A stretch of DNA of 64,000 nucleotides from Tropicibacter alexandrii (GTDB lineage: Bacteria > Pseudomonadota > Alphaproteobacteria > Rhodobacterales > Rhodobacteraceae): assembly GCF_003667315.2 (NCBI RefSeq), contig NZ_RCTZ02000019.1, positions 1 through 64,000 of the forward strand. Reading direction: 5' to 3'. The position numbers and the translations under genes are program-made. Position 1 is the first letter of the stretch; each line of letters starts with the position of its first letter. Below, in pieces: positions 1-64,000 of this stretch. The notes under the pieces were generated by a model, which saw nothing but the letters and a program-made list of their open reading frames with translations, was not told where the DNA came from and searched no databases.

Positions 1-14
1 CGTTTCAGTCCCAT
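1..14 (-). CDS. 5' end of an unidentified gene leaving the window
   Basis: On the minus strand an AAAGGAG Shine-Dalgarno sequence sits a few bases before an ATG whose complement is 12-14, and the frame runs off the window as Met-Gly-Leu-Lys. Only four codons are visible, so nothing can be said about the product. It follows the M20 fragment at 59-346 in the same direction. Confidence 0.4.
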
Positions 15-58
15 GGTTCGTCTCCTTTGCTGCAATAAATGCTATCAAAGGAGCGGCA

Positions 59-346
59 TCAAACCGCGACACGTCCATAGTCGACCTGCGCCGTTTCCGT
101 CATCGGCAGCGCGTCAAGCTCGGCGCGAAAGGCGATGCACCGTCCCGATTGGCCGGTGCCCTGCAAGGTGCCGACGACGCCGGTGCCGCCGATCCCGGTT
201 GCGACCGTATAGCCAAGATCGCGCAGGCGATCGGCCACGAAGCGTGCGGTGCGCGCCACCTCGAACCCGGTTTCGGGATGACGGTGCAGGTCGCGCAGCC
301 AAGCGTGGGCCGTTTCGCGGTGGGTATCATACCAAGTGTCGAACAT
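59..346 (-). pseudogene. Truncated M20-family amidohydrolase (N-terminal fragment)
   Basis: The 95 codons match the start of hippurate hydrolase/N-acyl-amino-acid amidohydrolases of peptidase family M20: a WLRDLHRHPE segment, then FRAELDALPM, which is the usual RADMDALP metal-site region. Family members run to about 380-400 residues, with the Cys-Gly-His metal motif just after this point. Here the frame ends in TGA soon after DALPM, and the next gene starts about 45 bases downstream, so the catalytic remainder is missing. I read it as a deletion remnant. The start has a GGAGCC upstream and lies divergent from marR. Confidence 0.7.
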
Positions 347-444
347 GCGACGCGGGCTCCGTTTTGTCTTGCATCAAGGCCTCTGCGCTCCAATACTTGT
401 CGGATAAGATAGTTGCTTTATAAGACTAAATGGCGTGGAAATCA

Positions 445-471
445 GGGTATGATGTGATACCCTCAGGGTAT
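445..471. promoter_or_regulatory. Palindromic operator at the marR promoter
   Basis: GGGTAT (445-450) and ATACCC (457-462) form a perfect inverted repeat with a 6-base spacer, and a third GGGTAT follows at 466-471. The core GGTAT-N6-ATACC recurs upstream of catB and twice in the catA divergent promoter. Its position directly before marR fits autoregulation by the MarR protein. The binding protein is inferred. Confidence 0.65.
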
Positions 472-493
472 GACGCAGGCAGAGGGGCGAGAT

Positions 494-988
494 ATGCAGC
501 GCGACAAGACATTCAGAAACGAACGGCTGACCTACCGTCTGAGCATCGTCGCCCAAGAGGCCATCACCGCCAATGACGCGATTTTCCTGCGCGAGACCGG
601 ATGCAGCATCCGTGACCTGCGCGTGTTGCGCCTGATCGACGACACGCCCGGCACCACCTTTGCGGAGATCTCGAAAGCCACTGGTTTTGAAAGAAGTTTG
701 ACGTCCAGAATCATCCAGTCCCTGCTGGGGACGGGGCTGATCCAGCGGGAAAACTCACAGGCGGATGCCCGTGTTTTCCTGCTGTCGACCACCGACAAGG
801 GCAAGGAGGTCCGCCAAGTCGCGCGGCAACTGTCCGACCGGCTGGAAGTCATCCTGACCGATCCGCTGTCCCGCCAGGAGCTGCGCGTTTTCAACGAAGT
901 GCTCGAACGTCTGGGGGCTTGGGTGACCTCCGAAGACTATCGCAGCGCTCTGCAGGAAGAGACCAAAAATAATCACAACGTAAAATAA
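494..988 (+). CDS. MarR-family transcriptional regulator
   Basis: A protein of about 164 residues with the MarR winged-helix layout: an N-terminal dimerisation helix, a recognition region reading EISKATGFERSLTSRIIQSL, then a wing with DARVFLLSTTDKG (the D-x-R wing motif) and C-terminal helices. I prefer the ATG at 494 because GAGGGG lies six bases before it. The in-frame ATG at 470 overlaps an operator half-site and has no well-spaced ribosome site. The palindrome 445-462 lies just upstream, and the same palindrome occurs at the catB and catA promoters. A role as regulator of benzoate/catechol catabolism, with an aromatic acid or CoA ester as ligand, is inferred from that. The family is clear; the ligand is unknown. 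Confidence 0.85.
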   Translation: MQRDKTFRNERLTYRLSIVAQEAITANDAIFLRETGCSIRDLRVLRLIDDTPGTTFAEISKATGFERSLTSRIIQSLLGTGLIQRENSQADARVFLLSTTDKGKEVRQVARQLSDRLEVILTDPLSRQELRVFNEVLERLGAWVTSEDYRSALQEETKNNHNVK

Positions 989-1039
989 TCGTGACGTGAG
1001 AATATAAAACGGCAATCAAGTCTCCGCCTACCAAGCTGA

Positions 1040-1170
1040 CATGGGAGAGGCCGCCACGCGGCGCCGAAGGAGCAACCCCCCGGAAACTCTCAGGCAAAAG
1101 GACCATGATCGGCACGGGCGTCTGAAGCGCTGGCGCGCCTTTGCCGCCACCCGTGACAGAGCGGATCATG
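1040..1170 (+). ncRNA. Glycine riboswitch (one full aptamer plus a ghost-like second half)
   Basis: The leader carries the glycine aptamer signature: GGGAGAGG near 1043, GCCGAAGGAGCAA near 1062-1074, then AAACTCTCAGGCAAAAGGAC ending at 1103. A second complete aptamer is not seen. What follows has CATGATC (1104-1110) pairing with GATCATG (1164-1170), CACGGG (1113-1118) pairing with CCCGTG (1150-1155), and a GACAGAG at 1155-1161 like the 3' end of second aptamers. This resembles a singlet riboswitch with a ghost aptamer. CCTCC (1175-1179) could pair with the GGAGG ribosome site (1205-1209), a possible translational switch. It precedes an amino-acid dehydrogenase and the bhc genes, which fits induction by glycine. 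Confidence 0.85.
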
Positions 1171-1214
1171 CCTGCCTCCGGGCGGGACGGAACCTTGGGT
1201 CGCGGGAGGATACC

Positions 1215-2486
1215 ATGACCAGAATAGCCGTTATCGGCGCCGGAATCACCGGCGTCACCACCGCGTCGAGCCTGATGGACCGGGGCCATGACGTGACCTT
1301 GTTCGACCGCAACCGCTATGCGGCGATGCAGACGTCCTTTGCCAATGGCGGGCAGTTGTCTGCCTCGAATGCCGAAACGTGGAACCGCTGGTCGATGATC
1401 TTCAAGGGCCTGAAATGGATGATGCGCCGGGGCGCGCCGCTGTTGGTCAATCCCAAACCCAGCTGGCACAAATACAGCTGGATGGCCGAGTTCGTGGCCG
1501 CGATCCCGCACTACCGCGCCAATACGGTCGAGACCACGCGCATGGCCATCGCCGCGCGCGGTCTGTTGCGGGAAAAGGCCGCGCGCCACGGGTTCGACTT
1601 CGATTGCGAAAATCGCGGCATCCTGCACATCTACACCGACAAGGCGGAATTCGACCACGCCACAGAGGTCAACAAGCTGCTCGCCGAGGGGGGCTTGCAC
1701 CGTCGCGCGGTTGCGCCCGACGAGGTGCGCGCCATCGAACCGGCGCTGACCGGCGCCTTCTATGGCGGCTACTACACCGAAAGTGACTTCACGGGTGACA
1801 TCCACCGGTACACGACAGGGCTGGCGAAATCCATCGAGGCGGGCGGCGCCGTGCTGCGCTTTGGCACCGATGTCGAGACGATCAAGGTGGATGACACGGG
1901 CGTGCGCCTGACCTGGAGCCGCAACAGCGAGAGCCAGACGGACCAGTTCGATGCGATCGTTGTCTGCGCGGGGGTCGACAGCCGCCGCATCGCCGCACAG
2001 TTGGGCGACCGGGTGAACGTCTATCCGGTCAAAGGGTATTCGATCACCGTACAACTCGACGACGAGGCCAGCCAGCAGGCGGCGCCTTGGATCAGCCTCT
2101 TGGATGATGAGGCCAAGGTCGTCACCAGCCGTCTTGGCAAGGATCGGTTCCGCATCGCGGGCACGGCAGAATTCAACGGCTACAACCTCGATATTCGCGA
2201 CGACCGCATCCGCCCGCTTGTGAAGTGGTGCGAACGCTTTTTCCCCGGTGTCAGCACCGAACATGCGATCCCATGGGCCGAGCTGCGCCCGATGATGCCG
2301 AACATGATGCCAAAGGTGGGGCAGGGGGTCCGTGACCGGGTGTTCTACAATACTGGCCACGGCCATCTGGGTTGGACATTGTCGGCGGTGACCGCCGAGA
2401 TGGTGGCAGACACGGTTACTGCCTCATTCGCGGGCCGCAGCGCGCGCAACATGCCTTTGACACAGGCCCGGAAGGGGGCCGCGTGA
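1215..2486 (+). CDS. FAD-dependent D-amino-acid dehydrogenase/glycine-oxidase-like protein (DadA family)
   Basis: The protein has 423 residues. An N-terminal Rossmann FAD motif (GAGITG, residues 8-13) and a FANGGQLS segment are followed by the C-terminal DadA-type NTGHGHLGWTLS. DAO/DadA enzymes oxidise an amino acid to the 2-oxo acid and ammonia, passing electrons to FAD and then usually to the respiratory chain. The start at 1215 has GGGAGGA eight bases upstream; an in-frame ATG at 1041 lies inside the riboswitch and is rejected. The gene follows a glycine riboswitch and overlaps bhcB by one base (TGATG), so glycine, or a glycine derivative, oxidised to glyoxylate is a plausible reaction. 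That substrate is inferred; other D-amino acids remain possible. Confidence 0.85.
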   Translation: MTRIAVIGAGITGVTTASSLMDRGHDVTLFDRNRYAAMQTSFANGGQLSASNAETWNRWSMIFKGLKWMMRRGAPLLVNPKPSWHKYSWMAEFVAAIPHYRANTVETTRMAIAARGLLREKAARHGFDFDCENRGILHIYTDKAEFDHATEVNKLLAEGGLHRRAVAPDEVRAIEPALTGAFYGGYYTESDFTGDIHRYTTGLAKSIEAGGAVLRFGTDVETIKVDDTGVRLTWSRNSESQTDQFDAIVVCAGVDSRRIAAQLGDRVNVYPVKGYSITVQLDDEASQQAAPWISLLDDEAKVVTSRLGKDRFRIAGTAEFNGYNLDIRDDRIRPLVKWCERFFPGVSTEHAIPWAELRPMMPNMMPKVGQGVRDRVFYNTGHGHLGWTLSAVTAEMVADTVTASFAGRSARNMPLTQARKGAA

Positions 2487-3439
2487 TGACGATCCCGACA
2501 TATGACGACATGCTGGCCGCGCATGAGCGGATTGCACCGCATATCCGGCGCACGCCGGTGCGGGTGTCGGATTATCTCAACGAGATGACCGGGGCAGAGC
2601 TGTTTTTCTGATGTGAGAACTTTCAGGAGCCGGGCGCCCTCAAGGTGCGCGGTGCGGCCAATGCGGTGTTCGGACTGGACGAGGCGCAGGCGGCGAAGGG
2701 TGTAGCGACCCATTCCAGCGGCAACCACGCGTCCTGCCTCAGCTACGCCGCCATGTTGCGGGGCATTCCCTGCAACGTGGTCATGCCACGCACCGCGCCT
2801 CAGGCCAAGAAGGACACCGTGCGGCGCTATGGTGGGGTCATCACCGAATGCGACCCCTCGACCACTTCGCGCGAGGCCACATTCGCGCAGGTGCAGGCCG
2901 CGACGGGGGGCGATTTCGTGCACCCCTACAACGATCCAAGGGTGATCGCCGGGCAGGGCACCTGTTCGAAGGAATTCATGGAGCAGACCGGCGGGCTCGA
3001 CATGGTCGTGGCGCCGATCTGCGGCGGCGGGATGATCTCGGGCACCTGCCTGACCTTGGCGACACTGGCGCCGGAAACCCGCGTCATCGCGGCGGAGCCA
3101 GAGCAAGCCGATGACGCCTATCGCAGCTTCAAGGCGGGGCATATCATCGCCGATGACGCGCCGAAGACCATCGCGGACGGGCTTTTGGTGCCGCTCAAGG
3201 ACCTGACATGGCACTTCGTGTCGACCCACGTGGCCGAGATCTACACCGCGTCCGAGGCCGAGATCATCGAGGCAATGAAGCTGACGTGGAAACACCTGCG
3301 CATCGTCATGGAGCCGTCGAGCGCGGTGCCGCTGGCGTCCATTCTGAAGAACCCCGACGCCTTTCCCGGCAAGCGCGTCGGTGTCATCATCACCGGCGGC
3401 AACGTCGATCTGGACAGATTGCCCTGGATGCAGGGTTGA
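2486..3439 (+). pseudogene. bhcB: beta-Hydroxyaspartate dehydratase, interrupted by an in-frame TGA
   Basis: This is a fold-type II PLP dehydratase of the serine/threonine dehydratase family, closest by my reading to erythro-beta-hydroxyaspartate dehydratase (3-hydroxyaspartate to iminosuccinate plus water). The frame starts at ATG 2486, overlapping the previous stop, and reads through ELFF to a TGA at 2609-2611. It then continues in the same frame with CENFQEPGALKVRGAANAVF to 3439. The codon lost is normally Lys in the ELFFKCENFQ motif. The PLP lysine in ALKVRGA and the SSGNHA motif survive. The phosphate loop reads ICGGGMISG, with Cys where the first Gly of GGGG is usual. Restored length would be 317 residues. 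It is either a nonsense-mutated gene or a sequencing error; downstream initiation would lack the N-terminus. Confidence 0.85.
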
Positions 3440-3450
3440 GGAGATTTCCA

Positions 3451-4617
3451 ATGAAAGACACGAACAATCTCGACGCCTACGAGGTGGGCTATGACATTCC
3501 GGCCAAGCCGGGCATGGACGAGGCCGATATCCAGACCCCGGCTCTGGTGCTGGACCTCGATGCGCTGGAACGCAACATCAAGAAGATGGGCGACTATGCC
3601 CGCGCGCACGGGATGCGCCACCGGGCGCATGGCAAGATGCACAAGTCCGTGGATGTGCTGAAGCTACAGATGGACTTGGGCGGGGCCGTGGGCGTCTGCT
3701 GTCAGAAGGTGTCCGAGGCCGAGGTCTTTGCCCGCGCCGGGATCAAGGAAATCCTTGTCTCGAACCAAGTCCGGGACCCGGTGAAGATCGCGCGGCTGGC
3801 ACAACTGCCCCGGCTCAGCGGCGGCGAGGTGATCGTTTGCGTCGATGACCCCGCCAATGTCGCGGACTTGTCCCGGGCCGCTGGCGCGGCGGGCACCGTG
3901 CTGGGCGTGTTTGTCGAAATCGACTGCGGCGCGGGGCGCTGCGGTGTGACCACGACACCGGCTGTGGTCGAGATCGCGAAGGCCGTGCGAGAGGCTGATC
4001 ACCTCATCTATCGCGGCATTCAGGCTTATCAGGGTGCGATGCAGCACATGGACAGCTTTGCCGACCGCAAGGCCAAGATCGACGCCGCCATCGTGCAGGT
4101 CCAAGATGCGGTCGATGCGCTGACGGCCGAAGGGATCGCCACCGACCTTGTGTCGGGTGGCGGCACCGGCTCGTATTACTTCGAGGCCAATTCCGGGCTG
4201 TATAACGAAGTGCAATGCGGGTCCTATGCGTTCATGGACGCGGATTACGGGCGCATTCTGGACCAGAACGGCCAGCGCATCGACGCGGGCGAATGGGAAA
4301 ACGCCTTCTTCCTGCTGACCTCGGTGATGAGCCACGCCAAAGCCGACAAGGCGATCTGCGACGCGGGGCTCAAGGCGCAATCCGTCGATAGCGGCCTGCC
4401 GGTGATCTTTGGGCGCGATGACGTGGAATACATCAAGTGCTCGGACGAGCACGGGGTCATCGCCGACCCGGCGCAGGTGCTGAAGGTCGGGGACAAGCTC
4501 CGTCTGGTGCCCGGTCACTGCGACCCGACGGCCAATGTGCATGATTGGTACGTGGGCGTGCGAAATGGCAAGGTGGACTGCGTCTGGCCCATCTCGGCGC
4601 GCGGCAAGGCCTACTGA
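3451..4617 (+). CDS. bhcC: beta-Hydroxyaspartate aldolase (DSD1/D-threonine-aldolase fold)
   Basis: The protein has 388 residues and an alanine-racemase-like N-terminal barrel. The PLP lysine is in RAHGKMHK (Lys62), SGGGTGSYYF lies mid-protein, and the C-terminal metal-site motif PGHCDPT (His356, Asp358) marks the D-threonine aldolase/D-serine dehydratase family. In the beta-hydroxyaspartate cycle the enzyme condenses glycine and glyoxylate to erythro-beta-hydroxyaspartate. The start at 3451 has GAGGAG upstream. It lies 11 bases after bhcB and just before bhcD, the order known from Paracoccus. The neighbours make hydroxyaspartate a better substrate guess than D-threonine. A longer in-frame extension upstream overlaps bhcB and is not used. 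Confidence 0.88.
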   Translation: MKDTNNLDAYEVGYDIPAKPGMDEADIQTPALVLDLDALERNIKKMGDYARAHGMRHRAHGKMHKSVDVLKLQMDLGGAVGVCCQKVSEAEVFARAGIKEILVSNQVRDPVKIARLAQLPRLSGGEVIVCVDDPANVADLSRAAGAAGTVLGVFVEIDCGAGRCGVTTTPAVVEIAKAVREADHLIYRGIQAYQGAMQHMDSFADRKAKIDAAIVQVQDAVDALTAEGIATDLVSGGGTGSYYFEANSGLYNEVQCGSYAFMDADYGRILDQNGQRIDAGEWENAFFLLTSVMSHAKADKAICDAGLKAQSVDSGLPVIFGRDDVEYIKCSDEHGVIADPAQVLKVGDKLRLVPGHCDPTANVHDWYVGVRNGKVDCVWPISARGKAY

Positions 4618-4646
4618 TTTCGCCGCGCGTTCCGCGCGTCGACCCG

Positions 4647-4699
4647 CCGGGGGCTCCGCCCCCGGACCCCCGAGGTATTTTTGGACCAAAGAAGGCAGG
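4647..4699 (+). repeat. Dispersed intergenic repeat, copy 1 (GC hairpin plus TTTTTGGACCAAAGAA)
   Basis: CCGGGGGC (4647-4654) pairs with GCCCCCGG (4658-4665) around a TCC loop. It is followed by CCCCCGAGG and TATTTTTGGACCAAAGAA. Related sequence occurs at 44262-44293, 49556-49612 and 51717-51775. It fills the gap between bhcC and bhcD and may terminate or attenuate transcription. Confidence 0.7.
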
Positions 4700-4716
4700 G
4701 TTTCCCTGAGAGGCTG

Positions 4717-5682
4717 ATGTGGATTGTTCCCGAAAAAGAGATCGCGGGTCTGATGACGCGCGCGGCGGCCTTTGACGCCGTCGAGCAAGTATTTGCGGCC
4801 ATGGCGGCGGGCGAGGCCCGGAACTTCGCCGTGGTGCGCGAGGCCATCGGTCACGAGGATGCGCTGTACGGTTTCAAGGGCGGGTTCGATCGCACTGGGT
4901 CGACGCTGGGCCTGAAGGCGGGCGGCTACTGGCCGAACAATCTGGCGAGGCGCGGGCTGATCAACCACCAGTCCACCGTGTTCCTCTTCGACCCGGACAC
5001 CGGCCAACCTCGGGCCATGGTTGGCGGCAACCTGTTGACGGCGCTGCGCACGGCGGCGGCCTCGGCCGTGTCGATCCGGCATCTGGCGCGAGCCGATGCG
5101 CGGGTCTTGGGGATGATCGGTGCGGGCCATCAGGCGGGCTTTCAACTGCGCGCGGCACTAGAGCAGCGCTCGTTCGACAAGGTCATCGGATGGAACCGCA
5201 GCCCCGAGCGGCTTGCCGGGCTTCGGGCGATTGCCGAAGAGGCTGGTATTCGCTTTGAGGCCGTGGACCTGCCTGGCATGATGCAGGCGGATGTGGTGAT
5301 CACCATCACCTCGGCGTTCTCGCCGTCCTTGATGGCGGATCATGTCCGCCCCGGCGCGTATATCGCCTGCATGGGCACCGATACCGTCGGCAAACAGGAG
5401 GTCGAGGCGGCGCTTTTGGCGCGGGCCACGGTCTTTGCCGACGAGGTCGCGCAGAGCGTCACATTGGGTGAGGCGCAGCATGCGGTGGCGCAGGGGGCTC
5501 TGGGCGCGGGGGACATCACCCCGTTGGGCGCCGTGATCAACGGGACGCATCCGGGGCGCGTGGCGGACGATCAGGTCACTCTCTTCGATGGTACCGGCGT
5601 CGGGCTTCAGGATCTGGCCGTCGCCGCATCCGTGGTCGAACGGGCCATCGCGAAGGGGGGCGCCGTGAAGTTTGATATTTGA
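4717..5682 (+). CDS. bhcD: Iminosuccinate reductase (ornithine cyclodeaminase/mu-crystallin family)
   Basis: The protein has 321 residues. Family features are GLKAGGYWPNN (Lys67), NLLTALRTAAASAVS with Arg111, a Rossmann GAGHQA at 135-140, MGTDTVGKQE and DEVAQSV. The wording VVREAIGHEDALYGFKGG and the C-terminal FDGTGVGLQDLAVA match what I know of Paracoccus BhcD, which reduces iminosuccinate to L-aspartate with NADH. ATG 4717 (GAGAGG upstream) is chosen over an ATG at 4681 inside the repeat. The gene is last in the riboswitch operon and is followed by a terminator. With bhcB broken, its substrate supply is in question. Confidence 0.88.
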   Translation: MWIVPEKEIAGLMTRAAAFDAVEQVFAAMAAGEARNFAVVREAIGHEDALYGFKGGFDRTGSTLGLKAGGYWPNNLARRGLINHQSTVFLFDPDTGQPRAMVGGNLLTALRTAAASAVSIRHLARADARVLGMIGAGHQAGFQLRAALEQRSFDKVIGWNRSPERLAGLRAIAEEAGIRFEAVDLPGMMQADVVITITSAFSPSLMADHVRPGAYIACMGTDTVGKQEVEAALLARATVFADEVAQSVTLGEAQHAVAQGALGAGDITPLGAVINGTHPGRVADDQVTLFDGTGVGLQDLAVAASVVERAIAKGGAVKFDI

Positions 5683-5714
5683 CCGGCCAAGCCGCGTGAA
5701 ATCAACATCTTGCC

Positions 5715-5747
5715 GGGCGTCGCATTCTGCGGCGCCCGTTTTCGTTT
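5715..5747 (+). terminator. Rho-independent terminator after bhcD
   Basis: GGGCG..GCA (5715-5724) pairs with TGC..CGCCC (5728-5737) around a TTC loop and is followed by GTTTTCGTTT. It sits 33 bases after the bhcD stop and separates the glycine/bhc operon from the ben operon. Confidence 0.7.
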
Positions 5748-5775
5748 CGGGGCCGAGGCAAAGATGACTCTCAAG

Positions 5776-5791
5776 GGTATCACCCGAGACC
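5776..5791. promoter_or_regulatory. GGTAT-N6-ATACC-type operator upstream of catB
   Basis: The sequence reads GGTATCACCCGAGACC. Its reverse complement, GGTCTCGGGTGATACC, differs from the catA-promoter site (17408-17423) at one base. It lies 74 bases before the GTG start of catB and is a likely site for the same regulator, probably the MarR protein at 494-988. Confidence 0.55.
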
Positions 5792-5864
5792 CCAGCCATC
5801 ATCGACAGAAACCGGGTTGGAAGGGCATCTGGATGTCAACGAAACATGCAGATGGAATGACCCC

Positions 5865-7013
5865 GTGACCAAGATCGACCAGATCGAGACCGTGATCCTC
5901 GATATCCCGACCATCCGGGGGCACGTGCTGTCCATGGCGACGATGCGCACGCAAACCGCAGTTCTGGTGACGATCCGGTTTTCCGACGGCTCGGTGGGAG
6001 TGGGCGAGGGGACGACGATCGGCGGCCTCAGCTATGGCGCGGAAAGCCCCGAAAGCATCCAATCCGCGATCGACACCTATATTGCACCGGCGCTGATCGG
6101 GCGGGATGCGGATGACGTGAATGGCGCGATCCAGTTGGTCGACCGTCTGGTCAAGGCCAACCGCATCGCCAAGACCGCCGTTGAAATCGCGCTTTGGGAC
6201 GGGCTGGGCCAGCGTCTGGGCGTGCGGGTCTCGCAACTGTTTGGCGGCGCGGTGCATGAGCGCCTGCCGGTGGCGTGGACGCTGGCCTCGGGCAATTCCG
6301 ATACGGATATCGCCGAGGCGCAGGAGATGATCGAGACCCGCCGCCACAACATCTTCAAGCTGAAGATCGGCAAGCGGTCCGTCCGCGATGACGTGGCCCA
6401 TTTGGCGCGGATCAAGGCCGCCTTGGGCGATGCCGCCAGCGTGCGGGTCGATGTGAACACCGCGTGGTCCTTGCAGGATGCGCGTTGGGGCTTGCGCGGC
6501 CTTCAGGATGCGGGCTGCGAGCTGGTCGAACAGCCGATTCCCGCGCGGGATCGCGCCGGAATGGCCGAACTGACCCGCGATCATCAGATCGCGGTGATGG
6601 CCGATGAGGCCCTGAACGGCCCCGAGGATGCCTTGGCGGTTGCCAAGGCCCGCGCGGCGGATGTCTTCGCCGTCAAGATCGGCCAGTCCGGCGGGCTGAA
6701 GCGCGCATCCGAGGTCATCGCCATCGGGCAGGCCGCCGGGCTGGGGCTCTATGGCGGGACGATGCTGGAAACGGCGCTGTCCACCGCCGCCGCGCTGAAC
6801 CTGTTTGCCACCGTCGAGCACCTGGCTTGGGGCACCGAACTGTTCGGTCCGCTGCTGCTGACCGACGACATTCTGACCCAGCCGATCACCTATCGCGATT
6901 TCTGTGTCGAGGTCCCGCAGGGCGTGGGCATCGGTGCAACGCTCGACCCCGACAAGATCGCTTTCTACCGCCGCGACTCTGCGCGGATCACCCGCGCCAT
7001 TGCCGGCGAATAA
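5865..7013 (+). CDS. catB: Muconate cycloisomerase
   Basis: This is an enolase-superfamily protein (382 residues from GTG 5865) that lactonises cis,cis-muconate to muconolactone. The catalytic set is complete: KLK (Lys165, Lys167), Asp196 in VDVN, Glu222 in VEQP, Asp247 in ADEA, and Lys271 in VKIGQSGG. The N-terminal cap reads IETVILDIPTIRGH, as in CatB. GTG 5865 aligns with the family start; a TTG at 5817 would add 16 unmatched residues. It heads the operon catB-benABCD-ABC transporter, with an operator at 5776-5791. Confidence 0.88.
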   Translation: MTKIDQIETVILDIPTIRGHVLSMATMRTQTAVLVTIRFSDGSVGVGEGTTIGGLSYGAESPESIQSAIDTYIAPALIGRDADDVNGAIQLVDRLVKANRIAKTAVEIALWDGLGQRLGVRVSQLFGGAVHERLPVAWTLASGNSDTDIAEAQEMIETRRHNIFKLKIGKRSVRDDVAHLARIKAALGDAASVRVDVNTAWSLQDARWGLRGLQDAGCELVEQPIPARDRAGMAELTRDHQIAVMADEALNGPEDALAVAKARAADVFAVKIGQSGGLKRASEVIAIGQAAGLGLYGGTMLETALSTAAALNLFATVEHLAWGTELFGPLLLTDDILTQPITYRDFCVEVPQGVGIGATLDPDKIAFYRRDSARITRAIAGE

Positions 7014-7052
7014 CCACGACTTGCGCCCCGGCGCTTCAGGAGGAGGAAACCC

Positions 7053-8441
7053 ATGTTTACCCAAGCCACGCTGACCGATTTCGAGGCCCGTCTTGACGGC
7101 GCCATTCAGGACGACCCGGAAAACGGCGTGTTCCGCTGCCGCCGGGACATCTTTACCGACGAGGACCTGTTCGAGCTTGAGATCAAGCACATCTTCGAGG
7201 GCAACTGGATCTATATGGCGCATGAAAGCCAGATCCCGAACCCCGGCGATTACTTTACCCTGACCATGGGCCGCACGCCCGTCGTCATCACCCGCGACAA
7301 GGACGGCGAGCTGCACGCGCTGGTCAACGCCTGTTCGCATCGTGGCGCGCAGCTATGCCGCTTCAAGCGCCGCAACCAAAAGACGTTCACCTGCCCGTTC
7401 CATGGCTGGACTTTCTCCAACACCGGCAAGCTGTTGAAGGTGAAGGACCCCAAGGGCGCAGGCTACCCCGAGCAGTTCAACAAAGACGGCTCCCATGACC
7501 TGACCAAGGTCGCGCGGTTCGAGAATTATCGCGGTTTCCTCTTCGGCTCGCTCAACGCCGATGTGCAACCGCTGGAGGACTATCTGGGCGAGGCGCGCAA
7601 GATGATCGACATGATCGTCGATCAGGCCGACGAGGGGCTGGAGGTGCTGCGTGGGTCGTCCACCTACACCTATGACGGCAACTGGAAGCTGCAGGCCGAG
7701 AATGGCGCAGACGGCTATCACGTCTCTGCCGTGCACTGGAACTATGTCGCCACCACCGCGCACCGCACCGACGATGGCAAGGAAGACGCGATCAAGGCGA
7801 CCGATGCGTCGAAATGGGCCAAGCAGCGCGGCGGCTTCCACGCCTATGAGAACGGTCACATCCTGCTGTGGACGCAATGGGCCGACCCGACCAACCGCCC
7901 CGGCTATCCGCGTCTTGAGGAATGGACGGAAAAGCACGGCAAGACCAAGGCCGAATGGATGGTCGGCGTCCTGCGCAACCTGTGCCTGTACCCGAACGTC
8001 TTCCTGATGGATCAGTTTTCCAGCCAGATCCGCGTCTTCCGCCCCATCAGCGTCGATCAGACCGAGGTCACGATCTACTGCATCGCGCCGAAAGGCGAGA
8101 GCCAAGAGGCCCGCAGCCGCCGCATCCGCCAGTACGAGGACTTCTTCAACGCCTCCGGCATGGCGACGCCCGACGATACCGAGGAATTCCGGGCAACCCA
8201 GCGCGGCTATGCCGGCGCGGCGCATGCGCCATGGAATGACCTGACCCGCGGCGCGACCCAGTGGATCAAGGGGCCCGATGAGGACGCGCAGGCGCTGGGG
8301 ATCAACCCGGTCCTGTCCGGCGCGCGCACCGAGGATGAGGGCCTGTTCGTCATCCAGCACAGCAACTGGTCCGATCGCATGGCCAAGGCCATCGCCAAGG
8401 AACGCGAAACCGCCCCCGGCGCGGCCGTCGCAGCCGAGTGA
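7053..8441 (+). CDS. benA: Benzoate 1,2-dioxygenase large (alpha) subunit
   Basis: This Rieske non-haem iron oxygenase subunit of 462 residues forms the catalytic part of the enzyme converting benzoate to 1,6-dihydroxycyclohexa-2,4-diene-1-carboxylate. Rieske ligands are Cys94/His96 (CSHRGAQLC) and Cys114/His117 (CPFHGW). The mononuclear iron site is Asp220, His223 and His228 in [13 protein letters not shown]. The segment [26 protein letters not shown] is typical of BenA rather than naphthalene or biphenyl oxygenases. AGGAGGA precedes the ATG. It is followed by a frameshifted benB, which raises doubt about function in this strain. Confidence 0.93.
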
Positions 8442-8453
8442 GGAGAAAAGACA

Positions 8454-8968
8454 ATGACCACCGCAACGCTTGACCGCCCCGCACCCAAGACCGTCAGCTA
8501 CGAGGATATCCAGGCCTTTCTGTTCGCCGAGGCCCGCGCGCTGGATGACCGCGACTGGGATACGTGGCTGACCTTCTACCACAAGGATTGCCCATTCTGG
8601 ATGCCCGCATGGGACGACCTCGACACGCTGACCGAGGACCCGCAGAACGAAATGTCCCTGATGTATTACCCCAACAAGCAGGGGATCGAGGACCGTGTCT
8701 TCCGCATCAAGACGGATCGCTCCTCGGCCACCTCGCTGTCGGAGCCGCGCACCAACCACTACCGGTCGGGGATCGAAATCCTGTCCCGCGATGGGGCGAC
8801 GGTGACGCTGCGCTTCAACTGGCAGATCGCTATGGCAAGACCGACACGCATTGGGGCACGTCGTTCTACACGCTCGATGTCAGCGGGCCGCGTCCGCTGA
8901 TCACCGACAAGAAGGTGGTTCTGAAGAACGACACCATCCACCACGTGATCGACGTCTACCACATCTGA
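8454..8968 (+). pseudogene. benB: Benzoate 1,2-dioxygenase small (beta) subunit, frameshifted
   Basis: Frame one encodes 123 good BenB residues from ATG 8454 (GAGGAG upstream), including WLTFYHKDCPFWMPAWDD and NHYRSGIEIL, as far as TLRFNW. After base 8822 the frame becomes non-homologous. The BenB C-terminus resumes in another frame as DRYGKTDTHWGTSFYTLD and ends KNDTIHHVIDVYHI at 8968. At the junction the family normally has a few residues (His-Thr-Leu type) between NW and RY. The spacing suggests about 10 bases are missing, and adding 10 restores a 174-residue frame. It is either a genuine small deletion or an assembly error. Confidence 0.85.
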
Positions 8969-8996
8969 CCCCGTCAAATCGGACAGAAACAAACCC

Positions 8997-9022
8997 CCGC
9001 GCAGCCCGGGCAGGCTGCGCGG
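8997..9022 (+). other. Intercistronic hairpin between benB and benC
   Basis: CCGCGCAGCC (8997-9006) and GGCTGCGCGG (9013-9022) form a perfect 10-base-pair stem with a 6-base loop, just before the benC ribosome site. No T-run follows, so it is more likely a processing or stability element, or a leaky terminator, than a full terminator. Confidence 0.6.
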
Positions 9023-9040
9023 ACAAGGGAGGAGCATGCC

Positions 9041-10057
9041 ATGACCACCTATTCCATCGCCCTGAACTTCGAAGACGGCGTCACCCGGGTCATCCAGTGC
9101 GATGACGATGAAAAGGTGACCGACGCGGCCTTCCGGCAAAAGATCAACCTGCCGATGGATTGCCGCGACGGCGTCTGCGGCACCTGCAAGTGCTTCGTCG
9201 AAAAGGGCGCGTACGAGCTGGAATTCTATATGGACGAGTCGATGAGCGACGAGGAAGCCGAACAGGGCTACGCGCTCACCTGCCAGATGATCCCCGAAAG
9301 CGATTGTGTCGTGCGGGTCCCGACCACCTCCGCCCTGTGCAAGACCGCGCCGGAAAGCGTGGAGGCCGAGGTGTTGGGTGTGGACCGCTTGTCGGAAACC
9401 TCCTTTGGCCTGCGGGTCAAGCTGGCCAAGCCGGTGGGCTTCCTGCCCGGTCAATACGTCAATGTCAGCGTGCCGGGTGCGGGCGTGCACCGGTCCTATT
9501 CCTTTTCCTCTGCCCCCGGCGCGAGCGAGGCCACGTTCCTCATCCGCAACCTGCCCGGTGGCATCATGAGCAGCTACCTGTCGGACCGCGCGCAGCCCGG
9601 CGATGCGCTGACACTGACCGGGCCGATGGGCACCTTCTACCTGCGTCCCATCGAGCGGGCGCAGCTGTGGCTGGCGGGCGGCACGGGGCTTGCGCCCTTC
9701 ATGTCGATGCTGGAACAGGTAGCCGAGCAGGGCAGCGATCACCCAATCACGCTGTATTACGCCGTGACCCGTGCCGCCGATCTGGTGGAACTGGACCGCG
9801 TGATGCGCCTTGCCGAGACCATCGGCAATGTCACCGTCGTGACCGTTCTGGCCGAGGGCGAACACGCCCGCACCGGCTTCGTCACCGATCACCTGACGGC
9901 GGAGGACCTGTGCGAGGGCGAGGCCGATGTCTACCTCTGCGGGCCGCCGCCGATGGTCGACGCCGTGCGCGCACATTTCGCCAAGCTGGGGGTAGAGCCC
10001 TCCAGCTTCCACTTCGAGAAGTTCAACCCGACCGAAGAAGCGGCCGAAGCGGCATGA
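9041..10057 (+). CDS. benC: Benzoate 1,2-dioxygenase electron-transfer component
   Basis: The reductase has 338 residues: a plant-type [2Fe-2S] domain (Cys41, Cys46, Cys49 in CRDGVCGTC, plus Cys81), then a ferredoxin-NADP reductase-like FAD domain (HRSYSFSS) and an NADH domain (AGGTGLAPFMSML, YLCGPPPMV). It passes electrons from NADH through FAD and the iron-sulphur cluster to the BenAB Rieske centre. GGGAGGA lies before the ATG. The stop overlaps the benD start (ATGA). All cofactor motifs are intact. Confidence 0.93.
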   Translation: MTTYSIALNFEDGVTRVIQCDDDEKVTDAAFRQKINLPMDCRDGVCGTCKCFVEKGAYELEFYMDESMSDEEAEQGYALTCQMIPESDCVVRVPTTSALCKTAPESVEAEVLGVDRLSETSFGLRVKLAKPVGFLPGQYVNVSVPGAGVHRSYSFSSAPGASEATFLIRNLPGGIMSSYLSDRAQPGDALTLTGPMGTFYLRPIERAQLWLAGGTGLAPFMSMLEQVAEQGSDHPITLYYAVTRAADLVELDRVMRLAETIGNVTVVTVLAEGEHARTGFVTDHLTAEDLCEGEADVYLCGPPPMVDAVRAHFAKLGVEPSSFHFEKFNPTEEAAEAA

Positions 10058-10830
10058 CCCGATTTGCCAACAAGATCATGGTGGTGACGGGTGCCGCGCA
10101 AGGCATTGGCCGCCGCGTCGCGGAGCGCGCGGCAGGCGAGGGGGCGCGGGTGCTGATCGTCGACCGCTCGCCCGCGCGCGACGAGGTGGTGCAGGCCATC
10201 CGCGAAGCGGGCGGCGATGCTCAGGCCGTGAACGTCGATCTAGAAACGTGGGAGGGCTGCGCGCAGGCGATGCAGACCGCAGTGGATCACTGGGGCCGCA
10301 TCGACATCCTGATCAACAATGTCGGCGGCACGATCTGGGCGAAACCCTTCGAGCATTACGAACCCGTCCAGATCGACGCCGAGGTGCGGCGCTCGCTGTT
10401 TCCGACGCTCTATTGCTGCCGCGCCGCGCTCGATCACATGCTGCCGCGCGAGGCGGGGGTGATTGTCAACGTCTCGTCCATCGCCACGCGGGGCCTGAAC
10501 CGCGTGCCTTATGCGGCGGCCAAGGGCGGGGTGAACGCGATCACCGCAAGCCTCGCTTGGGAAGTCGCCGAACGTGGCATCCGCGTCGTCGCCACCGCGC
10601 CCGGTGGCACCGAGGCCCCGCCGCGCGTCGTGCCGCGCAACCCCAATGCTGAACAGGAACAACGCGAGGACTGGTACAAGACCATCGTCGACCAGACGAT
10701 CCAATCCGCGCTTACGAAACGCTACGGAACGCTCGACGAGCAGGCAGGCCCGATCCTGTTTCTGGCGTCGGATGAGGCCTCTTACATCACCGGCGTCACG
10801 CTGCCGGTCGGTGGGGGCGATCTTGGATAG
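10054..10830 (+). CDS. benD: 1,6-Dihydroxycyclohexa-2,4-diene-1-carboxylate dehydrogenase
   Basis: A classical short-chain dehydrogenase of 258 residues: TGAAQGIG cofactor loop, NNVGG, catalytic Ser in NVSSIATRG and Y-x3-K in PYAAAKGG. The VGGTIWAKPFEHYEP segment and C-terminal LPVGGGD are BenD-like. It oxidises and decarboxylates the benzoate cis-diol to catechol with NAD+. The ATG at 10054 overlaps the benC stop, and a longer frame upstream is inside benC. Confidence 0.9.
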   Translation: MTRFANKIMVVTGAAQGIGRRVAERAAGEGARVLIVDRSPARDEVVQAIREAGGDAQAVNVDLETWEGCAQAMQTAVDHWGRIDILINNVGGTIWAKPFEHYEPVQIDAEVRRSLFPTLYCCRAALDHMLPREAGVIVNVSSIATRGLNRVPYAAAKGGVNAITASLAWEVAERGIRVVATAPGGTEAPPRVVPRNPNAEQEQREDWYKTIVDQTIQSALTKRYGTLDEQAGPILFLASDEASYITGVTLPVGGGDLG

Positions 10831-10871
10831 ACCCTGAGGAGGGGTCATTCACCAACTGGAGGAAATCACAC

Positions 10872-12044
10872 ATGAAACGTTCACTACTGGCGGCCCTCGG
10901 GCTCGCCACCGGCCTTGCCGTGCCTGCCGCTGCCGAAGACCTCACGGTCGGGCTGCTGCTGCCATTTTCCGGCGTCTATGCGTCGCTGGGCAACGAGATC
11001 GAGACCGGGTTCAACCTTGGCCTCGCGGCATTCGGCGGTGAGACCGAAACCACATTCGAGATCGTCCGCGAGGACACCGAAGTCAAGCCGCCCGTCGCCT
11101 TGGGCAAGGCCAAGAAGCTGATCCTGCAAGAGAAAGTCGATGTCATGGTCGGCGTCGTCAGCTCGGGCGTGCTGGGGGCTGTGCGCGACATGGTGCATGG
11201 CGCGGGCGTGCCGCTGATCGTGGCCAATGCCGGCAACGACGAGGCCACCGGCGCGGCCTGCTCGCCCTACATCACGCGGATGTCCTTTTCCAACGGGCAG
11301 ATCAACCGCCCGATGGGCACATGGATGGCCGAACAGGGCATCGAAAAGGTCTTTACCCTCGCGCCCGACTACGCCGCTGGGCGCCAGATGATCGACCGCT
11401 TCAGCCAAAGCTTTACCGCCGCTGGCGGCGAGATCGTCGGGCAGGAATTCACCCCCTTCCAGAAGACACAGGATTTCGGTCCCTATCTTGCACAGGCCAA
11501 GGCCAGCGGTGCGGATGCGGTTTACGTGTTCTACGCGGGCGGCGAGGCGATTTCCTTCGTCAAGCAATATGACAGCTTTGGCCTCAAGGCGGATTTGCCG
11601 CTGTATGGCTCGGGCTTCCTGACCTCTCCGCTGTATGTGAATGCGCAGGGTGAGGCCGCCGAGGGCGTCATCACCGCGCTGCATTATGCGCCGACCATCG
11701 ACAACCCGGCCAATGCCGCCTTTGTCGCCGCCTTCACCGCAGAGACAGGGCGCGCCCCGTCGGAATTCGCGGTGCAGGGCTATGACGCCGCCCGCGTGCT
11801 GGTCGAGGCGGCCAAGGCGGGGGCCACCGACCGCGCGTCGCTGGCGCATGCGCTGCGGCAGGTGTCGTTCGAAGGGCCGCGCGGCAAGCTGGCGATCGAT
11901 CCGGCCACCAACAACATCATCCAGCCGGTCTATGTCTACGAGACCGTCGCAGGCGAGGGCGCGCTGACGCAAAAAGTGCTGGCCCAATTGCCGGCAGAGG
12001 CCGACCCGGCCAATGGCTGCGAGATGGTGCCGCTTTCCAATTGA
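10872..12044 (+). CDS. ABC transporter substrate-binding protein (LIV/aromatic type)
   Basis: The protein has 390 residues, with a signal peptide (about 1-21, ending AAAED) and a type I periplasmic binding fold starting LTVGLLLPFSGVYASLGNEIETGF. It is the binding component for the permeases and ATPases that follow, in the branched-chain amino-acid (HAAT) family, whose members also import aromatic acids. Its position directly behind benABCD and ahead of the remaining liv-like genes suggests benzoate or a related aromatic acid as ligand; this is inference. GGAGGAAA precedes the ATG. Confidence 0.85.
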   Translation: MKRSLLAALGLATGLAVPAAAEDLTVGLLLPFSGVYASLGNEIETGFNLGLAAFGGETETTFEIVREDTEVKPPVALGKAKKLILQEKVDVMVGVVSSGVLGAVRDMVHGAGVPLIVANAGNDEATGAACSPYITRMSFSNGQINRPMGTWMAEQGIEKVFTLAPDYAAGRQMIDRFSQSFTAAGGEIVGQEFTPFQKTQDFGPYLAQAKASGADAVYVFYAGGEAISFVKQYDSFGLKADLPLYGSGFLTSPLYVNAQGEAAEGVITALHYAPTIDNPANAAFVAAFTAETGRAPSEFAVQGYDAARVLVEAAKAGATDRASLAHALRQVSFEGPRGKLAIDPATNNIIQPVYVYETVAGEGALTQKVLAQLPAEADPANGCEMVPLSN

Positions 12045-12051
12045 TCCAAAC

Positions 12052-12079
12052 GACCCGGTCGCTTGCCAGTGGCCGGGTC
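12052..12079 (+). other. Intercistronic hairpin after the binding-protein gene
   Basis: GACCCGG (12052-12058) pairs with CCGGGTC (12073-12079), with GCCAGTGGC able to form an inner helix. Such a hairpin after a periplasmic-binding-protein gene often lets the binding protein be made in excess over the permeases. Confidence 0.5.
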
Positions 12080-12102
12080 ATGCCAATCGGGGAGGACGTC
12101 TC

Positions 12103-12972
12103 ATGGCACATGATCTTGGCTTCTGGATATTGCAGGCACTGAACGCGCTGCAACTGTCCATGCTTCTGTTTCTGCTTTCCATCGGCCTGACGGTCATCTT
12201 CGGGCTGATGCATTTCGTGAACCTCGCGCATGGTTCGTTCTATGCGCTGGGCGCGTATTTCGCCGCATCGCTGGCCGCCGTGGGCGGCTACTGGATGGGG
12301 TTCTTTCTGGCGCCGGTCGCGGTCGCGGGTGTGGGCATCTTGCTCTATTCCGGCCTGATCAAACGGATGCGCAAATCCGGGCCGATGGCGCAGGTTCTGG
12401 TGACCTTCGGGCTGATCTTCGTTCTGCTGGATGTGACGCGCATCGTCTGGGGCGAACTGGCGCTGGCCATCGACGTGCCCGCGCTGCTGTCCGGGCGGCT
12501 GAGTTTCCTCGGCGTCGAATACCCGACCTACCGGCTGTTCATCATCGTGCTGGGGCTGGGCATCTTCGCCGCGCTGGCCTTCGTGCTGGGGCGCACCCAG
12601 ATCGGGGCGATGATCCGGGCAGGCGTCGACAACGACGCCATGGCGGCCTGCCTTGGGATCAACGTCGAACGGCTTTTCTTCATCGTGTTCTGCGTGGGCT
12701 GCGCGCTGGCCGGTCTGTCGGGCGCTGTCGCTGCGCCGCTTCTGAGCGTCGCGCCCGATATGGGGCTGCAAATCCTGATCCCGACGCTGATCGTGATCGT
12801 GATCGGCGGGCTTGGCTCGCTCAAAGGCGCCGTCGCCGGGTCGTTGATCTATGGCTTCGTGCAGACCTTCGGGGCTGTGCTTGCGCCCGGTCTGGCCTCC
12901 GTTCTCATCTATGCCCTGCTGGCTGCGGTCCTTGTGATCAAGCCCGTGGGCCTCTTTCCGGCGAAAGGATAA
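12103..12972 (+). CDS. ABC transporter inner-membrane permease (LivH-like)
   Basis: A hydrophobic protein of 289 residues with about eight membrane segments. Family hallmarks are GLMHFVNLAHGSFYALGAY near the N-terminus and GLGSLKGAVAGSLIYG near the C-terminus. It forms the translocation channel with the next gene. The ATG at 12103 follows GGGGAGGA; an earlier in-frame start lies inside the binding-protein gene. Confidence 0.87.
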   Translation: MAHDLGFWILQALNALQLSMLLFLLSIGLTVIFGLMHFVNLAHGSFYALGAYFAASLAAVGGYWMGFFLAPVAVAGVGILLYSGLIKRMRKSGPMAQVLVTFGLIFVLLDVTRIVWGELALAIDVPALLSGRLSFLGVEYPTYRLFIIVLGLGIFAALAFVLGRTQIGAMIRAGVDNDAMAACLGINVERLFFIVFCVGCALAGLSGAVAAPLLSVAPDMGLQILIPTLIVIVIGGLGSLKGAVAGSLIYGFVQTFGAVLAPGLASVLIYALLAAVLVIKPVGLFPAKG

Positions 12973-12976
12973 GCGC

Positions 12977-13981
12977 ATGTTCCGTCATACCGCACTTCGC
13001 TACACCGCCCTCGTCCTGTTGGCCGCTGGCGCGCTGTTCCAAGCGTTCACGGCCGAATATTTCGGGCTGGAGATCCTGACGGAGATCCTGATCCTCGCCA
13101 TGCTCGTGCTGGCCCTCGACATCGTCGCAGGTTTTGGCGGCATGGTGTCGCTCTGCCACGGCGCGTTGATGGGGGTAGGGGCCTATGCCTTTGCCATCCT
13201 GTCGACCAAGGCGGGCATCGCGCCGCCGGTGGCCATGGCCGGGGCCGTCGCCCTGACCGGGGGCATCGGCTGGATCATCGGGGCCATCTGCTCGCGCAGC
13301 CATGGCATCTACTTCATCATGGCGACGCTGGCCTTTGGCCAGATGGCCTATTCCTACGTGTTCGAAGCCCCGATTTTCGGCGGCGATGACGGGCTGGGCG
13401 GGATTTCCCGGCTGGATCTGAGCATCATCGGCGTGGACCTGAATGACAGCCGCAGCTTTGCGCTGTTCTGCCTTGCCGTTCTCGGCGCGATCTACGGCGC
13501 ATCGGTTCTGATCCTGCGCTCCGGCCCTGGGCGCAGCCTGTCCGGCGTCATGCACAACGAACAGCGGATGCGCGCGCTTGGCCTGACGGTCTGGCGGGTG
13601 AAGGCGGATGTGTTCGGCCTGTCGGGCATGATCGCCGGTGTTGCCGGTGCCCTCGCGGCCCAGCACATCCTCTATATCTCGCCCGCTCTGCTGTCCTGGA
13701 CGGTCTCGGGCGAGGCGCTGGTCGTGGTGATCCTTGGCGGTTTGGGCACGCTGGTCGGCCCGCTTGTCGGTGCGGCGGCCTTTGTCGTGCTGAAACATGA
13801 ACTGAGCGCGGTGACCACCTATTGGCACCTCGTCGTGGGCCTTCTGCTGATCGCTGTCGTCATGAGCCGCGCCAACGGCCTCTTTGGCTGGGTCGAGGCC
13901 CGCTGGGGTGCGCGGATCGAACGGCGCATGGCGGATGCCACGCGTAAACAGCAACCGGAGGAGGTGCTGAGCGATGCTTGA
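12977..13981 (+). CDS. ABC transporter inner-membrane permease (LivM-like)
   Basis: The protein has 334 residues and about nine or ten membrane segments, with the LivM motifs GFGGMVSLCHGALMGVGAYA and GGLGTLVGPLVGAA. It pairs with the LivH-like subunit. It starts four bases after the previous stop, and its own stop overlaps the next ATPase start by eight bases (both genes share ATGCTTGA), indicating tight coupling. The C-terminus ends in a charged cytoplasmic tail. Confidence 0.87.
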   Translation: MFRHTALRYTALVLLAAGALFQAFTAEYFGLEILTEILILAMLVLALDIVAGFGGMVSLCHGALMGVGAYAFAILSTKAGIAPPVAMAGAVALTGGIGWIIGAICSRSHGIYFIMATLAFGQMAYSYVFEAPIFGGDDGLGGISRLDLSIIGVDLNDSRSFALFCLAVLGAIYGASVLILRSGPGRSLSGVMHNEQRMRALGLTVWRVKADVFGLSGMIAGVAGALAAQHILYISPALLSWTVSGEALVVVILGGLGTLVGPLVGAAAFVVLKHELSAVTTYWHLVVGLLLIAVVMSRANGLFGWVEARWGARIERRMADATRKQQPEEVLSDA

Positions 13982-14717
13982 AACACGCAATCTGACCAAA
14001 AGCTTTGGTGCCGTCCACGTCACGCGGGACGTGTCCCTGAAACTGGAGCGCGGCGAACGCCGCGTGATCCTTGGCCCGAACGGCGCGGGCAAGACCACGC
14101 TGTTCAACCAATTGGTGGGGGAACTGACGCCCAATAGCGGATCGGTCCATCTGGCGGGCGAGGACGTCACGGCCCTGCCGGTCGCCAAACGCGCCCGCCG
14201 TGGCCTGTCGCGCAGCTACCAGAAGAACACGCTGTTCGACGGGCTGACGGTCGAGGAAAACCTTGGCCTTGCGGCGGCGGTCCATACCGGCAACGCGACC
14301 CGGCTTTGGGCCGACAGCCTCGCCAAGCCAGAGGTGCGCGAGATCGTCGACGAGGTGGCGGAGCAGGTCAACCTGATGCCCTTCCTCCACGCCAAGGTGT
14401 CCGAGATCAGCTATGGCGTGCGCCGCCAGCTTGAGGTCGGCGTGGCGCTGGCGACGCGACCGCTTGTGCTGCTCATGGATGAGCCGACCAGCGGCGTCGG
14501 GCCGGAAATGTCCAAGGGGTTTCACGACCTGCTGAACAATCTGCCGCGCGACCTGACGATGCTGTTCATCGAACATGACATGGATCTGGCCTTTGACGTG
14601 GCCGACACGATCACCGTGCTGAACTATGGCGAGGTGGTCTTTGACGGGCTGCCAGAGGCGGCGCGCGGGTCGCGCCTGCTCAAGGAAATCTATCTGGGGA
14701 GCTGGGAAGATGCTTGA
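13974..14717 (+). CDS. ABC transporter ATPase (LivG-like)
   Basis: A nucleotide-binding protein of 247 residues with Walker A GPNGAGKTTLFN, Walker B VLLMDEPTSGVGPE and switch His in FIEHDMDLAF. The signature segment reads SYGVRRQLEVG rather than LSGGQ-like, which is common in LivG proteins. It energises the importer together with the LivF-like ATPase. It overlaps its neighbours on both sides by eight bases. Confidence 0.88.
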   Translation: MLETRNLTKSFGAVHVTRDVSLKLERGERRVILGPNGAGKTTLFNQLVGELTPNSGSVHLAGEDVTALPVAKRARRGLSRSYQKNTLFDGLTVEENLGLAAAVHTGNATRLWADSLAKPEVREIVDEVAEQVNLMPFLHAKVSEISYGVRRQLEVGVALATRPLVLLMDEPTSGVGPEMSKGFHDLLNNLPRDLTMLFIEHDMDLAFDVADTITVLNYGEVVFDGLPEAARGSRLLKEIYLGSWEDA

Positions 14718-15408
14718 ACTGAACGCGGTCCAGTCGGGCTATGGCGAAACGCAGGTGCTGTACGGTGTCTCGCTTGCGGCGCAAAAGGGCAGGGTCATGG
14801 CCATCCTTGGCCGAAACGGCGCGGGCAAGTCCACGACGCTGAAGACGATCATGGGGCTTCTGCCGCTCAAGTCGGGCGAGATCGTCTTTGACGGCAAGCC
14901 GATCGCCGCTCAGCCGTTTGACATCGCCAAGAGCGGCATCGCCTATGTGCCTGAAACGCGCGATATCTTTCCGTCGCTGTCGGTGCGCGAAAACCTCGAA
15001 CTCGCCGCCAAGCGGTTCGGGGGCGGGGCGGCGGACTTGACGATGGAGCGGGTGCTGGACCTGTTCCCCCGTCTCGGCGAACGCATGGACAATGGCGGCA
15101 CGCAGCTTTCGGGCGGCGAGCAGCAGATGCTTGCCATCGCGCGCGGCCTGCTGATGAACCCGAAACTGCTGATCCTCGACGAGCCGACCGAGGGGCTGGC
15201 CCCGATCATCGTCAAGCTGATCCACGACAAGCTTCAGGACCTGAAGGCAGAGGGCCTTTCGATGATCATCGTCGAGCAGAATTTCGGCTTTGCCACCTCG
15301 CTGGCCGATGATGTCGTCGTCGTGGACAAAGGCCAGATCGTCTGGACCGGCAGCGCCGACGAGATCAAGGCAGACGAGGAGGCCCAGCATACTTGGCTGG
15401 GCGTCTGA
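14710..15408 (+). CDS. ABC transporter ATPase (LivF-like)
   Basis: A protein of 232 residues starting MLELNAVQSGYGETQVLYGVS. It has Walker A GRNGAGKSTTLK, signature LSGGEQQMLAIARGL, Walker B LLILDEPTEGLAP and switch His replaced by Gln in VEQNFGFA, as usual in LivF. The ATG at 14710 overlaps the end of the LivG-like gene; the longer frame starting at 14626 is inside that gene. It is the last gene of the catB-ben-transporter operon. Confidence 0.88.
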   Translation: MLELNAVQSGYGETQVLYGVSLAAQKGRVMAILGRNGAGKSTTLKTIMGLLPLKSGEIVFDGKPIAAQPFDIAKSGIAYVPETRDIFPSLSVRENLELAAKRFGGGAADLTMERVLDLFPRLGERMDNGGTQLSGGEQQMLAIARGLLMNPKLLILDEPTEGLAPIIVKLIHDKLQDLKAEGLSMIIVEQNFGFATSLADDVVVVDKGQIVWTGSADEIKADEEAQHTWLGV

Positions 15409-15412
15409 TCCT

Positions 15413-15434
15413 GTGGCCCGATGCATCGGGCCAC
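15413..15434. terminator. Palindromic terminator between convergent genes
   Basis: GTGGCCCGATG and its exact reverse complement abut at 15413-15434, just after the LivF-like stop and before the end of the minus-strand LysR gene. There is no T-run on either side, so it is a candidate bidirectional hairpin. Confidence 0.5.
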
Positions 15435-15435
15435 A

Positions 15436-16329
15436 TCATCCAAATGTATTGCGCGCCACCTTTTGCGCGATGGTGACGAAATTCTTGACATGCACCCCCT
15501 GATCGTCGAGCCGGTAATTCAGCGATAGTTCAGTACGCGCGATCTCCGGCTCGATGCGCAGGAATTTCATCCCCTTGCGCGGTGCGTTCGCAACGGATTC
15601 CGGCACGATGCAGACCCCTTCGCCGACGGCCACGAGGCTCAGCGCGGTTTGCAGATCCATGCACCAGATGCGCAAAGGCGCGGTGAAACCCGCATCCTCC
15701 ACCGCCTTGATCACCATATCCGCATAGCTCGGGCGCGGTTTTTCCGGGTAGAGGATCAAATGATGGGTCTGCAACCTTTCCAGCCGCGCCACCGAGCGCG
15801 AGCCGGTATCGACGATGTCGGGCAGGGCGAGGATCAGTTTTTCCTCGACCAGATGTCTTGACAGAAATTCGGGGTTTTTCAGCGTCGGCCAGGCAAACAC
15901 CACACCCAGCTCGCGCGACACCAGTGCGCGGTGCAGATCGGCGTTGTTCATCGGGATCAGGCTCAGGTTCACGTCCGGGTAATTGACCCGATAGGACCGG
16001 ATGATGTTGGGCAAAATGCCAAAGGTCGCCGAGCCGACGAAGCCGATGCGCAGACGGCCCTCCGCGCCCTGACCAAGGCGGCGCACCTCCAGTTTGGCAT
16101 CTTCCAACTGCGCAAGGATCGACTTGCCCCGCGCCAGCAGGCGCTGACCGGCCTGGGTCATGGTGATCGCACTGCGGCCACGATTGAACAGGACCGCGCC
16201 CAAGTCTTCTTCCAGCTGTTTGATTGACCGGCTCAGCGGGGGCTGGGCCATGTCCAGCCGTTCGGCGGCGCGCCCGAAATGCAATTCCTCGGCAACCGCG
16301 ATGAAATAGGTCAACTGTTTGAAGTTCAT
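15436..16329 (-). CDS. LysR-family regulator (CatR/BenM-like)
   Basis: The protein has 297 residues with an N-terminal LysR helix-turn-helix (MNFKQLTYFIAVAEELHFGRAAERLDMAQPPLSRSIKQLE...) and a C-terminal co-inducer-binding domain. LHFGRAA and the ligand-domain style resemble CatR/BenM/CbbR-group activators, whose usual co-inducer is muconate. It lies downstream of the intradiol dioxygenase on the same strand but behind a strong terminator. Start 16329 aligns with the family; 13 further in-frame codons upstream are not conserved. Control of catechol genes is inferred from position. Confidence 0.85.
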   Translation of the reverse strand: MNFKQLTYFIAVAEELHFGRAAERLDMAQPPLSRSIKQLEEDLGAVLFNRGRSAITMTQAGQRLLARGKSILAQLEDAKLEVRRLGQGAEGRLRIGFVGSATFGILPNIIRSYRVNYPDVNLSLIPMNNADLHRALVSRELGVVFAWPTLKNPEFLSRHLVEEKLILALPDIVDTGSRSVARLERLQTHHLILYPEKPRPSYADMVIKAVEDAGFTAPLRIWCMDLQTALSLVAVGEGVCIVPESVANAPRKGMKFLRIEPEIARTELSLNYRLDDQGVHVKNFVTIAQKVARNTFG

Positions 16330-16387
16330 GATGTCGCGCTCTTCCACGCCTCGACAGTGATCGGCCATCGCGGGGCTTGCTCAAACG

Positions 16388-16413
16388 AAAAAGGCCCCCG
16401 ACATGCGGGGGCC
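16388..16413 (-). terminator. Rho-independent terminator after the dioxygenase gene
   Basis: Read on the minus strand, GGCCCCCG and CGGGGGCC form an 8-base-pair stem with a 5-base loop, followed directly by TTTTT. It is placed 24 bases after the stop of the dioxygenase gene. Confidence 0.85.
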
Positions 16414-16436
16414 AGTTCACAGGGAGGTGTTGCAGG

Positions 16437-17312
16437 TCACTCGGCGGCCAGCGCCTTGGCGTCGGCGGCGGCTTGCAGGACGAAGTCGAACTCGAAATGC
16501 AGGTCGGTGCCTAGTTCGGGGGCGGCGGGCTTGAATGTGCCGATCAGGCTTTCCTTGACGGCGAACACGCTGTCAATGTCCAGCCATGCGCTGTCGGCGT
16601 CGTAGATCTGGCTGATCAGCGGGCGGAAGCCGTCCTTGGAAATGATGAAGTGCATGTGGCCGGGGCGGTTCGGGTGGTGCCCCATGAACTGCAGCAGTTC
16701 GCCTGCGGTCTCATCCTCGGGGATCGGGTAGGGCACGGGGCGCACGGCGACAAAGGCGTAATGCCCGTTCTCGTCGGTCTCGAAGCGGCCACGCAGGTTG
16801 TATTCCGGCTGGTCGGGGTCGAGGTTTTCATAGATTCCGTTCGGCGCGTCTTCCCACACGTCCAGCGTCACACCGGCGACGCCGTTGCCATCCGCATCGC
16901 GGATATAGCCTTCGAAATAGGCGGTTTCCTCGTTGTCGAAGTGCTTTTGGATCGTGGATGCGCCCTTGGGCAGGACCGGCGGGTTTTCGCGGTAAAACGG
17001 GCCCAGCACGGTGGATTCCGACGCGTTGCCCTCGACCGGGTTGGTCATCATGTCGACCAGAACCTCGACGCCGATGATGTCGGCCAGCAGGATGAATTCC
17101 TGACGGTTGTCGTTGCACAGTTTACCCGCGCGTTCGAGGTAGGCGCAGGCCTCCAGAAATTCCGAATGCTGCAACTTCACGTCCTTGATGAAGGCGTGCA
17201 TGTGCTTGATGACGCCGGTCATGATCTCGCGCTGGCGCTCGGTGATCGGGCCGGATTTGCCGAGGCTGTCGATGACGACGTCGGTGATGTTGTCCTGATT
17301 GACGATACCCAT
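16437..17312 (-). CDS. Intradiol ring-cleavage dioxygenase (catechol or hydroxyquinol 1,2-dioxygenase)
   Basis: The protein has 291 residues: an N-terminal helical dimerisation domain (to about 100), then the intradiol beta-sandwich. Fe(III) ligands are Tyr161 (NGIYENLD), Tyr195 (PVPYPIP), His219 and His221 (RPGHMHF). STVLGPFYRE and RPVPYPIPED look like the hydroxyquinol 1,2-dioxygenase branch, but the neighbours (benABCD, catB) call for catechol to cis,cis-muconate. I see no maleylacetate reductase, which hydroxyquinol cleavage would need. AAGGAGGAGG precedes ATG 17312. It is transcribed divergently from 17531 across a promoter with two palindromes. Confidence 0.87.
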   Translation of the reverse strand: MGIVNQDNITDVVIDSLGKSGPITERQREIMTGVIKHMHAFIKDVKLQHSEFLEACAYLERAGKLCNDNRQEFILLADIIGVEVLVDMMTNPVEGNASESTVLGPFYRENPPVLPKGASTIQKHFDNEETAYFEGYIRDADGNGVAGVTLDVWEDAPNGIYENLDPDQPEYNLRGRFETDENGHYAFVAVRPVPYPIPEDETAGELLQFMGHHPNRPGHMHFIISKDGFRPLISQIYDADSAWLDIDSVFAVKESLIGTFKPAAPELGTDLHFEFDFVLQAAADAKALAAE

Positions 17313-17406
17313 GGGTTTTCCTCCTCCTTGGCGGTCGCTTGGGGTGACGGGCTGTCCCGTTGCGCTCTGGTGTGACGGATCGCGGGTCATTGCCCAATGC
17401 CTGCGG

Positions 17407-17464
17407 CGGTATCGGGTGATACCGTGACCGATGGCGCGGATCTGGCCCAGTATTGCCCCATACC
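17407..17464. promoter_or_regulatory. Two operators in the divergent catA-type promoter
   Basis: CGGTATC and GATACCG form a perfect inverted repeat at 17407-17424 (core GGTATCGGGTGATACC). A second AGTAT-N6-ATACC lies at 17449-17464. The first shares the exact GGTAT-N6-ATACC layout of the marR operator and is nearly identical to the catB site. Placed between divergent genes, they could control both. Confidence 0.6.
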
Positions 17465-17530
17465 CTGCGCGGCATGGCCCGCGCGCCACCTGTCGTGGCA
17501 GCAGGGGGCGAGTTTTCGAGGGAGGTCCAA

Positions 17531-17911
17531 GTGATCGAGACATTCACCCATATCCAGTCGCAACTGGACGCCAGCCCGCACCTGCTGCGGCTGGGGCGGC
17601 TGTTTTCCGAAACCGTGCTGATCGAAGTGGACGGGGACGAATATTACCTGACCTTCGACAAGGGGCGCATCGTGCAGGTCATGCAGGGCCCCAGCCGCAA
17701 GACGCCATGGCGCTTTGCCCTGCGCACCGATGCCGCTGCCCTGTCCGAGTTCTGGCAGCCGCGCCCCGCGCCCGGCTTTCACGACGTGTTCGGCTTCGTC
17801 AAGATCGGCCGGGGCCGGATCGACGGCGATATCCTGTGCCTCGTCAAGAACCTGCGCTTCTTCAAGGAGGTCCTCGGCCTCGCGCGCAGCAAACAGGAGC
17901 AAGCCGCATGA
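17531..17911 (+). CDS. Small SCP2-like protein of the catechol operon
   Basis: The protein has 126 residues from GTG 17531 (GGGAGG eight bases upstream). The sequence LLRLGRLFSETVLIEVDGDE, then YYLTFDKGRIVQV, resembles small SCP-2 sterol-transfer-like proteins found near aromatic degradation genes. There is no signal peptide or membrane segment. The gene is first in the operon divergent from the ring-cleavage dioxygenase, and its stop overlaps the hydrolase start. Its function is unknown. It occupies the slot where a muconolactone isomerase would be expected, but it has no family resemblance to CatC that I can see. Confidence 0.75.
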   Translation: MIETFTHIQSQLDASPHLLRLGRLFSETVLIEVDGDEYYLTFDKGRIVQVMQGPSRKTPWRFALRTDAAALSEFWQPRPAPGFHDVFGFVKIGRGRIDGDILCLVKNLRFFKEVLGLARSKQEQAA

Positions 17912-18765
17912 GCTTTGAGCCGATCACCGGGCGGTATCTGACCGTCTCCGTCGAGGGCGCGCCGCGCCGCATCTATGTCGAGGAAGCCGGGCAGGGACGC
18001 CCCGTTTTGTGCCTGCACACCGCCGGGGCCGACACGCGGCAGTGGCGGCACCTGATGAACGATGCCGCCGTCACCGCGTCCAACCGCCTGATCGCGTTTG
18101 ACATGCCGTGGCACGGAAAATCCCTGCCGCCCGAGGGCTTCGAGACGCAGGAATACCTGCTGACCACCGAAGCCTATATCGACACCGTTCTGGCGGTGAT
18201 CGACGGGATGGGGCTGGACAAGCCGGTTCTGGCGGGCTGTTCCATGGGCGGGCGCATCGCGCTGCAACTGGCGGCGCTGCACCCGGAAAAATTCAGCGGT
18301 TTCATCGCCATCGAAGCGTCGGATTTCCAGCCCGCATGGTATGACATCGACTGGTTCCACCGCCCCGATGCGCATGGCGGCGAGATGGGGGCGGCGCTGG
18401 TCTCGGCCAATATCTCGCCCTTTGCGCCGGAGGTTGAGCGCTGGAACACCCTGTGGATGTTCATGCAAAGCGGGCCGGGCGTCTTCCGGGGCGACCTGTC
18501 GTTTTACACCAAGGATGACAGCCTGATCGCGCGGCTTGGCCAGATCGACACGGCCCAGACCCCGGTGCATGTCATCGTCGGCGCCTACGACCTGACCTGC
18601 ACACCCGAGGACGCCGAGCGCACCGCCCGCGCCATTCCCGGTGCCACACTGGCGGTGATGGACGAACTCGGCCACTTCCCGATGAGCGAACACCCCGAGG
18701 GCTTCCGCCCCTTTTTCCTCGATGCGCTGGCCAAGATGCCGGTCGCCACGGCACAGGCGGCCTGA
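17908..18765 (+). CDS. Alpha/beta hydrolase, probable 3-oxoadipate enol-lactonase
   Basis: The protein has 285 residues in an alpha/beta hydrolase fold: LCLHTAGADTRQW oxyanion region, nucleophile Ser112 in GCSMGG, Asp228 in IVGAYDLTC and His256 in ELGHFPMSEH. Set between catechol cleavage and beta-keto acid genes, it most likely hydrolyses 3-oxoadipate enol-lactone to beta-ketoadipate (PcaD role). This is inferred from position, since the fold is shared by many esterases. The ATGA overlap with the preceding gene implies coupled translation. Confidence 0.8.
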   Translation: MSFEPITGRYLTVSVEGAPRRIYVEEAGQGRPVLCLHTAGADTRQWRHLMNDAAVTASNRLIAFDMPWHGKSLPPEGFETQEYLLTTEAYIDTVLAVIDGMGLDKPVLAGCSMGGRIALQLAALHPEKFSGFIAIEASDFQPAWYDIDWFHRPDAHGGEMGAALVSANISPFAPEVERWNTLWMFMQSGPGVFRGDLSFYTKDDSLIARLGQIDTAQTPVHVIVGAYDLTCTPEDAERTARAIPGATLAVMDELGHFPMSEHPEGFRPFFLDALAKMPVATAQAA

Positions 18766-18768
18766 CCC

Positions 18769-19626
18769 ATGACCAAACCCTGCATCATCTGCGTGGCCAT
18801 CACCGGCAGCCTGCCGACCAAGGCCAACAACCCCGCCGTGCCGATCACCGTGTCGGAACAGATCGAATCGACCCATGAGGCCTTCGAGGCCGGGGCTGCC
18901 ATCGTCCACGCCCATGTGCGCAACGATGACGAAACCCCGTCATCGGACCCCGAGAAATTTGCAGCGCTGAAAGAGGGGATCGAACGGCATTGCCCTGGCA
19001 TGATCATCCAATTCTCGACCGGGGGGCGGTCCGGCGCGGGCAAGACGCGCGGCGGGATGCTGTCCCTGCGCCCCGACATGGCCTCGCTGTCGGTGGGGTC
19101 GAACAACTTCCCGACGCGGGTCTATGAGAACCCGCCGGATCTGGTCGATTGGCTGGCCTTGGAAATGCTGGTGCGCGACGTCAAACCGGAAATCGAGGCC
19201 TTCGACCTGTCGCATATCCTGAAAGCGCGCGAGATGGCCGACAAGGGGCAACTGGAGGGCACACCCTGTATCCAGTTCGTCATGGGGGTCAGGAACGCCA
19301 TGCCGGTCGATCGCGACGTGTTCGACTACTACATCCACACCGTTCACCGCCTGTTCGGCAAGGATACGCCGTGGTGCGCGGCGGGCATCGGTCCGCACCA
19401 GTTGACGCTGAACGAATGGGCCATCGCGGCGGGTGGCCATGCCCGCACCGGGCTCGAAGACAACGTGCGTCTGGATCGCGACACGCTTGCGCCCTCGAAT
19501 GCCGCGCTGGTGCGCCGGGCAGTCGAGATTTGCGACAAGAACGACCGCCCCGTTGCCACCCCCGATCAGGCGCGCGCCCTTCTTGGCCTGCGCCCCGCGA
19601 CCATCACGAAAGGACAAGCGGCATGA
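18769..19626 (+). CDS. Beta-keto acid cleavage enzyme (BKACE, DUF849)
   Basis: The protein has 285 residues. The N-terminal [20 protein letters not shown] and the zinc ligands in HAHVR (His47, His49) mark the BKACE family. Members such as 3-keto-5-aminohexanoate cleavage enzyme use acetyl-CoA and Zn to split a beta-keto acid into acetoacetate and a CoA ester. Between an enol-lactonase-like hydrolase and a CoA transferase, the natural substrate would be beta-ketoadipate, giving succinyl-CoA and acetoacetate. That substrate is inferred. Its stop overlaps the next start. Confidence 0.85.
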
Positions 19627-20312
19627 AGAAAGTCTACGGCTCGGCTGCCGAGGCACTGGACGGCTTGCTGATCGCCGCCGGGGGCTTTGGCCTCTGCGGT
19701 ATTCCGGAATTGCTTATCGATGCCATCGTCGACAGCGGCGTGAAGGACCTGACCGTCGCCTCGAACAATGCGGGCGTCGACGGGTTCGGCTTGGGCAAGC
19801 TGCTCGACACCCGCCAGATCAAGAAGATGATGTCGTCTTATGTCGGCGAGAACGCCGAATTCATGCGCCAGTACCTCTCGGGCGAGCTGGAGCTGGAATT
19901 CAACCCGCAGGGCACCCTGGCCGAGCGGATGCGCGCCGGTGGCGCGGGCATTCCCGGCTTCTACACCAAGACCGGCGTCGGCACCCAGATCGCCGAGGGC
20001 AAGGAGGTCAAGCAGTTCGGCGGCGAGGATTACATCCTCGAAGAGGGGATCTTTGCCGATCTGGCCATCGTCAAGGCGTGGAAGGCCGACACAACCGGAA
20101 ATTGCATCTTCCGCAAGACCGCACGCAACTTCAACCCGCCCGCCGCGATGTGCGGCAAGGTCTGCGTGATGGAGGTCGAGGAGATCGTCGAACCCGGCAC
20201 GCTCGACCCCGATCACATCCACCTGCCGGGCATCTACGTGCATCGCCTGATCCAGGGCAGCCACGAAAAGCGCATCGAACAGCGCACCGTCCGCAAGCGC
20301 GAGGAGGCCTGA
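19623..20312 (+). CDS. 3-Oxoacid CoA-transferase subunit A
   Basis: The protein has 229 residues. [30 protein letters not shown] and [11 protein letters not shown] are typical of the ScoA/PcaI subunit, which builds the CoA-binding half of the enzyme. It works with subunit B. Two roles are possible: succinyl-CoA:3-ketoadipate transferase, or succinyl-CoA:acetoacetate transferase. With a BKACE enzyme beside it, the second would complete the route (acetoacetate to acetoacetyl-CoA). The ATG at 19623 overlaps the BKACE stop. Confidence 0.88.
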
Positions 20313-20315
20313 ACC

Positions 20316-20939
20316 ATGGCATGGGACAGAAACCAGATGGCCGCACGGGCGGCGCAGGAACTCGAAGACGGGATGTATGTGAACCTCGGGATCGGCATCC
20401 CGACGCTGGTCGCCAACTATGTGGGCGACAAGGACATCACGCTGCAGTCGGAAAACGGCATGCTGGGCATGGGCCCCTTTCCTTTCGAGGGCGAGGAAGA
20501 CCCGGATCTGATCAATGCGGGCAAGCAGACCATCACCGAATTGGCGCGGACTTCGTATTTCGACAGCGCGATGTCCTTCGGCATGATCCGCGGCGGCAAG
20601 ATCGCGGCGGCGATCCTGGGCGCGATGGAGGTGGCCGAGAACGGTGACCTCGCGAACTGGATGATCCCGGGCAAGCTGGTCAAGGGCATGGGCGGCGCGA
20701 TGGACCTTGTGGCCGGTGTCGGCCGGGTGATCGTGGTGATGGACCACACCAACAAGCACGGTGAGAGCAAGGTGCTGAAGGCCTGTACCCTGCCGCTGAC
20801 CGGCAAGGGTGTGGTCGACCGCATCATCACCAATCTCGGCGTGCTGGACGTGGTCGAGGGCGGCCTGCGGATCGTCGAATGCGCCGAGGGCGTGACCGAA
20901 GACGACCTGCGCGCCGCGACCCAGGCGACCATCGTTTGA
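20316..20939 (+). CDS. 3-Oxoacid CoA-transferase subunit B
   Basis: The protein has 207 residues. VNLGIGIPTLVANYV and the active-site Glu46 in QSENGMLGMGP identify the catalytic ScoB/PcaJ subunit, in which the glutamate forms the CoA thioester intermediate. GKLVKGMGGAMDLV is also typical. It starts three bases after subunit A. It is the last gene of the plus-strand operon 17531-20939, and the palindrome array at 20951 begins 11 bases after its stop. Confidence 0.9.
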   Translation: MAWDRNQMAARAAQELEDGMYVNLGIGIPTLVANYVGDKDITLQSENGMLGMGPFPFEGEEDPDLINAGKQTITELARTSYFDSAMSFGMIRGGKIAAAILGAMEVAENGDLANWMIPGKLVKGMGGAMDLVAGVGRVIVVMDHTNKHGESKVLKACTLPLTGKGVVDRIITNLGVLDVVEGGLRIVECAEGVTEDDLRAATQATIV

Positions 20940-20950
20940 GCCGGGCGGGG

Positions 20951-21047
20951 GGAAGGCTTTTCGAAAAGCCTTCCTCCATGCGCCTTGCAAGGCGCATCGG
21001 ACGCGTTTTCGAAAACGCGTGTCGCAAGCCGCTTCGAAGCGGCTTGC
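20951..21047. repeat. Array of four different perfect palindromes
   Basis: Four abutting exact palindromes: GGAAGGCTTTTC plus reverse complement (20951-20974), ATGCGCCTTG plus reverse complement (20978-20997), ACGCGTTTTC plus reverse complement (21001-21020) and GCAAGCCGCTTC plus reverse complement (21024-21047). Three are centred on TTCGAA. It lies between convergent genes and may end transcription in both directions. A second array of the same style is at 46898-46991. The rest of this gap, 21048-21331, shows no gene or clear signal to me. Confidence 0.85.
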
Positions 21048-21331
21048 CCCCAGATCACGCCGTCGCGCTTTCGGATAGGTTTGCATCGCGGCGATCAGGC
21101 GGCGTCGTCGGGGCTGGGACTTTGGAACACGAGCCAGGCAACAGGCCAAACCGGTGATGTGGTCTGGCGTCAATACCGTGAGGCAGCATCTTGCATCGCA
21201 TCTTCCAACTCTGGCTGGGTCGATGTTCCCCGGGGCCCGGCTGTCGATGTGCCGGCCCCGGTCCATCCGGGTTTGACGCACTTCCCTCCGCCGCCGCAGA
21301 TCGGAGCCCGCTGCACGGCATATGGGCGCGC

Positions 21332-23770
21332 TCAGAACTCCGTCCACGGGCCTGCTGACCCGGCGGCTTTGGCCAGCGCGACAGGCTGGGACGGACCCGC
21401 GACGGTCTTGGCCTCGGCCCAAGTCGCCCCCGAAGCAAGGGCGGAGGCGTCGGTCCGGCCCATCTCCGCGGGGGATGCCCCAACGACGTCAGGACTTGCG
21501 CGCTGGCCCTCTGTTTCCGGTGAGCGGGGTTCGTGATGCGACGGCGCCGCCGGGTGGTCGCTGAAACGCGCGACGAGCTGGCGCAGGCCAAGGGCCTTTT
21601 CGCGCAGCGCCCGGCTCGCGGCGACGCTTTCGTTTACCATGGCGGCGTTCTGCTGTGTCACCTGGTCGAGCATGGCGATGCCGTTGTTGATCTCGCCGAT
21701 GCCTTGCGCCTGCTCGCCAGCCCCGTCAGCGATGCTCTGGATCTGCTCGGCGACGGTGATCACCTCGCGCAGGATCCGCTCCATCGCCTTGCCAAGATCC
21801 GAAACCAGTTCGACTCCCTGCGCGACATTCTTGCCGGACGCGGCGATCAGCGACCGGATTTCGGCGGCGTTTTCCGCCGAACGCTGCGCCAATCCCCTGA
21901 CCTCGGTGGCCACAACCGAAAAGCCAAGCCCCGCTTCCCCGGCGCGGGCGGCCTCGACCCCGGCATTCAGTGACAGCAGGTTCGTCTGGAACGAGATGTC
22001 CTCGATGACCTTGATGATCGTCTCGATCTGCTTCGAAGACCCCTCGATCGCGTCCATGGCGGCGACCGCGCGGTTGCGCACGTCCTCGCCCTCGAGGGCG
22101 GTTTCACGCGCGATTCCAATCGCCGCGACGATATCGCGGGCACCTGTGGCCGTGGCGTTGACGCTTTCCGAGATCTCGTCCATCGCGGCGGCGGATTCTT
22201 CCAGTGTCGCGGCCTGATTCTCCGTCCGTTCCGACAGCGCCGTGGCCGCGTCGTTCAGCATCTTGGCATCGTCGTCGATCGCCTCTGCATTGCGGCGCAA
22301 GTCGCCGATGATGGTGGACAGGGCTTCCACGGTCCGGTTGAAATGCCCGCGCAGCGCCTCGTATTCTGCGCCAAGGTCTTGGGTGACACGGCACGACAGG
22401 TCGCCGCCTGCCAATCTGACCAGCGCCTCCTGAAGCGTTTCGACCACCCGGGCCTGCTGCGCGGCCGTCTCCTGCATCTGGGTGCGGGTCTTTGCGACCG
22501 CGCCCAGATCGCTCCGGAAGGAATCCAGCGCCCGCGCGATGTCGCCGATCTCGTCGCCGGTCTTCGTCTGCGAGATGGTGGTCTCGTAGTCGCCACCGGC
22601 CACCGCCTTCACGCTGACGGCGAGGGCCGTGATCCGTCGGGTCAGCAGCCCTGCCACCAGCACCCCCAGCAACATCACCAGCACGGCCACGATGCCCGTC
22701 TGCACGAGGGTTGCCCGCAGCAGGGTGCGTTCCTGCGCGCGTGCTTCCCACAGGTCCTGTTCGGCCACCAGATGCCAGTCCTGCCCGCCGATCCGCCGCG
22801 TCAGCCCGACCATTTCCACCAGATTGCCACGCAGGCCTGTCACGCCCTGCGCCGCCACGTCGCCGCCTGCGCGCGCCTCCTCGATGTCTGGGCGTTGCGG
22901 CACCTCGTCAAGAACAGAAAGTTCGCCGCCCTGCGTGGCCGACAACGCGCGCCCGTTTTCATCGAAGGCGTACATATCGCCGCTGACGCCCAGCAAGTCG
23001 TTCTCGGCCATCTTGCGCGCCGGTGTGTCGATGTTGATCTGCAAGGCCACCACGCCCAGCCTGCCCCCCAGCGCGTCAAAGACCGGGGCCGCGACGAAAT
23101 TCGCGGGCAGGCCGTTGCTGGGCGCGTAGGCGGAATAGCCGGAAAAGACGGCCTCGCCGGCCTCAAGCGTGTTCGCGGCGGCAAAGACCCGGCCAAGGCC
23201 GCTATCCGCGTAGGGCCCGGACAGGACGTTGGTCGCGAAATCCGGTTCCTTGTAGACGGTATAGATCGTGTTCCCGTCCAGATCGAACAGGAACAGGTCG
23301 TAGAAATCGCCCACCCGGATGTAGTCGCGGAACGAAGGATGAAAGCGCAGATGGGCCAGCGACCAGTGCGAGAAATCGCCCGCATTGTCGAGACGCAGCT
23401 TTTCGCCGGGCGGGTTTGGGTTCTCCTCGACATAAAGCCGTTGCAGGTCTTGCTCTGCCGTCGCTCCCATCCGGTCCCAGCCAGAGCCGAAGGCGGCGAT
23501 CGCCTCACGGGTGCCCGGGCTTCCGGCCAGTTGCAGGGCCTGCGTGCGCACGGTTTCGAACCAGACATCGATTTCCTGCGCCTTCGCGTGCAGCAGGGCG
23601 CTGGTCGATGCACGCCGCTGAACCTCCATTCCGGCGGCGCTCTGGAAATAGGTGACGAAGGCCACGATCAGCAGGACCGTGACGGTCGGCACGGCGATCA
23701 TGATTGGCAGTTTCCAACGCAGCGTCAGGCGCTTCCAGGGGTTGCGGCGGTACTTGAGCATTTTCTTCAT
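21332..23770 (-). CDS. Methyl-accepting chemotaxis protein with a CheR-docking tail
   Basis: The protein has 812 residues. TM1 is about 21-42, followed by a large periplasmic sensor region (about 43-350, dCache-like), TM2 about 355-377, HAMP to about 425, a second HAMP-like stretch, and a cytoplasmic signalling hairpin with [21 protein letters not shown]. The C-terminal extension ends PWTEF, which fits the xWxxF pentapeptide that tethers CheR in high-abundance receptors. Start 23770 is chosen because the 71 codons upstream are not receptor-like. It is a tandem paralogue of the next receptor. The ligand is unknown. Confidence 0.9.
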
Positions 23771-24025
23771 CTCATCGGCTCCCGGTGACGGCACCCCCGA
23801 GATATCCGGCGCAATTTTTGAGATCGGGTGAAAATGGCCCAGCAAGGAACCGGGTTTCACCCCAAACAGGGCGAAAAGATCCGTTCCATTTGCCACGAGT
23901 TTTAATCGATGCGCCGCCGGTTCAGCGCGGTTCGGCATCCTGCGGCCTGACGGCCCCGGACCGCGCTGCACAGCCCCGGACATGGACCCGGCCCCGTCGC
24001 TGGGCAGCGTGGTCCCCGCCGGGGG

Positions 24026-26305
24026 TCACGCCGCCCTGTCACCGACGGCGCCGGTCCGCCCCGCGATGGTGTCGATTGTGCGCCCGCCATCATGGAACCG
24101 CGAAACAAGTCCGCGCAGGCGCGCGGCCTTGTCCAGCAGCGCCCGCCCGGCCGAGGCGCTTTCGTTCACCATTGCGGCATTTCTCTGCGTGACCTGATCG
24201 AGGGCCGCGATCCCGTTGTTGATCTCGCCGATGCCTTGGGCTTGCTCCTTGGTGCTGGCGGCAATGTCGGCGACGCGGTCCGAAACCGAGACGACCTCCT
24301 GCAGGATGCCTTGCGTCGCGGCGCCGAGATCAGACACCAGCCGCACGCCATTCTCGACATTGCGGTTCGAGTTGGCGACAAGGGCGCGAATTTCCGCCGC
24401 GCTTTCGGAGGACCGCTGGGCAAGGGCGCGCACTTCCGAGGCGACGACGGCAAAGCCGCGACCGACCTCTCCGGCGCGGGCGGCCTCGACCCCTGCATTC
24501 AGGGACAGCAGGTTGGTCTGAAAGGCGAGGTCCTCGATCACCTGAATGATGCTGCCGATCTGTGCCGAGGAGGTCTCGATCTCGCCCATGGCCTGCACGG
24601 CTTGGCTGCGCACGTCCTCGCCATGCTCGGCCTGATTGCGCGCCGCGCCGATGGCCGCGACGATCTCTTCGACGCTGCGCGCGGTGGAATGGACGCTGTG
24701 CGAGATCTCTTCCATCGCGGCGGCGGTCTCTTCGAGCGTGGCGGCCTGATTTTCGGTCCGGGTGGACAGGGCATCGGCCCCGTCGGTCAGTTGCCTTGCA
24801 TCAAGATCGATGGCCGAGGCGCTGGCGCGCAGTTCGGTGATAATGTCGGACAGGTCCGCCACGGTCGCGTTGAAATCCGCCCGCAAAGGCTCGTAATCGG
24901 CGCTGAACGGCTGGTCGATCCGACTGCCGAGATCGCCCTTGGCCAGCCGTTGCAAGCCCTGCTGAAGGCGCTTGACGACCTGCGCCTGTTGCGCCGCGCG
25001 CTGCGCCATCTCTTCCTCGACGCGCTTGCCGGCCTCGAGGTCGGCCTTGAACAATTGCAGCGAGCGGGCAATGTCGCCGACCTCGTCCCCGGTTCGGATC
25101 TGACTGACATCGGACCGGAAATCGCCCGCCTTGATGCGCTCGACACTGCCGGACAACAGCCGGATGCGGTTGGTAAACAGACGCGCCACCAGAAAGGACA
25201 GGGCGACGACCAGCACCATAACAACAATTGTTTGCAGGATCGTGGTGAGCAGAAGATCGCGGGCCGCGGCCAGTGCCTCGGTCTCATCCTGTTCGACGAT
25301 CAGGTGCCACGACTCGCCCGCCCGGTCGAAGCTGAGCGCTTCTGTCACGACCGGTTGTCCCGACAGCCCGATGACGCCCCGCATATGCGCCTCGCCCTGT
25401 TGCGCGGCGACGATGTGGTCGAGCGCGGGAAGCTGTTGCAGGACCTTGTGCCCGCCGTCGTGCCGCGACGCGCTTAGCGCCCGCCCGTCGGAATCGACGG
25501 CATAAATTTCACCCGTCTGTCCGAGGACCTTGCTGTTCGACAGGATCTGGACCGGGCGGTCGATATTGATCTGGAGCGCGGCGACCCCGATCCGGTTGCC
25601 CTGCCGGTCAAAGACCGGCGCCGCGATGAAGTTGGCGGGTGCGTCGGCACTTGGCGCGTAGGGCGCGAAGCCCGAATAGACGAACGCCCCGTGGTCGAGG
25701 TCGCGCGCCCCCCGGAACGCCGCGCCAAGCCCGCTTGGCGCATAGATGCCGTTGGTGAAATTCGTGGCGAAGTCCAGTTCCTTGAAGACCGAGTAGACGA
25801 TGTTGCCCTGCAGATCGAACAGGAACAGGTCATAATAAGCGCGGTTGCGCTGGAAGGATCGGAAGCCCGGGTGATAGGCGAGATGGGTGGCAGTCCAGCC
25901 CGACCCGTCGCGCGCGTCATCCAGCGCGTCCTTGTTGCCGGTCGGGTTGGGATTGGCATGAATATACAGCTCTTGCAGTTGCGCCTGTGCGTCCGCGCCC
26001 AGCTCTGCCCATCCCGCGCTGAATTCCACGACCGCCGCCTGCGTCGCGGCGCTGTCGGCCAGCACGGTGATGTCGCGCTCGATCCCGTCGAACCATTCGT
26101 TCAGGGCCAGCGACTTCTCCGCCAGCAGGGAGGCGAAGGCGAGGGCGCGCTGCCGTTCAAGCGCCGTTGCGCCCTGCCAATAGCCGAACAGGGACACCGC
26201 CAGCGTGATGATCACCGTCGGGATCGCGATTTGCAGGGGCACCTTGAATTTCAGCTTCATCCGTCCGAAGGCCGCGCGGCGATTTGGGCGATGGGGTGTA
26301 CTCAT
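24026..26305 (-). CDS. Methyl-accepting chemotaxis protein (paralogue)
   Basis: The protein has 759 residues and the same plan as its neighbour: TM1 near 24-45, a periplasmic sensor with the shared [20 protein letters not shown] stretch, TM2 near 350, HAMP, and the signalling hairpin with [21 protein letters not shown]. It ends GDRAA, without the xWxxF tail, so adaptation may depend on the neighbour receptor in mixed arrays. GGAGAG precedes ATG 26305. The 255-base gap to the downstream receptor gene holds no further gene. Confidence 0.9.
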   Translation of the reverse strand: MSTPHRPNRRAAFGRMKLKFKVPLQIAIPTVIITLAVSLFGYWQGATALERQRALAFASLLAEKSLALNEWFDGIERDITVLADSAATQAAVVEFSAGWAELGADAQAQLQELYIHANPNPTGNKDALDDARDGSGWTATHLAYHPGFRSFQRNRAYYDLFLFDLQGNIVYSVFKELDFATNFTNGIYAPSGLGAAFRGARDLDHGAFVYSGFAPYAPSADAPANFIAAPVFDRQGNRIGVAALQINIDRPVQILSNSKVLGQTGEIYAVDSDGRALSASRHDGGHKVLQQLPALDHIVAAQQGEAHMRGVIGLSGQPVVTEALSFDRAGESWHLIVEQDETEALAAARDLLLTTILQTIVVMVLVVALSFLVARLFTNRIRLLSGSVERIKAGDFRSDVSQIRTGDEVGDIARSLQLFKADLEAGKRVEEEMAQRAAQQAQVVKRLQQGLQRLAKGDLGSRIDQPFSADYEPLRADFNATVADLSDIITELRASASAIDLDARQLTDGADALSTRTENQAATLEETAAAMEEISHSVHSTARSVEEIVAAIGAARNQAEHGEDVRSQAVQAMGEIETSSAQIGSIIQVIEDLAFQTNLLSLNAGVEAARAGEVGRGFAVVASEVRALAQRSSESAAEIRALVANSNRNVENGVRLVSDLGAATQGILQEVVSVSDRVADIAASTKEQAQGIGEINNGIAALDQVTQRNAAMVNESASAGRALLDKAARLRGLVSRFHDGGRTIDTIAGRTGAVGDRAA

Positions 26306-26899
26306 ACCGGGCTCTCCGAATGCCAGACCGAGGCTGGTCTGCTGGAAACGATCCCGGAACAGTCATGAAAAATCGTTGAATTTGTCTAAACATTGAACGA
26401 TCCCCGGTCGCGCCTGCGCTTGGCGCAGCGGCTTGTCCAGTGGGATGCGTGAGGGTGGGGGGAAGCGTCCTCGTTGCGTTGCGGCCCGGTGCGGCGTGCC
26501 GCGTCACCAGCCTGCCGACGGATATTCGAATGACATATCAAGCCGATGGGCCTGCAAGCCATGGTTGCGCCGGGTCGTGTCGAAACCCGCGTTTCGGGGC
26601 AGCTGGATACCCGCCAACGGCCCGTATGGAGGTCCACATCCTGTTGCTCCGGGGCGTTTGGACGCCTGTCGGTTCGGGAAGGCTGCCACAGCGCGGCGGG
26701 CCGGGGTCGCACGCTGCTCCACGCTGCGATTCGCCCGCGCGGCGCCACGGGCGCCTGCTGCGCTGCGCCGCTGACGGACGAGAGCGCGTCGAAAACGTGC
26801 CTTCCCACGGGCGCGGGATGCGGTAAGACCCTCTGGCGGTCGGACGGGTGCAGTCCGGGGCCGCCGCAATCCCGTGTCCAGAACGAAAGCCACGTCCCG
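26306..26899. other. Long divergent intergenic region with a nested stem-loop
   Basis: This is 594 bases between the divergent receptor and Lrp-type genes. The first 95 bases are AT-richer and probably hold the receptor promoter. CTGCGC (26414-26419) and GCGCAG (26423-26428) form a small hairpin. Near the Lrp start, CGGGAT (26814-26819) can pair with ATCCCG (26869-26874), enclosing GGCGGT/GCCGCC and CGGAC/GTCCG stems. No coding frame here looks protein-like, and no riboswitch family could be assigned. Confidence 0.4.
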
Positions 26900-27397
26900 G
26901 TGAAGAAGACAGCCCTCGACGCCACCGATATCCGCATCCTCAGCGCGGTGCAGGCGCATGGCCAACTCAGCAAGACCCGCCTGTCGGAAATCGTCAATAT
27001 CTCGGCCACGCCCTGCTGGGCGCGACTGGATCGGCTGAAGGCGGCGGGGTTCATTCGCGGCTATCACGCCGATATCGCGCTCAACCGGGTCTGCGACTTC
27101 ACGCTGGTGATGGTGACCGTGTCCCTGACCCATCACCGAAAGGCCGATTTCGACCGGTTCGAGGCGTGGGTCGCCCGCCATGACGAGATCACCGAATGCA
27201 TCGCCACCGGCGGCGGCATGGATTACGTGCTCAAGACGGTGTGTCCGACCTTGTCGGCCTTTCAGGACCTGATGCGGGAGATGCTGGAAACCGATCTGTC
27301 GGTCGACCGCTACATGACCTACATCGCGACCCGCGTGGTGAAGGCCGGGCAGCCCAACATCGCCAAGCTGGTCGGCGCGGCGGCCCGGCAAACCTGA
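26900..27397 (+). CDS. Lrp/AsnC-family transcriptional regulator
   Basis: The protein has 165 residues from GTG 26900: an N-terminal helix-turn-helix (LDATDIRILSAVQAHGQLSKTRLSEIVNISATPCWARLDRLKAAGFI) followed by a RAM ligand domain (CIATGGGMDYVLKTV). This is normal length for the family. No strong Shine-Dalgarno sequence is visible, and the long frame upstream is not conserved in character. The domain order suggests an amino-acid- or metabolite-responsive regulator. It sits between a chemoreceptor and a convergent acyl-CoA operon, so its targets are unknown. Confidence 0.85.
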   Translation: MKKTALDATDIRILSAVQAHGQLSKTRLSEIVNISATPCWARLDRLKAAGFIRGYHADIALNRVCDFTLVMVTVSLTHHRKADFDRFEAWVARHDEITECIATGGGMDYVLKTVCPTLSAFQDLMREMLETDLSVDRYMTYIATRVVKAGQPNIAKLVGAAARQT

Positions 27398-27433
27398 CGG
27401 CCCACGCCTGACCGCGGGCCGGGTCCGGTGGTG

Positions 27434-28321
27434 TCAGCGGCCCACCACCAGCATTTCGAAGGTGACAAGCACAGGGCCCTGACCACGGGTCAGACAACCG
27501 TCGAACAGGTTGCCCGCAGGATCGACACAGGCGAGGGGCAGGGCGGTGCAGACACCGTCGCGCACCATGCACCCCGCATGCAGCAGCACTTCGGAAAGTG
27601 GGCTGTGCATGGGCGGGCCCGCGTCGAAGCCAGCCCCGATCAGGCTGCCCAGCCCGTAGATGTCGGCATCCGGCAGCCCGGCCTCTGCACAGGCGGATTC
27701 CAGCGTCGAGTGCAGGTCCGCATGGGGGCGCACGGTCAGCAGCGCGGCGTTCATCTCGGCAAAGCAGGTGCGTGGCTCGGGTCGAAACAGCGGGAAATGC
27801 GTTTCGGGGTCCTGCGCCACTTCGAGCCGCGCGCCGAAGATCAGCCAAGCCTCGATCGTGCACGCCTCGGCAAGGGTGCATTGATCGTTCAACAGGTGGC
27901 CCATGGCGGCGGCACCGTCATGCCACATGGCGTGGGTGTGCAGGAACCACGCGCCGTCCTTGACCCCGACAGAGGCAGTTGCCCGGTCCAGCGTGATCGC
28001 CGTGGCCTCGTGCGTGTCGCTGTACCACGCCGCGTGCTGGTCATCGGCGGGACCGTCCGGCATCACATAGCGCATCCGGTCCAGACGAACCCCGTCGAGC
28101 AGGGCACAGGCGCCGTCGGCACCTTCCGCCTCGACCGCCTGCGCCACCGCGTCCAGCAAGGTCAGCCCGGCCGGAAGCTGCAGCGTGGCGCGCCGCGCAT
28201 GACAGCGCGCCAGCGTATGGCGCCCGGCTTGTTCGGGGCCGGGATGGGTGACCCAGTCGCGGCTGTCGCCTTGGGGCATCGGCACGGCGTCCGGCCTGCG
28301 GGGGGCGGGAATCGGGCGCAT
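27434..28321 (-). CDS. Tandem PPC/DUF296-like protein
   Basis: The protein has 295 residues with no signal peptide. Both halves look like the PPC (DUF296) fold: the first contains HTHAMWHDGAAAMGHLL and DPETHFPLF, the second LHSTLESACAEAGLPDADIYGLGSLIGAGF and GQGPVLVTFEML. PPC domains form trimers and occur in nucleoid-associated proteins and in many bacterial proteins of unknown role; conserved His residues in the first half could bind metal. It is the last gene after the acyl-CoA ligase, three bases downstream. I cannot assign a reaction. Confidence 0.65.
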   Translation of the reverse strand: MRPIPAPRRPDAVPMPQGDSRDWVTHPGPEQAGRHTLARCHARRATLQLPAGLTLLDAVAQAVEAEGADGACALLDGVRLDRMRYVMPDGPADDQHAAWYSDTHEATAITLDRATASVGVKDGAWFLHTHAMWHDGAAAMGHLLNDQCTLAEACTIEAWLIFGARLEVAQDPETHFPLFRPEPRTCFAEMNAALLTVRPHADLHSTLESACAEAGLPDADIYGLGSLIGAGFDAGPPMHSPLSEVLLHAGCMVRDGVCTALPLACVDPAGNLFDGCLTRGQGPVLVTFEMLVVGR

Positions 28322-28324
28322 CGC

Positions 28325-29923
28325 TCAGACCCCCTCGGGCTGGGGCATCAAGCCCCGCGCGGTCAGTTCCTCGCGCACCAGTTTCTTGGTGATCTTGCCA
28401 TAGGCGGTCTTGGGCATCTCATCGAGGAAGACATAGTAGCGCGGGATCTTGTATTTCGCGACGCGGCCATCGAGCCACGCGCGCAGGGCGCCTTCTTCGA
28501 CCGTGGCGCCGGGTTCGGGCACGCAGACGCACAGGCCGACCTCTCCCCATCTTTGGTCCGGCACACCGAGGATCGCGACTTCGCTGACGCCATCGATGGT
28601 CAGCAGGATTTCCTCGACTTCGCGCGGATAGACGTTGGACCCGCCCGAGATATACATGTCAGACGACCGCCCGGTGATATACAGATACCCCTGTTCGTCC
28701 ATGTGGCCCAGATCGCCGGTCAGGAACCAGCCATTGCGAAAGGCCTTGGCATTGGCGCCCGCGTCATCGAGATAGCCGGGAAAGACCGCCGGACCGATCA
28801 CGCAGATCTCGCCGGTTTCATGCGGCGCGCAGATCGCGCCCTTGTCGTCCTGAATGGTCACCATCAGGCCTGTGCGCTCGACCCCGCAGGTGCCGGGTCG
28901 GGCCTCGGGCGTGTCCTCCAGAAAGTGGTCCTCGGGGCGCATGACGGTGATCGCGCCGGTGACCTCGCCCAGCCCGTAATATTGCACCAGCACCGGGCCA
29001 AGCGCTTGCAACGCGCGCTTTTGATCGGCGCGGTACATCGGCGCGCCTGCATAGATCACGTGGCGCAGGCTGGAATGGTCGAACATCTCGACCGAGGGGT
29101 CCTCGACCAGCATCTTGACGATGGTCGGCACGGTGAACATGTTGCTCACGCCCCACTCCTGCACCATCCGCCATGCCTGCGCGGGGTCAAAGCGCCCCTG
29201 CGGCAGGATCACGCTTTTGGCCCCGGCGGCGATCTGCGCCATCGCGTGGGCCGCCGCGCCATGGGACAGGGGCGCCACCACCAGCGAGGCATCGCGCGCG
29301 GACAGCCCCGGCATCAGGTCGTTCATGTGGTTGAGGATGGTAAAGGTCATCTGACCGTGGGTCAGCACCACGGCCTTGGGCCGCCCAGTGGACCCAGAGG
29401 TGAAGAACAGCCAGCAGGGATCGTCGCGGCTGACATCCGCATTCGGGAAATCGGTGCCAAGGTGGCGGTCCACCAAATCCTCGTAGCCATGCGCGCCGGG
29501 CAGGTCACCGATGGCGATGACGTGATCCACGAGACCGGCGCAGGCTTCGGCATGGCCGGGAAACGCATCCTCGACGAAGATCGCGCGCGCCTTGGATTTC
29601 TGGCACTGGTAAGCGACCTCGTCCGTGCCCTGACGGAAGTTGGCGGGGGCCCAGACCAGCCCCGCGCGGAACACCGCCATCATGATTTCCAGCATCTGGT
29701 TGTTGTTGGCCGATTGCACCAACACGGTGTCGCCCTTGGCCAGCCCCAGATCGTGCCGCAGCGCATGGGCCAAGGCACTGACCCGCGCGTCGAACTGCGC
29801 CCAGGTCCATGTCTGGTCATCGTAAACGGTCGCCACCGCGTCGGGCTGCTTGCGCGCCTGTTTCGTCAGGAAATAGGCGATGTTCGGGACGCGGGTGCTG
29901 CTGGGCCATGCCGTGCCGCTCAT
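28325..29923 (-). CDS. AMP-forming acyl-CoA ligase
   Basis: A class I adenylate-forming enzyme of 532 residues: phosphate loop FFTSGSTGRPKAV (173-185), YGLGEVTG (A5), WFLTGDLG (A7) and the C-terminal catalytic Lys in KTAYGKITKK. It activates a carboxylic acid to its CoA thioester with ATP. It overlaps the thiolase stop (ATGA) and is cotranscribed with thiolase, the DUF296-like protein and probably iclR. The substrate is likely the acid imported by the divergent TRAP system, but its identity is unknown. Confidence 0.88.
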   Translation of the reverse strand: MSGTAWPSSTRVPNIAYFLTKQARKQPDAVATVYDDQTWTWAQFDARVSALAHALRHDLGLAKGDTVLVQSANNNQMLEIMMAVFRAGLVWAPANFRQGTDEVAYQCQKSKARAIFVEDAFPGHAEACAGLVDHVIAIGDLPGAHGYEDLVDRHLGTDFPNADVSRDDPCWLFFTSGSTGRPKAVVLTHGQMTFTILNHMNDLMPGLSARDASLVVAPLSHGAAAHAMAQIAAGAKSVILPQGRFDPAQAWRMVQEWGVSNMFTVPTIVKMLVEDPSVEMFDHSSLRHVIYAGAPMYRADQKRALQALGPVLVQYYGLGEVTGAITVMRPEDHFLEDTPEARPGTCGVERTGLMVTIQDDKGAICAPHETGEICVIGPAVFPGYLDDAGANAKAFRNGWFLTGDLGHMDEQGYLYITGRSSDMYISGGSNVYPREVEEILLTIDGVSEVAILGVPDQRWGEVGLCVCVPEPGATVEEGALRAWLDGRVAKYKIPRYYVFLDEMPKTAYGKITKKLVREELTARGLMPQPEGV

Positions 29924-31098
29924 TTCACGCGCTCCAGAATCGAGGTGTAATTCGCCACCGCCGCGCCGCCCATGTTGAACACGCCAGCCAGCGTTGCGCC
30001 GTCCTTCTGCATCTCGCCCGCCGTTTCGGTCAGCTGCATCGCCGCCATGATATGCATCGACACGCCGGTCGCGCCCAGCGGATGCCCGCGCGCCTTCAGC
30101 CCGCCCGACAGGTTCACCGGCAGCTTGCCATCGGCTTGCGTGATGCCGTCGCGGATCACCCGGTGGCCTTGCCCCGGTTCGGCCAGCCCCATCGCCTCGT
30201 ATTCCAGCATCTCGGCGATGGTGAAACAGTCATGCGTCTCGACCAGATCGAGATCATCGAGCGTGATCGCCGCGTCCTCCAACGCGCCTTTCCACGCCCG
30301 CGCCGCCCCGTCGAAGGAATAGGGGGCAGGCCGCCGCGACAGCGCCATGAAGTCATTGGCATGGCTGCGCGCGCGAAAACGCACGGCCTTGCCCATGGTC
30401 TCTGCCGTTTCGGCATCGCAGACCACCATCACCGCCGCCCCGTCGGAAATCAGCGAGCAATCGGACCGCCGCAAAGGCCCGGCGACCAGCGGGTTCTTGT
30501 CGCTGACGGTGTTGCAGAAGTCGAAGCCGAAATCCTTGTGCATATGCGCCACGGGGTTCTTCATCGCGTTGTGGTGGTTCTTGGCCGAGATCATCGCCAG
30601 CGCGTCGGACTGATCCCCGTAGGCCTGAAAATAGCTTTGAGCGATATGGCCGAACACGCCCGCGAAACCGGGGGTGAAGTGCCCCTCTTCCGGCGTGTAG
30701 CTGCCCATCAGCATCAGCGCCGCCGCATCCGCAGGCGGGATCGTCGTCATCTTTTCGACGCCCACCACCAGCGCGATCCGGCCCCGGCCAGACTGGACGA
30801 AATCCAGCGCGGAATACAGCGCCGCCGACCCGGTGGCGCAGGCGTTTTCCAGTTTCGACGCGGGCACATGCGCCAGTTCCGGCACCGCCATGCCGACCAG
30901 CCCTGCCTCGAACGCCTGCGGGACAAAGCCGCCGTTGAACGTGCCGACAAAGATGCCGTCGATATCGGCGGCGGTGATCCCGGCATCCTCCAATGCGGCG
31001 GGGACGGTGGCCTTGATCAGGCTTTCGGTATCGGGACAGTCGTCCAGCTTGCCGAATTTGGAATGCGCCCAGCCGATCACGCAGGGTTGGTGTGTCAT
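29920..31098 (-). CDS. Thiolase-family acyltransferase (SCP2-type)
   Basis: The protein has 392 residues. Cys87 in ENACATGSAAL, His in ETHDCFTIAE and GGLKARGHPLGATG form the thiolase active site of the SCP-x/acetyl-CoA acetyltransferase-like group that lacks the second Cys of classical thiolases. It probably cleaves a 3-oxoacyl-CoA made from the acid activated by the adjacent ligase. AAGGAGACGACC precedes ATG 31098; 193 further in-frame codons upstream overlap iclR and are not used. Confidence 0.86.
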   Translation of the reverse strand: MTHQPCVIGWAHSKFGKLDDCPDTESLIKATVPAALEDAGITAADIDGIFVGTFNGGFVPQAFEAGLVGMAVPELAHVPASKLENACATGSAALYSALDFVQSGRGRIALVVGVEKMTTIPPADAAALMLMGSYTPEEGHFTPGFAGVFGHIAQSYFQAYGDQSDALAMISAKNHHNAMKNPVAHMHKDFGFDFCNTVSDKNPLVAGPLRRSDCSLISDGAAVMVVCDAETAETMGKAVRFRARSHANDFMALSRRPAPYSFDGAARAWKGALEDAAITLDDLDLVETHDCFTIAEMLEYEAMGLAEPGQGHRVIRDGITQADGKLPVNLSGGLKARGHPLGATGVSMHIMAAMQLTETAGEMQKDGATLAGVFNMGGAAVANYTSILERVK

Positions 31099-31109
31099 GG
31101 TCGTCTCCT

Positions 31110-31898
31110 TCAGGTGGGGCGTTTGGGGTGCAGGCGCGCCTCTATGCGGGCGGCCTCGGTCTTCAGCATGTCGGCCAGTTCGGGTTGGCGGTCCGGGGTC
31201 ATGCGGCTGTCGATGGCGGCGATGGACACCGCGCCAAGCGCCGCGCCCGAAGCTCCGCGCACCGGCACGCCGATGGCCCATGAATTGGCGACATACATGC
31301 CGGGGTTCAGGCTCCATCCCCGGGTGCGGGCGATGGCCAGTTCGCCGTGCAGAAAGGCGTCGTCGAAGCCGGGGAAATGCGTCGCGCGTTCGGCGCGGGT
31401 GGCGTCGAGCACCTCTTGCGCCTCGGCCTCGGGCAGGGCGGACAGGATGGCCATTGCGCCTGCGCCGACGCCCAAGGGATGCCGCGCGCCCGGTTGCAAC
31501 ACATGGGTGCGAATCGGAAACGCGCCCTCTTCGCGGTGCAGGCAGACCGCGTGCGCGCCGCGCCGGATCGAGATGAAGCTGCTGTCGCCGCTGGCATCGG
31601 CCAGCCTCAGCAGGCTGTCCATCGACACATCGAGCAGCGTGTGCCGCCGCGCCGCGCTGGTGCCCGCGATCAGGCATTCCGGGCCGGGATAATAGCCGCC
31701 CTCGGCGCTTTGCTCGACATAGCCCGACCGGATCAGCGCCAGCAGAATGCGCCGCACGGTGGGGCGCGACAGGCCGGTTTCGCGGGTCAGCACAGGCATC
31801 GGCACCTCATCGCCACCCTGCGACGAGATCAACGACAGCAGCATCAACGCCCGGTCGATGCTTTGGCTGCCTGCGGCTGATTTTCCCTGCATATCCAT
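31110..31898 (-). CDS. IclR-family transcriptional regulator
   Basis: The protein has 262 residues: an N-terminal winged helix (SIDRALMLLSLISSQG, then LSRPTVRRILLALIRSGYV) and a GAF-like ligand domain with GVGAGAMAILSALPE and GVPVRGASGAALGAVSIAA. It is divergent from the TRAP operon and upstream of thiolase and ligase on its own strand. A palindrome covers its own start codon and a near-copy lies 140 bases away, consistent with autorepression and control of both operons. The effector is unknown, presumably the transported acid or its CoA ester. Confidence 0.9.
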   Translation of the reverse strand: MDMQGKSAAGSQSIDRALMLLSLISSQGGDEVPMPVLTRETGLSRPTVRRILLALIRSGYVEQSAEGGYYPGPECLIAGTSAARRHTLLDVSMDSLLRLADASGDSSFISIRRGAHAVCLHREEGAFPIRTHVLQPGARHPLGVGAGAMAILSALPEAEAQEVLDATRAERATHFPGFDDAFLHGELAIARTRGWSLNPGMYVANSWAIGVPVRGASGAALGAVSIAAIDSRMTPDRQPELADMLKTEAARIEARLHPKRPT

Positions 31899-31909
31899 AT
31901 TATGGACAT
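31891..31909. promoter_or_regulatory. IclR-type operator over the iclR start
   Basis: TCCATA-T-TATGGA (31894-31906), within ATATCCATATTATGGACAT, is a perfect odd palindrome overlapping the iclR ATG. The same 11-base ATATCCATATT begins the second site at 32031. Autoregulation is inferred. Confidence 0.6.
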
Positions 31910-32030
31910 CCTCCTGAAAATATTTATGGCGGGCATGGGTTGCAAACTCAAGCGAAAACCATGTTGCACCGCAGCGATGAATCTGGGTTTACAGTCGGCA
32001 AATCAAAAACCTATCCTACACCCAGAACGC

Positions 32031-32050
32031 ATATCCATATTGTGGATGCA
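32031..32050. promoter_or_regulatory. Second IclR-type operator, upstream of the TRAP operon
   Basis: ATATCCATATTGTGGATGCA repeats the core of the site at 31891-31909 with one mismatch in the palindrome (TCCATA-T-TGTGGA). It lies 84 bases before the TRAP binding-protein ATG. Confidence 0.6.
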
Positions 32051-32133
32051 TCGGGAGTCCGGTCGGGGCGCATCACGCCGCTCTGGCAAGGGAACGAAAG
32101 GCCGGGCAACCGGCGCAGAGTGGAGGAGAAACC

Positions 32134-33159
32134 ATGAAACGCACCCTGATGGCAGCCGTCGCTGCCGCAACGCTGACCTTGCCCGCCCATGCGCGCGACA
32201 TCGAGATGCAGTCGATCTATCCCGGCACGCTGCCGCTTTTGGGCTCGTCCGGCGCGGAACTGGGCGGGCGCGTGTCCGCGATCACCGGCGGCGAGCTGAA
32301 CTTCGTCTTCCGCAATCCGGGCGAGATCGTTGCGGGCAACGAGATCTGGGACGCTCTGTCCACCGGCGCCATCGAGGCGGCGTGGTACAGCCCCGGTTTC
32401 GCCGAAGGCGTGGTGCCGAGCGCCTCGCTGTTCACCGCCTTCCCCTTTGGCCCGGATGTGCGCGAATATACCGCGTGGTGGTACAATGGCGGCGGCTACG
32501 AGCTGTGGAACGAGATTTCCGCCCCCTACAACATCCATTCGGAACTATGCTCGATCCTCGCCCCCGAGGCGTCCGGCTGGTTCAAGGAGCCGATCAATTC
32601 GCCCGAAGACCTGAAGGGCAAGAAGATGCGGATCTTCGGCCTTGGCGCCGCCGTCATGGAAAAGCTGGGCGTGGCCGCGCAGTCCATGCCGCCCGCCGAC
32701 ACCATGAGCGCTCTGAATCTCGGCACCATCGACGCGGCCGAGATGTCCTTCCCGGCGATCGACTATGCGCTGGGCATGTATGAGCACGCCAAGCACCTGT
32801 ATTTCCCGGGCTGGCACCAGCAGACCTCGCTCATCGTGTTCATGATGAACACCGACAGCTGGAACGCACTGTCCGACCGCGACCGCGCCGCCATTCAGGA
32901 AGTCTGCGCCGGCAACGTTGCCCGCACCACCGCGCAGGGCGAGGCCATCGAACTGGAGCCGCTGGCCAAGATGCAGAACGATCACGGCGTGACCGTGCAT
33001 CGCTGGTCCGACGAGATGTTGCAGACCTTCTCGGACACCTGGGACGAGGTCGTGGCCGAAAAGACCGCCGAAAGCGCCGAATTCAAGCGCGTCTGGGACC
33101 ACATCCAAGCCTTCCGCACCGACTACGCCCAGTGGAAAGATCTGGGCTACGTCGACTGA
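32134..33159 (+). CDS. TRAP transporter solute-binding protein (DctP family)
   Basis: The protein has 341 residues with a signal peptide (about 1-20, ending AHARD). Family motifs are GGELNFVFRNPGEIV, LKGKKMRIFGLGAAVMEKLGV, NLGTIDAAEMSFPAID and GWHQQTSLIVFMMN. It captures an organic acid in the periplasm for the QM permease that follows. It is closer in style to the DctP branch taking larger hydrophobic or aromatic acids than C4 acids, but that is a weak impression. GGAGGAG precedes ATG. Confidence 0.88.
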   Translation: MKRTLMAAVAAATLTLPAHARDIEMQSIYPGTLPLLGSSGAELGGRVSAITGGELNFVFRNPGEIVAGNEIWDALSTGAIEAAWYSPGFAEGVVPSASLFTAFPFGPDVREYTAWWYNGGGYELWNEISAPYNIHSELCSILAPEASGWFKEPINSPEDLKGKKMRIFGLGAAVMEKLGVAAQSMPPADTMSALNLGTIDAAEMSFPAIDYALGMYEHAKHLYFPGWHQQTSLIVFMMNTDSWNALSDRDRAAIQEVCAGNVARTTAQGEAIELEPLAKMQNDHGVTVHRWSDEMLQTFSDTWDEVVAEKTAESAEFKRVWDHIQAFRTDYAQWKDLGYVD

Positions 33160-33171
33160 CCTGACCCGCGT

Positions 33172-33189
33172 GCGAGGGGAAACCCTCGC
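33172..33189 (+). other. GNRA-type hairpin between dctP- and dctQ-type genes
   Basis: GCGAGGG (33172-33178) pairs with CCCTCGC (33183-33189) around a GAAA tetraloop, just after the binding-protein stop. It probably stabilises the binding-protein transcript segment. Confidence 0.6.
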
Positions 33190-33209
33190 GCGCAACCTCG
33201 GAGGCCCCC

Positions 33210-33746
33210 ATGCAAACCTGCCTGACCCTGTCCCGCTGGCTGGCCCTGCCATGCCGGTGGTTTGCCGCCCTGTGCGGGGCGCTTTTGCTGATCCTCGCGG
33301 CGGTGATCTTGTATGACGTGATCGGACGGCGCTTTTTCATGACCGGGTCGTTCAAGCTGCAAGAGCTGGAATGGCACCTGCATGGCGCGATTGCAGTGCT
33401 GGGCTTCGGCTATGCCTATCTGAAGGACGCGCATGTGCGCATCGACATCTTTGCCGAGAAGATCGGCGAGCGTCGCCGCGTCTGGTGGGAGCTGGTCGCG
33501 ATTGTTCTCTTCCTGCTGCCGTTCATGGGCTTGCTGCTGTGGTACGGCTATGACTTTGCCGAGCGGTCGTTCCTGCGCGGCGAGACCTCCAATGGTGGCG
33601 TCGGCCTGTCGCATCGCTGGATCATCAAGTCGACCATCCCGCTGGCGGCCCTGCTGACGATCCTTGGCGGCCTGTCCGTTGCGCTGCGCTGCATCGTGAC
33701 GCTTTACCGGCCCGACCTGCAACCGACCCCATTCGAGGCCGACTGA
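33210..33746 (+). CDS. TRAP transporter small permease (DctQ family)
   Basis: The protein has 178 residues and four membrane helices: LLLILAAVILYDVIGRRFF, a second with QELEWHLHGAIAVLGFGYAYL, a third in IVLFLLPFMGLLLWYGYDF, and a fourth near TIPLAALLTILGGLS. The W-x2-E/H region and DAHVRIDIF are typical of DctQ. It bridges the binding protein and the large permease. Its stop shares one base with the next ATG. GGAGG lies upstream of the start. Confidence 0.87.
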   Translation: MQTCLTLSRWLALPCRWFAALCGALLLILAAVILYDVIGRRFFMTGSFKLQELEWHLHGAIAVLGFGYAYLKDAHVRIDIFAEKIGERRRVWWELVAIVLFLLPFMGLLLWYGYDFAERSFLRGETSNGGVGLSHRWIIKSTIPLAALLTILGGLSVALRCIVTLYRPDLQPTPFEAD

Positions 33747-35110
33747 TGGAATACCTGATCGACTTTTTGCCGGGCTTCATGTTCCTGGCGCTGATCCTTG
33801 GCCTGTTCTCCAGCCTGCCGGTAGGGATCATGCTGATGGGCGTGACGCTGATCTTCGGCGTGATCGCGCTGAGCCTTGGGGAAATGCGCGCCGCCCAGAT
33901 CACCCTTCTGCCCAACCGCATCTATGGCGGCATCATCGAGAATCCGGTTCTGGTCGCGGCACCCATGTTCGTCTTCATGGGGCTGGTGCTGGAAAAGACC
34001 CGCGTCGCCGATGACTTGCTGATCGCCCTGCAAAAGCTGCTGCGGGTGGTGCCGGGTGGTCTGGCCTTGGCGGTGACCTTGGTGGGTACGATTCTGGCGG
34101 CGGCGACCGGCATCATCGGCGCATCCGTCGTCATGCTGACCGCTCTGGCGCTGCCGACGATGATCGCGCGGGGCTATTCGCCCTCGCTCGCCGCAGGCAC
34201 CATCGCCAGCGCCGGGACGCTGGGCATCCTGATCCCGCCTTCGGTCATGCTGGTCTTCATGGGAGATCTTCTGACGCTGAACCTTGCCAAGCTGTTCGTC
34301 GCCGCGCTTCTGCCGGGGCTGGTGCTGGCGGGGCTGTATCTGGTCTATATCGTCGTGATCGCGGCGCTGCGCCCCGAGATGGCCCCCAAAGCCCCCCGCG
34401 ACGGGACCGAAAAATTCGACGGCTGGGGCGAGATCGTCCTGTCGCTGGGCCTGCCTTTCCTGCTGATCGTTGCGGTGCTCGGCTCGATCCTTGGTGGTAT
34501 CGCCACGCCGACTGAGGCGTCCGGTGTTGGCGCGGTCGCGGCGCTGATCCTTGGGCTGGTCCGCGGGCGGCTGAACTGGACGGCGCTGAGCAGTGCCATG
34601 GACGGATCGGTGCGCACGATTTCCATGCTGTTCTTCATTTTCGTCGGCGCGACGGCGTTTTCCTATGTCTTCCGCCTGATCGGGGGCGAGCATTTCATCG
34701 TCACCACCGCGCGCAGCCTGTCATTCGGCGACTGGGGACTGCTCATGATGATGATGGTCATGATCTTCATCATGGGATTCTTCTTCGACTGGATCGAGAT
34801 CACGCTGATCATGCTGCCGATCTTTGCGCCGATCGTCAAAACCATGCATTTCGGCGACCATGTCGCCAGCGCCGACATGATCTACTGGTTCGCGATCCTC
34901 GTGGCGGTGAACCTGCAAACGTCCTTCCTGACGCCGCCTTTCGGCTTTGCGCTGTTCTATCTCAAGGGGGCGGGCGGCGCGCATATCACCATGGCGCAGA
35001 TCTATCGCGGGATCATTCCATTCGTTCTGGTGCAGCTTGGCGCGTTGGGGCTGTTCCTGTGGCAGCCGCAGATTGTGACATGGCTGCCCGGTGTCCTGCT
35101 TGGCAATTGA
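33746..35110 (+). CDS. TRAP transporter large permease (DctM family)
   Basis: The protein has 454 residues with about 12 membrane helices. Motifs include GASVVMLTALALPTMIARGY, GTLGILIPPSVMLVFMGDL and GFFFDWIEITLIMLPIFAPI. It is the ion-coupled transport subunit (usually sodium symport). It starts at the last base of the DctQ stop, and the SDR gene starts 10 bases after its end, so the four genes form one operon. Confidence 0.9.
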   Translation: MEYLIDFLPGFMFLALILGLFSSLPVGIMLMGVTLIFGVIALSLGEMRAAQITLLPNRIYGGIIENPVLVAAPMFVFMGLVLEKTRVADDLLIALQKLLRVVPGGLALAVTLVGTILAAATGIIGASVVMLTALALPTMIARGYSPSLAAGTIASAGTLGILIPPSVMLVFMGDLLTLNLAKLFVAALLPGLVLAGLYLVYIVVIAALRPEMAPKAPRDGTEKFDGWGEIVLSLGLPFLLIVAVLGSILGGIATPTEASGVGAVAALILGLVRGRLNWTALSSAMDGSVRTISMLFFIFVGATAFSYVFRLIGGEHFIVTTARSLSFGDWGLLMMMMVMIFIMGFFFDWIEITLIMLPIFAPIVKTMHFGDHVASADMIYWFAILVAVNLQTSFLTPPFGFALFYLKGAGGAHITMAQIYRGIIPFVLVQLGALGLFLWQPQIVTWLPGVLLGN

Positions 35111-35120
35111 GGGTTCAAAG

Positions 35121-35918
35121 ATGTTCGACCTGACCGATCACGTCGCTTTGGTGCTGGGCGCGGGCTCCTCTGGCCCCGGCTGGGGCAATGGCAAGGCCGC
35201 CGCCGTGGCCTATGCCCGCGCGGGCGCGGCTGTGGCCTGCGTCGACCTGAACACCGCCGCCGCCGAGGAAACCGCCCATATCATCGAGGCCGAGGGCAAC
35301 CGGGCGATTGCCCTGACCGGCAACGTCGCCATTGAGGAGGACATCGCTGCCGCCATCGCCGCCACGCGCGACGCCTTTGGCCAGATCGACATCCTGCACA
35401 ACAATACTGGCATCACGCCCTTCGGCGGGCCGGTCACGATGAAGCTGGAGGACTGGGACCGCGCGATGGACGTCAACGTCAAAAGCGTCCTGCTGTCCAC
35501 CCGCCACATCCTGCCGCATATGGAAGAGCGCGGCTATGGCGTCATCACCAACATCTCCTCGGTCGCGGGCATCCGTATCTCGGGCTATGACATGGCGGCC
35601 TATGCCACGTCGAAGGCGGCGGTGAACCACCTGACGCGCGCCATCGCCCTGCAATACGCGCCCAAGGGCATCCGCGCCAACGCGATCCTGCCCGGCCTGA
35701 TCGACACGCCGCTGGTGCGCCATGGCGAGGGGTTCAAGGGCCATCACGGCGACGCCGAGAAACAGATGGCCGAGCGCGACGCAATGAGCCCCACCGGCAA
35801 GATGGGCGATGCATGGGACGTGGCCCATGCGGCGGTGTTCCTCGCCTCGCGCGAGGCGAAATACATCAACGGCGTGCTCTTGCCCGTGGATGGCGGCCTG
35901 TCCTGCCGCGCGCGCTGA
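35121..35918 (+). CDS. Short-chain dehydrogenase/reductase
   Basis: The protein has 265 residues in a classical SDR fold: LGAGSSGPGWGNG at the cofactor loop (an insert relative to TGxxxGxG), HNNTG, Ser in NISSVAG, Y-x3-K in YATSKAA and DGGLSCR at the C-terminus. It is last in the TRAP operon, so it probably oxidises a hydroxyl of the imported acid or its CoA ester before thiolysis. ATG 35121 (GAGGG upstream) is preferred over an ATG at 35091 inside the permease gene. Confidence 0.83.
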   Translation: MFDLTDHVALVLGAGSSGPGWGNGKAAAVAYARAGAAVACVDLNTAAAEETAHIIEAEGNRAIALTGNVAIEEDIAAAIAATRDAFGQIDILHNNTGITPFGGPVTMKLEDWDRAMDVNVKSVLLSTRHILPHMEERGYGVITNISSVAGIRISGYDMAAYATSKAAVNHLTRAIALQYAPKGIRANAILPGLIDTPLVRHGEGFKGHHGDAEKQMAERDAMSPTGKMGDAWDVAHAAVFLASREAKYINGVLLPVDGGLSCRAR

Positions 35919-35992
35919 GGCGGGGCAGGGTTCCCGCGCGCGGGCCCATATGTCAGCTTGCCAAATCGTCCTGTTGAGGTAAGCCATGTCCG

Positions 35993-36011
35993 GGGCAGGC
36001 CGTGCCTGCCC
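35993..36011. other. GC-rich hairpin upstream of mprF-like gene
   Basis: GGGCAGGC (35993-36000) pairs with GCCTGCCC (36004-36011) around CGT, in the gap between the SDR and the membrane-lipid gene. It has no T-run and could still terminate or separate the two units. Confidence 0.45.
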
Positions 36012-36069
36012 GCGATCTGCCGGGCGTCCTGACCGCGGGCAGGCTGGCGGAACACGGGCGAGGAGCGGG

Positions 36070-38664
36070 ATGCCGGGGCAGAGACTGGACGACAGCACGG
36101 TCTGGCAGCGGCTGACGCCGCTTCTGCCGTATTTCATCACGGTGGGCCTGTTCGGGGCCGGGGCCTTTGCGCTGTATCACCTGCTGGCACCGGTCGACCT
36201 GCGCTCTGTCATGACGCAGGCGCGGGCCACGCCATGGCCGATCCTCGGGCTGGCCCTGCTGACCACGGCGGCCAGCTATGCCTCGCTCATTGGGTATGAC
36301 TGGTCGGCGCTGCGCTATCTTGGCAAGAGCCTGCCGATGCCGGTGATCGCGCTGGGCTCGTTTCTGGGCTATGCCTTCGGCAACACCATCGGGGCCGGGC
36401 CGATCACCGGTGGGGCGGTGCGCTATCGCATCTATTCGGCGCTGGGCCTGTCGGCCTATGACATCGCCGCCATCGCCACCTTCAGCGCGTCGGCCTTCGG
36501 CTTTGGCGCGACGATCATCGGCTTTGGCGCGCTGGCCTATCACCCGGGGGCCTTGGCGCATCTGATCCCGCTGTCGCCACCGGCGATCCGCTGGCTGTCA
36601 CTGGCCATCGTCGCCGTGTCGGTGGCGATCCTGTTCTGGATTGCCTTGCGGCAGTCGGAAATCACCGTGCGCGGCATCACCCTGCGCGCCCCGTCGCCCG
36701 GCATCATGGCGGGGCAGTTCCTGTTCACCGGGCTCGACCTGTTCTGGGCGTCGCTGACGCTGTACCTGCTGTTGCCGCCCTCGGAACTCGGCTATGCCAC
36801 CTTTCTCGCGGTCTTTGCCGCAGGCGTCATGGCGGGCGTGGTCAGCCACGTGCCCGGCGGGGTGGGGGTGTTCGAGACGGTGATCATCGCTGCCCTGCCG
36901 CCCTCGGTCTCGGTCGAACAGGCGGCGACGGGGCTGATCCTGTTCCGGATGATCTACTACCTCGTGCCGTTCGGCGTGGCGCTGATCATGCTGGCCCTGA
37001 CCGAAGCGCGACTGGCCACAGGCCGCGCGCTGCCCGCCGCGATGCAGGGCCTTTTGTCCTCGGTGCGCGCCATCGTGCCGCTGGCCATCGCCGCGATGGT
37101 CTTTGCCGCAGGCGCCATCATGATGCTGTCGAGCCTGATCCCGCCGACCTCGGATCTGGCCGAAGACCTCGAACGGCTGTTGCCGCTCAGCCTTCTGGAG
37201 GGCGGCGCGCTGCTGTCGAGCGCGCTGGGGGTGGCGATGCTGGTCATCGCCCATGGCTTGTTGCGCCGGGTGCAGGGCGCATGGTGGCTGGCGGCGCTGG
37301 CCTTGTCGGCGGGCATCGCCGCGAGCCTCGCCAACGGGCTCGACTTCCAACGCGCGGCGATCCTTGTCGCGGCGCTGCTGATCCTCTTGCCGACCCGGGC
37401 CGAGTTCTTTCGCCCCACGCGGCTGACCCGCGACATTCTCAGCCTGCGCTGGAGCCTGTTGATGCTGGGGCTGGTGGGCGGCCTGCTGGTGCTGGTGCTG
37501 TTCGCACACCGCGCCACGCCTTATGCGCATGACCTGTGGTGGCAATTCGCCTCGGACCAAAGCGCCCCTCGGGCGCTGCGCGCCGCGCTGCTGGGGACCC
37601 TCGTGCTGGTGGTCGCCCTGCTGATCCTCGCCCTGCGGCCCGGGCGCCTGCGCCCCGACTTGCCCGGTCCAGAGGCTTTGGAGCGCGCCCGCGCGCTGGT
37701 CATGGCCCAGCCCGAACCCGAGGCCAATATCGCCCTGACCGGCGACAAATGCCTGATGTTCTCGGATCAGGGCCATGCGGCGCTGATGTACCGCGTGCAG
37801 GGGCGCAGCTGGATCGCGCTGCATGACCCGTTTGGCGCCGCGACGGAGGTTCCGCAGCTGGCATGGACCTTCCACGACGCGGCCTATGCCGCCAATGCCC
37901 GACCGATCTTCTACTCGGTCTCGGCAGCGCATCTGCCGCTCTGGATCGATATGGGGCTGGCGCTGATCAAGATGGGCGAAGAGGCGGTGGTGCCTCTGGA
38001 CGGATTCGACCTCGACGCACCGGGCCGGGCCGAGCTGCGGGCGCTGCGCACGCTAGCCTTGGCCGAGGGGCTGACCTGCGAGGTGTTGCTTCCGCCCCAT
38101 GCGCCCGGTCTGATGGAGGAGCTGCGCGCCGTCTCGGACGCCTGGCTGGCACTCAAACCCGGCGGCGAACAGGGGTTTGCCGTGGGGACGTTCGACCCCG
38201 ACATCCTCGCCCATGCGCCGATCGCCGTGGTGCGCCACAGCGATCGGTTGGTGGGGTTCGCCAATCTGTGGGTGACGGACGGGAAGCAGACTGCGACTAT
38301 GGACCTGTACCGCCACGTGGCCGACGCACCTGCCGGAACCATGGGCTTCCTCTTCACCGAAGTGCTGCTGTCCTGCGCCGCCGGAGGCTATGCCGCCTTC
38401 TCTCTGGGCAACGCGCCGCTGTCCGGGGCCGAGGCGCGCCGGGGCGCGCGCCTGACCGCGCGGATGGGGCCGCTGGTCTACAAGCACGGGCGGCATTTCG
38501 ACGATCCGGGCGCGCTGCGCCGCTTTCTGCAGACGTTCGACCCGGATTGGCGCCCCGTCTACGTGGCGATCCCGCCGCGCGCCAATATCCTCGCCATCGC
38601 CACCGATATCGTGACGCTGATCGGCGGCGGTCGACGCAGGACCGCGGCGCAGGCCGATAGCTGA
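36070..38664 (+). CDS. Phosphatidylglycerol aminoacyltransferase/flippase (MprF-like)
   Basis: The protein has 864 residues. The N-terminal two thirds is a multi-helix flippase domain with GNTIGAGPITGGAVRYRIYS and SHVPGGVGVFETVI. The C-terminal third (from about 545) is the DUF2156 GNAT-fold synthase, with GRSWIALHDPFG, GEEAVVPLDGFDL, LVGFANLWVTD, YAAFSLGNAPLSG and LQTFDPDWRPVYVA. MprF transfers Lys (or Ala/Orn/Arg) from tRNA to phosphatidylglycerol and moves the product outward, lowering surface negative charge. Which amino acid is used cannot be read here. ATG 36070 follows GAGGAG; an earlier ATG at 35986 lies in the hairpin. It is unrelated to its neighbours. Confidence 0.87.
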   Translation: MPGQRLDDSTVWQRLTPLLPYFITVGLFGAGAFALYHLLAPVDLRSVMTQARATPWPILGLALLTTAASYASLIGYDWSALRYLGKSLPMPVIALGSFLGYAFGNTIGAGPITGGAVRYRIYSALGLSAYDIAAIATFSASAFGFGATIIGFGALAYHPGALAHLIPLSPPAIRWLSLAIVAVSVAILFWIALRQSEITVRGITLRAPSPGIMAGQFLFTGLDLFWASLTLYLLLPPSELGYATFLAVFAAGVMAGVVSHVPGGVGVFETVIIAALPPSVSVEQAATGLILFRMIYYLVPFGVALIMLALTEARLATGRALPAAMQGLLSSVRAIVPLAIAAMVFAAGAIMMLSSLIPPTSDLAEDLERLLPLSLLEGGALLSSALGVAMLVIAHGLLRRVQGAWWLAALALSAGIAASLANGLDFQRAAILVAALLILLPTRAEFFRPTRLTRDILSLRWSLLMLGLVGGLLVLVLFAHRATPYAHDLWWQFASDQSAPRALRAALLGTLVLVVALLILALRPGRLRPDLPGPEALERARALVMAQPEPEANIALTGDKCLMFSDQGHAALMYRVQGRSWIALHDPFGAATEVPQLAWTFHDAAYAANARPIFYSVSAAHLPLWIDMGLALIKMGEEAVVPLDGFDLDAPGRAELRALRTLALAEGLTCEVLLPPHAPGLMEELRAVSDAWLALKPGGEQGFAVGTFDPDILAHAPIAVVRHSDRLVGFANLWVTDGKQTATMDLYRHVADAPAGTMGFLFTEVLLSCAAGGYAAFSLGNAPLSGAEARRGARLTARMGPLVYKHGRHFDDPGALRRFLQTFDPDWRPVYVAIPPRANILAIATDIVTLIGGGRRRTAAQADS

Positions 38665-38725
38665 GGCGGGTTGCCGGGCGGGGGGCTTTGCCCCATCCTG
38701 CCACGGCCACGAAAGGGAGCCCGCC

Positions 38726-40288
38726 ATGACCAACGCCGCCCGACAGACCGCGCTGACCGCCGTCGACACCCTGCGCGAGACGCTGTCACAGGCGGCGCAG
38801 ACGATCTTTGACTTTGGCGAGACCGCGTGGCGCGAATACCGCTCTGCCGCGTGGTACGTGGATTTCCTGCGCGAACAGGGCTTTACCGTCGAGGAGGGCT
38901 CTGCCGGGATGCCCACCGCCTTTTGCGCCGAATGGCGCAATGGCGACGGGCCGATGGTGGGGATGTATGCCGAATATGACGGCATCCCGGGCAATTGTCA
39001 GGCCGCAGACACGGTGGAACGCCCGCGCGACGGGCTGTCGCGCGCCGCCGGGGGCCATACCGATCCGCATTCGGGGCTGGGGGTGGGGTCCTTGGGCGGG
39101 GCCTTGGCGCTGAAGGCCGCGATGCAGGCGCATGACATCAAGGGCGGCATTCGCTTCACCGGGGAACCGGCGGAAAAGGTGCGCGGGTCAAAGCCGATCC
39201 ACGCGGCGAAAGGCTACTACGACGGCTTGGCGGCGATCCTGTCCTTTCACCCCTATTACATGGACCCGATGTGCAACACCGTCCGGTGGGAAACGCATTG
39301 CGGCGCGGCCTATTCCGCGATCTATCGTTTCACCTGCGACCGCCCTCAGGACTGGGGGCGCAGCGCCGACACGCCGATCCCGCAAAGCCATAGCGACGTG
39401 CGCGCGCCCGGCGCAAATGATGCGCTGAACCTGATGTATCTCAGCTCCAAGGCGTTGCGCGACAGTGCCTTGCCCCATGACGGCGGCTGGTCGATCTCCG
39501 AGGCGATCCTGACCGCCGGTCAGGCCACCGCCGACAATCTGCCCGCCGAATTGGCCGAGATCCAGTACATGACCCGCGTGCCGACCATTGCGCAGGCCGA
39601 ACGGATCATCGCCATGCTGGATCGGAACGCGCAGGCCGCCGCCGACATGACCGGCTGCCGGTGGGAGCGGCACTGGGTCTGCAAGTCGCGCCCCGGTCTG
39701 GCCAATCACGCGCTGGCCGAGGCGGTCTGGGGCGCGTTGCAGACCGTGGGCGCGCCGCACTGGGGGGAGGCCGCGCGGGCCAAGGCCCGGGACATCCAGA
39801 AAAACCTCGGGTTGGAGGAAATGGAGTCCCCCTTCCTGCCGCGCATCGAACAGCTGATCGACCCGCAGGAGGCCGAGCGTCAGCTGCGCGAGACCCTGAT
39901 GCCGAACCAGCGCCATTCGACCTCGGACGATTATACCGACATGACATGGCACGCGCCCACCGCGCGGCTGTATATCGGGCGTCCGGCCCTGCGCGCGCCC
40001 GAAGGTTGTGCCTATCCCAACTGGGTGCTGAACGCTTTGGGTGGTATGCCGGAAACCATCGACCCGATGATCGACACGGCGGCGCGGGTGCTGGCCCTGT
40101 CGGGGCTGGCGGTGCTGACCGATCCCGACTTGCGCGCCCGGATGTGGCACGAGTTCCACGACCGGACGGGGGGCATCGGCGGCCCGGATTGGATCGCGCC
40201 ATTGTGTGACTACGACCCGCCCATCGGTTTCCGCTGGCCAGAATATGTCACCACGCCGCGCGGCTTTGACTGGTGGATTCCATCGTAA
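38726..40288 (+). CDS. M20-family amidohydrolase (AbgB-like)
   Basis: The protein has 520 residues. GMYAEYDGIPGNCQ and GGHTDPHSGLGVG sit at the metal-binding positions, followed by GIRFTGEPAEKVRGSKPIH and FHPYYMDPM, as in p-aminobenzoyl-glutamate hydrolase-type proteins. The canonical catalytic Glu-Glu pair reads Glu-Lys here, and the usual CGHN is replaced, so metal geometry may differ from AbgB. Family members cleave amides such as N-acyl amino acids. The substrate is unknown. GGGAG precedes ATG. It may form an operon with the transketolase 85 bases downstream. Confidence 0.78.
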   Translation: MTNAARQTALTAVDTLRETLSQAAQTIFDFGETAWREYRSAAWYVDFLREQGFTVEEGSAGMPTAFCAEWRNGDGPMVGMYAEYDGIPGNCQAADTVERPRDGLSRAAGGHTDPHSGLGVGSLGGALALKAAMQAHDIKGGIRFTGEPAEKVRGSKPIHAAKGYYDGLAAILSFHPYYMDPMCNTVRWETHCGAAYSAIYRFTCDRPQDWGRSADTPIPQSHSDVRAPGANDALNLMYLSSKALRDSALPHDGGWSISEAILTAGQATADNLPAELAEIQYMTRVPTIAQAERIIAMLDRNAQAAADMTGCRWERHWVCKSRPGLANHALAEAVWGALQTVGAPHWGEAARAKARDIQKNLGLEEMESPFLPRIEQLIDPQEAERQLRETLMPNQRHSTSDDYTDMTWHAPTARLYIGRPALRAPEGCAYPNWVLNALGGMPETIDPMIDTAARVLALSGLAVLTDPDLRARMWHEFHDRTGGIGGPDWIAPLCDYDPPIGFRWPEYVTTPRGFDWWIPS

Positions 40289-40373
40289 CCTCAGCTTCAC
40301 CCCGGTTTTAGAATTTCTGCACGGCGGCCATGCGGAAATCCGGTTAGGAAGGGGAAAACCGGGGGAGACTTCG

Positions 40374-42335
40374 ATGAGCGATATCCAGACCATGGCGCAG
40401 GCGATCCGCTTTGCCGCGCTCGATACGATCCTGAACGCGCGCGAGGGGCATCAGGGCGTGCCCTTGGGGATGGCAGAGATCGCGGCGACGCTCTATGCCA
40501 ACCACCTGAAATACGACGCCAAGGACCCGCTCTGGCCGGATCGGGACAGGGTGGTCTTGTCGAACGGGCATGGCTCGACCCTGCTATATGCGCTCTTGCA
40601 CCTGTCGGGGGTCGAGGCGGTCTCGGTCGAGGCGCTGAAATCCTTCCGCACGCTGGGCTCTGTCTGCGCGGGCCATCCCGAGATCGAGCAGCATGCCGGG
40701 ATCGAGATCACCACCGGCCTGTTGGGGCAGGGCATCGCCTGCGCGGTCGGCATGGCCGTGGCCGAGGCGCGGCTGCAAGCGCGCTTTGGCGCCGATCTGG
40801 TGGATCATCGGACATGGGCCTTTGTCGGCGATGGCTGCCTGCAAGAGGGGATGGGGCAAGAGGCGATCTCGCTCGCCGGGCATCTGGGTCTGGGCAAGCT
40901 GACATTCCTTTGGGATGACAACCACATCACCGATGATGGCGACACGGCGCTGTCGATCTCCGAGGACGTCCCGGCGCGCTTTGCCGCCGCCGGATGGCAT
41001 GTGGTTTCGGTCGACGGGCATGACATCGCGGCGCTGGACGCGGCGATGGCGGCGGCGCGCGCCGATCCGCGCCCGTCGCTGATCGCCTGCCGCACGGTGA
41101 TCGCCAAGGGCATCCCCCGTCTGCAAGGGCAACGCGGTGGCCACAGCGCGCCCCTGACCCCGGAGGACCGGGTGGATGCCTGCGCGGCGTTGGGCTGGGA
41201 TCACCCCCCGTTCGAGGTGCCGCAAGCGGTGTATGACGACTGGCAAAGCGCGCTGGCGCGCGGCACGCAGGCGCATCACGAGTGGTCCGCACGACTGGCC
41301 GGGCATCCCGAGCAAGCGGAGTTCGACCGGTGGATCAGCGGTCGCTTGTCTGACGATTGGCAGCCGGAGATGCAGCGCATTCTGGCCGAGGCCGAAGCGC
41401 AAAGCGACGCGCGCCCGACGATCCTATCCTCGGGCGATGTTTGCGACGCGCTGCACGAGGCTGTGCCCGAGATGATGGTGCTCTGCGCCGATCTGGAGGC
41501 CCCGACCAACCACAAGCGCGGGCGGCGGGCGTTCACCCGACATGACCGGGGCGGGTCCTATGTGCATTGCGGCGTGCGCGAACACCTGATGGGCGCGATG
41601 ACCTGCGGGATCGCGGCGCATGGCGGTCTGCGCCCGGTGAACGTGACCTATCTGGCCTTTGCGGATTATGAACGCCCGGCGATGCGCATGTGCGCGCTGA
41701 TGGGTCTGCCGGGGCTGTTCGTGTTCTCGCATGACAGCATCGGCTGCGGGTCGAACGGGCCGACGCACCAGCCGGTGGAGATATTGGCGGCGTTCCGCGC
41801 CATGCCGAACATGCGTGTGTTCCGCCCCGCCGATGCGGTTGAGACCGCCGAGGCATGGCGGCTGGCTCAGGAACACCGTCACGGCCCCTCCATGCTGGCG
41901 CTGTCGCGGCAGGACGCGGTGCAGGTGCGGGCCGGGTCCGGGCAGAACTTGACGGCGCGCGGGGCGTATATTCTGGAGGACAACGGGCGGCGCGACGTGA
42001 CCTTGGTGGCCACGGGGACCGAGGTCGGGCTGGCGATGGAGGCGCGCAAGGTCTTGGCCGCACAGGGGATTTCAGCGACCGTTGTGTCGATGCCCTGCTG
42101 GGAGCTGTTCATGGAACAGCCCGCCGCCTATCGCGCCGACGTTCTGGGCGAGGCGCCGCGCATCGCCATCGAAGCGGCGCTGCAATTCGGGTGGGAGCGC
42201 TGGCTGCGCCCCACGGATCGCTTCATCGGGATGGAGGGGTTCGGGGCGTCTGCCGTAGGGCCGGCTCTGTACGCGCATTTCGGGATCACGGTCGAAGCCG
42301 TGGTCGAGGCTGCCAAGCAGATGATCCGAGAGTAG
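40374..42335 (+). CDS. Transketolase
   Basis: The protein has 653 residues. Thiamine diphosphate motif GDGCLQEG...N (with DDNHITDDG), LSNGHGSTLLYALLHL, GGHSAPL and the catalytic Glu in CGVREHLMGAM are all present. It moves two-carbon ketol units between sugar phosphates. It is slightly shorter than housekeeping transketolases and stands away from pentose phosphate or Calvin genes, so it may be a specialised second copy. ATG 40374 follows GGGGGAG; 56 in-frame codons upstream overlap the M20 gene. Its TAG stop lies inside the palindrome 42332-42357. Confidence 0.88.
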   Translation: MSDIQTMAQAIRFAALDTILNAREGHQGVPLGMAEIAATLYANHLKYDAKDPLWPDRDRVVLSNGHGSTLLYALLHLSGVEAVSVEALKSFRTLGSVCAGHPEIEQHAGIEITTGLLGQGIACAVGMAVAEARLQARFGADLVDHRTWAFVGDGCLQEGMGQEAISLAGHLGLGKLTFLWDDNHITDDGDTALSISEDVPARFAAAGWHVVSVDGHDIAALDAAMAAARADPRPSLIACRTVIAKGIPRLQGQRGGHSAPLTPEDRVDACAALGWDHPPFEVPQAVYDDWQSALARGTQAHHEWSARLAGHPEQAEFDRWISGRLSDDWQPEMQRILAEAEAQSDARPTILSSGDVCDALHEAVPEMMVLCADLEAPTNHKRGRRAFTRHDRGGSYVHCGVREHLMGAMTCGIAAHGGLRPVNVTYLAFADYERPAMRMCALMGLPGLFVFSHDSIGCGSNGPTHQPVEILAAFRAMPNMRVFRPADAVETAEAWRLAQEHRHGPSMLALSRQDAVQVRAGSGQNLTARGAYILEDNGRRDVTLVATGTEVGLAMEARKVLAAQGISATVVSMPCWELFMEQPAAYRADVLGEAPRIAIEAALQFGWERWLRPTDRFIGMEGFGASAVGPALYAHFGITVEAVVEAAKQMIRE

Positions 42336-42357
42336 GGCGGGGTTAACCCCGCCCTAC
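42332..42357. terminator. 26-base palindrome (GTAG family) at a convergent gene junction
   Basis: GTAGGGCGGGGTT meets its exact reverse complement at 42344/42345. The GTAG end supplies the transketolase stop codon, and the minus-strand binding-protein gene ends seven bases away. It is similar in form to the GTAGGATGGG palindromes at 60101, 62949 and 63877. It probably terminates in both directions. Confidence 0.75.
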
Positions 42358-42363
42358 ACCAAG

Positions 42364-43350
42364 TCAGTTCAGGGCTGCATCCGTGATTTCCAGCGTATAG
42401 GCACCCTCGGGGGCCTTGGTGATCACCGGATCCGAGCCACCGGCCAACAGCGTGTCGACCGTGCGCTGGTAATCCGCCGGGTCGAGCGCACCGTTGGAAC
42501 CGGCTGTCAGCTTGGCAACCTCTCCCATCATGCGGATCTGGTGCTGCTCGGTCTGGGCGCCGGTCTCGTCATAGTCGAGCACGATCATCGCCGCGTCCTC
42601 GGGGTTTTCCTCGGCCCATTTCCAGCCCTGCATCGACGCCGCGACAAACCGCGCCATCTTGTCCTTGAAGGCCTCGTCGGACAGGTTTTCCTCCAGCACA
42701 TACAGCCCGTCTTCCATCGTGGCGACGCCCTGATCCTGATACTTGAAGGTCACCAGTTCCTCGGCGGTGACGCCCGCATCGATGACCTGCCAGTATTCGT
42801 TATAGGTCATGGTCGAGATGCAATCCGCCTGCCGCTGCAGCAGCGGATCGACGTTGAAGCCCTGTTTCAGCACCTCGACAGACCCTTCGGCCTTGCCATC
42901 GGTGTCGATCCCCAGCGACGACATCCACGACAGGAACGGGTATTCGTTGCCAAAGAACCAGACACCCAGCGTGCGGTTGTCCAGATCCTCCGGCGCGGCG
43001 ATCCCGGCATCTTTCCAGCAGGTCAGCATCATGCCCGACGACTTGAAGGGCTGGGCGATGTTGACCAGCGGCAGGCCGTTTTCACGCGCGGCCAGCGCGG
43101 CAGGCATCCATTCGACGATCACATCGGCCCCGCCGCCCGCGATCACCTGCGTCGGTGCGATATCCGGCCCGCCGGGCAGAATGGTCACGTTCAGGTCGGC
43201 CTCGTCGTAATAGCCGTTCTCCAGCGCCACGTAATAGCCCGCGAATTGCGCCTGCGTGACCCATTTCAGTTGCAGGGTCACGTCGTCTGCCGCCCATGCC
43301 GGTGCGGCCAGCGCCATAGCGGCGGTGGTGCCGAGGATGAGGTTTTTCAT
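42364..43350 (-). CDS. ABC transporter substrate-binding protein (NMT1/THI5-like)
   Basis: The protein has 328 residues with a signal peptide (about 1-20, ending AWAAD). LQLKWVTQAQFAGYYVALENG is the NMT1/THI5 family signature, shared by binding proteins for pyrimidine precursors, riboflavin, taurine and related compounds. Next to permeases, an ATPase and the reductive pyrimidine degradation genes, uracil/thymine or a related pyrimidine is the best guess; this is inferred. AAGGAGAAAG precedes ATG. It is the last gene of the minus-strand transporter operon. Confidence 0.85.
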   Translation of the reverse strand: MKNLILGTTAAMALAAPAWAADDVTLQLKWVTQAQFAGYYVALENGYYDEADLNVTILPGGPDIAPTQVIAGGGADVIVEWMPAALAARENGLPLVNIAQPFKSSGMMLTCWKDAGIAAPEDLDNRTLGVWFFGNEYPFLSWMSSLGIDTDGKAEGSVEVLKQGFNVDPLLQRQADCISTMTYNEYWQVIDAGVTAEELVTFKYQDQGVATMEDGLYVLEENLSDEAFKDKMARFVAASMQGWKWAEENPEDAAMIVLDYDETGAQTEQHQIRMMGEVAKLTAGSNGALDPADYQRTVDTLLAGGSDPVITKAPEGAYTLEITDAALN

Positions 43351-43376
43351 GTGTCTTTCTCCTTGTTGGTGGTTTG

Positions 43377-44222
43377 TTATTTTCGTTGTGACGCGTGCCA
43401 GAAGGTCAAACGGCGTTCCAGCGCCGTCATGCCCCCGTAGAACGCTGTCCCGGCCAGCGCCGAGACGAGAATGGCGGCCCAGACCATGCCAAGGTCAAGC
43501 GCGCCAATGCTGGTGGAAATGCGAAAGCCCAAGCCTTGGGTCGGGCTGCCGAAGAACTCGGCAACGATCGCGCCGATCAGCGCCAGCGTGGTTGAAATTT
43601 TCAACCCGTTGAAGATGAAGGGCAAGGCGGCAGGCAGGCGCAGCAGGCGCAAGGTCTGGCCCCATGTGCTGGCATAGGTGTGCATCAGGTCGCGCTGCAT
43701 CGACGTCGTGTCTTGCAGCCCCGCCACCGTGTTCACCAGCATCGGGAAATAGACCATCAGCACGACCACGGCGGCCTTGGACTGCCAGCCAAAGCCGAAC
43801 CACATCACGAGGATCGGCGCCGTGCCCACGATGGGCAGCGCCGCCATGAAGTTGCCCAGCGGCAGAAGCCCGCGTTTGAGGTAGTCGTAGCGATCCACCA
43901 GCAGCGCCGTCAGGAAGGCCGCGCCGCAGCCGATGATGTAACCGGACAGCGCGCCCTTGAGGATGGTCTGGGTGAAGTCGGCCCAGAGCACGGGCAAGTT
44001 GGCGGCAAAGGTCTGCGCGATCATCGAGGGTGGCGGCAGGATGACGGTGGGCACGCCGAGGCCGCGCACCAGAAGCTCCCACATCAGCAGGATCGTCGCG
44101 CCAAAGATCATCGGCACGGCCAGCCGCGTGGCGGCGGTGTCGCGGGCCGGGCCGTTGGCGAGCCAGAGGTTCAGGGCAAAGCCCGCAGCCCAGACGGCGA
44201 AGGCGGAGAGGACCTGTGTCAT
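43377..44222 (-). CDS. ABC transporter permease (SsuC/TauC type)
   Basis: The protein has 281 residues and about six membrane segments. The EAA loop region (DLMHTYASTWGQTLRLLRLPAALPFIFNGLK...) and GAIVAEFFGSPTQGLGFRI are typical of NitT/TauT-type permeases. It forms a heteromeric channel with the permease at 44308-45264. It begins 26 bases before the binding-protein gene, in the same direction. Confidence 0.87.
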   Translation of the reverse strand: MTQVLSAFAVWAAGFALNLWLANGPARDTAATRLAVPMIFGATILLMWELLVRGLGVPTVILPPPSMIAQTFAANLPVLWADFTQTILKGALSGYIIGCGAAFLTALLVDRYDYLKRGLLPLGNFMAALPIVGTAPILVMWFGFGWQSKAAVVVLMVYFPMLVNTVAGLQDTTSMQRDLMHTYASTWGQTLRLLRLPAALPFIFNGLKISTTLALIGAIVAEFFGSPTQGLGFRISTSIGALDLGMVWAAILVSALAGTAFYGGMTALERRLTFWHASQRK

Positions 44223-44261
44223 CGATCACCTCCGGGGTTTGTGGCGCGGTTGGACGCCTTC

Positions 44262-44293
44262 GGCGAGGGTATTTGGACCAAGAAGAAACAGGG
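44262..44293 (-). repeat. Dispersed intergenic repeat, copy 2 (short form)
   Basis: CGAGGGTATTTGGACCAAGA and the following AGAAACAGGG match the 3' half of copy 1 (4671-4700), without its GC hairpin. It lies in the gap between the two permease genes. Confidence 0.6.
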
Positions 44294-44307
44294 TGCGTTT
44301 TTAAGGA

Positions 44308-45264
44308 TCATTGCGCCATTCCCATTTTCCTGAGCGTGGCCTTCTCGGCGGCCCCGATGGCCCAGACGAGGATCGCGGCCAGCGCGGCGGCCATGAAGAG
44401 CGCGGCCCAGATCTGTTCCATCTGGCCGTAATAGCTGCCCGCCAGCATCCGCGCGCCAAGCCCGCCTTTCTGCACCGGCAACTCGCCCACGATGGCGCCG
44501 ACGAGGCTGGCGGCGATGGCGATTTTCAGGCTGGCGAACAGATAGGGCACGGAAGAGGGCAGGCGCAGCTTGCTCAGCACGGTCATTTGCCCCGCATTGT
44601 AGGTGCGCATCAGGTCCATCTGCATGTGATCGGGGCTGCGCAGCCCTTTGACCATGCCGACGACCACGGGGAAGAAGGACAGGTAGGCCGAGATCACCGC
44701 CTTGGGGATCAGCCCCTGTATCCCGATGGAATAGAGCACGACGATGATCATGGGGGCGAGCGCGACGATGGGAATGGTCTGGCTGATGATCGCCCATGGC
44801 ATGACGCTCATATCCATGACGCGGCTGTGGACGATGCCGACGGCCAGCGCGATGCCGAGGCAGGACCCGATGAGAAAGCCGAGGAAAGTCGCGTTGAGCG
44901 TGACCAGCCCGTGATAGACCAGCGAGCGATTGGACAGCGAGCCGGAGCGCACCAGCCCGCGGCGGCCGTTGAGTTCCTCGTCGATGGTGGAATCGTAAAG
45001 CTCGACCAGCACGTTATGCGGCGCAGGCAGGATCGGGCGCTGGGTCGACCAGCTGTCGCCGATCTGGCCGGGGTTCTGGAACACCAGCGACAGGTTCGAC
45101 ATGTCGCGCCGTTCCTGCGCGGAGGCGGGTTGGACCGTCGCGCCCGCGCGCTCGGCGGCGGTCAGGACTTCCTTGATGTTCATCGGGATCGCGGCCAGAT
45201 ACCACAAGCCGATCAGGGCCAGCACCATGGCCAGCACCGGGGGGAATTGCCAGCGTTTGGTCAT
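44308..45264 (-). CDS. ABC transporter permease (NitT/TauT type, with N-terminal extension)
   Basis: The protein has 318 residues. One N-terminal helix is followed by an extracytoplasmic stretch of about 80 residues before the usual permease core (RTYNAGQMTVLSKLRLPSSVPYLFASLK, GAIVGELPVQKGGLGARM). ATG 45264 overlaps the stop of the GNAT gene (ATGA). The unequal length of the two permeases suggests an asymmetric heterodimer. Confidence 0.85.
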   Translation of the reverse strand: MTKRWQFPPVLAMVLALIGLWYLAAIPMNIKEVLTAAERAGATVQPASAQERRDMSNLSLVFQNPGQIGDSWSTQRPILPAPHNVLVELYDSTIDEELNGRRGLVRSGSLSNRSLVYHGLVTLNATFLGFLIGSCLGIALAVGIVHSRVMDMSVMPWAIISQTIPIVALAPMIIVVLYSIGIQGLIPKAVISAYLSFFPVVVGMVKGLRSPDHMQMDLMRTYNAGQMTVLSKLRLPSSVPYLFASLKIAIAASLVGAIVGELPVQKGGLGARMLAGSYYGQMEQIWAALFMAAALAAILVWAIGAAEKATLRKMGMAQ

Positions 45265-45683
45265 GCCGCGCCCTCCCGCTGCCATTCCATGCGCATCACC
45301 GCAGGGGCGGCGGCAGGGATGGAGGAGGCGAGCCGGAACCCCTCGCGCCGGTAAAAGGCAAAGGCGCGGGTGTTCTCGGGAAAGACGGTCAGCCAGAGGA
45401 AATCGCGCCCGTCCTTGGCCATGTCGATCAGGGTCTTGCCAAGGCCGGTGCCGGGACGGGTCAGGTAGATCGCGCCGATCTTGCCCTGTGCGGGGTCGAG
45501 CGACATGTAGCCATCGACCGGCGCGCCGGTCACGTAAATCTCGCGCGCATCGAAGGCCTGTTCGATGAGAGGAATGATATCCGCCTCATGGCCGGGGTCG
45601 GCAATGTAGGGTTGCGCCCGCTCCCAGTCGCAGACGATGCGGGCCATGGCGGGGATGTCGTCGCGGGTGGCGCGCCGGATCAT
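45261..45683 (-). CDS. GNAT-family N-acetyltransferase
   Basis: The protein has 140 residues. MIRRATRDDIPAMARIV, the acetyl-CoA loop in GTGLGKTLIDMAK (R/Q-x2-G-x-G/A style) and NTRAFAFYRREGFRL define the GNAT fold. It is embedded in the ABC operon, overlapping both the ATPase stop and the permease start by four bases, so it is translated with the transporter. Its acceptor is unknown; a modified pyrimidine product or beta-amino acid is possible. Confidence 0.85.
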   Translation of the reverse strand: MIRRATRDDIPAMARIVCDWERAQPYIADPGHEADIIPLIEQAFDAREIYVTGAPVDGYMSLDPAQGKIGAIYLTRPGTGLGKTLIDMAKDGRDFLWLTVFPENTRAFAFYRREGFRLASSIPAAAPAVMRMEWQREGAA

Positions 45684-46459
45684 TCCTCGTACCCCGCGCG
45701 CAGGCCCTCGCGGACGCGGTGGGCGATTTCGATGAATTCCGGCGTGTCGCGGATATCCAGCGGGCGGTCCTTGGGCAGGGGGCTTTCGATCACATCGGTG
45801 ATACGGCCCGGTCGGGGCGACATGACGACGATATGGGTGGACAGGTAGACAGCCTCGGGGATCGAATGGGTGACGAAGGCGATGGTCTTGACGGTCTTGT
45901 CCCACAGGCGCAGGACCTCTTCGTTCAGGCGGTCGCGGACGATTTCATCCAACGCGCCAAAGGGTTCGTCCATCAGCAGGATATCGGCGTCAAACGACAG
46001 GGCGCGGGCGATGGAGGCGCGCTGTTGCATGCCGCCAGACAGCTGCCACGGGAATTTCTTTTCGAACCCGGACAGTTCGACCAGCTCAAGAACGCGTGCG
46101 ACGCGCTCGGCCTGTTCGCTGCGTGAATAGCCCATGATCTCCAGCGGCAGGGCGACGTTGCGGCCAATCGTGCGCCACGGGTACAGCCCCGCCGCCTGAA
46201 AGACATAGCCATAGGCGCGCTTGCGGCGGGCCTCGTCAGGGGTCATGCCGTTCACCGTCAGGGTGCCGCCAGTGGGCGTTTCCAGCCCGGCGACGCAGCG
46301 CAGGAAGGTGGTCTTGCCGCAGCCCGATGGCCCGATGAAGCTGACGAAACTGCCCTGCGGGATGTCGAGATTGACGTCCTTGAGGGCGTGCACCGGCCCG
46401 TCATTTGTCTGGAAGGTCAGGTCGAGATGTTTGGCCGTAATGACCGGGTCGGTCGTCAT
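45680..46459 (-). CDS. ABC transporter ATPase (NitT/TauT type)
   Basis: The protein has 259 residues: Walker A GPSGCGKTTFLR, Q-loop FQAAGLYPW, signature LSGGMQQRASIARAL, Walker B ILLMDEPFGALD and switch His in FVTHSIPEAV. It powers the importer formed with the two permeases and the NMT1/THI5-like binding protein. Its ATG overlaps the stop of the VOC gene upstream, so the operon reads VOC, ATPase, GNAT, permease, permease, binding protein. Confidence 0.9.
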   Translation of the reverse strand: MTTDPVITAKHLDLTFQTNDGPVHALKDVNLDIPQGSFVSFIGPSGCGKTTFLRCVAGLETPTGGTLTVNGMTPDEARRKRAYGYVFQAAGLYPWRTIGRNVALPLEIMGYSRSEQAERVARVLELVELSGFEKKFPWQLSGGMQQRASIARALSFDADILLMDEPFGALDEIVRDRLNEEVLRLWDKTVKTIAFVTHSIPEAVYLSTHIVVMSPRPGRITDVIESPLPKDRPLDIRDTPEFIEIAHRVREGLRAGYEE

Positions 46460-46872
46460 GCAGTGGGGCTCCAGAGCGTGGGGTCGGCGAATTCGACGCT
46501 GTTGCCAGCGGGATCGCGCACATAGATGGATCGGGGGCCGTGGGGCCAGTTGAAATCTGACTCGATGGTCAAGCCGTGATCTTCCAGAAGTGCCCGCATC
46601 TGGTCAAGCGCCTCTCCGGGGCAGGCAAAGCACAGATGGCCGGGGCCATGCGCACCGTGCGGGGGCACGGGCAGGGCATCTTTGGCCGGGGGAATGGCGG
46701 TGGCGTCGGGCAGGAAGAGCAGGACGATGGTTGCGCCCGCGCGGTAGAAGGCATGGCGGCCATCGACACGGGTGATCTGTTCGAGGCCCAGCATCTGGCC
46801 GTAGAAACGGTGCGCCGCGTCGAGGTCATCGACATAGAGCGCCGCTTCGAGGATGCCGGTCAGCAGGGGCAT
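46456..46872 (-). CDS. VOC-superfamily (glyoxalase/bleomycin-resistance-like) protein
   Basis: The protein has 138 residues from ATG 46872. LEAALYVDDLDAAHRFYGQMLGLE, GHLCFACPGEALDQMRALLE and IYVRDPAGNSVEFADP are standard VOC motifs; the His and Glu could be metal ligands. The reaction is unknown. It is the first gene of the transporter operon, with the palindrome array 46898-46991 just upstream. Longer frames through the array are not credible. Confidence 0.85.
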   Translation of the reverse strand: MPLLTGILEAALYVDDLDAAHRFYGQMLGLEQITRVDGRHAFYRAGATIVLLFLPDATAIPPAKDALPVPPHGAHGPGHLCFACPGEALDQMRALLEDHGLTIESDFNWPHGPRSIYVRDPAGNSVEFADPTLWSPTA

Positions 46873-46897
46873 GGCACGGCCTTCGTGGCTGGGCGGG

Positions 46898-46991
46898 CAA
46901 GGCGCTTCGAAGCGCCTTGGACAAGCGCCTTCGAAGGCGCTTGTTGCCCCGCTCCGAGCGGAGCGCCAACAAGGCCTTTCGAAAGGCCTTG
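46898..46991. repeat. Second array of tandem palindromes
   Basis: CAAGGCGCTTC plus reverse complement (46898-46919), ACAAGCGCCTTC plus reverse complement (46921-46944), CGCTCC-GAGC-GGAGCG (46950-46965) and CAAGGCCTTTC plus reverse complement (46970-46991). All but the third are exact palindromes centred on TTCGAA. It separates two minus-strand genes and probably divides the pyrimidine operon from the transporter operon. Confidence 0.85.
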
Positions 46992-47020
46992 CAAGCAGAT
47001 GCAAAGGTAGGCGCACGGTC

Positions 47021-47473
47021 TCATCGTGCATCGTCCCTATCAATGTCCTTTGCGATCCATTCTGCCGCACTGAAAAGTTCCGTGTTGCCAGTGCTTTGCC
47101 GCTCTGACTCAACGAACGCCACTAGCCGACTCCAATCGCGACGGAAGGTCGACTCCCAAAAGTTCAAAAAAAGCTCTCGGCTGATGGCGTCGTGCTTGAT
47201 CAGGCGTCCTAGCACACCGTATTGCGCAAGGATTTTGCGCGCGTTCTCCTTTTGCTCAGCATCCATGTCTTCATAGGCCTTTTGGAATACTTTGCCATGT
47301 GCTTGCCGCGCGGACCTGAACGCACTGTCTTGAAGGTGCTCATGCAAGATGGTGATTGTTTCTCGCATGAACCTTTTCTGTTCGGTCAAGCTATCGCGTC
47401 GCTGGATGTTCAACGACCATAACGCCAAGGCTGCGGCACAAAGCGAAATGATAAGTGCCAGCCAGTCCAGCAA
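47021..47473 (-). CDS. Hypothetical single-pass membrane protein
   Basis: The protein has 150 residues from TTG 47473, with an N-terminal membrane helix (WLALIISLCAAALALWSL) followed by a charged, helical cytoplasmic region (QKRFMRETITILHEHLQ, ENARKILAQYGVLGRLIKHDAI). It somewhat resembles DUF4760-type proteins, but I cannot name it. It begins three bases after the dihydropyrimidinase stop. Its base composition is clearly lower in G+C than the flanking genes, suggesting later acquisition. Confidence 0.65.
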   Translation of the reverse strand: MLDWLALIISLCAAALALWSLNIQRRDSLTEQKRFMRETITILHEHLQDSAFRSARQAHGKVFQKAYEDMDAEQKENARKILAQYGVLGRLIKHDAISRELFLNFWESTFRRDWSRLVAFVESERQSTGNTELFSAAEWIAKDIDRDDAR

Positions 47474-47476
47474 GGG

Positions 47477-48931
47477 TCACACCCCCGTCGCCGGGATGCC
47501 CGTGCGTTCCACCGGGCGGGGCGCGGTCAGTTCCTTCCATGTGGACAGCGCCTTGTTCGTCGCCGTGTTCGGCGCGCGCTTGACGAATTCGCCATGCCCG
47601 GCCTTGGACCGCAACTCGCCGTCATGCACCGCCACATGCCCGCGCGTCAGGGTGAAGCGCGGCAGGCCCTTGACCTCCTTGCCCTCGAAGACGTTGTAGT
47701 CGATCGCCGAAACCTGTTTCGACGCGGTGATCGTCTTGGTCTTTTCCGGATCCCAGACGACGATATCGGCATCGGCGCCGGGCAGGATCGCGCCCTTTTT
47801 CGGGTAACAATTCAGGATCTTGGCGATGTTGGTCGAGGTGACGGCAACGAATTCCTCGGGCGTCAGGCGGCCCGTGCCGACCCCATAGGTCCAAAGCATC
47901 GGCATCCGGTCCTCAAGCCCGCCCGTGCCGTTGGGGATCTTGGTGAAATCGCCCACGCCAAAGCGCTTTTGATCGGTGGTAAAGGCGCAGTGATCGGTGG
48001 CCACGACGCTCAGCGACCCGGCCTGAAGCCCCGCCCACAGGCTGTCCTGATGCTGCTTGTTGCGGAAGGGGGGCGACATGACCCGGCGCGCGGCGTGGTC
48101 CCAATCGGGGTTGAAATACTCGCTCTCGTCCAGCGTCAGGTGCTGGATCAGCGGCTCGCCCCAGACGCGCTTGCCCTGCTGGCGGGCGCGGCGGATGGCC
48201 TCGTGGGACTCCTCGCAGGAGGTATGCACCACGTACAAAGGCACCCCTGCCATGTCGGCGATCATGATCGCGCGGTTGGTTGCCTCGCCCTCGACCTGCG
48301 GGGGGCGGGAATAGGCGTGGGCCTCGGGGCCGGTATTGCCCGCCGCCAGCAGCTTGGCCGACAGTTCCGCAACAACGTCGCCGTTTTCGGCATGGACCAT
48401 GGCGATGGCGCCCAGTTCGGCAAGCCGCTGGAAGGACGCATACATCTCGTCATCATTCACCATCAGCGCGCCCTTATAGGCCATGAAGTGCTTGAAGGTG
48501 TTGATGCCGCGTTCCTTCACCACGGTCTCCATCTCGTTGAAGACCTGCTCAGACCACCACGTGACCGCCATGTGGAAGGAATAGTCGCAATGCGCGCGGG
48601 TGGATTTGTTGTCCCACATCTTGAGCGCATCCAGCAGCCCTTGACCGGGGGAGGGCAGGGCGAAATCGACCACCATCGTGGTGCCGCCCGACAACGCCGC
48701 CTGCGTGCCAGAGTCGAAATCGTCGCTGGAATAGGTGCCCATGAAGGGCATTTCCAGATGCGTATGCGGGTCGATGCCGCCGGGCATGACATAGCACCCG
48801 GTCGCGTCGAGGGTTTCATCGCCCTTCAGGTCCGGGCCGATTTCCGTGATCACGCCGCCGTCGATGGCGACATCGGCCTTGTAGGTCCGGTCATGGGTGA
48901 CGATGGTGCCGTTCTTGATGATGGTGGTCAT
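47477..48931 (-). CDS. hydA: Dihydropyrimidinase
   Basis: A cyclic amidohydrolase of 484 residues that opens 5,6-dihydrouracil/dihydrothymine to N-carbamoyl-beta-alanine/N-carbamoyl-beta-aminoisobutyrate. Zinc ligands His56 and His58 are in GIDPHTHLEMPF, the carboxylated lysine is probably Lys153 in FMAYKG, then VHAENGD, YVVHTSCE and the Asp of ATDHCAF. AGGAGG lies before ATG 48931, which overlaps the stop of the small upstream gene. It works between PreTA and the amidohydrolase at 49614. Confidence 0.93.
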   Translation of the reverse strand: MTTIIKNGTIVTHDRTYKADVAIDGGVITEIGPDLKGDETLDATGCYVMPGGIDPHTHLEMPFMGTYSSDDFDSGTQAALSGGTTMVVDFALPSPGQGLLDALKMWDNKSTRAHCDYSFHMAVTWWSEQVFNEMETVVKERGINTFKHFMAYKGALMVNDDEMYASFQRLAELGAIAMVHAENGDVVAELSAKLLAAGNTGPEAHAYSRPPQVEGEATNRAIMIADMAGVPLYVVHTSCEESHEAIRRARQQGKRVWGEPLIQHLTLDESEYFNPDWDHAARRVMSPPFRNKQHQDSLWAGLQAGSLSVVATDHCAFTTDQKRFGVGDFTKIPNGTGGLEDRMPMLWTYGVGTGRLTPEEFVAVTSTNIAKILNCYPKKGAILPGADADIVVWDPEKTKTITASKQVSAIDYNVFEGKEVKGLPRFTLTRGHVAVHDGELRSKAGHGEFVKRAPNTATNKALSTWKELTAPRPVERTGIPATGV

Positions 48932-49215
48932 GTCATACCTCCTGTTGTCGCTAGCGGTTCTATTTGCCACTGGCCATTTTCATTGAGCGCCGCCGACTGG
49001 CCCGGCGCAAGGTCTAGATCGGGAAGGGTGGGGTCGAGGTCGCGAAGTTCCTGCAAGCCGATAATGCGCCCCTCTGGGACAGTGTGCCCCTCGGCTCCGC
49101 ATAGACATTGTAGCTCACCGTTTTCGTCCAGTGTCATCCACGTCACCTGTGCACCGCTCAAGACGTGTGAACCGGTAAGGGTGGCGAAGTCGGAGTGCAT
49201 ATGTGACAGGCGCAT
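48928..49215 (-). CDS. Small hypothetical protein in the pyrimidine operon
   Basis: The protein has 95 residues from ATG 49215 (AAAGGT upstream); its stop overlaps the dihydropyrimidinase start (ATGACATGA). The sequence is soluble and acidic, with VTWMTLDENGELQCLCGAEG, and has two cysteines near the middle. No family was recognised. Like its neighbour at 49229 it is lower in G+C than the catabolic genes, and it may be a later insertion. Confidence 0.55.
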   Translation of the reverse strand: MRLSHMHSDFATLTGSHVLSGAQVTWMTLDENGELQCLCGAEGHTVPEGRIIGLQELRDLDPTLPDLDLAPGQSAALNENGQWQIEPLATTGGMT

Positions 49216-49228
49216 CTGATACCTTTGT

Positions 49229-49522
49229 TCATGTGTCCACGACGGCCTTGGCTTCGAAACACGCAAAGCACAGCCAAACGTGGATCAAGCCGACATCGGC
49301 CACACAATGCTCATCGTCGATCGAGTCCAGTTGAGCGTAAAATGTCATCGGTGTTTCGCAGGCGGCACAGTTGGGCACGTACTCCCCTTGGATATGCGTT
49401 GGCGTGCCACCCAATTGATGGCGTCGACCAACCGATTGATCAGCCCATGCGAAGCCCTTTGAAGCGCGCGCAGCCTCGTCTGCTGGTGTTGGGACCAAGC
49501 TGAAGCATGGAAGTGTCTTCAT
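49229..49522 (-). CDS. Small hypothetical protein with two CxxC pairs
   Basis: The protein has 97 residues. CAACETPMTFYAQLDS and WLCFACFEAK provide two Cys-x2-Cys pairs about 30 residues apart, likely a zinc-ribbon. The MTFYAQLDSI segment recalls YwqG-like small proteins, but this is uncertain. It lies between the amidohydrolase and dihydropyrimidinase genes, with lower G+C than both. Confidence 0.55.
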   Translation of the reverse strand: MKTLPCFSLVPTPADEAARASKGFAWADQSVGRRHQLGGTPTHIQGEYVPNCAACETPMTFYAQLDSIDDEHCVADVGLIHVWLCFACFEAKAVVDT

Positions 49523-49555
49523 TTAGATGTCCTATCGCCACCGACCCGGCGGATT

Positions 49556-49612
49556 GGCTTTTCTGGTGCGAAAATACGCCGGGGGAGCCCCGCAGGGGTG
49601 GGGGAGCGCCCC
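49556..49612 (-). repeat. Dispersed intergenic repeat, copy 3
   Basis: On the minus strand this is a diverged copy of the repeat at 4647-4699: a GC-rich block (GGGGGCGCTCCCCC, CCCCTGCGGGG) then CTCCCCCGG and CGTATTTTCGCACCAGAAAA. It starts two bases after the stop of the amidohydrolase and may act as its terminator. Confidence 0.55.
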
Positions 49613-49613
49613 C

Positions 49614-50864
49614 TCACTCCACAATCTCCGCCGTCTCGACGACCGCGTGGAACAGCACGTCCGCCCCGGCCTTGGCCCAGTCCTTGGAAATCTCCTCGGC
49701 CTCGTTGTGCGAAAGTCCGTCCACGCAGGGGCACATCACCATCGCCGTCGGCGCCACTTGATTGATCCAGCAGGCGTCATGCCCCGCGCCCGAGATGATG
49801 TCGCGATGCGAATAGCCCAGCCGCTCTGCCGCGCCGCGCACTGCCTGAACGCGGCCCGCGTCAAAGGCCACCGGGTCAAAGCCCCCGACCTTCTCGAAGC
49901 TCACATCCAGATCCAGCGTATCGCAGATCTCCTTCGCCGCCGCGCGCAGGCGCACCTCCATGTCGCGGATCACGTCCAGCTCGGGCGAGCGAAAATCGAC
50001 GGTGAACACCACCTTGCCGGGGATCACGTTGCGCGAGTTCGGGTAGACGTCGATATGGCCCGCAGCGCCCACCGCATGCGGCGCGTGGCTCAGCGCGATC
50101 TCGTCCACCGCCTCCAGAATGCGCGCCATGCCAAGGCCCGCATTGCGGCGCATCGGCATGGGGGTGGAGCCGGTATGCGCGTCCTTGCCGACCACCGTCA
50201 CCTGCGTCCATGACAGCCCCTGACCGTGGGTCACGACGCCGATATCGACGCCCTCGGCCTCCAGAATGGGCCCCTGTTCGATGTGCAATTCAAAGAAGGC
50301 GTGCATCTTGCGCGCGCCGACTTCCTCGTCACCCTTCCAGCCGATCCGCTCCAGCTCATCGCCGAATTTCTTGCCTTCGGCATCCTCGCGCGCATAGGCC
50401 CAATCCTGCGTATGCACCCCGGCAAACACGCCCGAGGACAGCATCGCAGGCGCGTAGCGCGTGCCTTCCTCGTTGGTCCAGTTGGTCACGACGATCGGGT
50501 GTTTCGTCTTGATGCCAAGGTCATTGAGCGTCCGGATGATCTCCAGCCCGCCAAGCACGCCCAACACCCCGTCATACTTGCCGCCAGTCGGCTGCGTATC
50601 CAGATGGCTGCCCACATAGACGGGCAGGGCGTCCGGGTCCGTGCCCTCGCGCCGGGCGAACATGTTGCCCATCTGGTCGAGCCCCATCGTACAGCCCGCC
50701 TCCTCACACCATTTCTGGAACAGCGCGCGCCCCTCGCCATCCGCATCGGTCAGGGTCTGGCGGTTGTTGCCCCCCGCCACACCGGGGCCGATCTTGGCCA
50801 TCTCCATCAGGCTATCCCACAGGCGGTCGCCGTTAACCACCATATTCGCTGCCGGTTGTGCCAT
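49614..50864 (-). CDS. N-carbamoyl-beta-alanine amidohydrolase (beta-ureidopropionase), M20 type
   Basis: The protein has 416 residues. Metal and catalytic motifs of the HyuC/beta-ureidopropionase group are present: GSHLDTQPTGGKYDG (His88, Asp98), TNEEGTRYAPAM (Glu132/133), FELHIEQGPILE and the C-terminal SGAGHDACW and GLSHNEAE. It hydrolyses N-carbamoyl-beta-alanine to beta-alanine, CO2 and ammonia, the last step of reductive pyrimidine breakdown. GGGGA precedes ATG 50864. It is divergent from rutR across a RutR box. Allantoate or hydantoin-type substrates are less likely here. Confidence 0.88.
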   Translation of the reverse strand: MAQPAANMVVNGDRLWDSLMEMAKIGPGVAGGNNRQTLTDADGEGRALFQKWCEEAGCTMGLDQMGNMFARREGTDPDALPVYVGSHLDTQPTGGKYDGVLGVLGGLEIIRTLNDLGIKTKHPIVVTNWTNEEGTRYAPAMLSSGVFAGVHTQDWAYAREDAEGKKFGDELERIGWKGDEEVGARKMHAFFELHIEQGPILEAEGVDIGVVTHGQGLSWTQVTVVGKDAHTGSTPMPMRRNAGLGMARILEAVDEIALSHAPHAVGAAGHIDVYPNSRNVIPGKVVFTVDFRSPELDVIRDMEVRLRAAAKEICDTLDLDVSFEKVGGFDPVAFDAGRVQAVRGAAERLGYSHRDIISGAGHDACWINQVAPTAMVMCPCVDGLSHNEAEEISKDWAKAGADVLFHAVVETAEIVE

Positions 50865-50933
50865 GTTGTGTCCCCTGTCCCAAAGCCCTATACACAAAGG
50901 CCATTTTGTGATCCGATGATCCGAGCATCGCTT

Positions 50934-50949
50934 TTGACCACTTGGTCAA
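50934..50949. promoter_or_regulatory. RutR-type operator
   Basis: TTGACCACTTGGTCAA is a perfect TTGACCA-N2-TGGTCAA palindrome, the RutR box known from E. coli, located between the divergent amidohydrolase and rutR starts. RutR releases it when uracil or thymine binds. Confidence 0.88.
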
Positions 50950-51038
50950 ACCGGAGCGTAACAGAGGCGGGCCACCAGTCAAGAACCGCGCGGGCCTTGC
51001 GGGGGCATGCTGCGAAAATAAGCGGAGACATCGGGCCA

Positions 51039-51683
51039 ATGAGCGAAAAAGCAGCACAACCCGAAACGGTCGAAAACCGTCCCATGACGCGAATCCAGCG
51101 CAAGAAGCGGGAGACGATCCTCGATGCCGCGCTCGAAGTCTTCTCTGCCGAGGGGTTCCGGGGCGCCACGCTGGATCGCATCGCCGCCGAAGCGGGCCTG
51201 TCCAAACCCAACCTGCTATATTACTACCCGTCGAAAGAGGCGGTGTTTCAAGAGCTTATGGGCGGGCTTCTGGCCACTTGGCTCGACCCGCTCAAGGCGA
51301 TGGACCCAAAAGGCGACCCGAGGTCCGAGATCATGGCCTATGTCCGTCGCAAGCTGGAAATGAGCCGCGATTTCCCCCGCGAAAGCCGTCTGTTCGCCAA
51401 TGAGATCGTGCGCGGCGCGCCGACGCTCGGGCCGGTGCTGGAAACCGACCTGAAGACGCTTGTGCACGAAAAAGCGGCGGTGATCCGGGACTGGATGCAC
51501 GCGGGGCGGATTGCGCCCTGTGACCCGGTCCACCTGATCTTTTCGATCTGGGCGCTGACCCAGCACTACGCCGATTTCGATGTGCAGGTCCGGGCCGTTC
51601 TGGGCCACGATGACCCGTTTCCCGGAGCCGAACAGCATCTGGAAACGCTGTTCGCCCGATTGCTTGGCGACACCACTGCCTGA
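51039..51683 (+). CDS. rutR: TetR-family pyrimidine-responsive regulator
   Basis: The protein has 214 residues: an N-terminal TetR helix-turn-helix (ILDAALEVFSAEGFRGATL, AGLSKPNLLYYYPSKEAVF) and a ligand domain with RRKLEMSRDFPRESRLF, VHEKAAVIRDWM and DPVHLIFSIWALTQHYADF, which match RutR. RutR represses pyrimidine degradation genes until uracil or thymine binds. A perfect RutR box lies 90 bases upstream. ATG 51039 has GGAGA upstream; the long frame before it is inside the divergent gene. Confidence 0.9.
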   Translation: MSEKAAQPETVENRPMTRIQRKKRETILDAALEVFSAEGFRGATLDRIAAEAGLSKPNLLYYYPSKEAVFQELMGGLLATWLDPLKAMDPKGDPRSEIMAYVRRKLEMSRDFPRESRLFANEIVRGAPTLGPVLETDLKTLVHEKAAVIRDWMHAGRIAPCDPVHLIFSIWALTQHYADFDVQVRAVLGHDDPFPGAEQHLETLFARLLGDTTA

Positions 51684-51716
51684 GCGGCACCTGTCCTCGA
51701 GACATTGTTCCCAGGC

Positions 51717-51775
51717 TTCTTTGGTCCCGAAATATCTCGGGGGAGCCCGGTACGGGCGGGGGCAGAGCCCCCTTT
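51717..51775 (-). repeat. Dispersed intergenic repeat, copy 4
   Basis: On the minus strand: GGGGGCTCTGCCCCC, then GGGCTCCCCCGAGATATTTC and GGGACCAAAGAAG, closely following copy 1. It separates the convergent rutR and preA genes. A further GC hairpin (GCGCGCCCC/GGGGCGCGC) lies at 51778-51798. Confidence 0.65.
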
Positions 51776-51831
51776 TGCGCGCCCCGCAGGGGCGCGCGGG
51801 TCGCCGCGCAAGGCGCGGCGAAACACGTCGC

Positions 51832-53136
51832 TTACTCCGCCGCCTTCGCCATCGGGTTGTTGGGGTGCTGCGTCCAGTTGCCATATTCGGCGGGCACCTC
51901 GCGCCCGGTGCGCGGGTCGATCGTGCCCGGGGCCAGACGCTCCATCGTGATGCAGTTCTCGACCGGGCAGACATCGATGCACAAGTTGCAGGCCACGCAT
52001 TCCGCATCGTTGACCTCGAAGACCCGCCCCTCATGCATCCAGATCGCTTGGTGCGAAGTATCCTCGCAGGCGGCATAGCAGCGCCCGCATTTGATGCAGG
52101 CCTCCTGATCGATGCGCGCCTTGGTGATGTAGTTGAGGTTCAGGTACTGCCAGTCGGTGACGTTGGGCACCGCGCGCCCCTTGAAGTCGTCGATGGAGGC
52201 ATAGCCTTTCTGGTCCATCCACTCGGACAGGCCGCGCTTCATCTCTTCGACGATCTTGAAGCCATAGGTCATCGCGGCGGTGCAGACCTGCACGTTGCCA
52301 CAACCAAGGCTGATGAACTCGGCCGCGTCGCGCCACGTCGTCACGCCGCCAATGCCGGAAATCGGCAGGCCGTGGGTTTCGGGATCGCGGGCGATCTCGG
52401 CGACCATGTTCATGGCGATGGGCTTCACCGCCGGGCCGCAATAGCCGCCATGGCTGCCCTTGCCGTCGATGGACGGCTCGGGGCTGAAATCATCCAGATT
52501 GACCGAGGTGATCGAGGAAATCGTGTTGATGAGGGAGACCGCATCGGCCCCGCCATTCTTCGCCGCACGCGCCGGGTAGCGGATGTCGGTGATATTGGGC
52601 GTCAGCTTCACGATCACCGGCTTGTCGTAGTATTGCTTGCACCAGCGGGTGACCATCTCGATATATTCGGGCACCTGTCCCACGGCGGCCCCCATGCCGC
52701 GTTCCGACATGCCATGCGGGCAGCCGAAGTTCAGCTCGATCCCGTCACATCCCGTTTCCGCCACGCGCGGCAGGATCGCCTTCCACGACGCCTCGTCGCA
52801 GGGCACCATGATCGAGGCGATCAGCGCGCGATCCGGATAGTCGGCCTTCACCCGCGCCATTTCTTCGAGGTTCGTCTCCAAAGGGCGGTCGGTGATCAGC
52901 TCGATATTGTTGATCCCCAGCACGCGCCGGTCGGCGCCGTAGATCACGCCATAGCGCGGGCCGTTGACGTTCACGACGGGCGGGCCTTCGGCGCCCAGCG
53001 TCTTCCAGACGACACCGCCCCAGCCCGCGTCAAAGGCGCGGCGGACGTTGTATTCCTTGTCGGTGGGCGGCGCGGAGGCCAGCCAGAACGGGTTGGGCGA
53101 TGAAATCCCGAGGAAATTGGTGGTGAGATCGGCCAT
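51832..53136 (-). CDS. preA: NAD-dependent dihydropyrimidine dehydrogenase, catalytic subunit
   Basis: The protein has 434 residues: a dihydroorotate-dehydrogenase-like FMN barrel (ISSPNPFWLASAPPT, active-site Cys139 in FGCPHGMSERG, VKLTPNITDI) and a C-terminal ferredoxin domain with two 4Fe-4S motifs (CIKCGRCYAAC, CVACNLCIDVCP). With PreT it reduces uracil and thymine to the 5,6-dihydro forms. It lies 27 bases after preT on the same strand. GGAG precedes ATG. Confidence 0.93.
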   Translation of the reverse strand: MADLTTNFLGISSPNPFWLASAPPTDKEYNVRRAFDAGWGGVVWKTLGAEGPPVVNVNGPRYGVIYGADRRVLGINNIELITDRPLETNLEEMARVKADYPDRALIASIMVPCDEASWKAILPRVAETGCDGIELNFGCPHGMSERGMGAAVGQVPEYIEMVTRWCKQYYDKPVIVKLTPNITDIRYPARAAKNGGADAVSLINTISSITSVNLDDFSPEPSIDGKGSHGGYCGPAVKPIAMNMVAEIARDPETHGLPISGIGGVTTWRDAAEFISLGCGNVQVCTAAMTYGFKIVEEMKRGLSEWMDQKGYASIDDFKGRAVPNVTDWQYLNLNYITKARIDQEACIKCGRCYAACEDTSHQAIWMHEGRVFEVNDAECVACNLCIDVCPVENCITMERLAPGTIDPRTGREVPAEYGNWTQHPNNPMAKAAE

Positions 53137-53163
53137 GTCGCGGCTCCTGTCGTTTGTCGGTGC

Positions 53164-54489
53164 TCAGCGCATCAGCGCGGCGTGAATGTCTTCGGCGGCG
53201 TCGCGGCCTTCGGCGACGGCGACCACGGTCAGGTCTTCGCCGGGCGTGCAGTCGCCCCCGGCCCAGACGCCCTCCATCGAGGTGCGGCCGGTTTCCGTGA
53301 CCTTGATCTTGCCGCGCTCCAGTTCCGGGCCCTGCGGCGCGACCAGCGTCTGGCCAATGGCCCGAAAGATCTGATCGGCGGGCAGGCGCACGGTTTCGCC
53401 GGTGCCTTGCAGCGTGCCGCCGTCCTCGACGGTGTATTCCAACTCGATCTCGCGCACCGCGCCGTTGCCGTGGATGGCAACGGGGACGACATTGGTCAGG
53501 ATCGTCACGCCCTTGGAGGCGGCCAGATCCTGTTCGTATTCCGAGGCGCCCATGCGCGCGCGCGACCGGCGATAGGCCAGCGTTACATTCTGCGCGCCCA
53601 GCAGTTTCGCCTGCACGGCGGCGTCCACGGCGGTCATGCCGCCGCCGATCACCACCACGTTGCGCCCGATGGGCAGGGTGGTCAGGTCGGAGGCCTGCCG
53701 CAACTCGGCGATGAAGTCGACCGCATCCGCCACGCCCTCGCGGTCATTGCCGTCGCAGGTCAGCGCGTTCACCGCCCCCAGACCCATGCCAAGGAAGACC
53801 GCGTCATATTCGGCGGTCAGCGTGTCCAGAGACAGGTCCGTTCCCAGCGCCTTGCCGGTGTGCAGGGTGATCCCGCCGATCTGCATCAGCCAGTCGACCT
53901 CGCGCCCGGCAAAGCCGTTCGTGGCCTTGTAGGTGGCGATGCCGTATTCGTTCAGCCCGCCGGGCTTGGGCTTGGCGTCGAACAGGTCGACGCTGTGGCC
54001 CTTCATCGCAAGGCGGTGCGCGCAGGACAGGCCCGCAGGGCCCGCGCCCACGACGGCGATGCGCTTGCCGGTCTCTGCCGCGCGGGCAAAGGGATGGTCC
54101 TGCCGCGCCATCACGCTGTCGGTGGCATAGCGTTGAAGCCTGCCGATCTCGACCGGCTTTTCCTCGGCGGTCATGCGCACGCAGGCCTCTTCGCACAGGG
54201 TCTCGGTCGGGCAGACGCGGGCGCAGATGCCGCCAAGGATGTTCTGCTCGAAGATCGTCCGGCCTGCCGCCTCGGGCTGACCGGTCGCGATCTGCCGGAT
54301 GAACAGGGGGATGTCGATCTCTGTCGGGCAGGCGATGGTGCAGGGCGCATCATGGCAGAAATAGCAGCGATCCGCCGCCACCCGCGCTTCGTGCGCGTCA
54401 TAGGGGGCGTGCAGGTCGTCGAAGTTGCGTGCAAGCGTTTCGGTATCAAGCCGACCGGCCGCGAGGCCGGGGGTGAGGGGGCTGGTCAT
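53164..54489 (-). CDS. preT: NAD-dependent dihydropyrimidine dehydrogenase, electron-transfer subunit
   Basis: The protein has 441 residues and is GltD-like: an N-terminal cysteine-rich domain (CYFCHDAPCTIACPTEIDIP, CARVCPTETLCEEACVR), an FAD domain (GAGPAGLSCAHRLA) and an NAD(P) domain (VIGGGMTAVDAAVQ), ending AGGDCTPGEDLTVVAVAEGRDAA. It accepts electrons from NADH and passes them to PreA. It is first gene of the preTA unit, with two inverted repeats in its promoter region (54507-54546). No RutR box is visible there. Confidence 0.93.
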   Translation of the reverse strand: MTSPLTPGLAAGRLDTETLARNFDDLHAPYDAHEARVAADRCYFCHDAPCTIACPTEIDIPLFIRQIATGQPEAAGRTIFEQNILGGICARVCPTETLCEEACVRMTAEEKPVEIGRLQRYATDSVMARQDHPFARAAETGKRIAVVGAGPAGLSCAHRLAMKGHSVDLFDAKPKPGGLNEYGIATYKATNGFAGREVDWLMQIGGITLHTGKALGTDLSLDTLTAEYDAVFLGMGLGAVNALTCDGNDREGVADAVDFIAELRQASDLTTLPIGRNVVVIGGGMTAVDAAVQAKLLGAQNVTLAYRRSRARMGASEYEQDLAASKGVTILTNVVPVAIHGNGAVREIELEYTVEDGGTLQGTGETVRLPADQIFRAIGQTLVAPQGPELERGKIKVTETGRTSMEGVWAGGDCTPGEDLTVVAVAEGRDAAEDIHAALMR

Positions 54490-54506
54490 GGCGTCTCCCT
54501 GGGTTT

Positions 54507-54546
54507 GTCTGGCCAGACTGTGCCACGGTTTGATTTTTTATCAAAC
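54507..54546. promoter_or_regulatory. Inverted repeats upstream of preT
   Basis: GTCTGGCCAGAC (54507-54518) is a perfect 12-base palindrome. GTTTGAT (54528-54534) and ATCAAAC (54540-54546) form a second perfect inverted repeat with a T5 spacer. Either could be an operator for preTA; neither fits the RutR consensus. Confidence 0.45.
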
Positions 54547-54666
54547 GGTAAATTTTAGGAGGCGTGTGAAAATCTGCGCGCCGCGCGGCGTTGCCTGTTT
54601 CCTGTGCATTTCACGGGAAAAGCGCCGTGGCGAAAGCGCCGCAGGCGGGCTTTGACCGTGTTGCGT

Positions 54667-54681
54667 TTAAGGTTTCGTTAA
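54667..54681 (+). promoter_or_regulatory. CtrA-type box
   Basis: TTAAGGTTTCGTTAA is an exact TTAA-N7-TTAA, the full CtrA consensus, 78 bases before the GGDEF-EAL gene. AACCTTTTTT follows, so the same bases could also form a short hairpin with a T-run (AAGGTT/AACCTT). Confidence 0.6.
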
Positions 54682-54758
54682 CCTTTTTTGGTGCTAGGGT
54701 TAGGTTGTACAGCGGTGTCTCTGCCAATCTGAGCGTGTATGGCACCTCTTGGAGTTCG

Positions 54759-56531
54759 ATGATGAGCACGGTGCGGGGCGGTGCGCCCCTCGATGGACTG
54801 TTCGGATTGCGCCGGGACCTCGCCGAGGGTTTGAGCGGCCTGCGGGACGCCATGGTCGCGGCGCTGGGGCCGATCGTGGTCAATCTCGTGCTGGCCGCCG
54901 ATCAGGTGCGCCGGGCCGAGCCGGTGATCCTGACCGATCCGGGCGGCGAGACGGTGCCGGACCTGTCCGATCTGGCCGAGGCCGCCTTGCAGGGTCGGGA
55001 TGTCCATGTGCCGGGGGCGATGGCCTTGCCCTTGATCCGGGCCGATGGCGGCATCCTCGGGGCGCTGGTCGTCGCCGGCGCGGGGGCCGGGTCGCCAGAC
55101 GCGGTCCGGGGCTATGTCCCGCTGGCGACGCGCCTGCTGGACGGGGCCCTGACCAATCTGCGCGCGGCGGCGGCCCTGCGCCTGCTGCGTGAACGCAACC
55201 GCGATCTTCAGGCCAAGGCCAACACCGACCACCTGACCGGCCTGCGCAACGCGCTATGCTTTGAAAAACGGACCGAGGGGCGCCTGCGCTCGCGCAAGGT
55301 GCGGCAGGCGCTGATCATCGTCGATCTCGACGGGTTCAAGCGGATCAACGACGTCTTTGGCCACCAGTTCGGCAACCGCTACCTGCGCTGCGTGGCCGAC
55401 GCGCTGGCGCGCACGGTCCCCGCCGACACGGTTCTGGGCCGGATCGGGGGCGACGAATTCGCCATCTGCGTGACCCTGCGCGAGGACGGCCCGCAAGAGG
55501 TGCGCGATCTGATGTCGCGCTGCCGCAACGCGGTGATGCAGAACGCCTCGCTGTTCGGCAAGCCCGGTCTGGGGCGTGTCAGCATGGGCGCGAGCCTGTT
55601 CCCCGACCATGGCGAGGATTATGCGACCCTGTTCGAACTGGCGGACGCGGCGCTTTATGCGTCCAAGCGGTTGCGGCGGGGCACCTCGACGGTGTTCGAC
55701 CCGGCGATCCATCAACGCTTTGATTCCCAGGCCGTGATGGGCAGTTTCGACCGCGCGCTCGAAGAGGGGCGGATCGTGCCGTGGTTCCAGCCGATCATCG
55801 ACCTGCGCACTCGCGAGACCACGCATCTGGAGGTGCTGGCGCGCTGGATCGATACGCAGGGCGCGGTCCACAGCCCGCTGGATTTTCAGGCCGTGTTGAC
55901 CGATTACCGCATGGCCGAGCGGCTGACCCGGCAGGTGCTGGGTCGGGCGCTGGAGATGCGCGGGGCGGGCGAGATGCCCGAAGGGGTCGCGCTGTCGGTC
56001 AACCTGACGCCGATGGACCTTGCCAACCCGGAATTCGTCTTCGATTTCTGCGCAATGCTGCGGGCGCATGGCCAGACCTGGGAGGGGCTGGTCTTCGAGG
56101 TGACCGAGAACACGGTGCTCGCCAGCGAGCGCGACCAGTCCTTCCGCACCCTGACCGAACTGCGCCAGCGCGGGGCAAAGGTGGCGCTGGACGATTTCGG
56201 CACCGGGTTCGGGGCGCTCAGCCACCTTGCGGTCTGGCCGATCGACATCCTCAAGATCGACCGCCACTTCGTCGACGGGCTGGACGCCAATCCGCGCAGC
56301 CGGGCGATCATCCGGATGATCCTCCAGATGGCGGGCGAGCTGGGCTACGAGGTGATCGCCGAGGGCATCGAATCCGAGGCACAGCGTGACGTGCTGCTGG
56401 AACTCGGCTGCCGGATGGGGCAGGGCTACCTGTTCCAGCAGCCCGACGCCGTGGCCAAGCCGGTGCCGCAAGGCTGCATCGTTCCGCTGCCCGCCGAGGC
56501 ACCGCGCCGCAACCTCGCGGCGCGTTCGTGA
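54759..56531 (+). CDS. GGDEF-EAL cyclic-di-GMP protein with N-terminal GAF-like region
   Basis: The protein has 590 residues. It has a GAF-like N-terminus (about 1-140), then a short coiled linker and a GGDEF domain with intact GGDEF (230-234) but no RxxD inhibitory site five residues before it. The EAL domain reads EVL at the signature (HLEVLARW), yet keeps SVNLTP, FEVTEN, DDFGTG, ILKIDRHFV, AEGIES and QGYLFQQP. Both cyclase and phosphodiesterase activity are therefore possible. ATGATG at 54759/54762 follows GGAG; the second ATG has better spacing. A CtrA-type box lies upstream, and the CheR-type gene follows after 21 bases. Confidence 0.88.
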   Translation: MMSTVRGGAPLDGLFGLRRDLAEGLSGLRDAMVAALGPIVVNLVLAADQVRRAEPVILTDPGGETVPDLSDLAEAALQGRDVHVPGAMALPLIRADGGILGALVVAGAGAGSPDAVRGYVPLATRLLDGALTNLRAAAALRLLRERNRDLQAKANTDHLTGLRNALCFEKRTEGRLRSRKVRQALIIVDLDGFKRINDVFGHQFGNRYLRCVADALARTVPADTVLGRIGGDEFAICVTLREDGPQEVRDLMSRCRNAVMQNASLFGKPGLGRVSMGASLFPDHGEDYATLFELADAALYASKRLRRGTSTVFDPAIHQRFDSQAVMGSFDRALEEGRIVPWFQPIIDLRTRETTHLEVLARWIDTQGAVHSPLDFQAVLTDYRMAERLTRQVLGRALEMRGAGEMPEGVALSVNLTPMDLANPEFVFDFCAMLRAHGQTWEGLVFEVTENTVLASERDQSFRTLTELRQRGAKVALDDFGTGFGALSHLAVWPIDILKIDRHFVDGLDANPRSRAIIRMILQMAGELGYEVIAEGIESEAQRDVLLELGCRMGQGYLFQQPDAVAKPVPQGCIVPLPAEAPRRNLAARS

Positions 56532-56552
56532 CAGCCGTTGCAAGGGGGCTTC

Positions 56553-58787
56553 ATGCCTGAACACCGCCCCAGAACGATCCGCATGCCGCTGCCGCCGCTG
56601 GTGCTGATCGGCATGACCACCAACGATCTCGCCCCGGTCGAAGAGTTCCTCGATGCGCTGCCGCCTCATGGCGACTGGAGCTTCGTGCTGGCCTGTCTGC
56701 CCGAGCTTGCCACCCCGGCCAACCTGCGGCGCCTTGCACGCGCGGCGCCGCACCTGCGCTTGCGCGATGTCAGCGAGGGGGACCCGGTGCAGCCCGGCGT
56801 GATCCATGTCCTGCCGCTGACGCGCGGGATGGAAGTCCATAACGAGGCTTTTCACCCGATGCGCCCGCGCTGCGCAGACGCGCCCTTGGCCTACCGCGTG
56901 GATGCGCTGTTGCAATCGCTGGCCGGGCGCCCGGCGGACCGGACCTTTGCGGTCTGCCTCTGCGCGACCGTCAGCGAGGGCATCGTCGGGCTGGAGCAGT
57001 TGCAGGCCCGGGGCGGACTGGCCCTGATCCCGCCAAAACCCGATGTCCACGTGCCCGAATGCATTGCCCGGCAATGCCCCGTGGCCGAGATGCCGATGCG
57101 GATCGCTGCGGCGCTGGCGCAGCCGCAGGACGCCGCCGACCCGAGCGAGGCCTCGCCCGCCGGACTGTTGCGGATCTTTGAGCTGATCGAGCAGCACCGG
57201 CATGTCGATTTCACCGCCTATAACCGCGACGGCATCCGGCACCGCCTGTTTCGGCGAATGCGCGCGCGTGGCATCGCCTCGTTTCAGGACTATGCCCGAC
57301 TGCTCGATAGCGACGACACGGCGCTGGACGAATTGTTCGAGGAATTGCTGACCGGCGCGACCGGCTTTTTCCGCGACCTTGCGGCGTTCGACGCGCTGCG
57401 GCGCACCGTTCTGGACCCGGCGGCGCGGCAGGACACCGACCGACCGCTGCGCATCTGGGCCGTAGCCTGCGCCACCGGGCAAGAGGCCTACAGCGTCGCC
57501 ATCGCGGCGCAGGAGGCGCTGGAGGCCGCAGGTTCGACGCGTATCCTGCGTGTCATCGCCACCGATATTCAGCCCGGCGCGCTCGACACGGCTTCGGCGG
57601 GCGTCTATCCGGCCAAGGCGCTTGCACACCTGCCTGATGCGCTGCGCGACAAGTATTTCCTGCGCGAGGGCGGCACCTGTCGCGTCCGGCCCGAATTGCG
57701 GCGGCGCGTGGTCTTTTCGGTGCAGGATGTGCTCAGCGATCCGCCTCTGCTCAACATGGACCTCGTCGTCTGTCGCAACCTGCTGGTCTACCTGTCCGAC
57801 GAGGCGCGCGACCGGGTGATCTCGATGATCCGGTTCGGCCTGCGCCCCGGTGGCGCGTTGCTTCTGGGCCATAGCGAAAGCCCCGGACAGGGAGGGGAGG
57901 CCTTCGAGCCGCTCGACCCGACATGGAAGATCTTTCGCAAGAAGGCCGGGACCGACATCCAGCAGGAGCCGGGCGCGCCGCCCGAACGGCGCGGCGATGC
58001 GCTGGCTTTCGAGGGGATCGGCGATGATGGCCTGCGCGCCGAGGCGTACCGCGCCATGCTGGCCGAAGCCGGCCTGTCCGCCTTGCTGCTGTCCGAGCAG
58101 GGCACCCTTCTGGGGGAATTCGGGCTGGCCTCGGCGCTGGTCTCGCCGAACGAGCCGGGCGGGTTGCATCCGGCGATCCTGCCCTTGATCCGCTCGGCCC
58201 TGACGCATCTGCAATCGGATCGCCTGCATGTGACGCGGCACCGGTTGCATCTCGATCTGGGCGCCCGTCACAGGCAGGCGGTGATGCTGCATCTGGCCCC
58301 GCTCGAGGTCGATACCGGCGTGCCCATGCTGCTGGTGCTGGTCGATATCGCCACGGATCGCCCGGCTGGCCCCGGGGCAGCCGCGTCGCGACCGCTCAGC
58401 CGGGAGTTGGACACGCGCCAATTGGCGATGACCGGGCAGTTCACCAGCGCGCAGGAAGACGCGGCGCGCATCGGTGCCATTCTCGATGCGCTGGGCATCG
58501 GCGTGGCCGTGCTGAACCGGCGCGGACGCATCAGCCGCCTGTCCGGCCCGATGGCCCGTATCCTCGGGACGGACCTCGACTGGATCGGGCAACCGGTCGC
58601 AGCGCTGCCGCTGGGCGAGGATTTCGCAGGCCTGCCCGGTCTCGTCGACGAGGTGCTCAACGGCGGTGCCTCTGGGCAGGTCGACGGGGTGCAATGCGAC
58701 CTTCCCCTCGAAGTGCGCGTCTTTCCGGGCAGCGCGCCGGATGGGGCGGTTCTGCTGTTCGTGCCGGAGACCGGCGAAACCGGCTGA
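56553..58787 (+). CDS. CheB-like/CheR/PAS fusion protein
   Basis: The protein has 744 residues. Residues about 15-190 follow the plan of a CheB methylesterase domain (LVLIGMTTND, VQPGVIHVLP, RVDALLQSLAG, AEMPMRIAAAL), but the catalytic positions are lost: GMTTND for GxSxGG, no active His, and CATVSEG for TGMGxDG. Residues about 205-470 are a CheR methyltransferase with the SAM motif (WAVACATGQEAYSVA) and DLVVCRNLLVYL intact. A PAS-like domain lies near 630-740 (LDALGIGVAVLNRRGRI). It would methylate receptor glutamates. GGGGG lies before the ATG. The gene is operonic with the GGDEF-EAL gene. Confidence 0.82.
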   Translation: MPEHRPRTIRMPLPPLVLIGMTTNDLAPVEEFLDALPPHGDWSFVLACLPELATPANLRRLARAAPHLRLRDVSEGDPVQPGVIHVLPLTRGMEVHNEAFHPMRPRCADAPLAYRVDALLQSLAGRPADRTFAVCLCATVSEGIVGLEQLQARGGLALIPPKPDVHVPECIARQCPVAEMPMRIAAALAQPQDAADPSEASPAGLLRIFELIEQHRHVDFTAYNRDGIRHRLFRRMRARGIASFQDYARLLDSDDTALDELFEELLTGATGFFRDLAAFDALRRTVLDPAARQDTDRPLRIWAVACATGQEAYSVAIAAQEALEAAGSTRILRVIATDIQPGALDTASAGVYPAKALAHLPDALRDKYFLREGGTCRVRPELRRRVVFSVQDVLSDPPLLNMDLVVCRNLLVYLSDEARDRVISMIRFGLRPGGALLLGHSESPGQGGEAFEPLDPTWKIFRKKAGTDIQQEPGAPPERRGDALAFEGIGDDGLRAEAYRAMLAEAGLSALLLSEQGTLLGEFGLASALVSPNEPGGLHPAILPLIRSALTHLQSDRLHVTRHRLHLDLGARHRQAVMLHLAPLEVDTGVPMLLVLVDIATDRPAGPGAAASRPLSRELDTRQLAMTGQFTSAQEDAARIGAILDALGIGVAVLNRRGRISRLSGPMARILGTDLDWIGQPVAALPLGEDFAGLPGLVDEVLNGGASGQVDGVQCDLPLEVRVFPGSAPDGAVLLFVPETGETG

Positions 58788-58865
58788 CCGGCCCGTCTTT
58801 TCCCGATTGCCGTTCCGCCCGCCCTGTGCAGGATGGCGCCCGCGATGGCGAAGGGAAGAAGCGCA

Positions 58866-60104
58866 ATGCACAAGTTGGTGGTGATCGGCGCCGGGATAAA
58901 CGGCGTCTCGGCGGCGATCTGGGCGCGGCGGATGGGCTGCGAGGTCACGCTGGTCGACAAGGCCGCACCCGGCATGGGCGCGTCGTTCGGCAATGCCGGT
59001 GTGCTGGCGGCCTCGGCGGTGGTGCCGCTGACCACGCCGGGCCTGTTGTGGCGTGCGCCGGGGATGCTGATGGACCGCGAGTTTCCCCTTTTCGTGCGCT
59101 ATGGCTACCTGCCGCGCATGGCGGGCTGGCTGGCGCGCTACCTGTCCCACGCCAATGACCGCGACTGCCGCCGCATCGCGGGCGCGCTGGGGCCGGTGGT
59201 GACGGATTCGCTGGATCAGCACATGGCGCTGACCGAAGGGCTGTCGGCGCGGCGCTTCGTGCATGGCTCGGACTATGTCTATGCCTATCCGGACCGCGCG
59301 GCGATGCAGGCGGATGCCTATGGTTGGGCGCTGAAGGCCGAGGCGGGCTTTGTGCCCGAGGTGATCGAGGGTGGCGCGGTGCAGGAATACGAGCCCGCGC
59401 TCGGCCCCGGGGTGGGCTGCCTCGCGGTGATGAAGGGGCATGGCCGGATCAGCGATCCGGGCGGCTACGTGGCGGCGCTGGCACAGGATTTCGAGGCCAT
59501 GGGCGGGCGCGTGCTGCGCGCCGAGGTCATGGATTTCGATCTGGACGGAGGGCGGTTGCGGGCGGTTCTGACGGATCGCGGACCGCTGGAGGCGGACCGC
59601 GCGGTGCTGGCGCTTGGGGCTTGGTCCAAGGGGCTGATGGCGCGGCTGGGCCTGCGGGTCCCGATGGAGACCGAGCGCGGCTATCACCTGCTGCTCAAGG
59701 GCCCCTCCGTCCTGCCGCGCGTGCCGGTGATGGTGGCGTCGGGGCAGTTCGTGGCCACGCCGATGGAGATGGGTTTGCGGTTGGCGGGCATCGCGGAACT
59801 GGGTGGGCTGGAGGCAGGGCCGTCCGAGGCCCCGATCGCGCTGCTCAAACGGCAGGTCAGACGCGCCTTTCCGACGCTTGACTGGCAGTCCGAAGAGACG
59901 TGGATGGGGCATCGCCCGGCCCCCAGCGACAGCTTGCCACTGGTCGGAGAAGTGGCCGGGACGGGGGTCTTTGCCGCCTTTGGCCACCACCATGTGGGGC
60001 TGACCGGCGGGGCCAAGACCGGGCGCTGGGTGGCGTGTTTGCTGACCGGCCAGCGCGTGAACGCGGACCTGTCGGCCTATGATCCGATGCGCTTCCGAAA
60101 GTAG
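58866..60104 (+). CDS. FAD-dependent amino-acid oxidoreductase (DadA/DAO family)
   Basis: The protein has 412 residues: N-terminal GAGINGVSAAIWARRMG dinucleotide motif, GASFGNAGVLAAS, and C-terminal HRPAPSDSLPLVGEV followed by HHHVGLTGGAKTG. It oxidises a D- or secondary amino acid to its oxo acid with FAD. It is a distant paralogue of the enzyme at 1215-2486, with a more complete SFGNAG motif. ATG 58866 is preceded by GGGAAGAAG. Its TAG stop is inside the palindrome at 60101. The substrate is unknown. Confidence 0.85.
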   Translation: MHKLVVIGAGINGVSAAIWARRMGCEVTLVDKAAPGMGASFGNAGVLAASAVVPLTTPGLLWRAPGMLMDREFPLFVRYGYLPRMAGWLARYLSHANDRDCRRIAGALGPVVTDSLDQHMALTEGLSARRFVHGSDYVYAYPDRAAMQADAYGWALKAEAGFVPEVIEGGAVQEYEPALGPGVGCLAVMKGHGRISDPGGYVAALAQDFEAMGGRVLRAEVMDFDLDGGRLRAVLTDRGPLEADRAVLALGAWSKGLMARLGLRVPMETERGYHLLLKGPSVLPRVPVMVASGQFVATPMEMGLRLAGIAELGGLEAGPSEAPIALLKRQVRRAFPTLDWQSEETWMGHRPAPSDSLPLVGEVAGTGVFAAFGHHHVGLTGGAKTGRWVACLLTGQRVNADLSAYDPMRFRK

Positions 60105-60126
60105 GATGGGTCTGCACCCATCCTAC
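60101..60126. terminator. GTAGGATGGG palindrome, copy 1
   Basis: GTAGGATGGGT (60101-60111) pairs with ACCCATCCTAC (60116-60126) around CTGC. It overlaps the stop codon of the FAD oxidoreductase and precedes the end of a convergent minus-strand gene. Confidence 0.75.
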
Positions 60127-60139
60127 AGGACAGGGCCGG

Positions 60140-60835
60140 TCAGGCGCGCGGGCCGATGGTGACGGTGCAGGAGCCGAGGCCCTCGACGGTGGCGGTGCAG
60201 ACATCGCCCGGCACCAGCGGTCCGACGCCGGCTGGCGTGCCGGTCATGATCAGGTCGCCGGGCTTCAGAGCCATGCTGCGCGACAGGATCGCGATGATTT
60301 CCGGAACGGACCAGATCAGTTCGGCCAGATCGGCCTCCTGCCTGACGTCCTGATTCACCGTCAGGCGGATTGCACCGGTCTTGGGGTGACCGACCTCCGA
60401 GACCGGGTGCAGCGGGGCGATCACCGCCGAATTGTCGAAGGCTTTGCCCCAGTCCCAAGGCCGCCCCAGTTCACGCGCCGCGAATTGCAGGTCGCGACGG
60501 GTCAGGTCATTGCCGACACCGTAGCCCCAGACATGGTCCAGCGCGTCGCTTTCGGCGATGTCGCGCCCGCCTTTGCCGATGGCGACGATCATCTCTGCCT
60601 CGTAGTGCAGGTTCTCGGTCTCTGGGGGGTAGGGGATGGTCTGGCCATCATCCACCACCGCATCCGCAGGCTTGGTAAAGAAGAAGGGCGGCTCGCGGTC
60701 CGGGTCGCGGCCCATTTCGCGGGCATGCGCGGCGTAATTGCGACCGACGCAAAAGATCCGCCGCACGGGCCAGCGCGCCGCGTGGTTCGCCACGGCGACG
60801 GATGCTTGCTGCTGCGGTTCGATGACAAATTCCAT
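60140..60835 (-). CDS. Fumarylacetoacetate-hydrolase-family protein
   Basis: The protein has 231 residues. IFCVGRNYAAHAREMG, PPFFFTKPADAV, HYEAEMIVAIG (metal-binding Glu residues), GYGVGNDLTRRDLQ and GDLIMTGTPAGVGP are typical of the small FAH-domain hydrolases such as fumarylpyruvate hydrolase. These split a 2,4-dioxo acid or decarboxylate an oxo acid with Mg. GAGG lies before ATG 60835. The nearby FAD monooxygenase and amidohydrolase suggest an aromatic ring-fission route; the substrate is not readable. Confidence 0.87.
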   Translation of the reverse strand: MEFVIEPQQQASVAVANHAARWPVRRIFCVGRNYAAHAREMGRDPDREPPFFFTKPADAVVDDGQTIPYPPETENLHYEAEMIVAIGKGGRDIAESDALDHVWGYGVGNDLTRRDLQFAARELGRPWDWGKAFDNSAVIAPLHPVSEVGHPKTGAIRLTVNQDVRQEADLAELIWSVPEIIAILSRSMALKPGDLIMTGTPAGVGPLVPGDVCTATVEGLGSCTVTIGPRA

Positions 60836-60858
60836 TTCTACCTCGCTTCCGGTCTTGC

Positions 60859-60880
60859 GCTGAGCCGTGTCCGGCTCAGC
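60859..60880. other. Hairpin in the divergent gap before the FAH-family gene
   Basis: GCTGAGCCG (60859-60867) pairs with CGGCTCAGC (60872-60880) around TGTC, 24 bases upstream of the FAH-family start. It could be an operator palindrome or a leader hairpin. The remaining gap up to 61120 shows no gene. Confidence 0.4.
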
Positions 60881-61120
60881 CGGATAAGACCCGGCCCGCG
60901 CGGGAATGTCGAGGGAGCGCCCTTGCGCGCACCGGCTTTTTCAGGCGTCCGAGCAGGGTACGGTCTTCGTCCGGACCGCCATGCCGAACCTCCGTCGTCG
61001 AGCAAGCCGGAGCAGGGGCGCTCACAGGGCAAGCGAAGGGGCCAAAATCGCGTCATCCTCGACAGCGGGCGGGCAAGGGTGCTACCTCCGCCGGACAGAA
61101 GGATGAGGAGGCGCCGTGAA

Positions 61121-61585
61121 ATGACCCTGTCGACACCGGGACTGTCGCATGTCTGTGACCTGACGGTCGAACTTGACCCGATCCGCGAGATGGGACAGGG
61201 GCGCGGCGGCGCCCGCCGGATCATTCCCATCGTCGGCGGCCTGATGGAAGGCCCACGGCTGCAAGGGCGGGTGCTGAATGTCGGGGCGGATTGGCAGACC
61301 GTCTTTGCCGACGGTCTGGCCGAACTCGACACCCGCTACGCGCTGGAAACGCATGACGGCGCGGTGATTGAGATCCAAAACTATGGCCTGCGTCACGGCC
61401 CGCCCGAGGTGATGGCGCGCGTCGCGGCGGGCGAGCCGGTCGATCCGGGCGCTTATTACATGCGGACGCATGCACGGATGGAAACCGGGGATGCGCGCTA
61501 CGCTTGGGTCAACCGGACGCTGTTCGTCGGCACCGGGGCGCGGCTGGCCGACAAGGTCAAGGTATCGCTCTTCGCGATCGACTAG
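61121..61585 (+). CDS. DUF3237-family protein
   Basis: The protein has 154 residues. HVCDLTVELDPIREMGQG, RRIIPIVGGLMEGPRLQGRVL, GADWQTVFADGLAELDTRYALE and YYMRTHARMETGDARYAWVNRTLFVGTG match the DUF3237 family, small beta-barrel proteins of unknown role often found near aromatic catabolism genes. GGAGG precedes ATG 61121; an ATG at 61103 is in frame but includes the ribosome site. It is divergent from the FAH-family gene. Confidence 0.82.
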   Translation: MTLSTPGLSHVCDLTVELDPIREMGQGRGGARRIIPIVGGLMEGPRLQGRVLNVGADWQTVFADGLAELDTRYALETHDGAVIEIQNYGLRHGPPEVMARVAAGEPVDPGAYYMRTHARMETGDARYAWVNRTLFVGTGARLADKVKVSLFAID

Positions 61586-61596
61586 GGGCGGGTCCG

Positions 61597-61621
61597 GCAG
61601 GATGGGGCAAGCCCATCCTGC
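61597..61621. terminator. GTAGGATGGG palindrome, copy 2 (GCAG variant)
   Basis: GCAGGATGGG (61597-61606) pairs with CCCATCCTGC (61612-61621) around a 5-base loop, between the DUF3237 stop and the end of the convergent monooxygenase gene. Confidence 0.7.
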
Positions 61622-61627
61622 ATCGGG

Positions 61628-62911
61628 TCAGGCGGTCTCTGCGACCTCGACCTTGGCGCCTTGCGGGATCATGTCCGGCGCGGCGTTCAGGGTCTCGATG
61701 GCAAAGCCGGCGGCGGCCTTGTAATTGGCCATGAACGCGGCGCGTTCCTCGGGCGGGATCACGTCGTCGATATCGTCGAATTCCCCGCCGCTGCGTTCGT
61801 CGACCATGTTCAGCAGCCCGAACGGACCGGCGCCACGGTTGCGCAGGATCAGCGCCGACACGGGTTCGCACAGCTTGTCGTCATAGGCTTTGAGCGCATC
61901 GCGCGTCACGCCATGGGCCAACATGCATTGGCCCAGTACGCGCGCGTCGATCACCGCTTGGGAGGCGCCGTTCGACCCGGTCGGATACATGGCATGGGCC
62001 GCGTCCCCCATCAGCGCGACCGACCCGTCGATCCATGTGGGGATCGGCTCGCGGTCGATCATCGGGTTCTCGTAGCAGACCTCGGCGCGGTGCAGCAGGT
62101 CCGGCACGTCGAGCCAGTCATATTTGAACCCGTCGAAGAGATGCGCGAAGTCGTCCACCTCGGCCTTGCGGAACCAGCCGGTCTTTGACCAGTCGGCCTC
62201 GTCCAGCGTGTATTCCGCGATCCAGTTGATCAGGCACTCGCCATTCTCGTCGGGATGCGAGATCGGGTAGATCACCATGCGGTGGCGGTGCGTGCCCAGC
62301 CCGACGAAGGACGAGCCCGTCCGGATCGGCTTGGCCCGCGTGACGCCGCGCCACATCAGCGCGCCGCCCCAATGGATCGGGGGCTGGTCCGGGTGCATCT
62401 GCGCGCGGCAGGCCGAATGGATGCCCTCGGCGACGATCAGCAGGTCGGCCGTGTCCTCGGCGGGGCCATCGGGGCCGTCGAGAAAGACGGTGACCGTCCC
62501 GTCGGCATTGTTGCGATACCCGGTGGACTTGTGGCCCGGGACAAAGGCCTGTTCGCCCGCGCGCGCGACGAACTCCGCGTGCAGCAGCATGTGGAACTTG
62601 CCACGATGGACGGCGTATTGCGGCCAGTTGTACCCGGCTTCCAGCCCGCGCGGCTCGACATAGATGTCGTTGCCGTTGAGGCCCACCAGCGCCCATTCGC
62701 GGGCGGGCAGGCCAACCTGGTCAAGCTTGTCCGCCGCGATGCCGAGGTCGAACAATTCGCGCACGGCGTTGGGTTGCAGGTTGATGCCGACGCCCAGAGG
62801 CTTCAACTCGGACACCGCCTCGTAGACGGTGCAGTCGACGCCAATCTGGTTCAGGGTCAGGGCTGCGGACAGTCCGCCGATGCCGCCGCCCGCGATGATG
62901 ACTCGGGTCAT
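61628..62911 (-). CDS. FAD-dependent aromatic monooxygenase (group A flavoprotein)
   Basis: The protein has 427 residues: IAGGGIGGLSAALTL at the N-terminus, the RGKFHMLLHAEF region, DLLIVAEGIHSACRA (DG-like motif) and VALMGDAAHAMYPTGSNGASQAVID (GD motif). These mark salicylate/hydroxybenzoate hydroxylase-type monooxygenases that use NAD(P)H and O2. The KPLGVGINLQPNAVREL segment is typical. Start 62911 has AAGGA upstream; six extra upstream codons are not needed. Together with the amidohydrolase, which may decarboxylate, and the FAH-family hydrolase, it looks like part of a ring-degradation route. Confidence 0.85.
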   Translation of the reverse strand: MTRVIIAGGGIGGLSAALTLNQIGVDCTVYEAVSELKPLGVGINLQPNAVRELFDLGIAADKLDQVGLPAREWALVGLNGNDIYVEPRGLEAGYNWPQYAVHRGKFHMLLHAEFVARAGEQAFVPGHKSTGYRNNADGTVTVFLDGPDGPAEDTADLLIVAEGIHSACRAQMHPDQPPIHWGGALMWRGVTRAKPIRTGSSFVGLGTHRHRMVIYPISHPDENGECLINWIAEYTLDEADWSKTGWFRKAEVDDFAHLFDGFKYDWLDVPDLLHRAEVCYENPMIDREPIPTWIDGSVALMGDAAHAMYPTGSNGASQAVIDARVLGQCMLAHGVTRDALKAYDDKLCEPVSALILRNRGAGPFGLLNMVDERSGGEFDDIDDVIPPEERAAFMANYKAAAGFAIETLNAAPDMIPQGAKVEVAETA

Positions 62912-62948
62912 GTCAGGTCCTTCCCGCACCGCCTTGGTGCGCCTTGAA

Positions 62949-62974
62949 GTAGGATGGGGGATCCCCCATCCTAC
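62949..62974. terminator. GTAGGATGGG palindrome, copy 3
   Basis: GTAGGATGGGGGA meets its exact reverse complement at 62961/62962. It lies eight bases after the amidohydrolase stop and before the monooxygenase start, both on the minus strand. Confidence 0.75.
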
Positions 62975-62981
62975 CGGATGG

Positions 62982-63860
62982 TCACATCTTCAGGATACGC
63001 CGCGCGTTTTCCTTGAGGATCAGGGGCTTTACCTCGTCCTTGATGCCAATCGTGTCGAAATCGCGCAACCAGCGGTCAGGCGTGATCGCGGGCCAGTCCG
63101 ACCCGAAGAGCATCTTCTTCTTCAGGATCGAATTGGCGTATTTCACGAAGATCTCTGGGAAGTATTTCGGCGACCAGCCGGACATGTCGTAATAGACGTT
63201 GGGTTTGTGCTGGGCGACGGCCAGCCCTTCCTCGGTCCATGGAAAGCTGGGATGCGCCATCACGATCGGCGTGTCGGGGAAATCCACCGCCACGTCATCG
63301 AGATACATCGGGTTGGAGTATTTCAGCCGCATGCCCATGCCGCCGCGCATGCCGGACCCCACGCCGGTCTGGCCGGTGTGGAACAGCATGATCGCGCCTT
63401 CCTCGGCGATGGCCTCGTACATCGTGTAGGCGGCCTCGCGGTCATTGGGGAAGAAGCCCTGCATGGTCGGGTGGAACTTGAAGCCCTTGATGCCAAACTC
63501 GCGCACCAGACGCCGTGCCTCGCGAGCGCCGGCCTTGCCCTTGTGCGGGTCGATCGAGGCGAAGGGGATCAGGATGTCCGAATTCTCTGCCGCGATCTCG
63601 GCGACTTCCTCGTTCTTGTAGCGGCGAAAGCCGGTCTCGCGCTCGGAATCGACGGGAAAGATCACCGCGCCGATCTTGCGCTCGCGGAAATACTGCGCGG
63701 TCTGCTGGACCGAGGGCAGCATGCCGTCCGCGCCCGCCGGGTTCTTGAAATACGCGGCCATACCGGCCTGAAATTCGTCATAGCCGTCATCGCGCGGGCC
63801 GCAGCAGGGTTCCTCGGCATGGGTGTGGAAGTCGATGGCGATCAGGTCGTCGATATTCAT
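62982..63860 (-). CDS. Amidohydrolase-2 family protein (ACMSD/resorcylate decarboxylase-like)
   Basis: The protein has 292 residues. DFHTHAEEP (His12, His14) gives the first metal motif, then KFHPTMQGFFPND, MLFHTGQTG, VMAHPSFPW and the Asp of LFGSDWP. This family contains zinc/manganese decarboxylases and hydrolases of aromatic acids, e.g. gamma-resorcylate decarboxylase and ACMS decarboxylase. AAAGGA precedes ATG 63860. It is upstream of the flavin monooxygenase on the same strand, with a palindrome between them. The exact reaction is unknown. Confidence 0.85.
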   Translation of the reverse strand: MNIDDLIAIDFHTHAEEPCCGPRDDGYDEFQAGMAAYFKNPAGADGMLPSVQQTAQYFRERKIGAVIFPVDSERETGFRRYKNEEVAEIAAENSDILIPFASIDPHKGKAGAREARRLVREFGIKGFKFHPTMQGFFPNDREAAYTMYEAIAEEGAIMLFHTGQTGVGSGMRGGMGMRLKYSNPMYLDDVAVDFPDTPIVMAHPSFPWTEEGLAVAQHKPNVYYDMSGWSPKYFPEIFVKYANSILKKKMLFGSDWPAITPDRWLRDFDTIGIKDEVKPLILKENARRILKM

Positions 63861-63876
63861 GTCGGTCCTTTCAAAG

Positions 63877-63902
63877 GTAGGATGGGTGATCACCCATCCT
63901 AC
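63877..63902. terminator. GTAGGATGGG palindrome, copy 4
   Basis: GTAGGATGGGTGA meets its exact reverse complement at 63889/63890. On the minus strand its GTAG end supplies the stop codon of the gene entering from the window edge, and it lies 17 bases before the amidohydrolase start. Confidence 0.75.
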
Positions 63903-64000
63903 TCAGGCAGTCCTAGATACTTTTTCAGCAAGCGCTTGGCCTCGGCCAGTTCGGCGTCGCTCAGCCGGGTCAGGTTGCGCGCCTCATGGGCCTCGAACGG
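63899..64000 (-). CDS. 3' end of an unidentified gene
   Basis: Only the last 33 codons are in the window: PFEAHEARNLTRLSDAELAE, then AKRLLKKYLGLPE and TAG. The amphipathic helix with a short tail looks like the C-terminus of a small regulator (MarR-type would fit), but nothing decisive is visible. The stop lies within the palindrome at 63877-63902. Confidence 0.6.
   Translation of the reverse strand, partial: PFEAHEARNLTRLSDAELAEAKRLLKKYLGLPE

Follow-up and report, generated by a model that had tools for sequence, protein, structure and literature searches.

Organization of the locus

The window, a 64,000-nucleotide stretch of the Tropicibacter alexandrii genome (NZ_RCTZ02000019.1, positions 1–64,000), contains a glycine riboswitch followed by a dadA-like flavoprotein gene and by bhcB, bhcC and bhcD (Table 1). 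Model scores bear out this order, which an earlier note had read from the sequence, but not the intact bhcB that it presumed, as the gene is interrupted by an in-frame TGA. The hipO-like and ben/cat genes flanking the operon and this TGA were absent from that note. The dadA, bhcC and bhcD frames have no internal stop. BenD of Ruegeria marina (locus L035), the relative used for comparison in Table 1, passes NF040811. The substrate-binding protein gene yielded no NCBIfam match at E 1e-30, and its family name rests on similar plasmid genes annotated as ABC transporter substrate-binding proteins. The half-site GGGTATCA, a motif chosen by eye after inspection and with no null model, occurs with at most one mismatch in 7 of 8 marR upstream regions and in all 8 catB upstream regions.

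Table 1. Features at the T. alexandrii locus (window coordinates).
Feature	Position	Strand	Basis
hipO-like M20 amidohydrolase, N-terminal fragment, 95 residues	74..346	-	75% identity to L035 HipO-like residues 1-95
Half-site GGGTATCA, reads TGATACCC on +, upstream of marR; possible operator	455..462	-	motif picked by eye
MarR-family regulator	470..988	+	MarR-type model matches all below cut-off; frame open
Glycine riboswitch, single aptamer	1032..1115	+	RF00504, 59.6 bits
Leader helix, arms 1150-1163 and 1193-1206; possible expression platform	1150..1206	+	consensus fold, 8 leaders
dadA, FAD amino-acid dehydrogenase, putative glycine dehydrogenase	1215..2486	+	PRK12409, 699.1 bits vs cut-off 494
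bhcB, beta-hydroxyaspartate dehydratase, TGA-interrupted at 2609-2611	2486..3439	+	568.2 bits when read through
bhcC, 3-hydroxy-D-aspartate aldolase	3451..4617	+	NF045642, 719.2 bits vs cut-off 690
bhcD, iminosuccinate reductase, ATG 4717	4717..5682	+	NF045643, 551.6 bits vs cut-off 500; frame open
Half-site GGGTATCA upstream of catB; possible operator in common with marR	5775..5782	+	motif picked by eye
catB, muconate cycloisomerase family; GTG start by L035 analogy	5865..7013	+	TIGR02534, 508.4 bits vs 334.95
benA, benzoate 1,2-dioxygenase large subunit	7053..8441	+	TIGR03229, 798.3 bits vs cut-off 780.95
benB, benzoate dioxygenase small subunit, frameshifted	8454..8968	+	10-base deletion near 8826
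benC, benzoate dioxygenase reductase; matched part, frame continues	9041..10033	+	NF040810, 492.6 bits vs cut-off 430
benD, benzoate diol dehydrogenase; matched part and stop, start slightly upstream	10060..10830	+	88% identity to L035 BenD
Substrate-binding protein, syntenic with L035	10872..12044	+	89% identity to L035 gene

Glycine riboswitch and leader

The aptamer is the sole Rfam match over the gathering score (32 for this family) in the window, and two-sided changes keep its helices paired across eight aligned leaders. A second helix in the leader, with 91.7% of cells paired in the consensus fold of the same eight, overlaps the start of the GGGAGGA preceding dadA. Because this helix over the ribosome-binding site shows no two-sided changes among the eight leaders, its identification as the expression platform is only suggested. 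An Rfam glycine riboswitch over the gathering score lies upstream of dadA in all 18 dadA loci submitted, and at 51 of 52 DadA-clade loci, a set that overlaps partly with those 18, the riboswitch core motif precedes the gene by at most 300 bases in the same orientation. The T. alexandrii genome carries a second glycine riboswitch, a tandem one at C44, by gcvT/gcvH-like frames recognised by eye.

Damage to the T. alexandrii copy

The TGA occupies codon 42 of bhcB, a position held by Lys in at least 97% of 82 relatives. Read through, with the one TGA inside, the gene exceeds the BhcB cut-off of 550 bits, whereas the open part after the TGA reaches 478.2 bits. This open part starts just past the lysine of a KVRGA motif; we take that residue to be the PLP lysine of fold-type-II enzymes. 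A working BhcB made by restart past the TGA is unlikely because the next in-frame start, GTG 2645, falls just after that Lys, and recoding of the TGA, for example as selenocysteine, was set aside since relatives have Lys at the site. No other gene in the T. alexandrii genome exceeds the BhcB cut-off.

The neighboring genes are damaged as well. The remainder of hipO has no match of similar identity in the genome (G000), where the six other matches show 30–42% identity, and benB falls into two tblastn pieces in different frames, with a 10-base gap relative to R. marina. We regard as quite improbable the alternative that the bhcB TGA stems from faulty sequencing or assembly and that the cassette works: although the assembly is a draft and pairs involving this bhcB have dN/dS values of 0.07–0.09, like intact pairs, three separate lesions (truncated hipO, TGA replacing a Lys codon in bhcB, 10-base deletion in benB) lie within 9 kb, and benB is in one piece in all seven relatives that have it. 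It counts slightly in favor of such an error that the changes in this bhcB at conserved columns (three including the stop, rank 6 of 83) are not exceptional. On these three lesions we reject an intact operon in T. alexandrii, and the copy as sequenced cannot sustain the two-glycine route described below. To judge by its genes, the locus is probably a decaying copy of a hippurate-type island. Among plasmid records, from which those closest to the T. alexandrii genome may be missing, none holds a near-identical copy covering 80% of window positions 1–12000 in one place.

The island in related genomes

The earlier note had proposed searching genomes for riboswitch–dadA–bhcBCD lacking bhcA, and this order is present intact in four others: R. 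marina, KLH11 (L083), L165 and L169. R. marina, L165 and L169 share the arrangement TRAP subunit, hipO, marR, riboswitch, dadA, bhcBCD, catB, benA, benC, benD and substrate-binding protein, with hipO, dadA and bhcBCD free of stops; bhcB is also stop-free in KLH11. The same island minus bhcBCD is found in L166 and L167, and in L170, which in addition has no hipO match; in L166 a scar, judged by eye, leaves the bhcB start abutting the bhcD end. Within the island bhcBCD looks like an optional cassette, which several carriers have lost or hold in damaged form. The KLH11 cassette is a 99.3% copy of that organism's canonical bhc cluster (L085) over 3251 bases, and the bhcC tree requires at least four label changes; on these comparisons, bhcBCD has been placed behind riboswitch–dadA in separate lineages. 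Pairwise dN/dS values of bhcB, bhcC and bhcD range from 0.04 to 0.25.

We consider it probable that the locus is the glycine branch of an island for hippurate (benzoylglycine) catabolism and would convert two glycines to aspartate. The R. marina HipO-like protein passes the M20 amidohydrolase family model TIGR01891 (323.8 bits vs 153.75) and no more specific one, and the proteins of solved structure closest to it are YxeP and a homologue of IAA-amino acid hydrolase, as might be expected if the enzyme freed another acyl amino acid and the glycine and benzoate genes adjoined for some other reason. Such an arrangement seems rather unlikely to us, given that hipO, marR, riboswitch–dadA and catB–ben are kept together in R. 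marina, L165, L166, L167 and L169 and that benzoylglycine is the simplest compound giving both benzoate and glycine.

The DadA clade

DadA belongs to the sequence family of glycine oxidase/DadA flavoproteins, and glycine-type chemistry would be expected of it. It differs from the glycine oxidases in scoring below the ThiO cut-off (TIGR02352, 126.8 vs 250.8 bits), in falling within its own PRK12409 clade (it passes the D-amino acid dehydrogenase equivalog NF009074) and in having a riboswitch upstream. In sequence, the closest proteins of solved structure are glycine oxidases, at weak scores (58 and 53 bits), and there are also weak matches to dimethylglycine oxidase, sarcosine oxidase and D-aspartate oxidase.

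These last matches, the family name and the very poor activity of Escherichia coli DadA on glycine (KM > 500 mM; PMC9436414) speak against glycine as the substrate; sarcosine, a different N-substituted glycine or a D-amino acid, for example, could take its place, in which case the riboswitch would report glycine only as product or by-product. We hold this to be unlikely, since the motif accompanies 51 of the 52 clade loci across varied contexts and since the partners malate synthase G and BhcC have glyoxylate as a common substrate, which would arise from the oxidation of glycine or sarcosine and not from that of D-alanine. Malate synthase G or its remains lies directly downstream of riboswitch–dadA at 6 of 14 plasmid loci (complete in L114, L118, L119 and L202, represented by its start where the record ends in L207, and fragmented in L204), a partnership found only at rhizobial-type plasmid loci. 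At 36 of the 52 DadA-clade loci, for most of which the flanks covered no more than 1.5 kb, neither bhcB nor malate synthase G nor catB was found. The riboswitch motif and the malate synthase G neighbors favor the production of glyoxylate from glycine by DadA. More broadly, the riboswitch-controlled clade, with members in genomes of alpha-, beta- and gammaproteobacteria, might consist of dedicated glycine dehydrogenases making glyoxylate for alternative sinks, malate synthase G or BhcBCD. Together with BhcBCD they would take two glycines to aspartate by a linear pathway independent of BhcA, which in Ruegeria-like bacteria would serve a hippurate catabolic island as its glycine branch; on this wider proposal our judgement is evenly balanced.

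bhcA in carrier genomes

The absence of bhcA from the operon, as claimed previously, holds and extends to the whole T. alexandrii genome (99.96% complete), whose best match to the BhcA model scores 259.8 bits, where the cut-off is 650; a hidden bhcA, under the same control or otherwise, therefore finds no match over the cut-off. Of 10 carrier genomes searched, 9 have a bhcA over the cut-off elsewhere in the genome, among them all four whose cassette is intact, and the genomes without it, T. alexandrii and G178, both have a broken cassette. Gene content consequently does not establish independence from BhcA.

These bhcA genes suggest another reading, that the cassette does no more than boost the usual beta-hydroxyaspartate cycle: DadA would supply glyoxylate, and the BhcA encoded in the canonical cluster would complete the four-enzyme cycle. 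The presence of bhcA in all four intact carriers counts for this reading and against the hippurate/two-glycine reading, and the near-identity of the KLH11 bhcBCD to its canonical set points the same way. We nevertheless find such a boost fairly unlikely. The 22 fetched island and cassette loci and the window contain no bhcA match, and the riboswitch motif is absent from the 4.2 kb around the carriers' own bhcA at all nine loci, those of the four intact carriers included. Among 80 bhcC loci, 71 have bhcA; none of these has dadA, and the motif occurs in only two, 2.8 and 3.5 kb upstream of bhcA and beyond bhcR. Riboswitch control of canonical bhc clusters is thus not supported (2/71 bhcA loci, 0/9 carrier bhcA loci). 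Moreover, no BhcA step is necessary when glycine is the input.

Comparison with known systems

The beta-hydroxyaspartate cycle, encoded by bhcABCD, was reportedly described in Paracoccus denitrificans by Schada von Borzyskowski in 2019. The cassette encodes orthologues of BhcB, BhcC and BhcD in the same order but has dadA and a glycine riboswitch instead of bhcA, and its pathway would be linear, fed by glycine and not by glycolate/glyoxylate as in the cycle (summarised in PMC11166783). Riboswitch–dadA–bhcBCD without bhcA would be a new variant of this cycle. Glycine-sensing glycine catabolism is shared with gcv genes under tandem glycine riboswitches; the gcv products are CO2, ammonia and a one-carbon unit, whereas no carbon of the two glycines would be lost on the bhc route, which would retain all four.

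A glycine riboswitch–malate synthase pairing in SAR11-type bacteria is said to have been described by Tripp in 2009. Like the present operon, the SAR11-type metagenome fragments in which a glycine riboswitch precedes malate synthase (Kazanov 2007, PMC2211319) tie glycine sensing to glyoxylate assimilation; the regulated gene there is malate synthase, and the relevant passages name no dadA or bhcBCD. Our literature search returned no paper uniting a glycine riboswitch with a D-amino acid dehydrogenase. The main-text portions of two riboswitch surveys (PMC3766115 and PMC12452182), whose supplementary tables could list one, contain no DadA-like gene, and mention glycine oxidase not at all in the former and once, under TPP, in the latter. 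The excerpts of PMC12848317 that concern the hydroxyaspartate cycle and riboswitches name B12 riboswitches, in a different context. Hippurate is unmentioned in the Roseobacter, Ruegeria and benzoate literature among the matches listed.

Proposed route and its significance

In the intact island, the TRAP transporter and the HipO-like amidohydrolase would supply benzoate and glycine, and benzoate would pass to BenABCD and CatB. Glycine binding to the riboswitch, presumably an ON-switch, would raise dadA–bhcBCD expression. DadA would oxidize glycine to glyoxylate and ammonia, with electrons passing to the respiratory chain; BhcC, running in the synthetic direction, would join glyoxylate with a second glycine into beta-hydroxyaspartate, which BhcB would dehydrate to iminosuccinate and BhcD reduce to aspartate. 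BhcA would be dispensable by stoichiometry because glycine is the input. This two-glycine route to a C4 unit, as the earlier note had envisaged, is backed by the intact order in four genomes and by the clade context, but not in T. alexandrii, whose copy is broken. There, with hipO, bhcB and benB disrupted, glyoxylate from DadA could still reach the malate synthase G encoded in the genome.

If correct, the route would allow carbon-conserving growth on glycine without glycine cleavage or a transaminase; it would also assign a substrate to a clade of riboswitch-linked flavoproteins that bear no annotation beyond D-amino acid dehydrogenase, and would show one island handling both halves of hippurate. 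As intact and damaged carriers occur in related genomes, their comparison could reveal selection on the glycine arm.

An interrupted glycine riboswitch–dadA–bhcBCD operon

The order glycine riboswitch–dadA–bhcB–bhcC–bhcD without bhcA, as described in the earlier note, is present on the forward strand at window positions 1032-5682. The assignment of bhcC and bhcD holds at the level of equivalog cut-offs, but bhcB is interrupted by one in-frame TGA at positions 2609-2611. This codon encodes lysine in at least 97% of 82 relatives, and the next in-frame start falls past the lysine of the KVRGA motif, the cofactor lysine. No second BhcB over the cut-off was detected in the Tropicibacter alexandrii genome (99.96% complete), and a search for bhcA elsewhere in it returned nothing over the cut-off (best match 259.8 bits against 650). 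The other glycine riboswitch of this genome is a tandem one at C44, before a frame reading by eye as gcvT. GGGTATCA half-sites at window positions 455 and 5775, before marR and catB and with near-matches in relatives, are a possible candidate for a shared operator of these two genes.

Features of the T. alexandrii locus (window coordinates)
Feature	Position	Strand	Remarks
hipO-like fragment	74-346	-	75% to residues 1-95 of Ruegeria marina HipO-like amidohydrolase
MarR regulator	470-988	+	
glycine riboswitch	1032-1115	+	RF00504, 59.6 bits (gathering 32)
dadA	1215-2486	+	passes NCBIfam equivalog cut-off
bhcB	2486-3439	+	NCBIfam cut-off 550 reached (568.2 bits) only if read through TGA
bhcC	3451-4617	+	passes NCBIfam equivalog cut-off
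bhcD	4717-5682	+	passes NCBIfam equivalog cut-off
catB		+	
benA		+	
benB	8454-8968	+	split over two frames; 10 bases short relative to R. marina
benC		+	
benD		+	
substrate-binding protein		+	

The window copy is decaying. The remainder of its hipO-like gene is missing, since the six other HipO-like matches in the genome show only 30-42% identity. The contig start (positions 1-73) does not continue hipO; by eye it resembles the border of an inserted element or repeat at which the assembly broke off. The gene benB is in one piece in all seven relatives where it was found; its 10-base deletion and frameshift in the window mean that benzoate dioxygenase has probably been lost as well. At alignment columns where at least 97% of the other sequences agree, the window has three changes in bhcB (the stop, F52L and G179C; rank 6 of 83, median 0), three in bhcC (rank 2 of 85) and four in bhcD (rank 2 of 81). 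Given its rank, bhcB is, stop aside, not exceptionally eroded, and this, together with dN/dS values of 0.07-0.09 against five relatives, makes the loss look recent.

Intact and damaged cassettes in relatives

Gene order was traced using tblastn over the loci compared, and bhcB followed this dadA in eight of them, four intact and four damaged (the window, L168, L171 and L172). The riboswitch–dadA–bhcBCD cassette lacking bhcA in the locus, which the earlier note had proposed to look for in other genomes, occurs intact in R. marina (L035), G124 (L165), G324 (L169) and Rhodobacteraceae bacterium KLH11 (L083). The first three share the order TRAP-transporter subunit/hipO-like/marR/riboswitch/dadA/bhcB/bhcC/bhcD/catB/benA/benC/benD/substrate-binding protein, with hipO, dadA and bhcBCD free of stops; the KLH11 cassette has open frames and lies outside such an island. 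In L168 (G304), bhcB stops after ~126 residues and is followed by what appears by eye to be a transposase start, with no bhcC, bhcD, catB or ben match in the 18.5 kb examined. The dadA match of L172 (G198) is limited to residues 203-404, without riboswitch motif, marR or hipO in the stretch examined, and dadA of L171 (G178) changes frame near residue 42 and meets an in-frame stop ~25 residues further. Three carriers lack bhcBCD (L166, L167 and L170, from G211, G188 and G393), and L170 gave no HipO match. At L166 9395-9814, the bhcB start adjoins the bhcD end (by eye) in an apparent deletion scar, so this locus once had the cassette and then lost it.

BhcC (E <= 1e-140) was found in 199 and this DadA (E <= 1e-110) in 42 of 394 sampled genomes of the family, taken to be Rhodobacteraceae from named relatives such as Ruegeria, and this DadA in 7 of 337 genomes of the class; the family DadA loci compared were the best 30 of the 42, plus G319 and G198. 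From a contig collection with at least 586 bhcC loci, the 80 best were compared: 71 contain bhcA, none of them with dadA, and two (L035, L083) contain dadA and the riboswitch without bhcA. The seven others have neither gene, five having too little upstream sequence. A riboswitch motif occurs in two of the 71 bhcA loci, 3.5 kb (L042) and 2.8 kb (L080) upstream of bhcA, beyond bhcR.

The cassettes appear to be of separate origin, although the bhcC tree (85 rows, bootstrap not settled) cannot separate gain, loss and replacement. Its seven cassette rows fall in three places: the window, L035, L165, L172 and L171 lie close together with a canonical row (L033) among them, and L169 and L083 stand apart; the starred branches force at least four label changes. 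The KLH11 cassette is clearly a recent copy, judging from its 99.3% identity over 3251 bases to that genome's canonical bhc cluster (L085), in which Rfam found no glycine riboswitch. Both bhcB and bhcC also occur on a contig labelled Spirulina subsalsa, a cyanobacterium (L109), which is placed beside Paracoccus aerius in this tree, perhaps reflecting contamination of that assembly.

A bhcA over the cut-off is present in nine of ten carrier genomes searched, including all four with intact cassettes, and the 4.2 kb locus surrounding each of the nine genes contains no riboswitch motif. No bhcA over the cut-off was found in G178 or T. alexandrii, and in both the cassette is broken. As no intact cassette was found in a bhcA-less genome among the carriers searched, the proposed BhcA-independence of the route rests on stoichiometry and not on a natural example.

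The riboswitch accompanies this dadA

A glycine riboswitch exceeded the Rfam gathering score in all 18 dadA loci tested (the window, 8/8, 2/2 and 7/7). The core motif CTCTCAGG[CT], at most 300 bases upstream of dadA on the same strand, occurs in 51 of 52 DadA-clade loci, a set of best matches, not a random sample, that overlaps the Rfam set; the exception, L156, encodes a DadA 49% identical to the query. Neighbours over the 52 loci include bhcB (7), malate synthase G (6) and catB next to dadA (3), and none of these was found in 36, most of which have only 1.5 kb of flank. For plasmids, 14 of 65 records with this DadA were examined by tblastn. A complete malate synthase G lies directly downstream of dadA in Aminobacter (L114, L118), Sinorhizobium fredii (L119) and Mesorhizobium (L202), followed by a GlcG-like heme-binding gene that in L113 directly follows dadA. 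The gene is cut by the record end in Aminobacter niigataensis (L207), is in pieces in Sinorhizobium meliloti (L204) and is absent from the other eight plasmid loci.

Eight leaders, from riboswitch to dadA, were aligned and folded into a glycine aptamer, with two-sided changes at five pairs of P1, two of the next helix and one of a leader hairpin. None of 500 shuffles reached the covariation score, which kinship alone can give and for which the structure was itself drawn from this alignment. Slid versions of the alignment kept two-sided changes at no more than six pairs, versus eight in the actual one. A helix overlapping the ribosome-binding site is paired in 91.7% of cells, with no two-sided changes. 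These features suggest a putative translational switch.

Predicted DadA activity and pathway

Malate synthase and BhcC both consume glyoxylate. Since the switch senses glycine, the simplest predicted activity of DadA is conversion of glycine to glyoxylate. Among solved structures, glycine oxidases come nearest in sequence, although they score weakly (58 and 53 bits). Against this activity, the window DadA falls below the cut-off of the glycine oxidase ThiO model, and E. coli DadA has a reported KM > 500 mM for glycine (PMC9436414).

The intact island looks, from its gene content, like a hippurate catabolism locus, in which benzoate would enter the ben/cat genes and glycine would be converted to aspartate via DadA and BhcBCD, the two-glycine route to a C4 unit of the earlier note. 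In T. alexandrii, which encodes a malate synthase G at C8 (63% identity), glyoxylate from DadA could still go to that enzyme.
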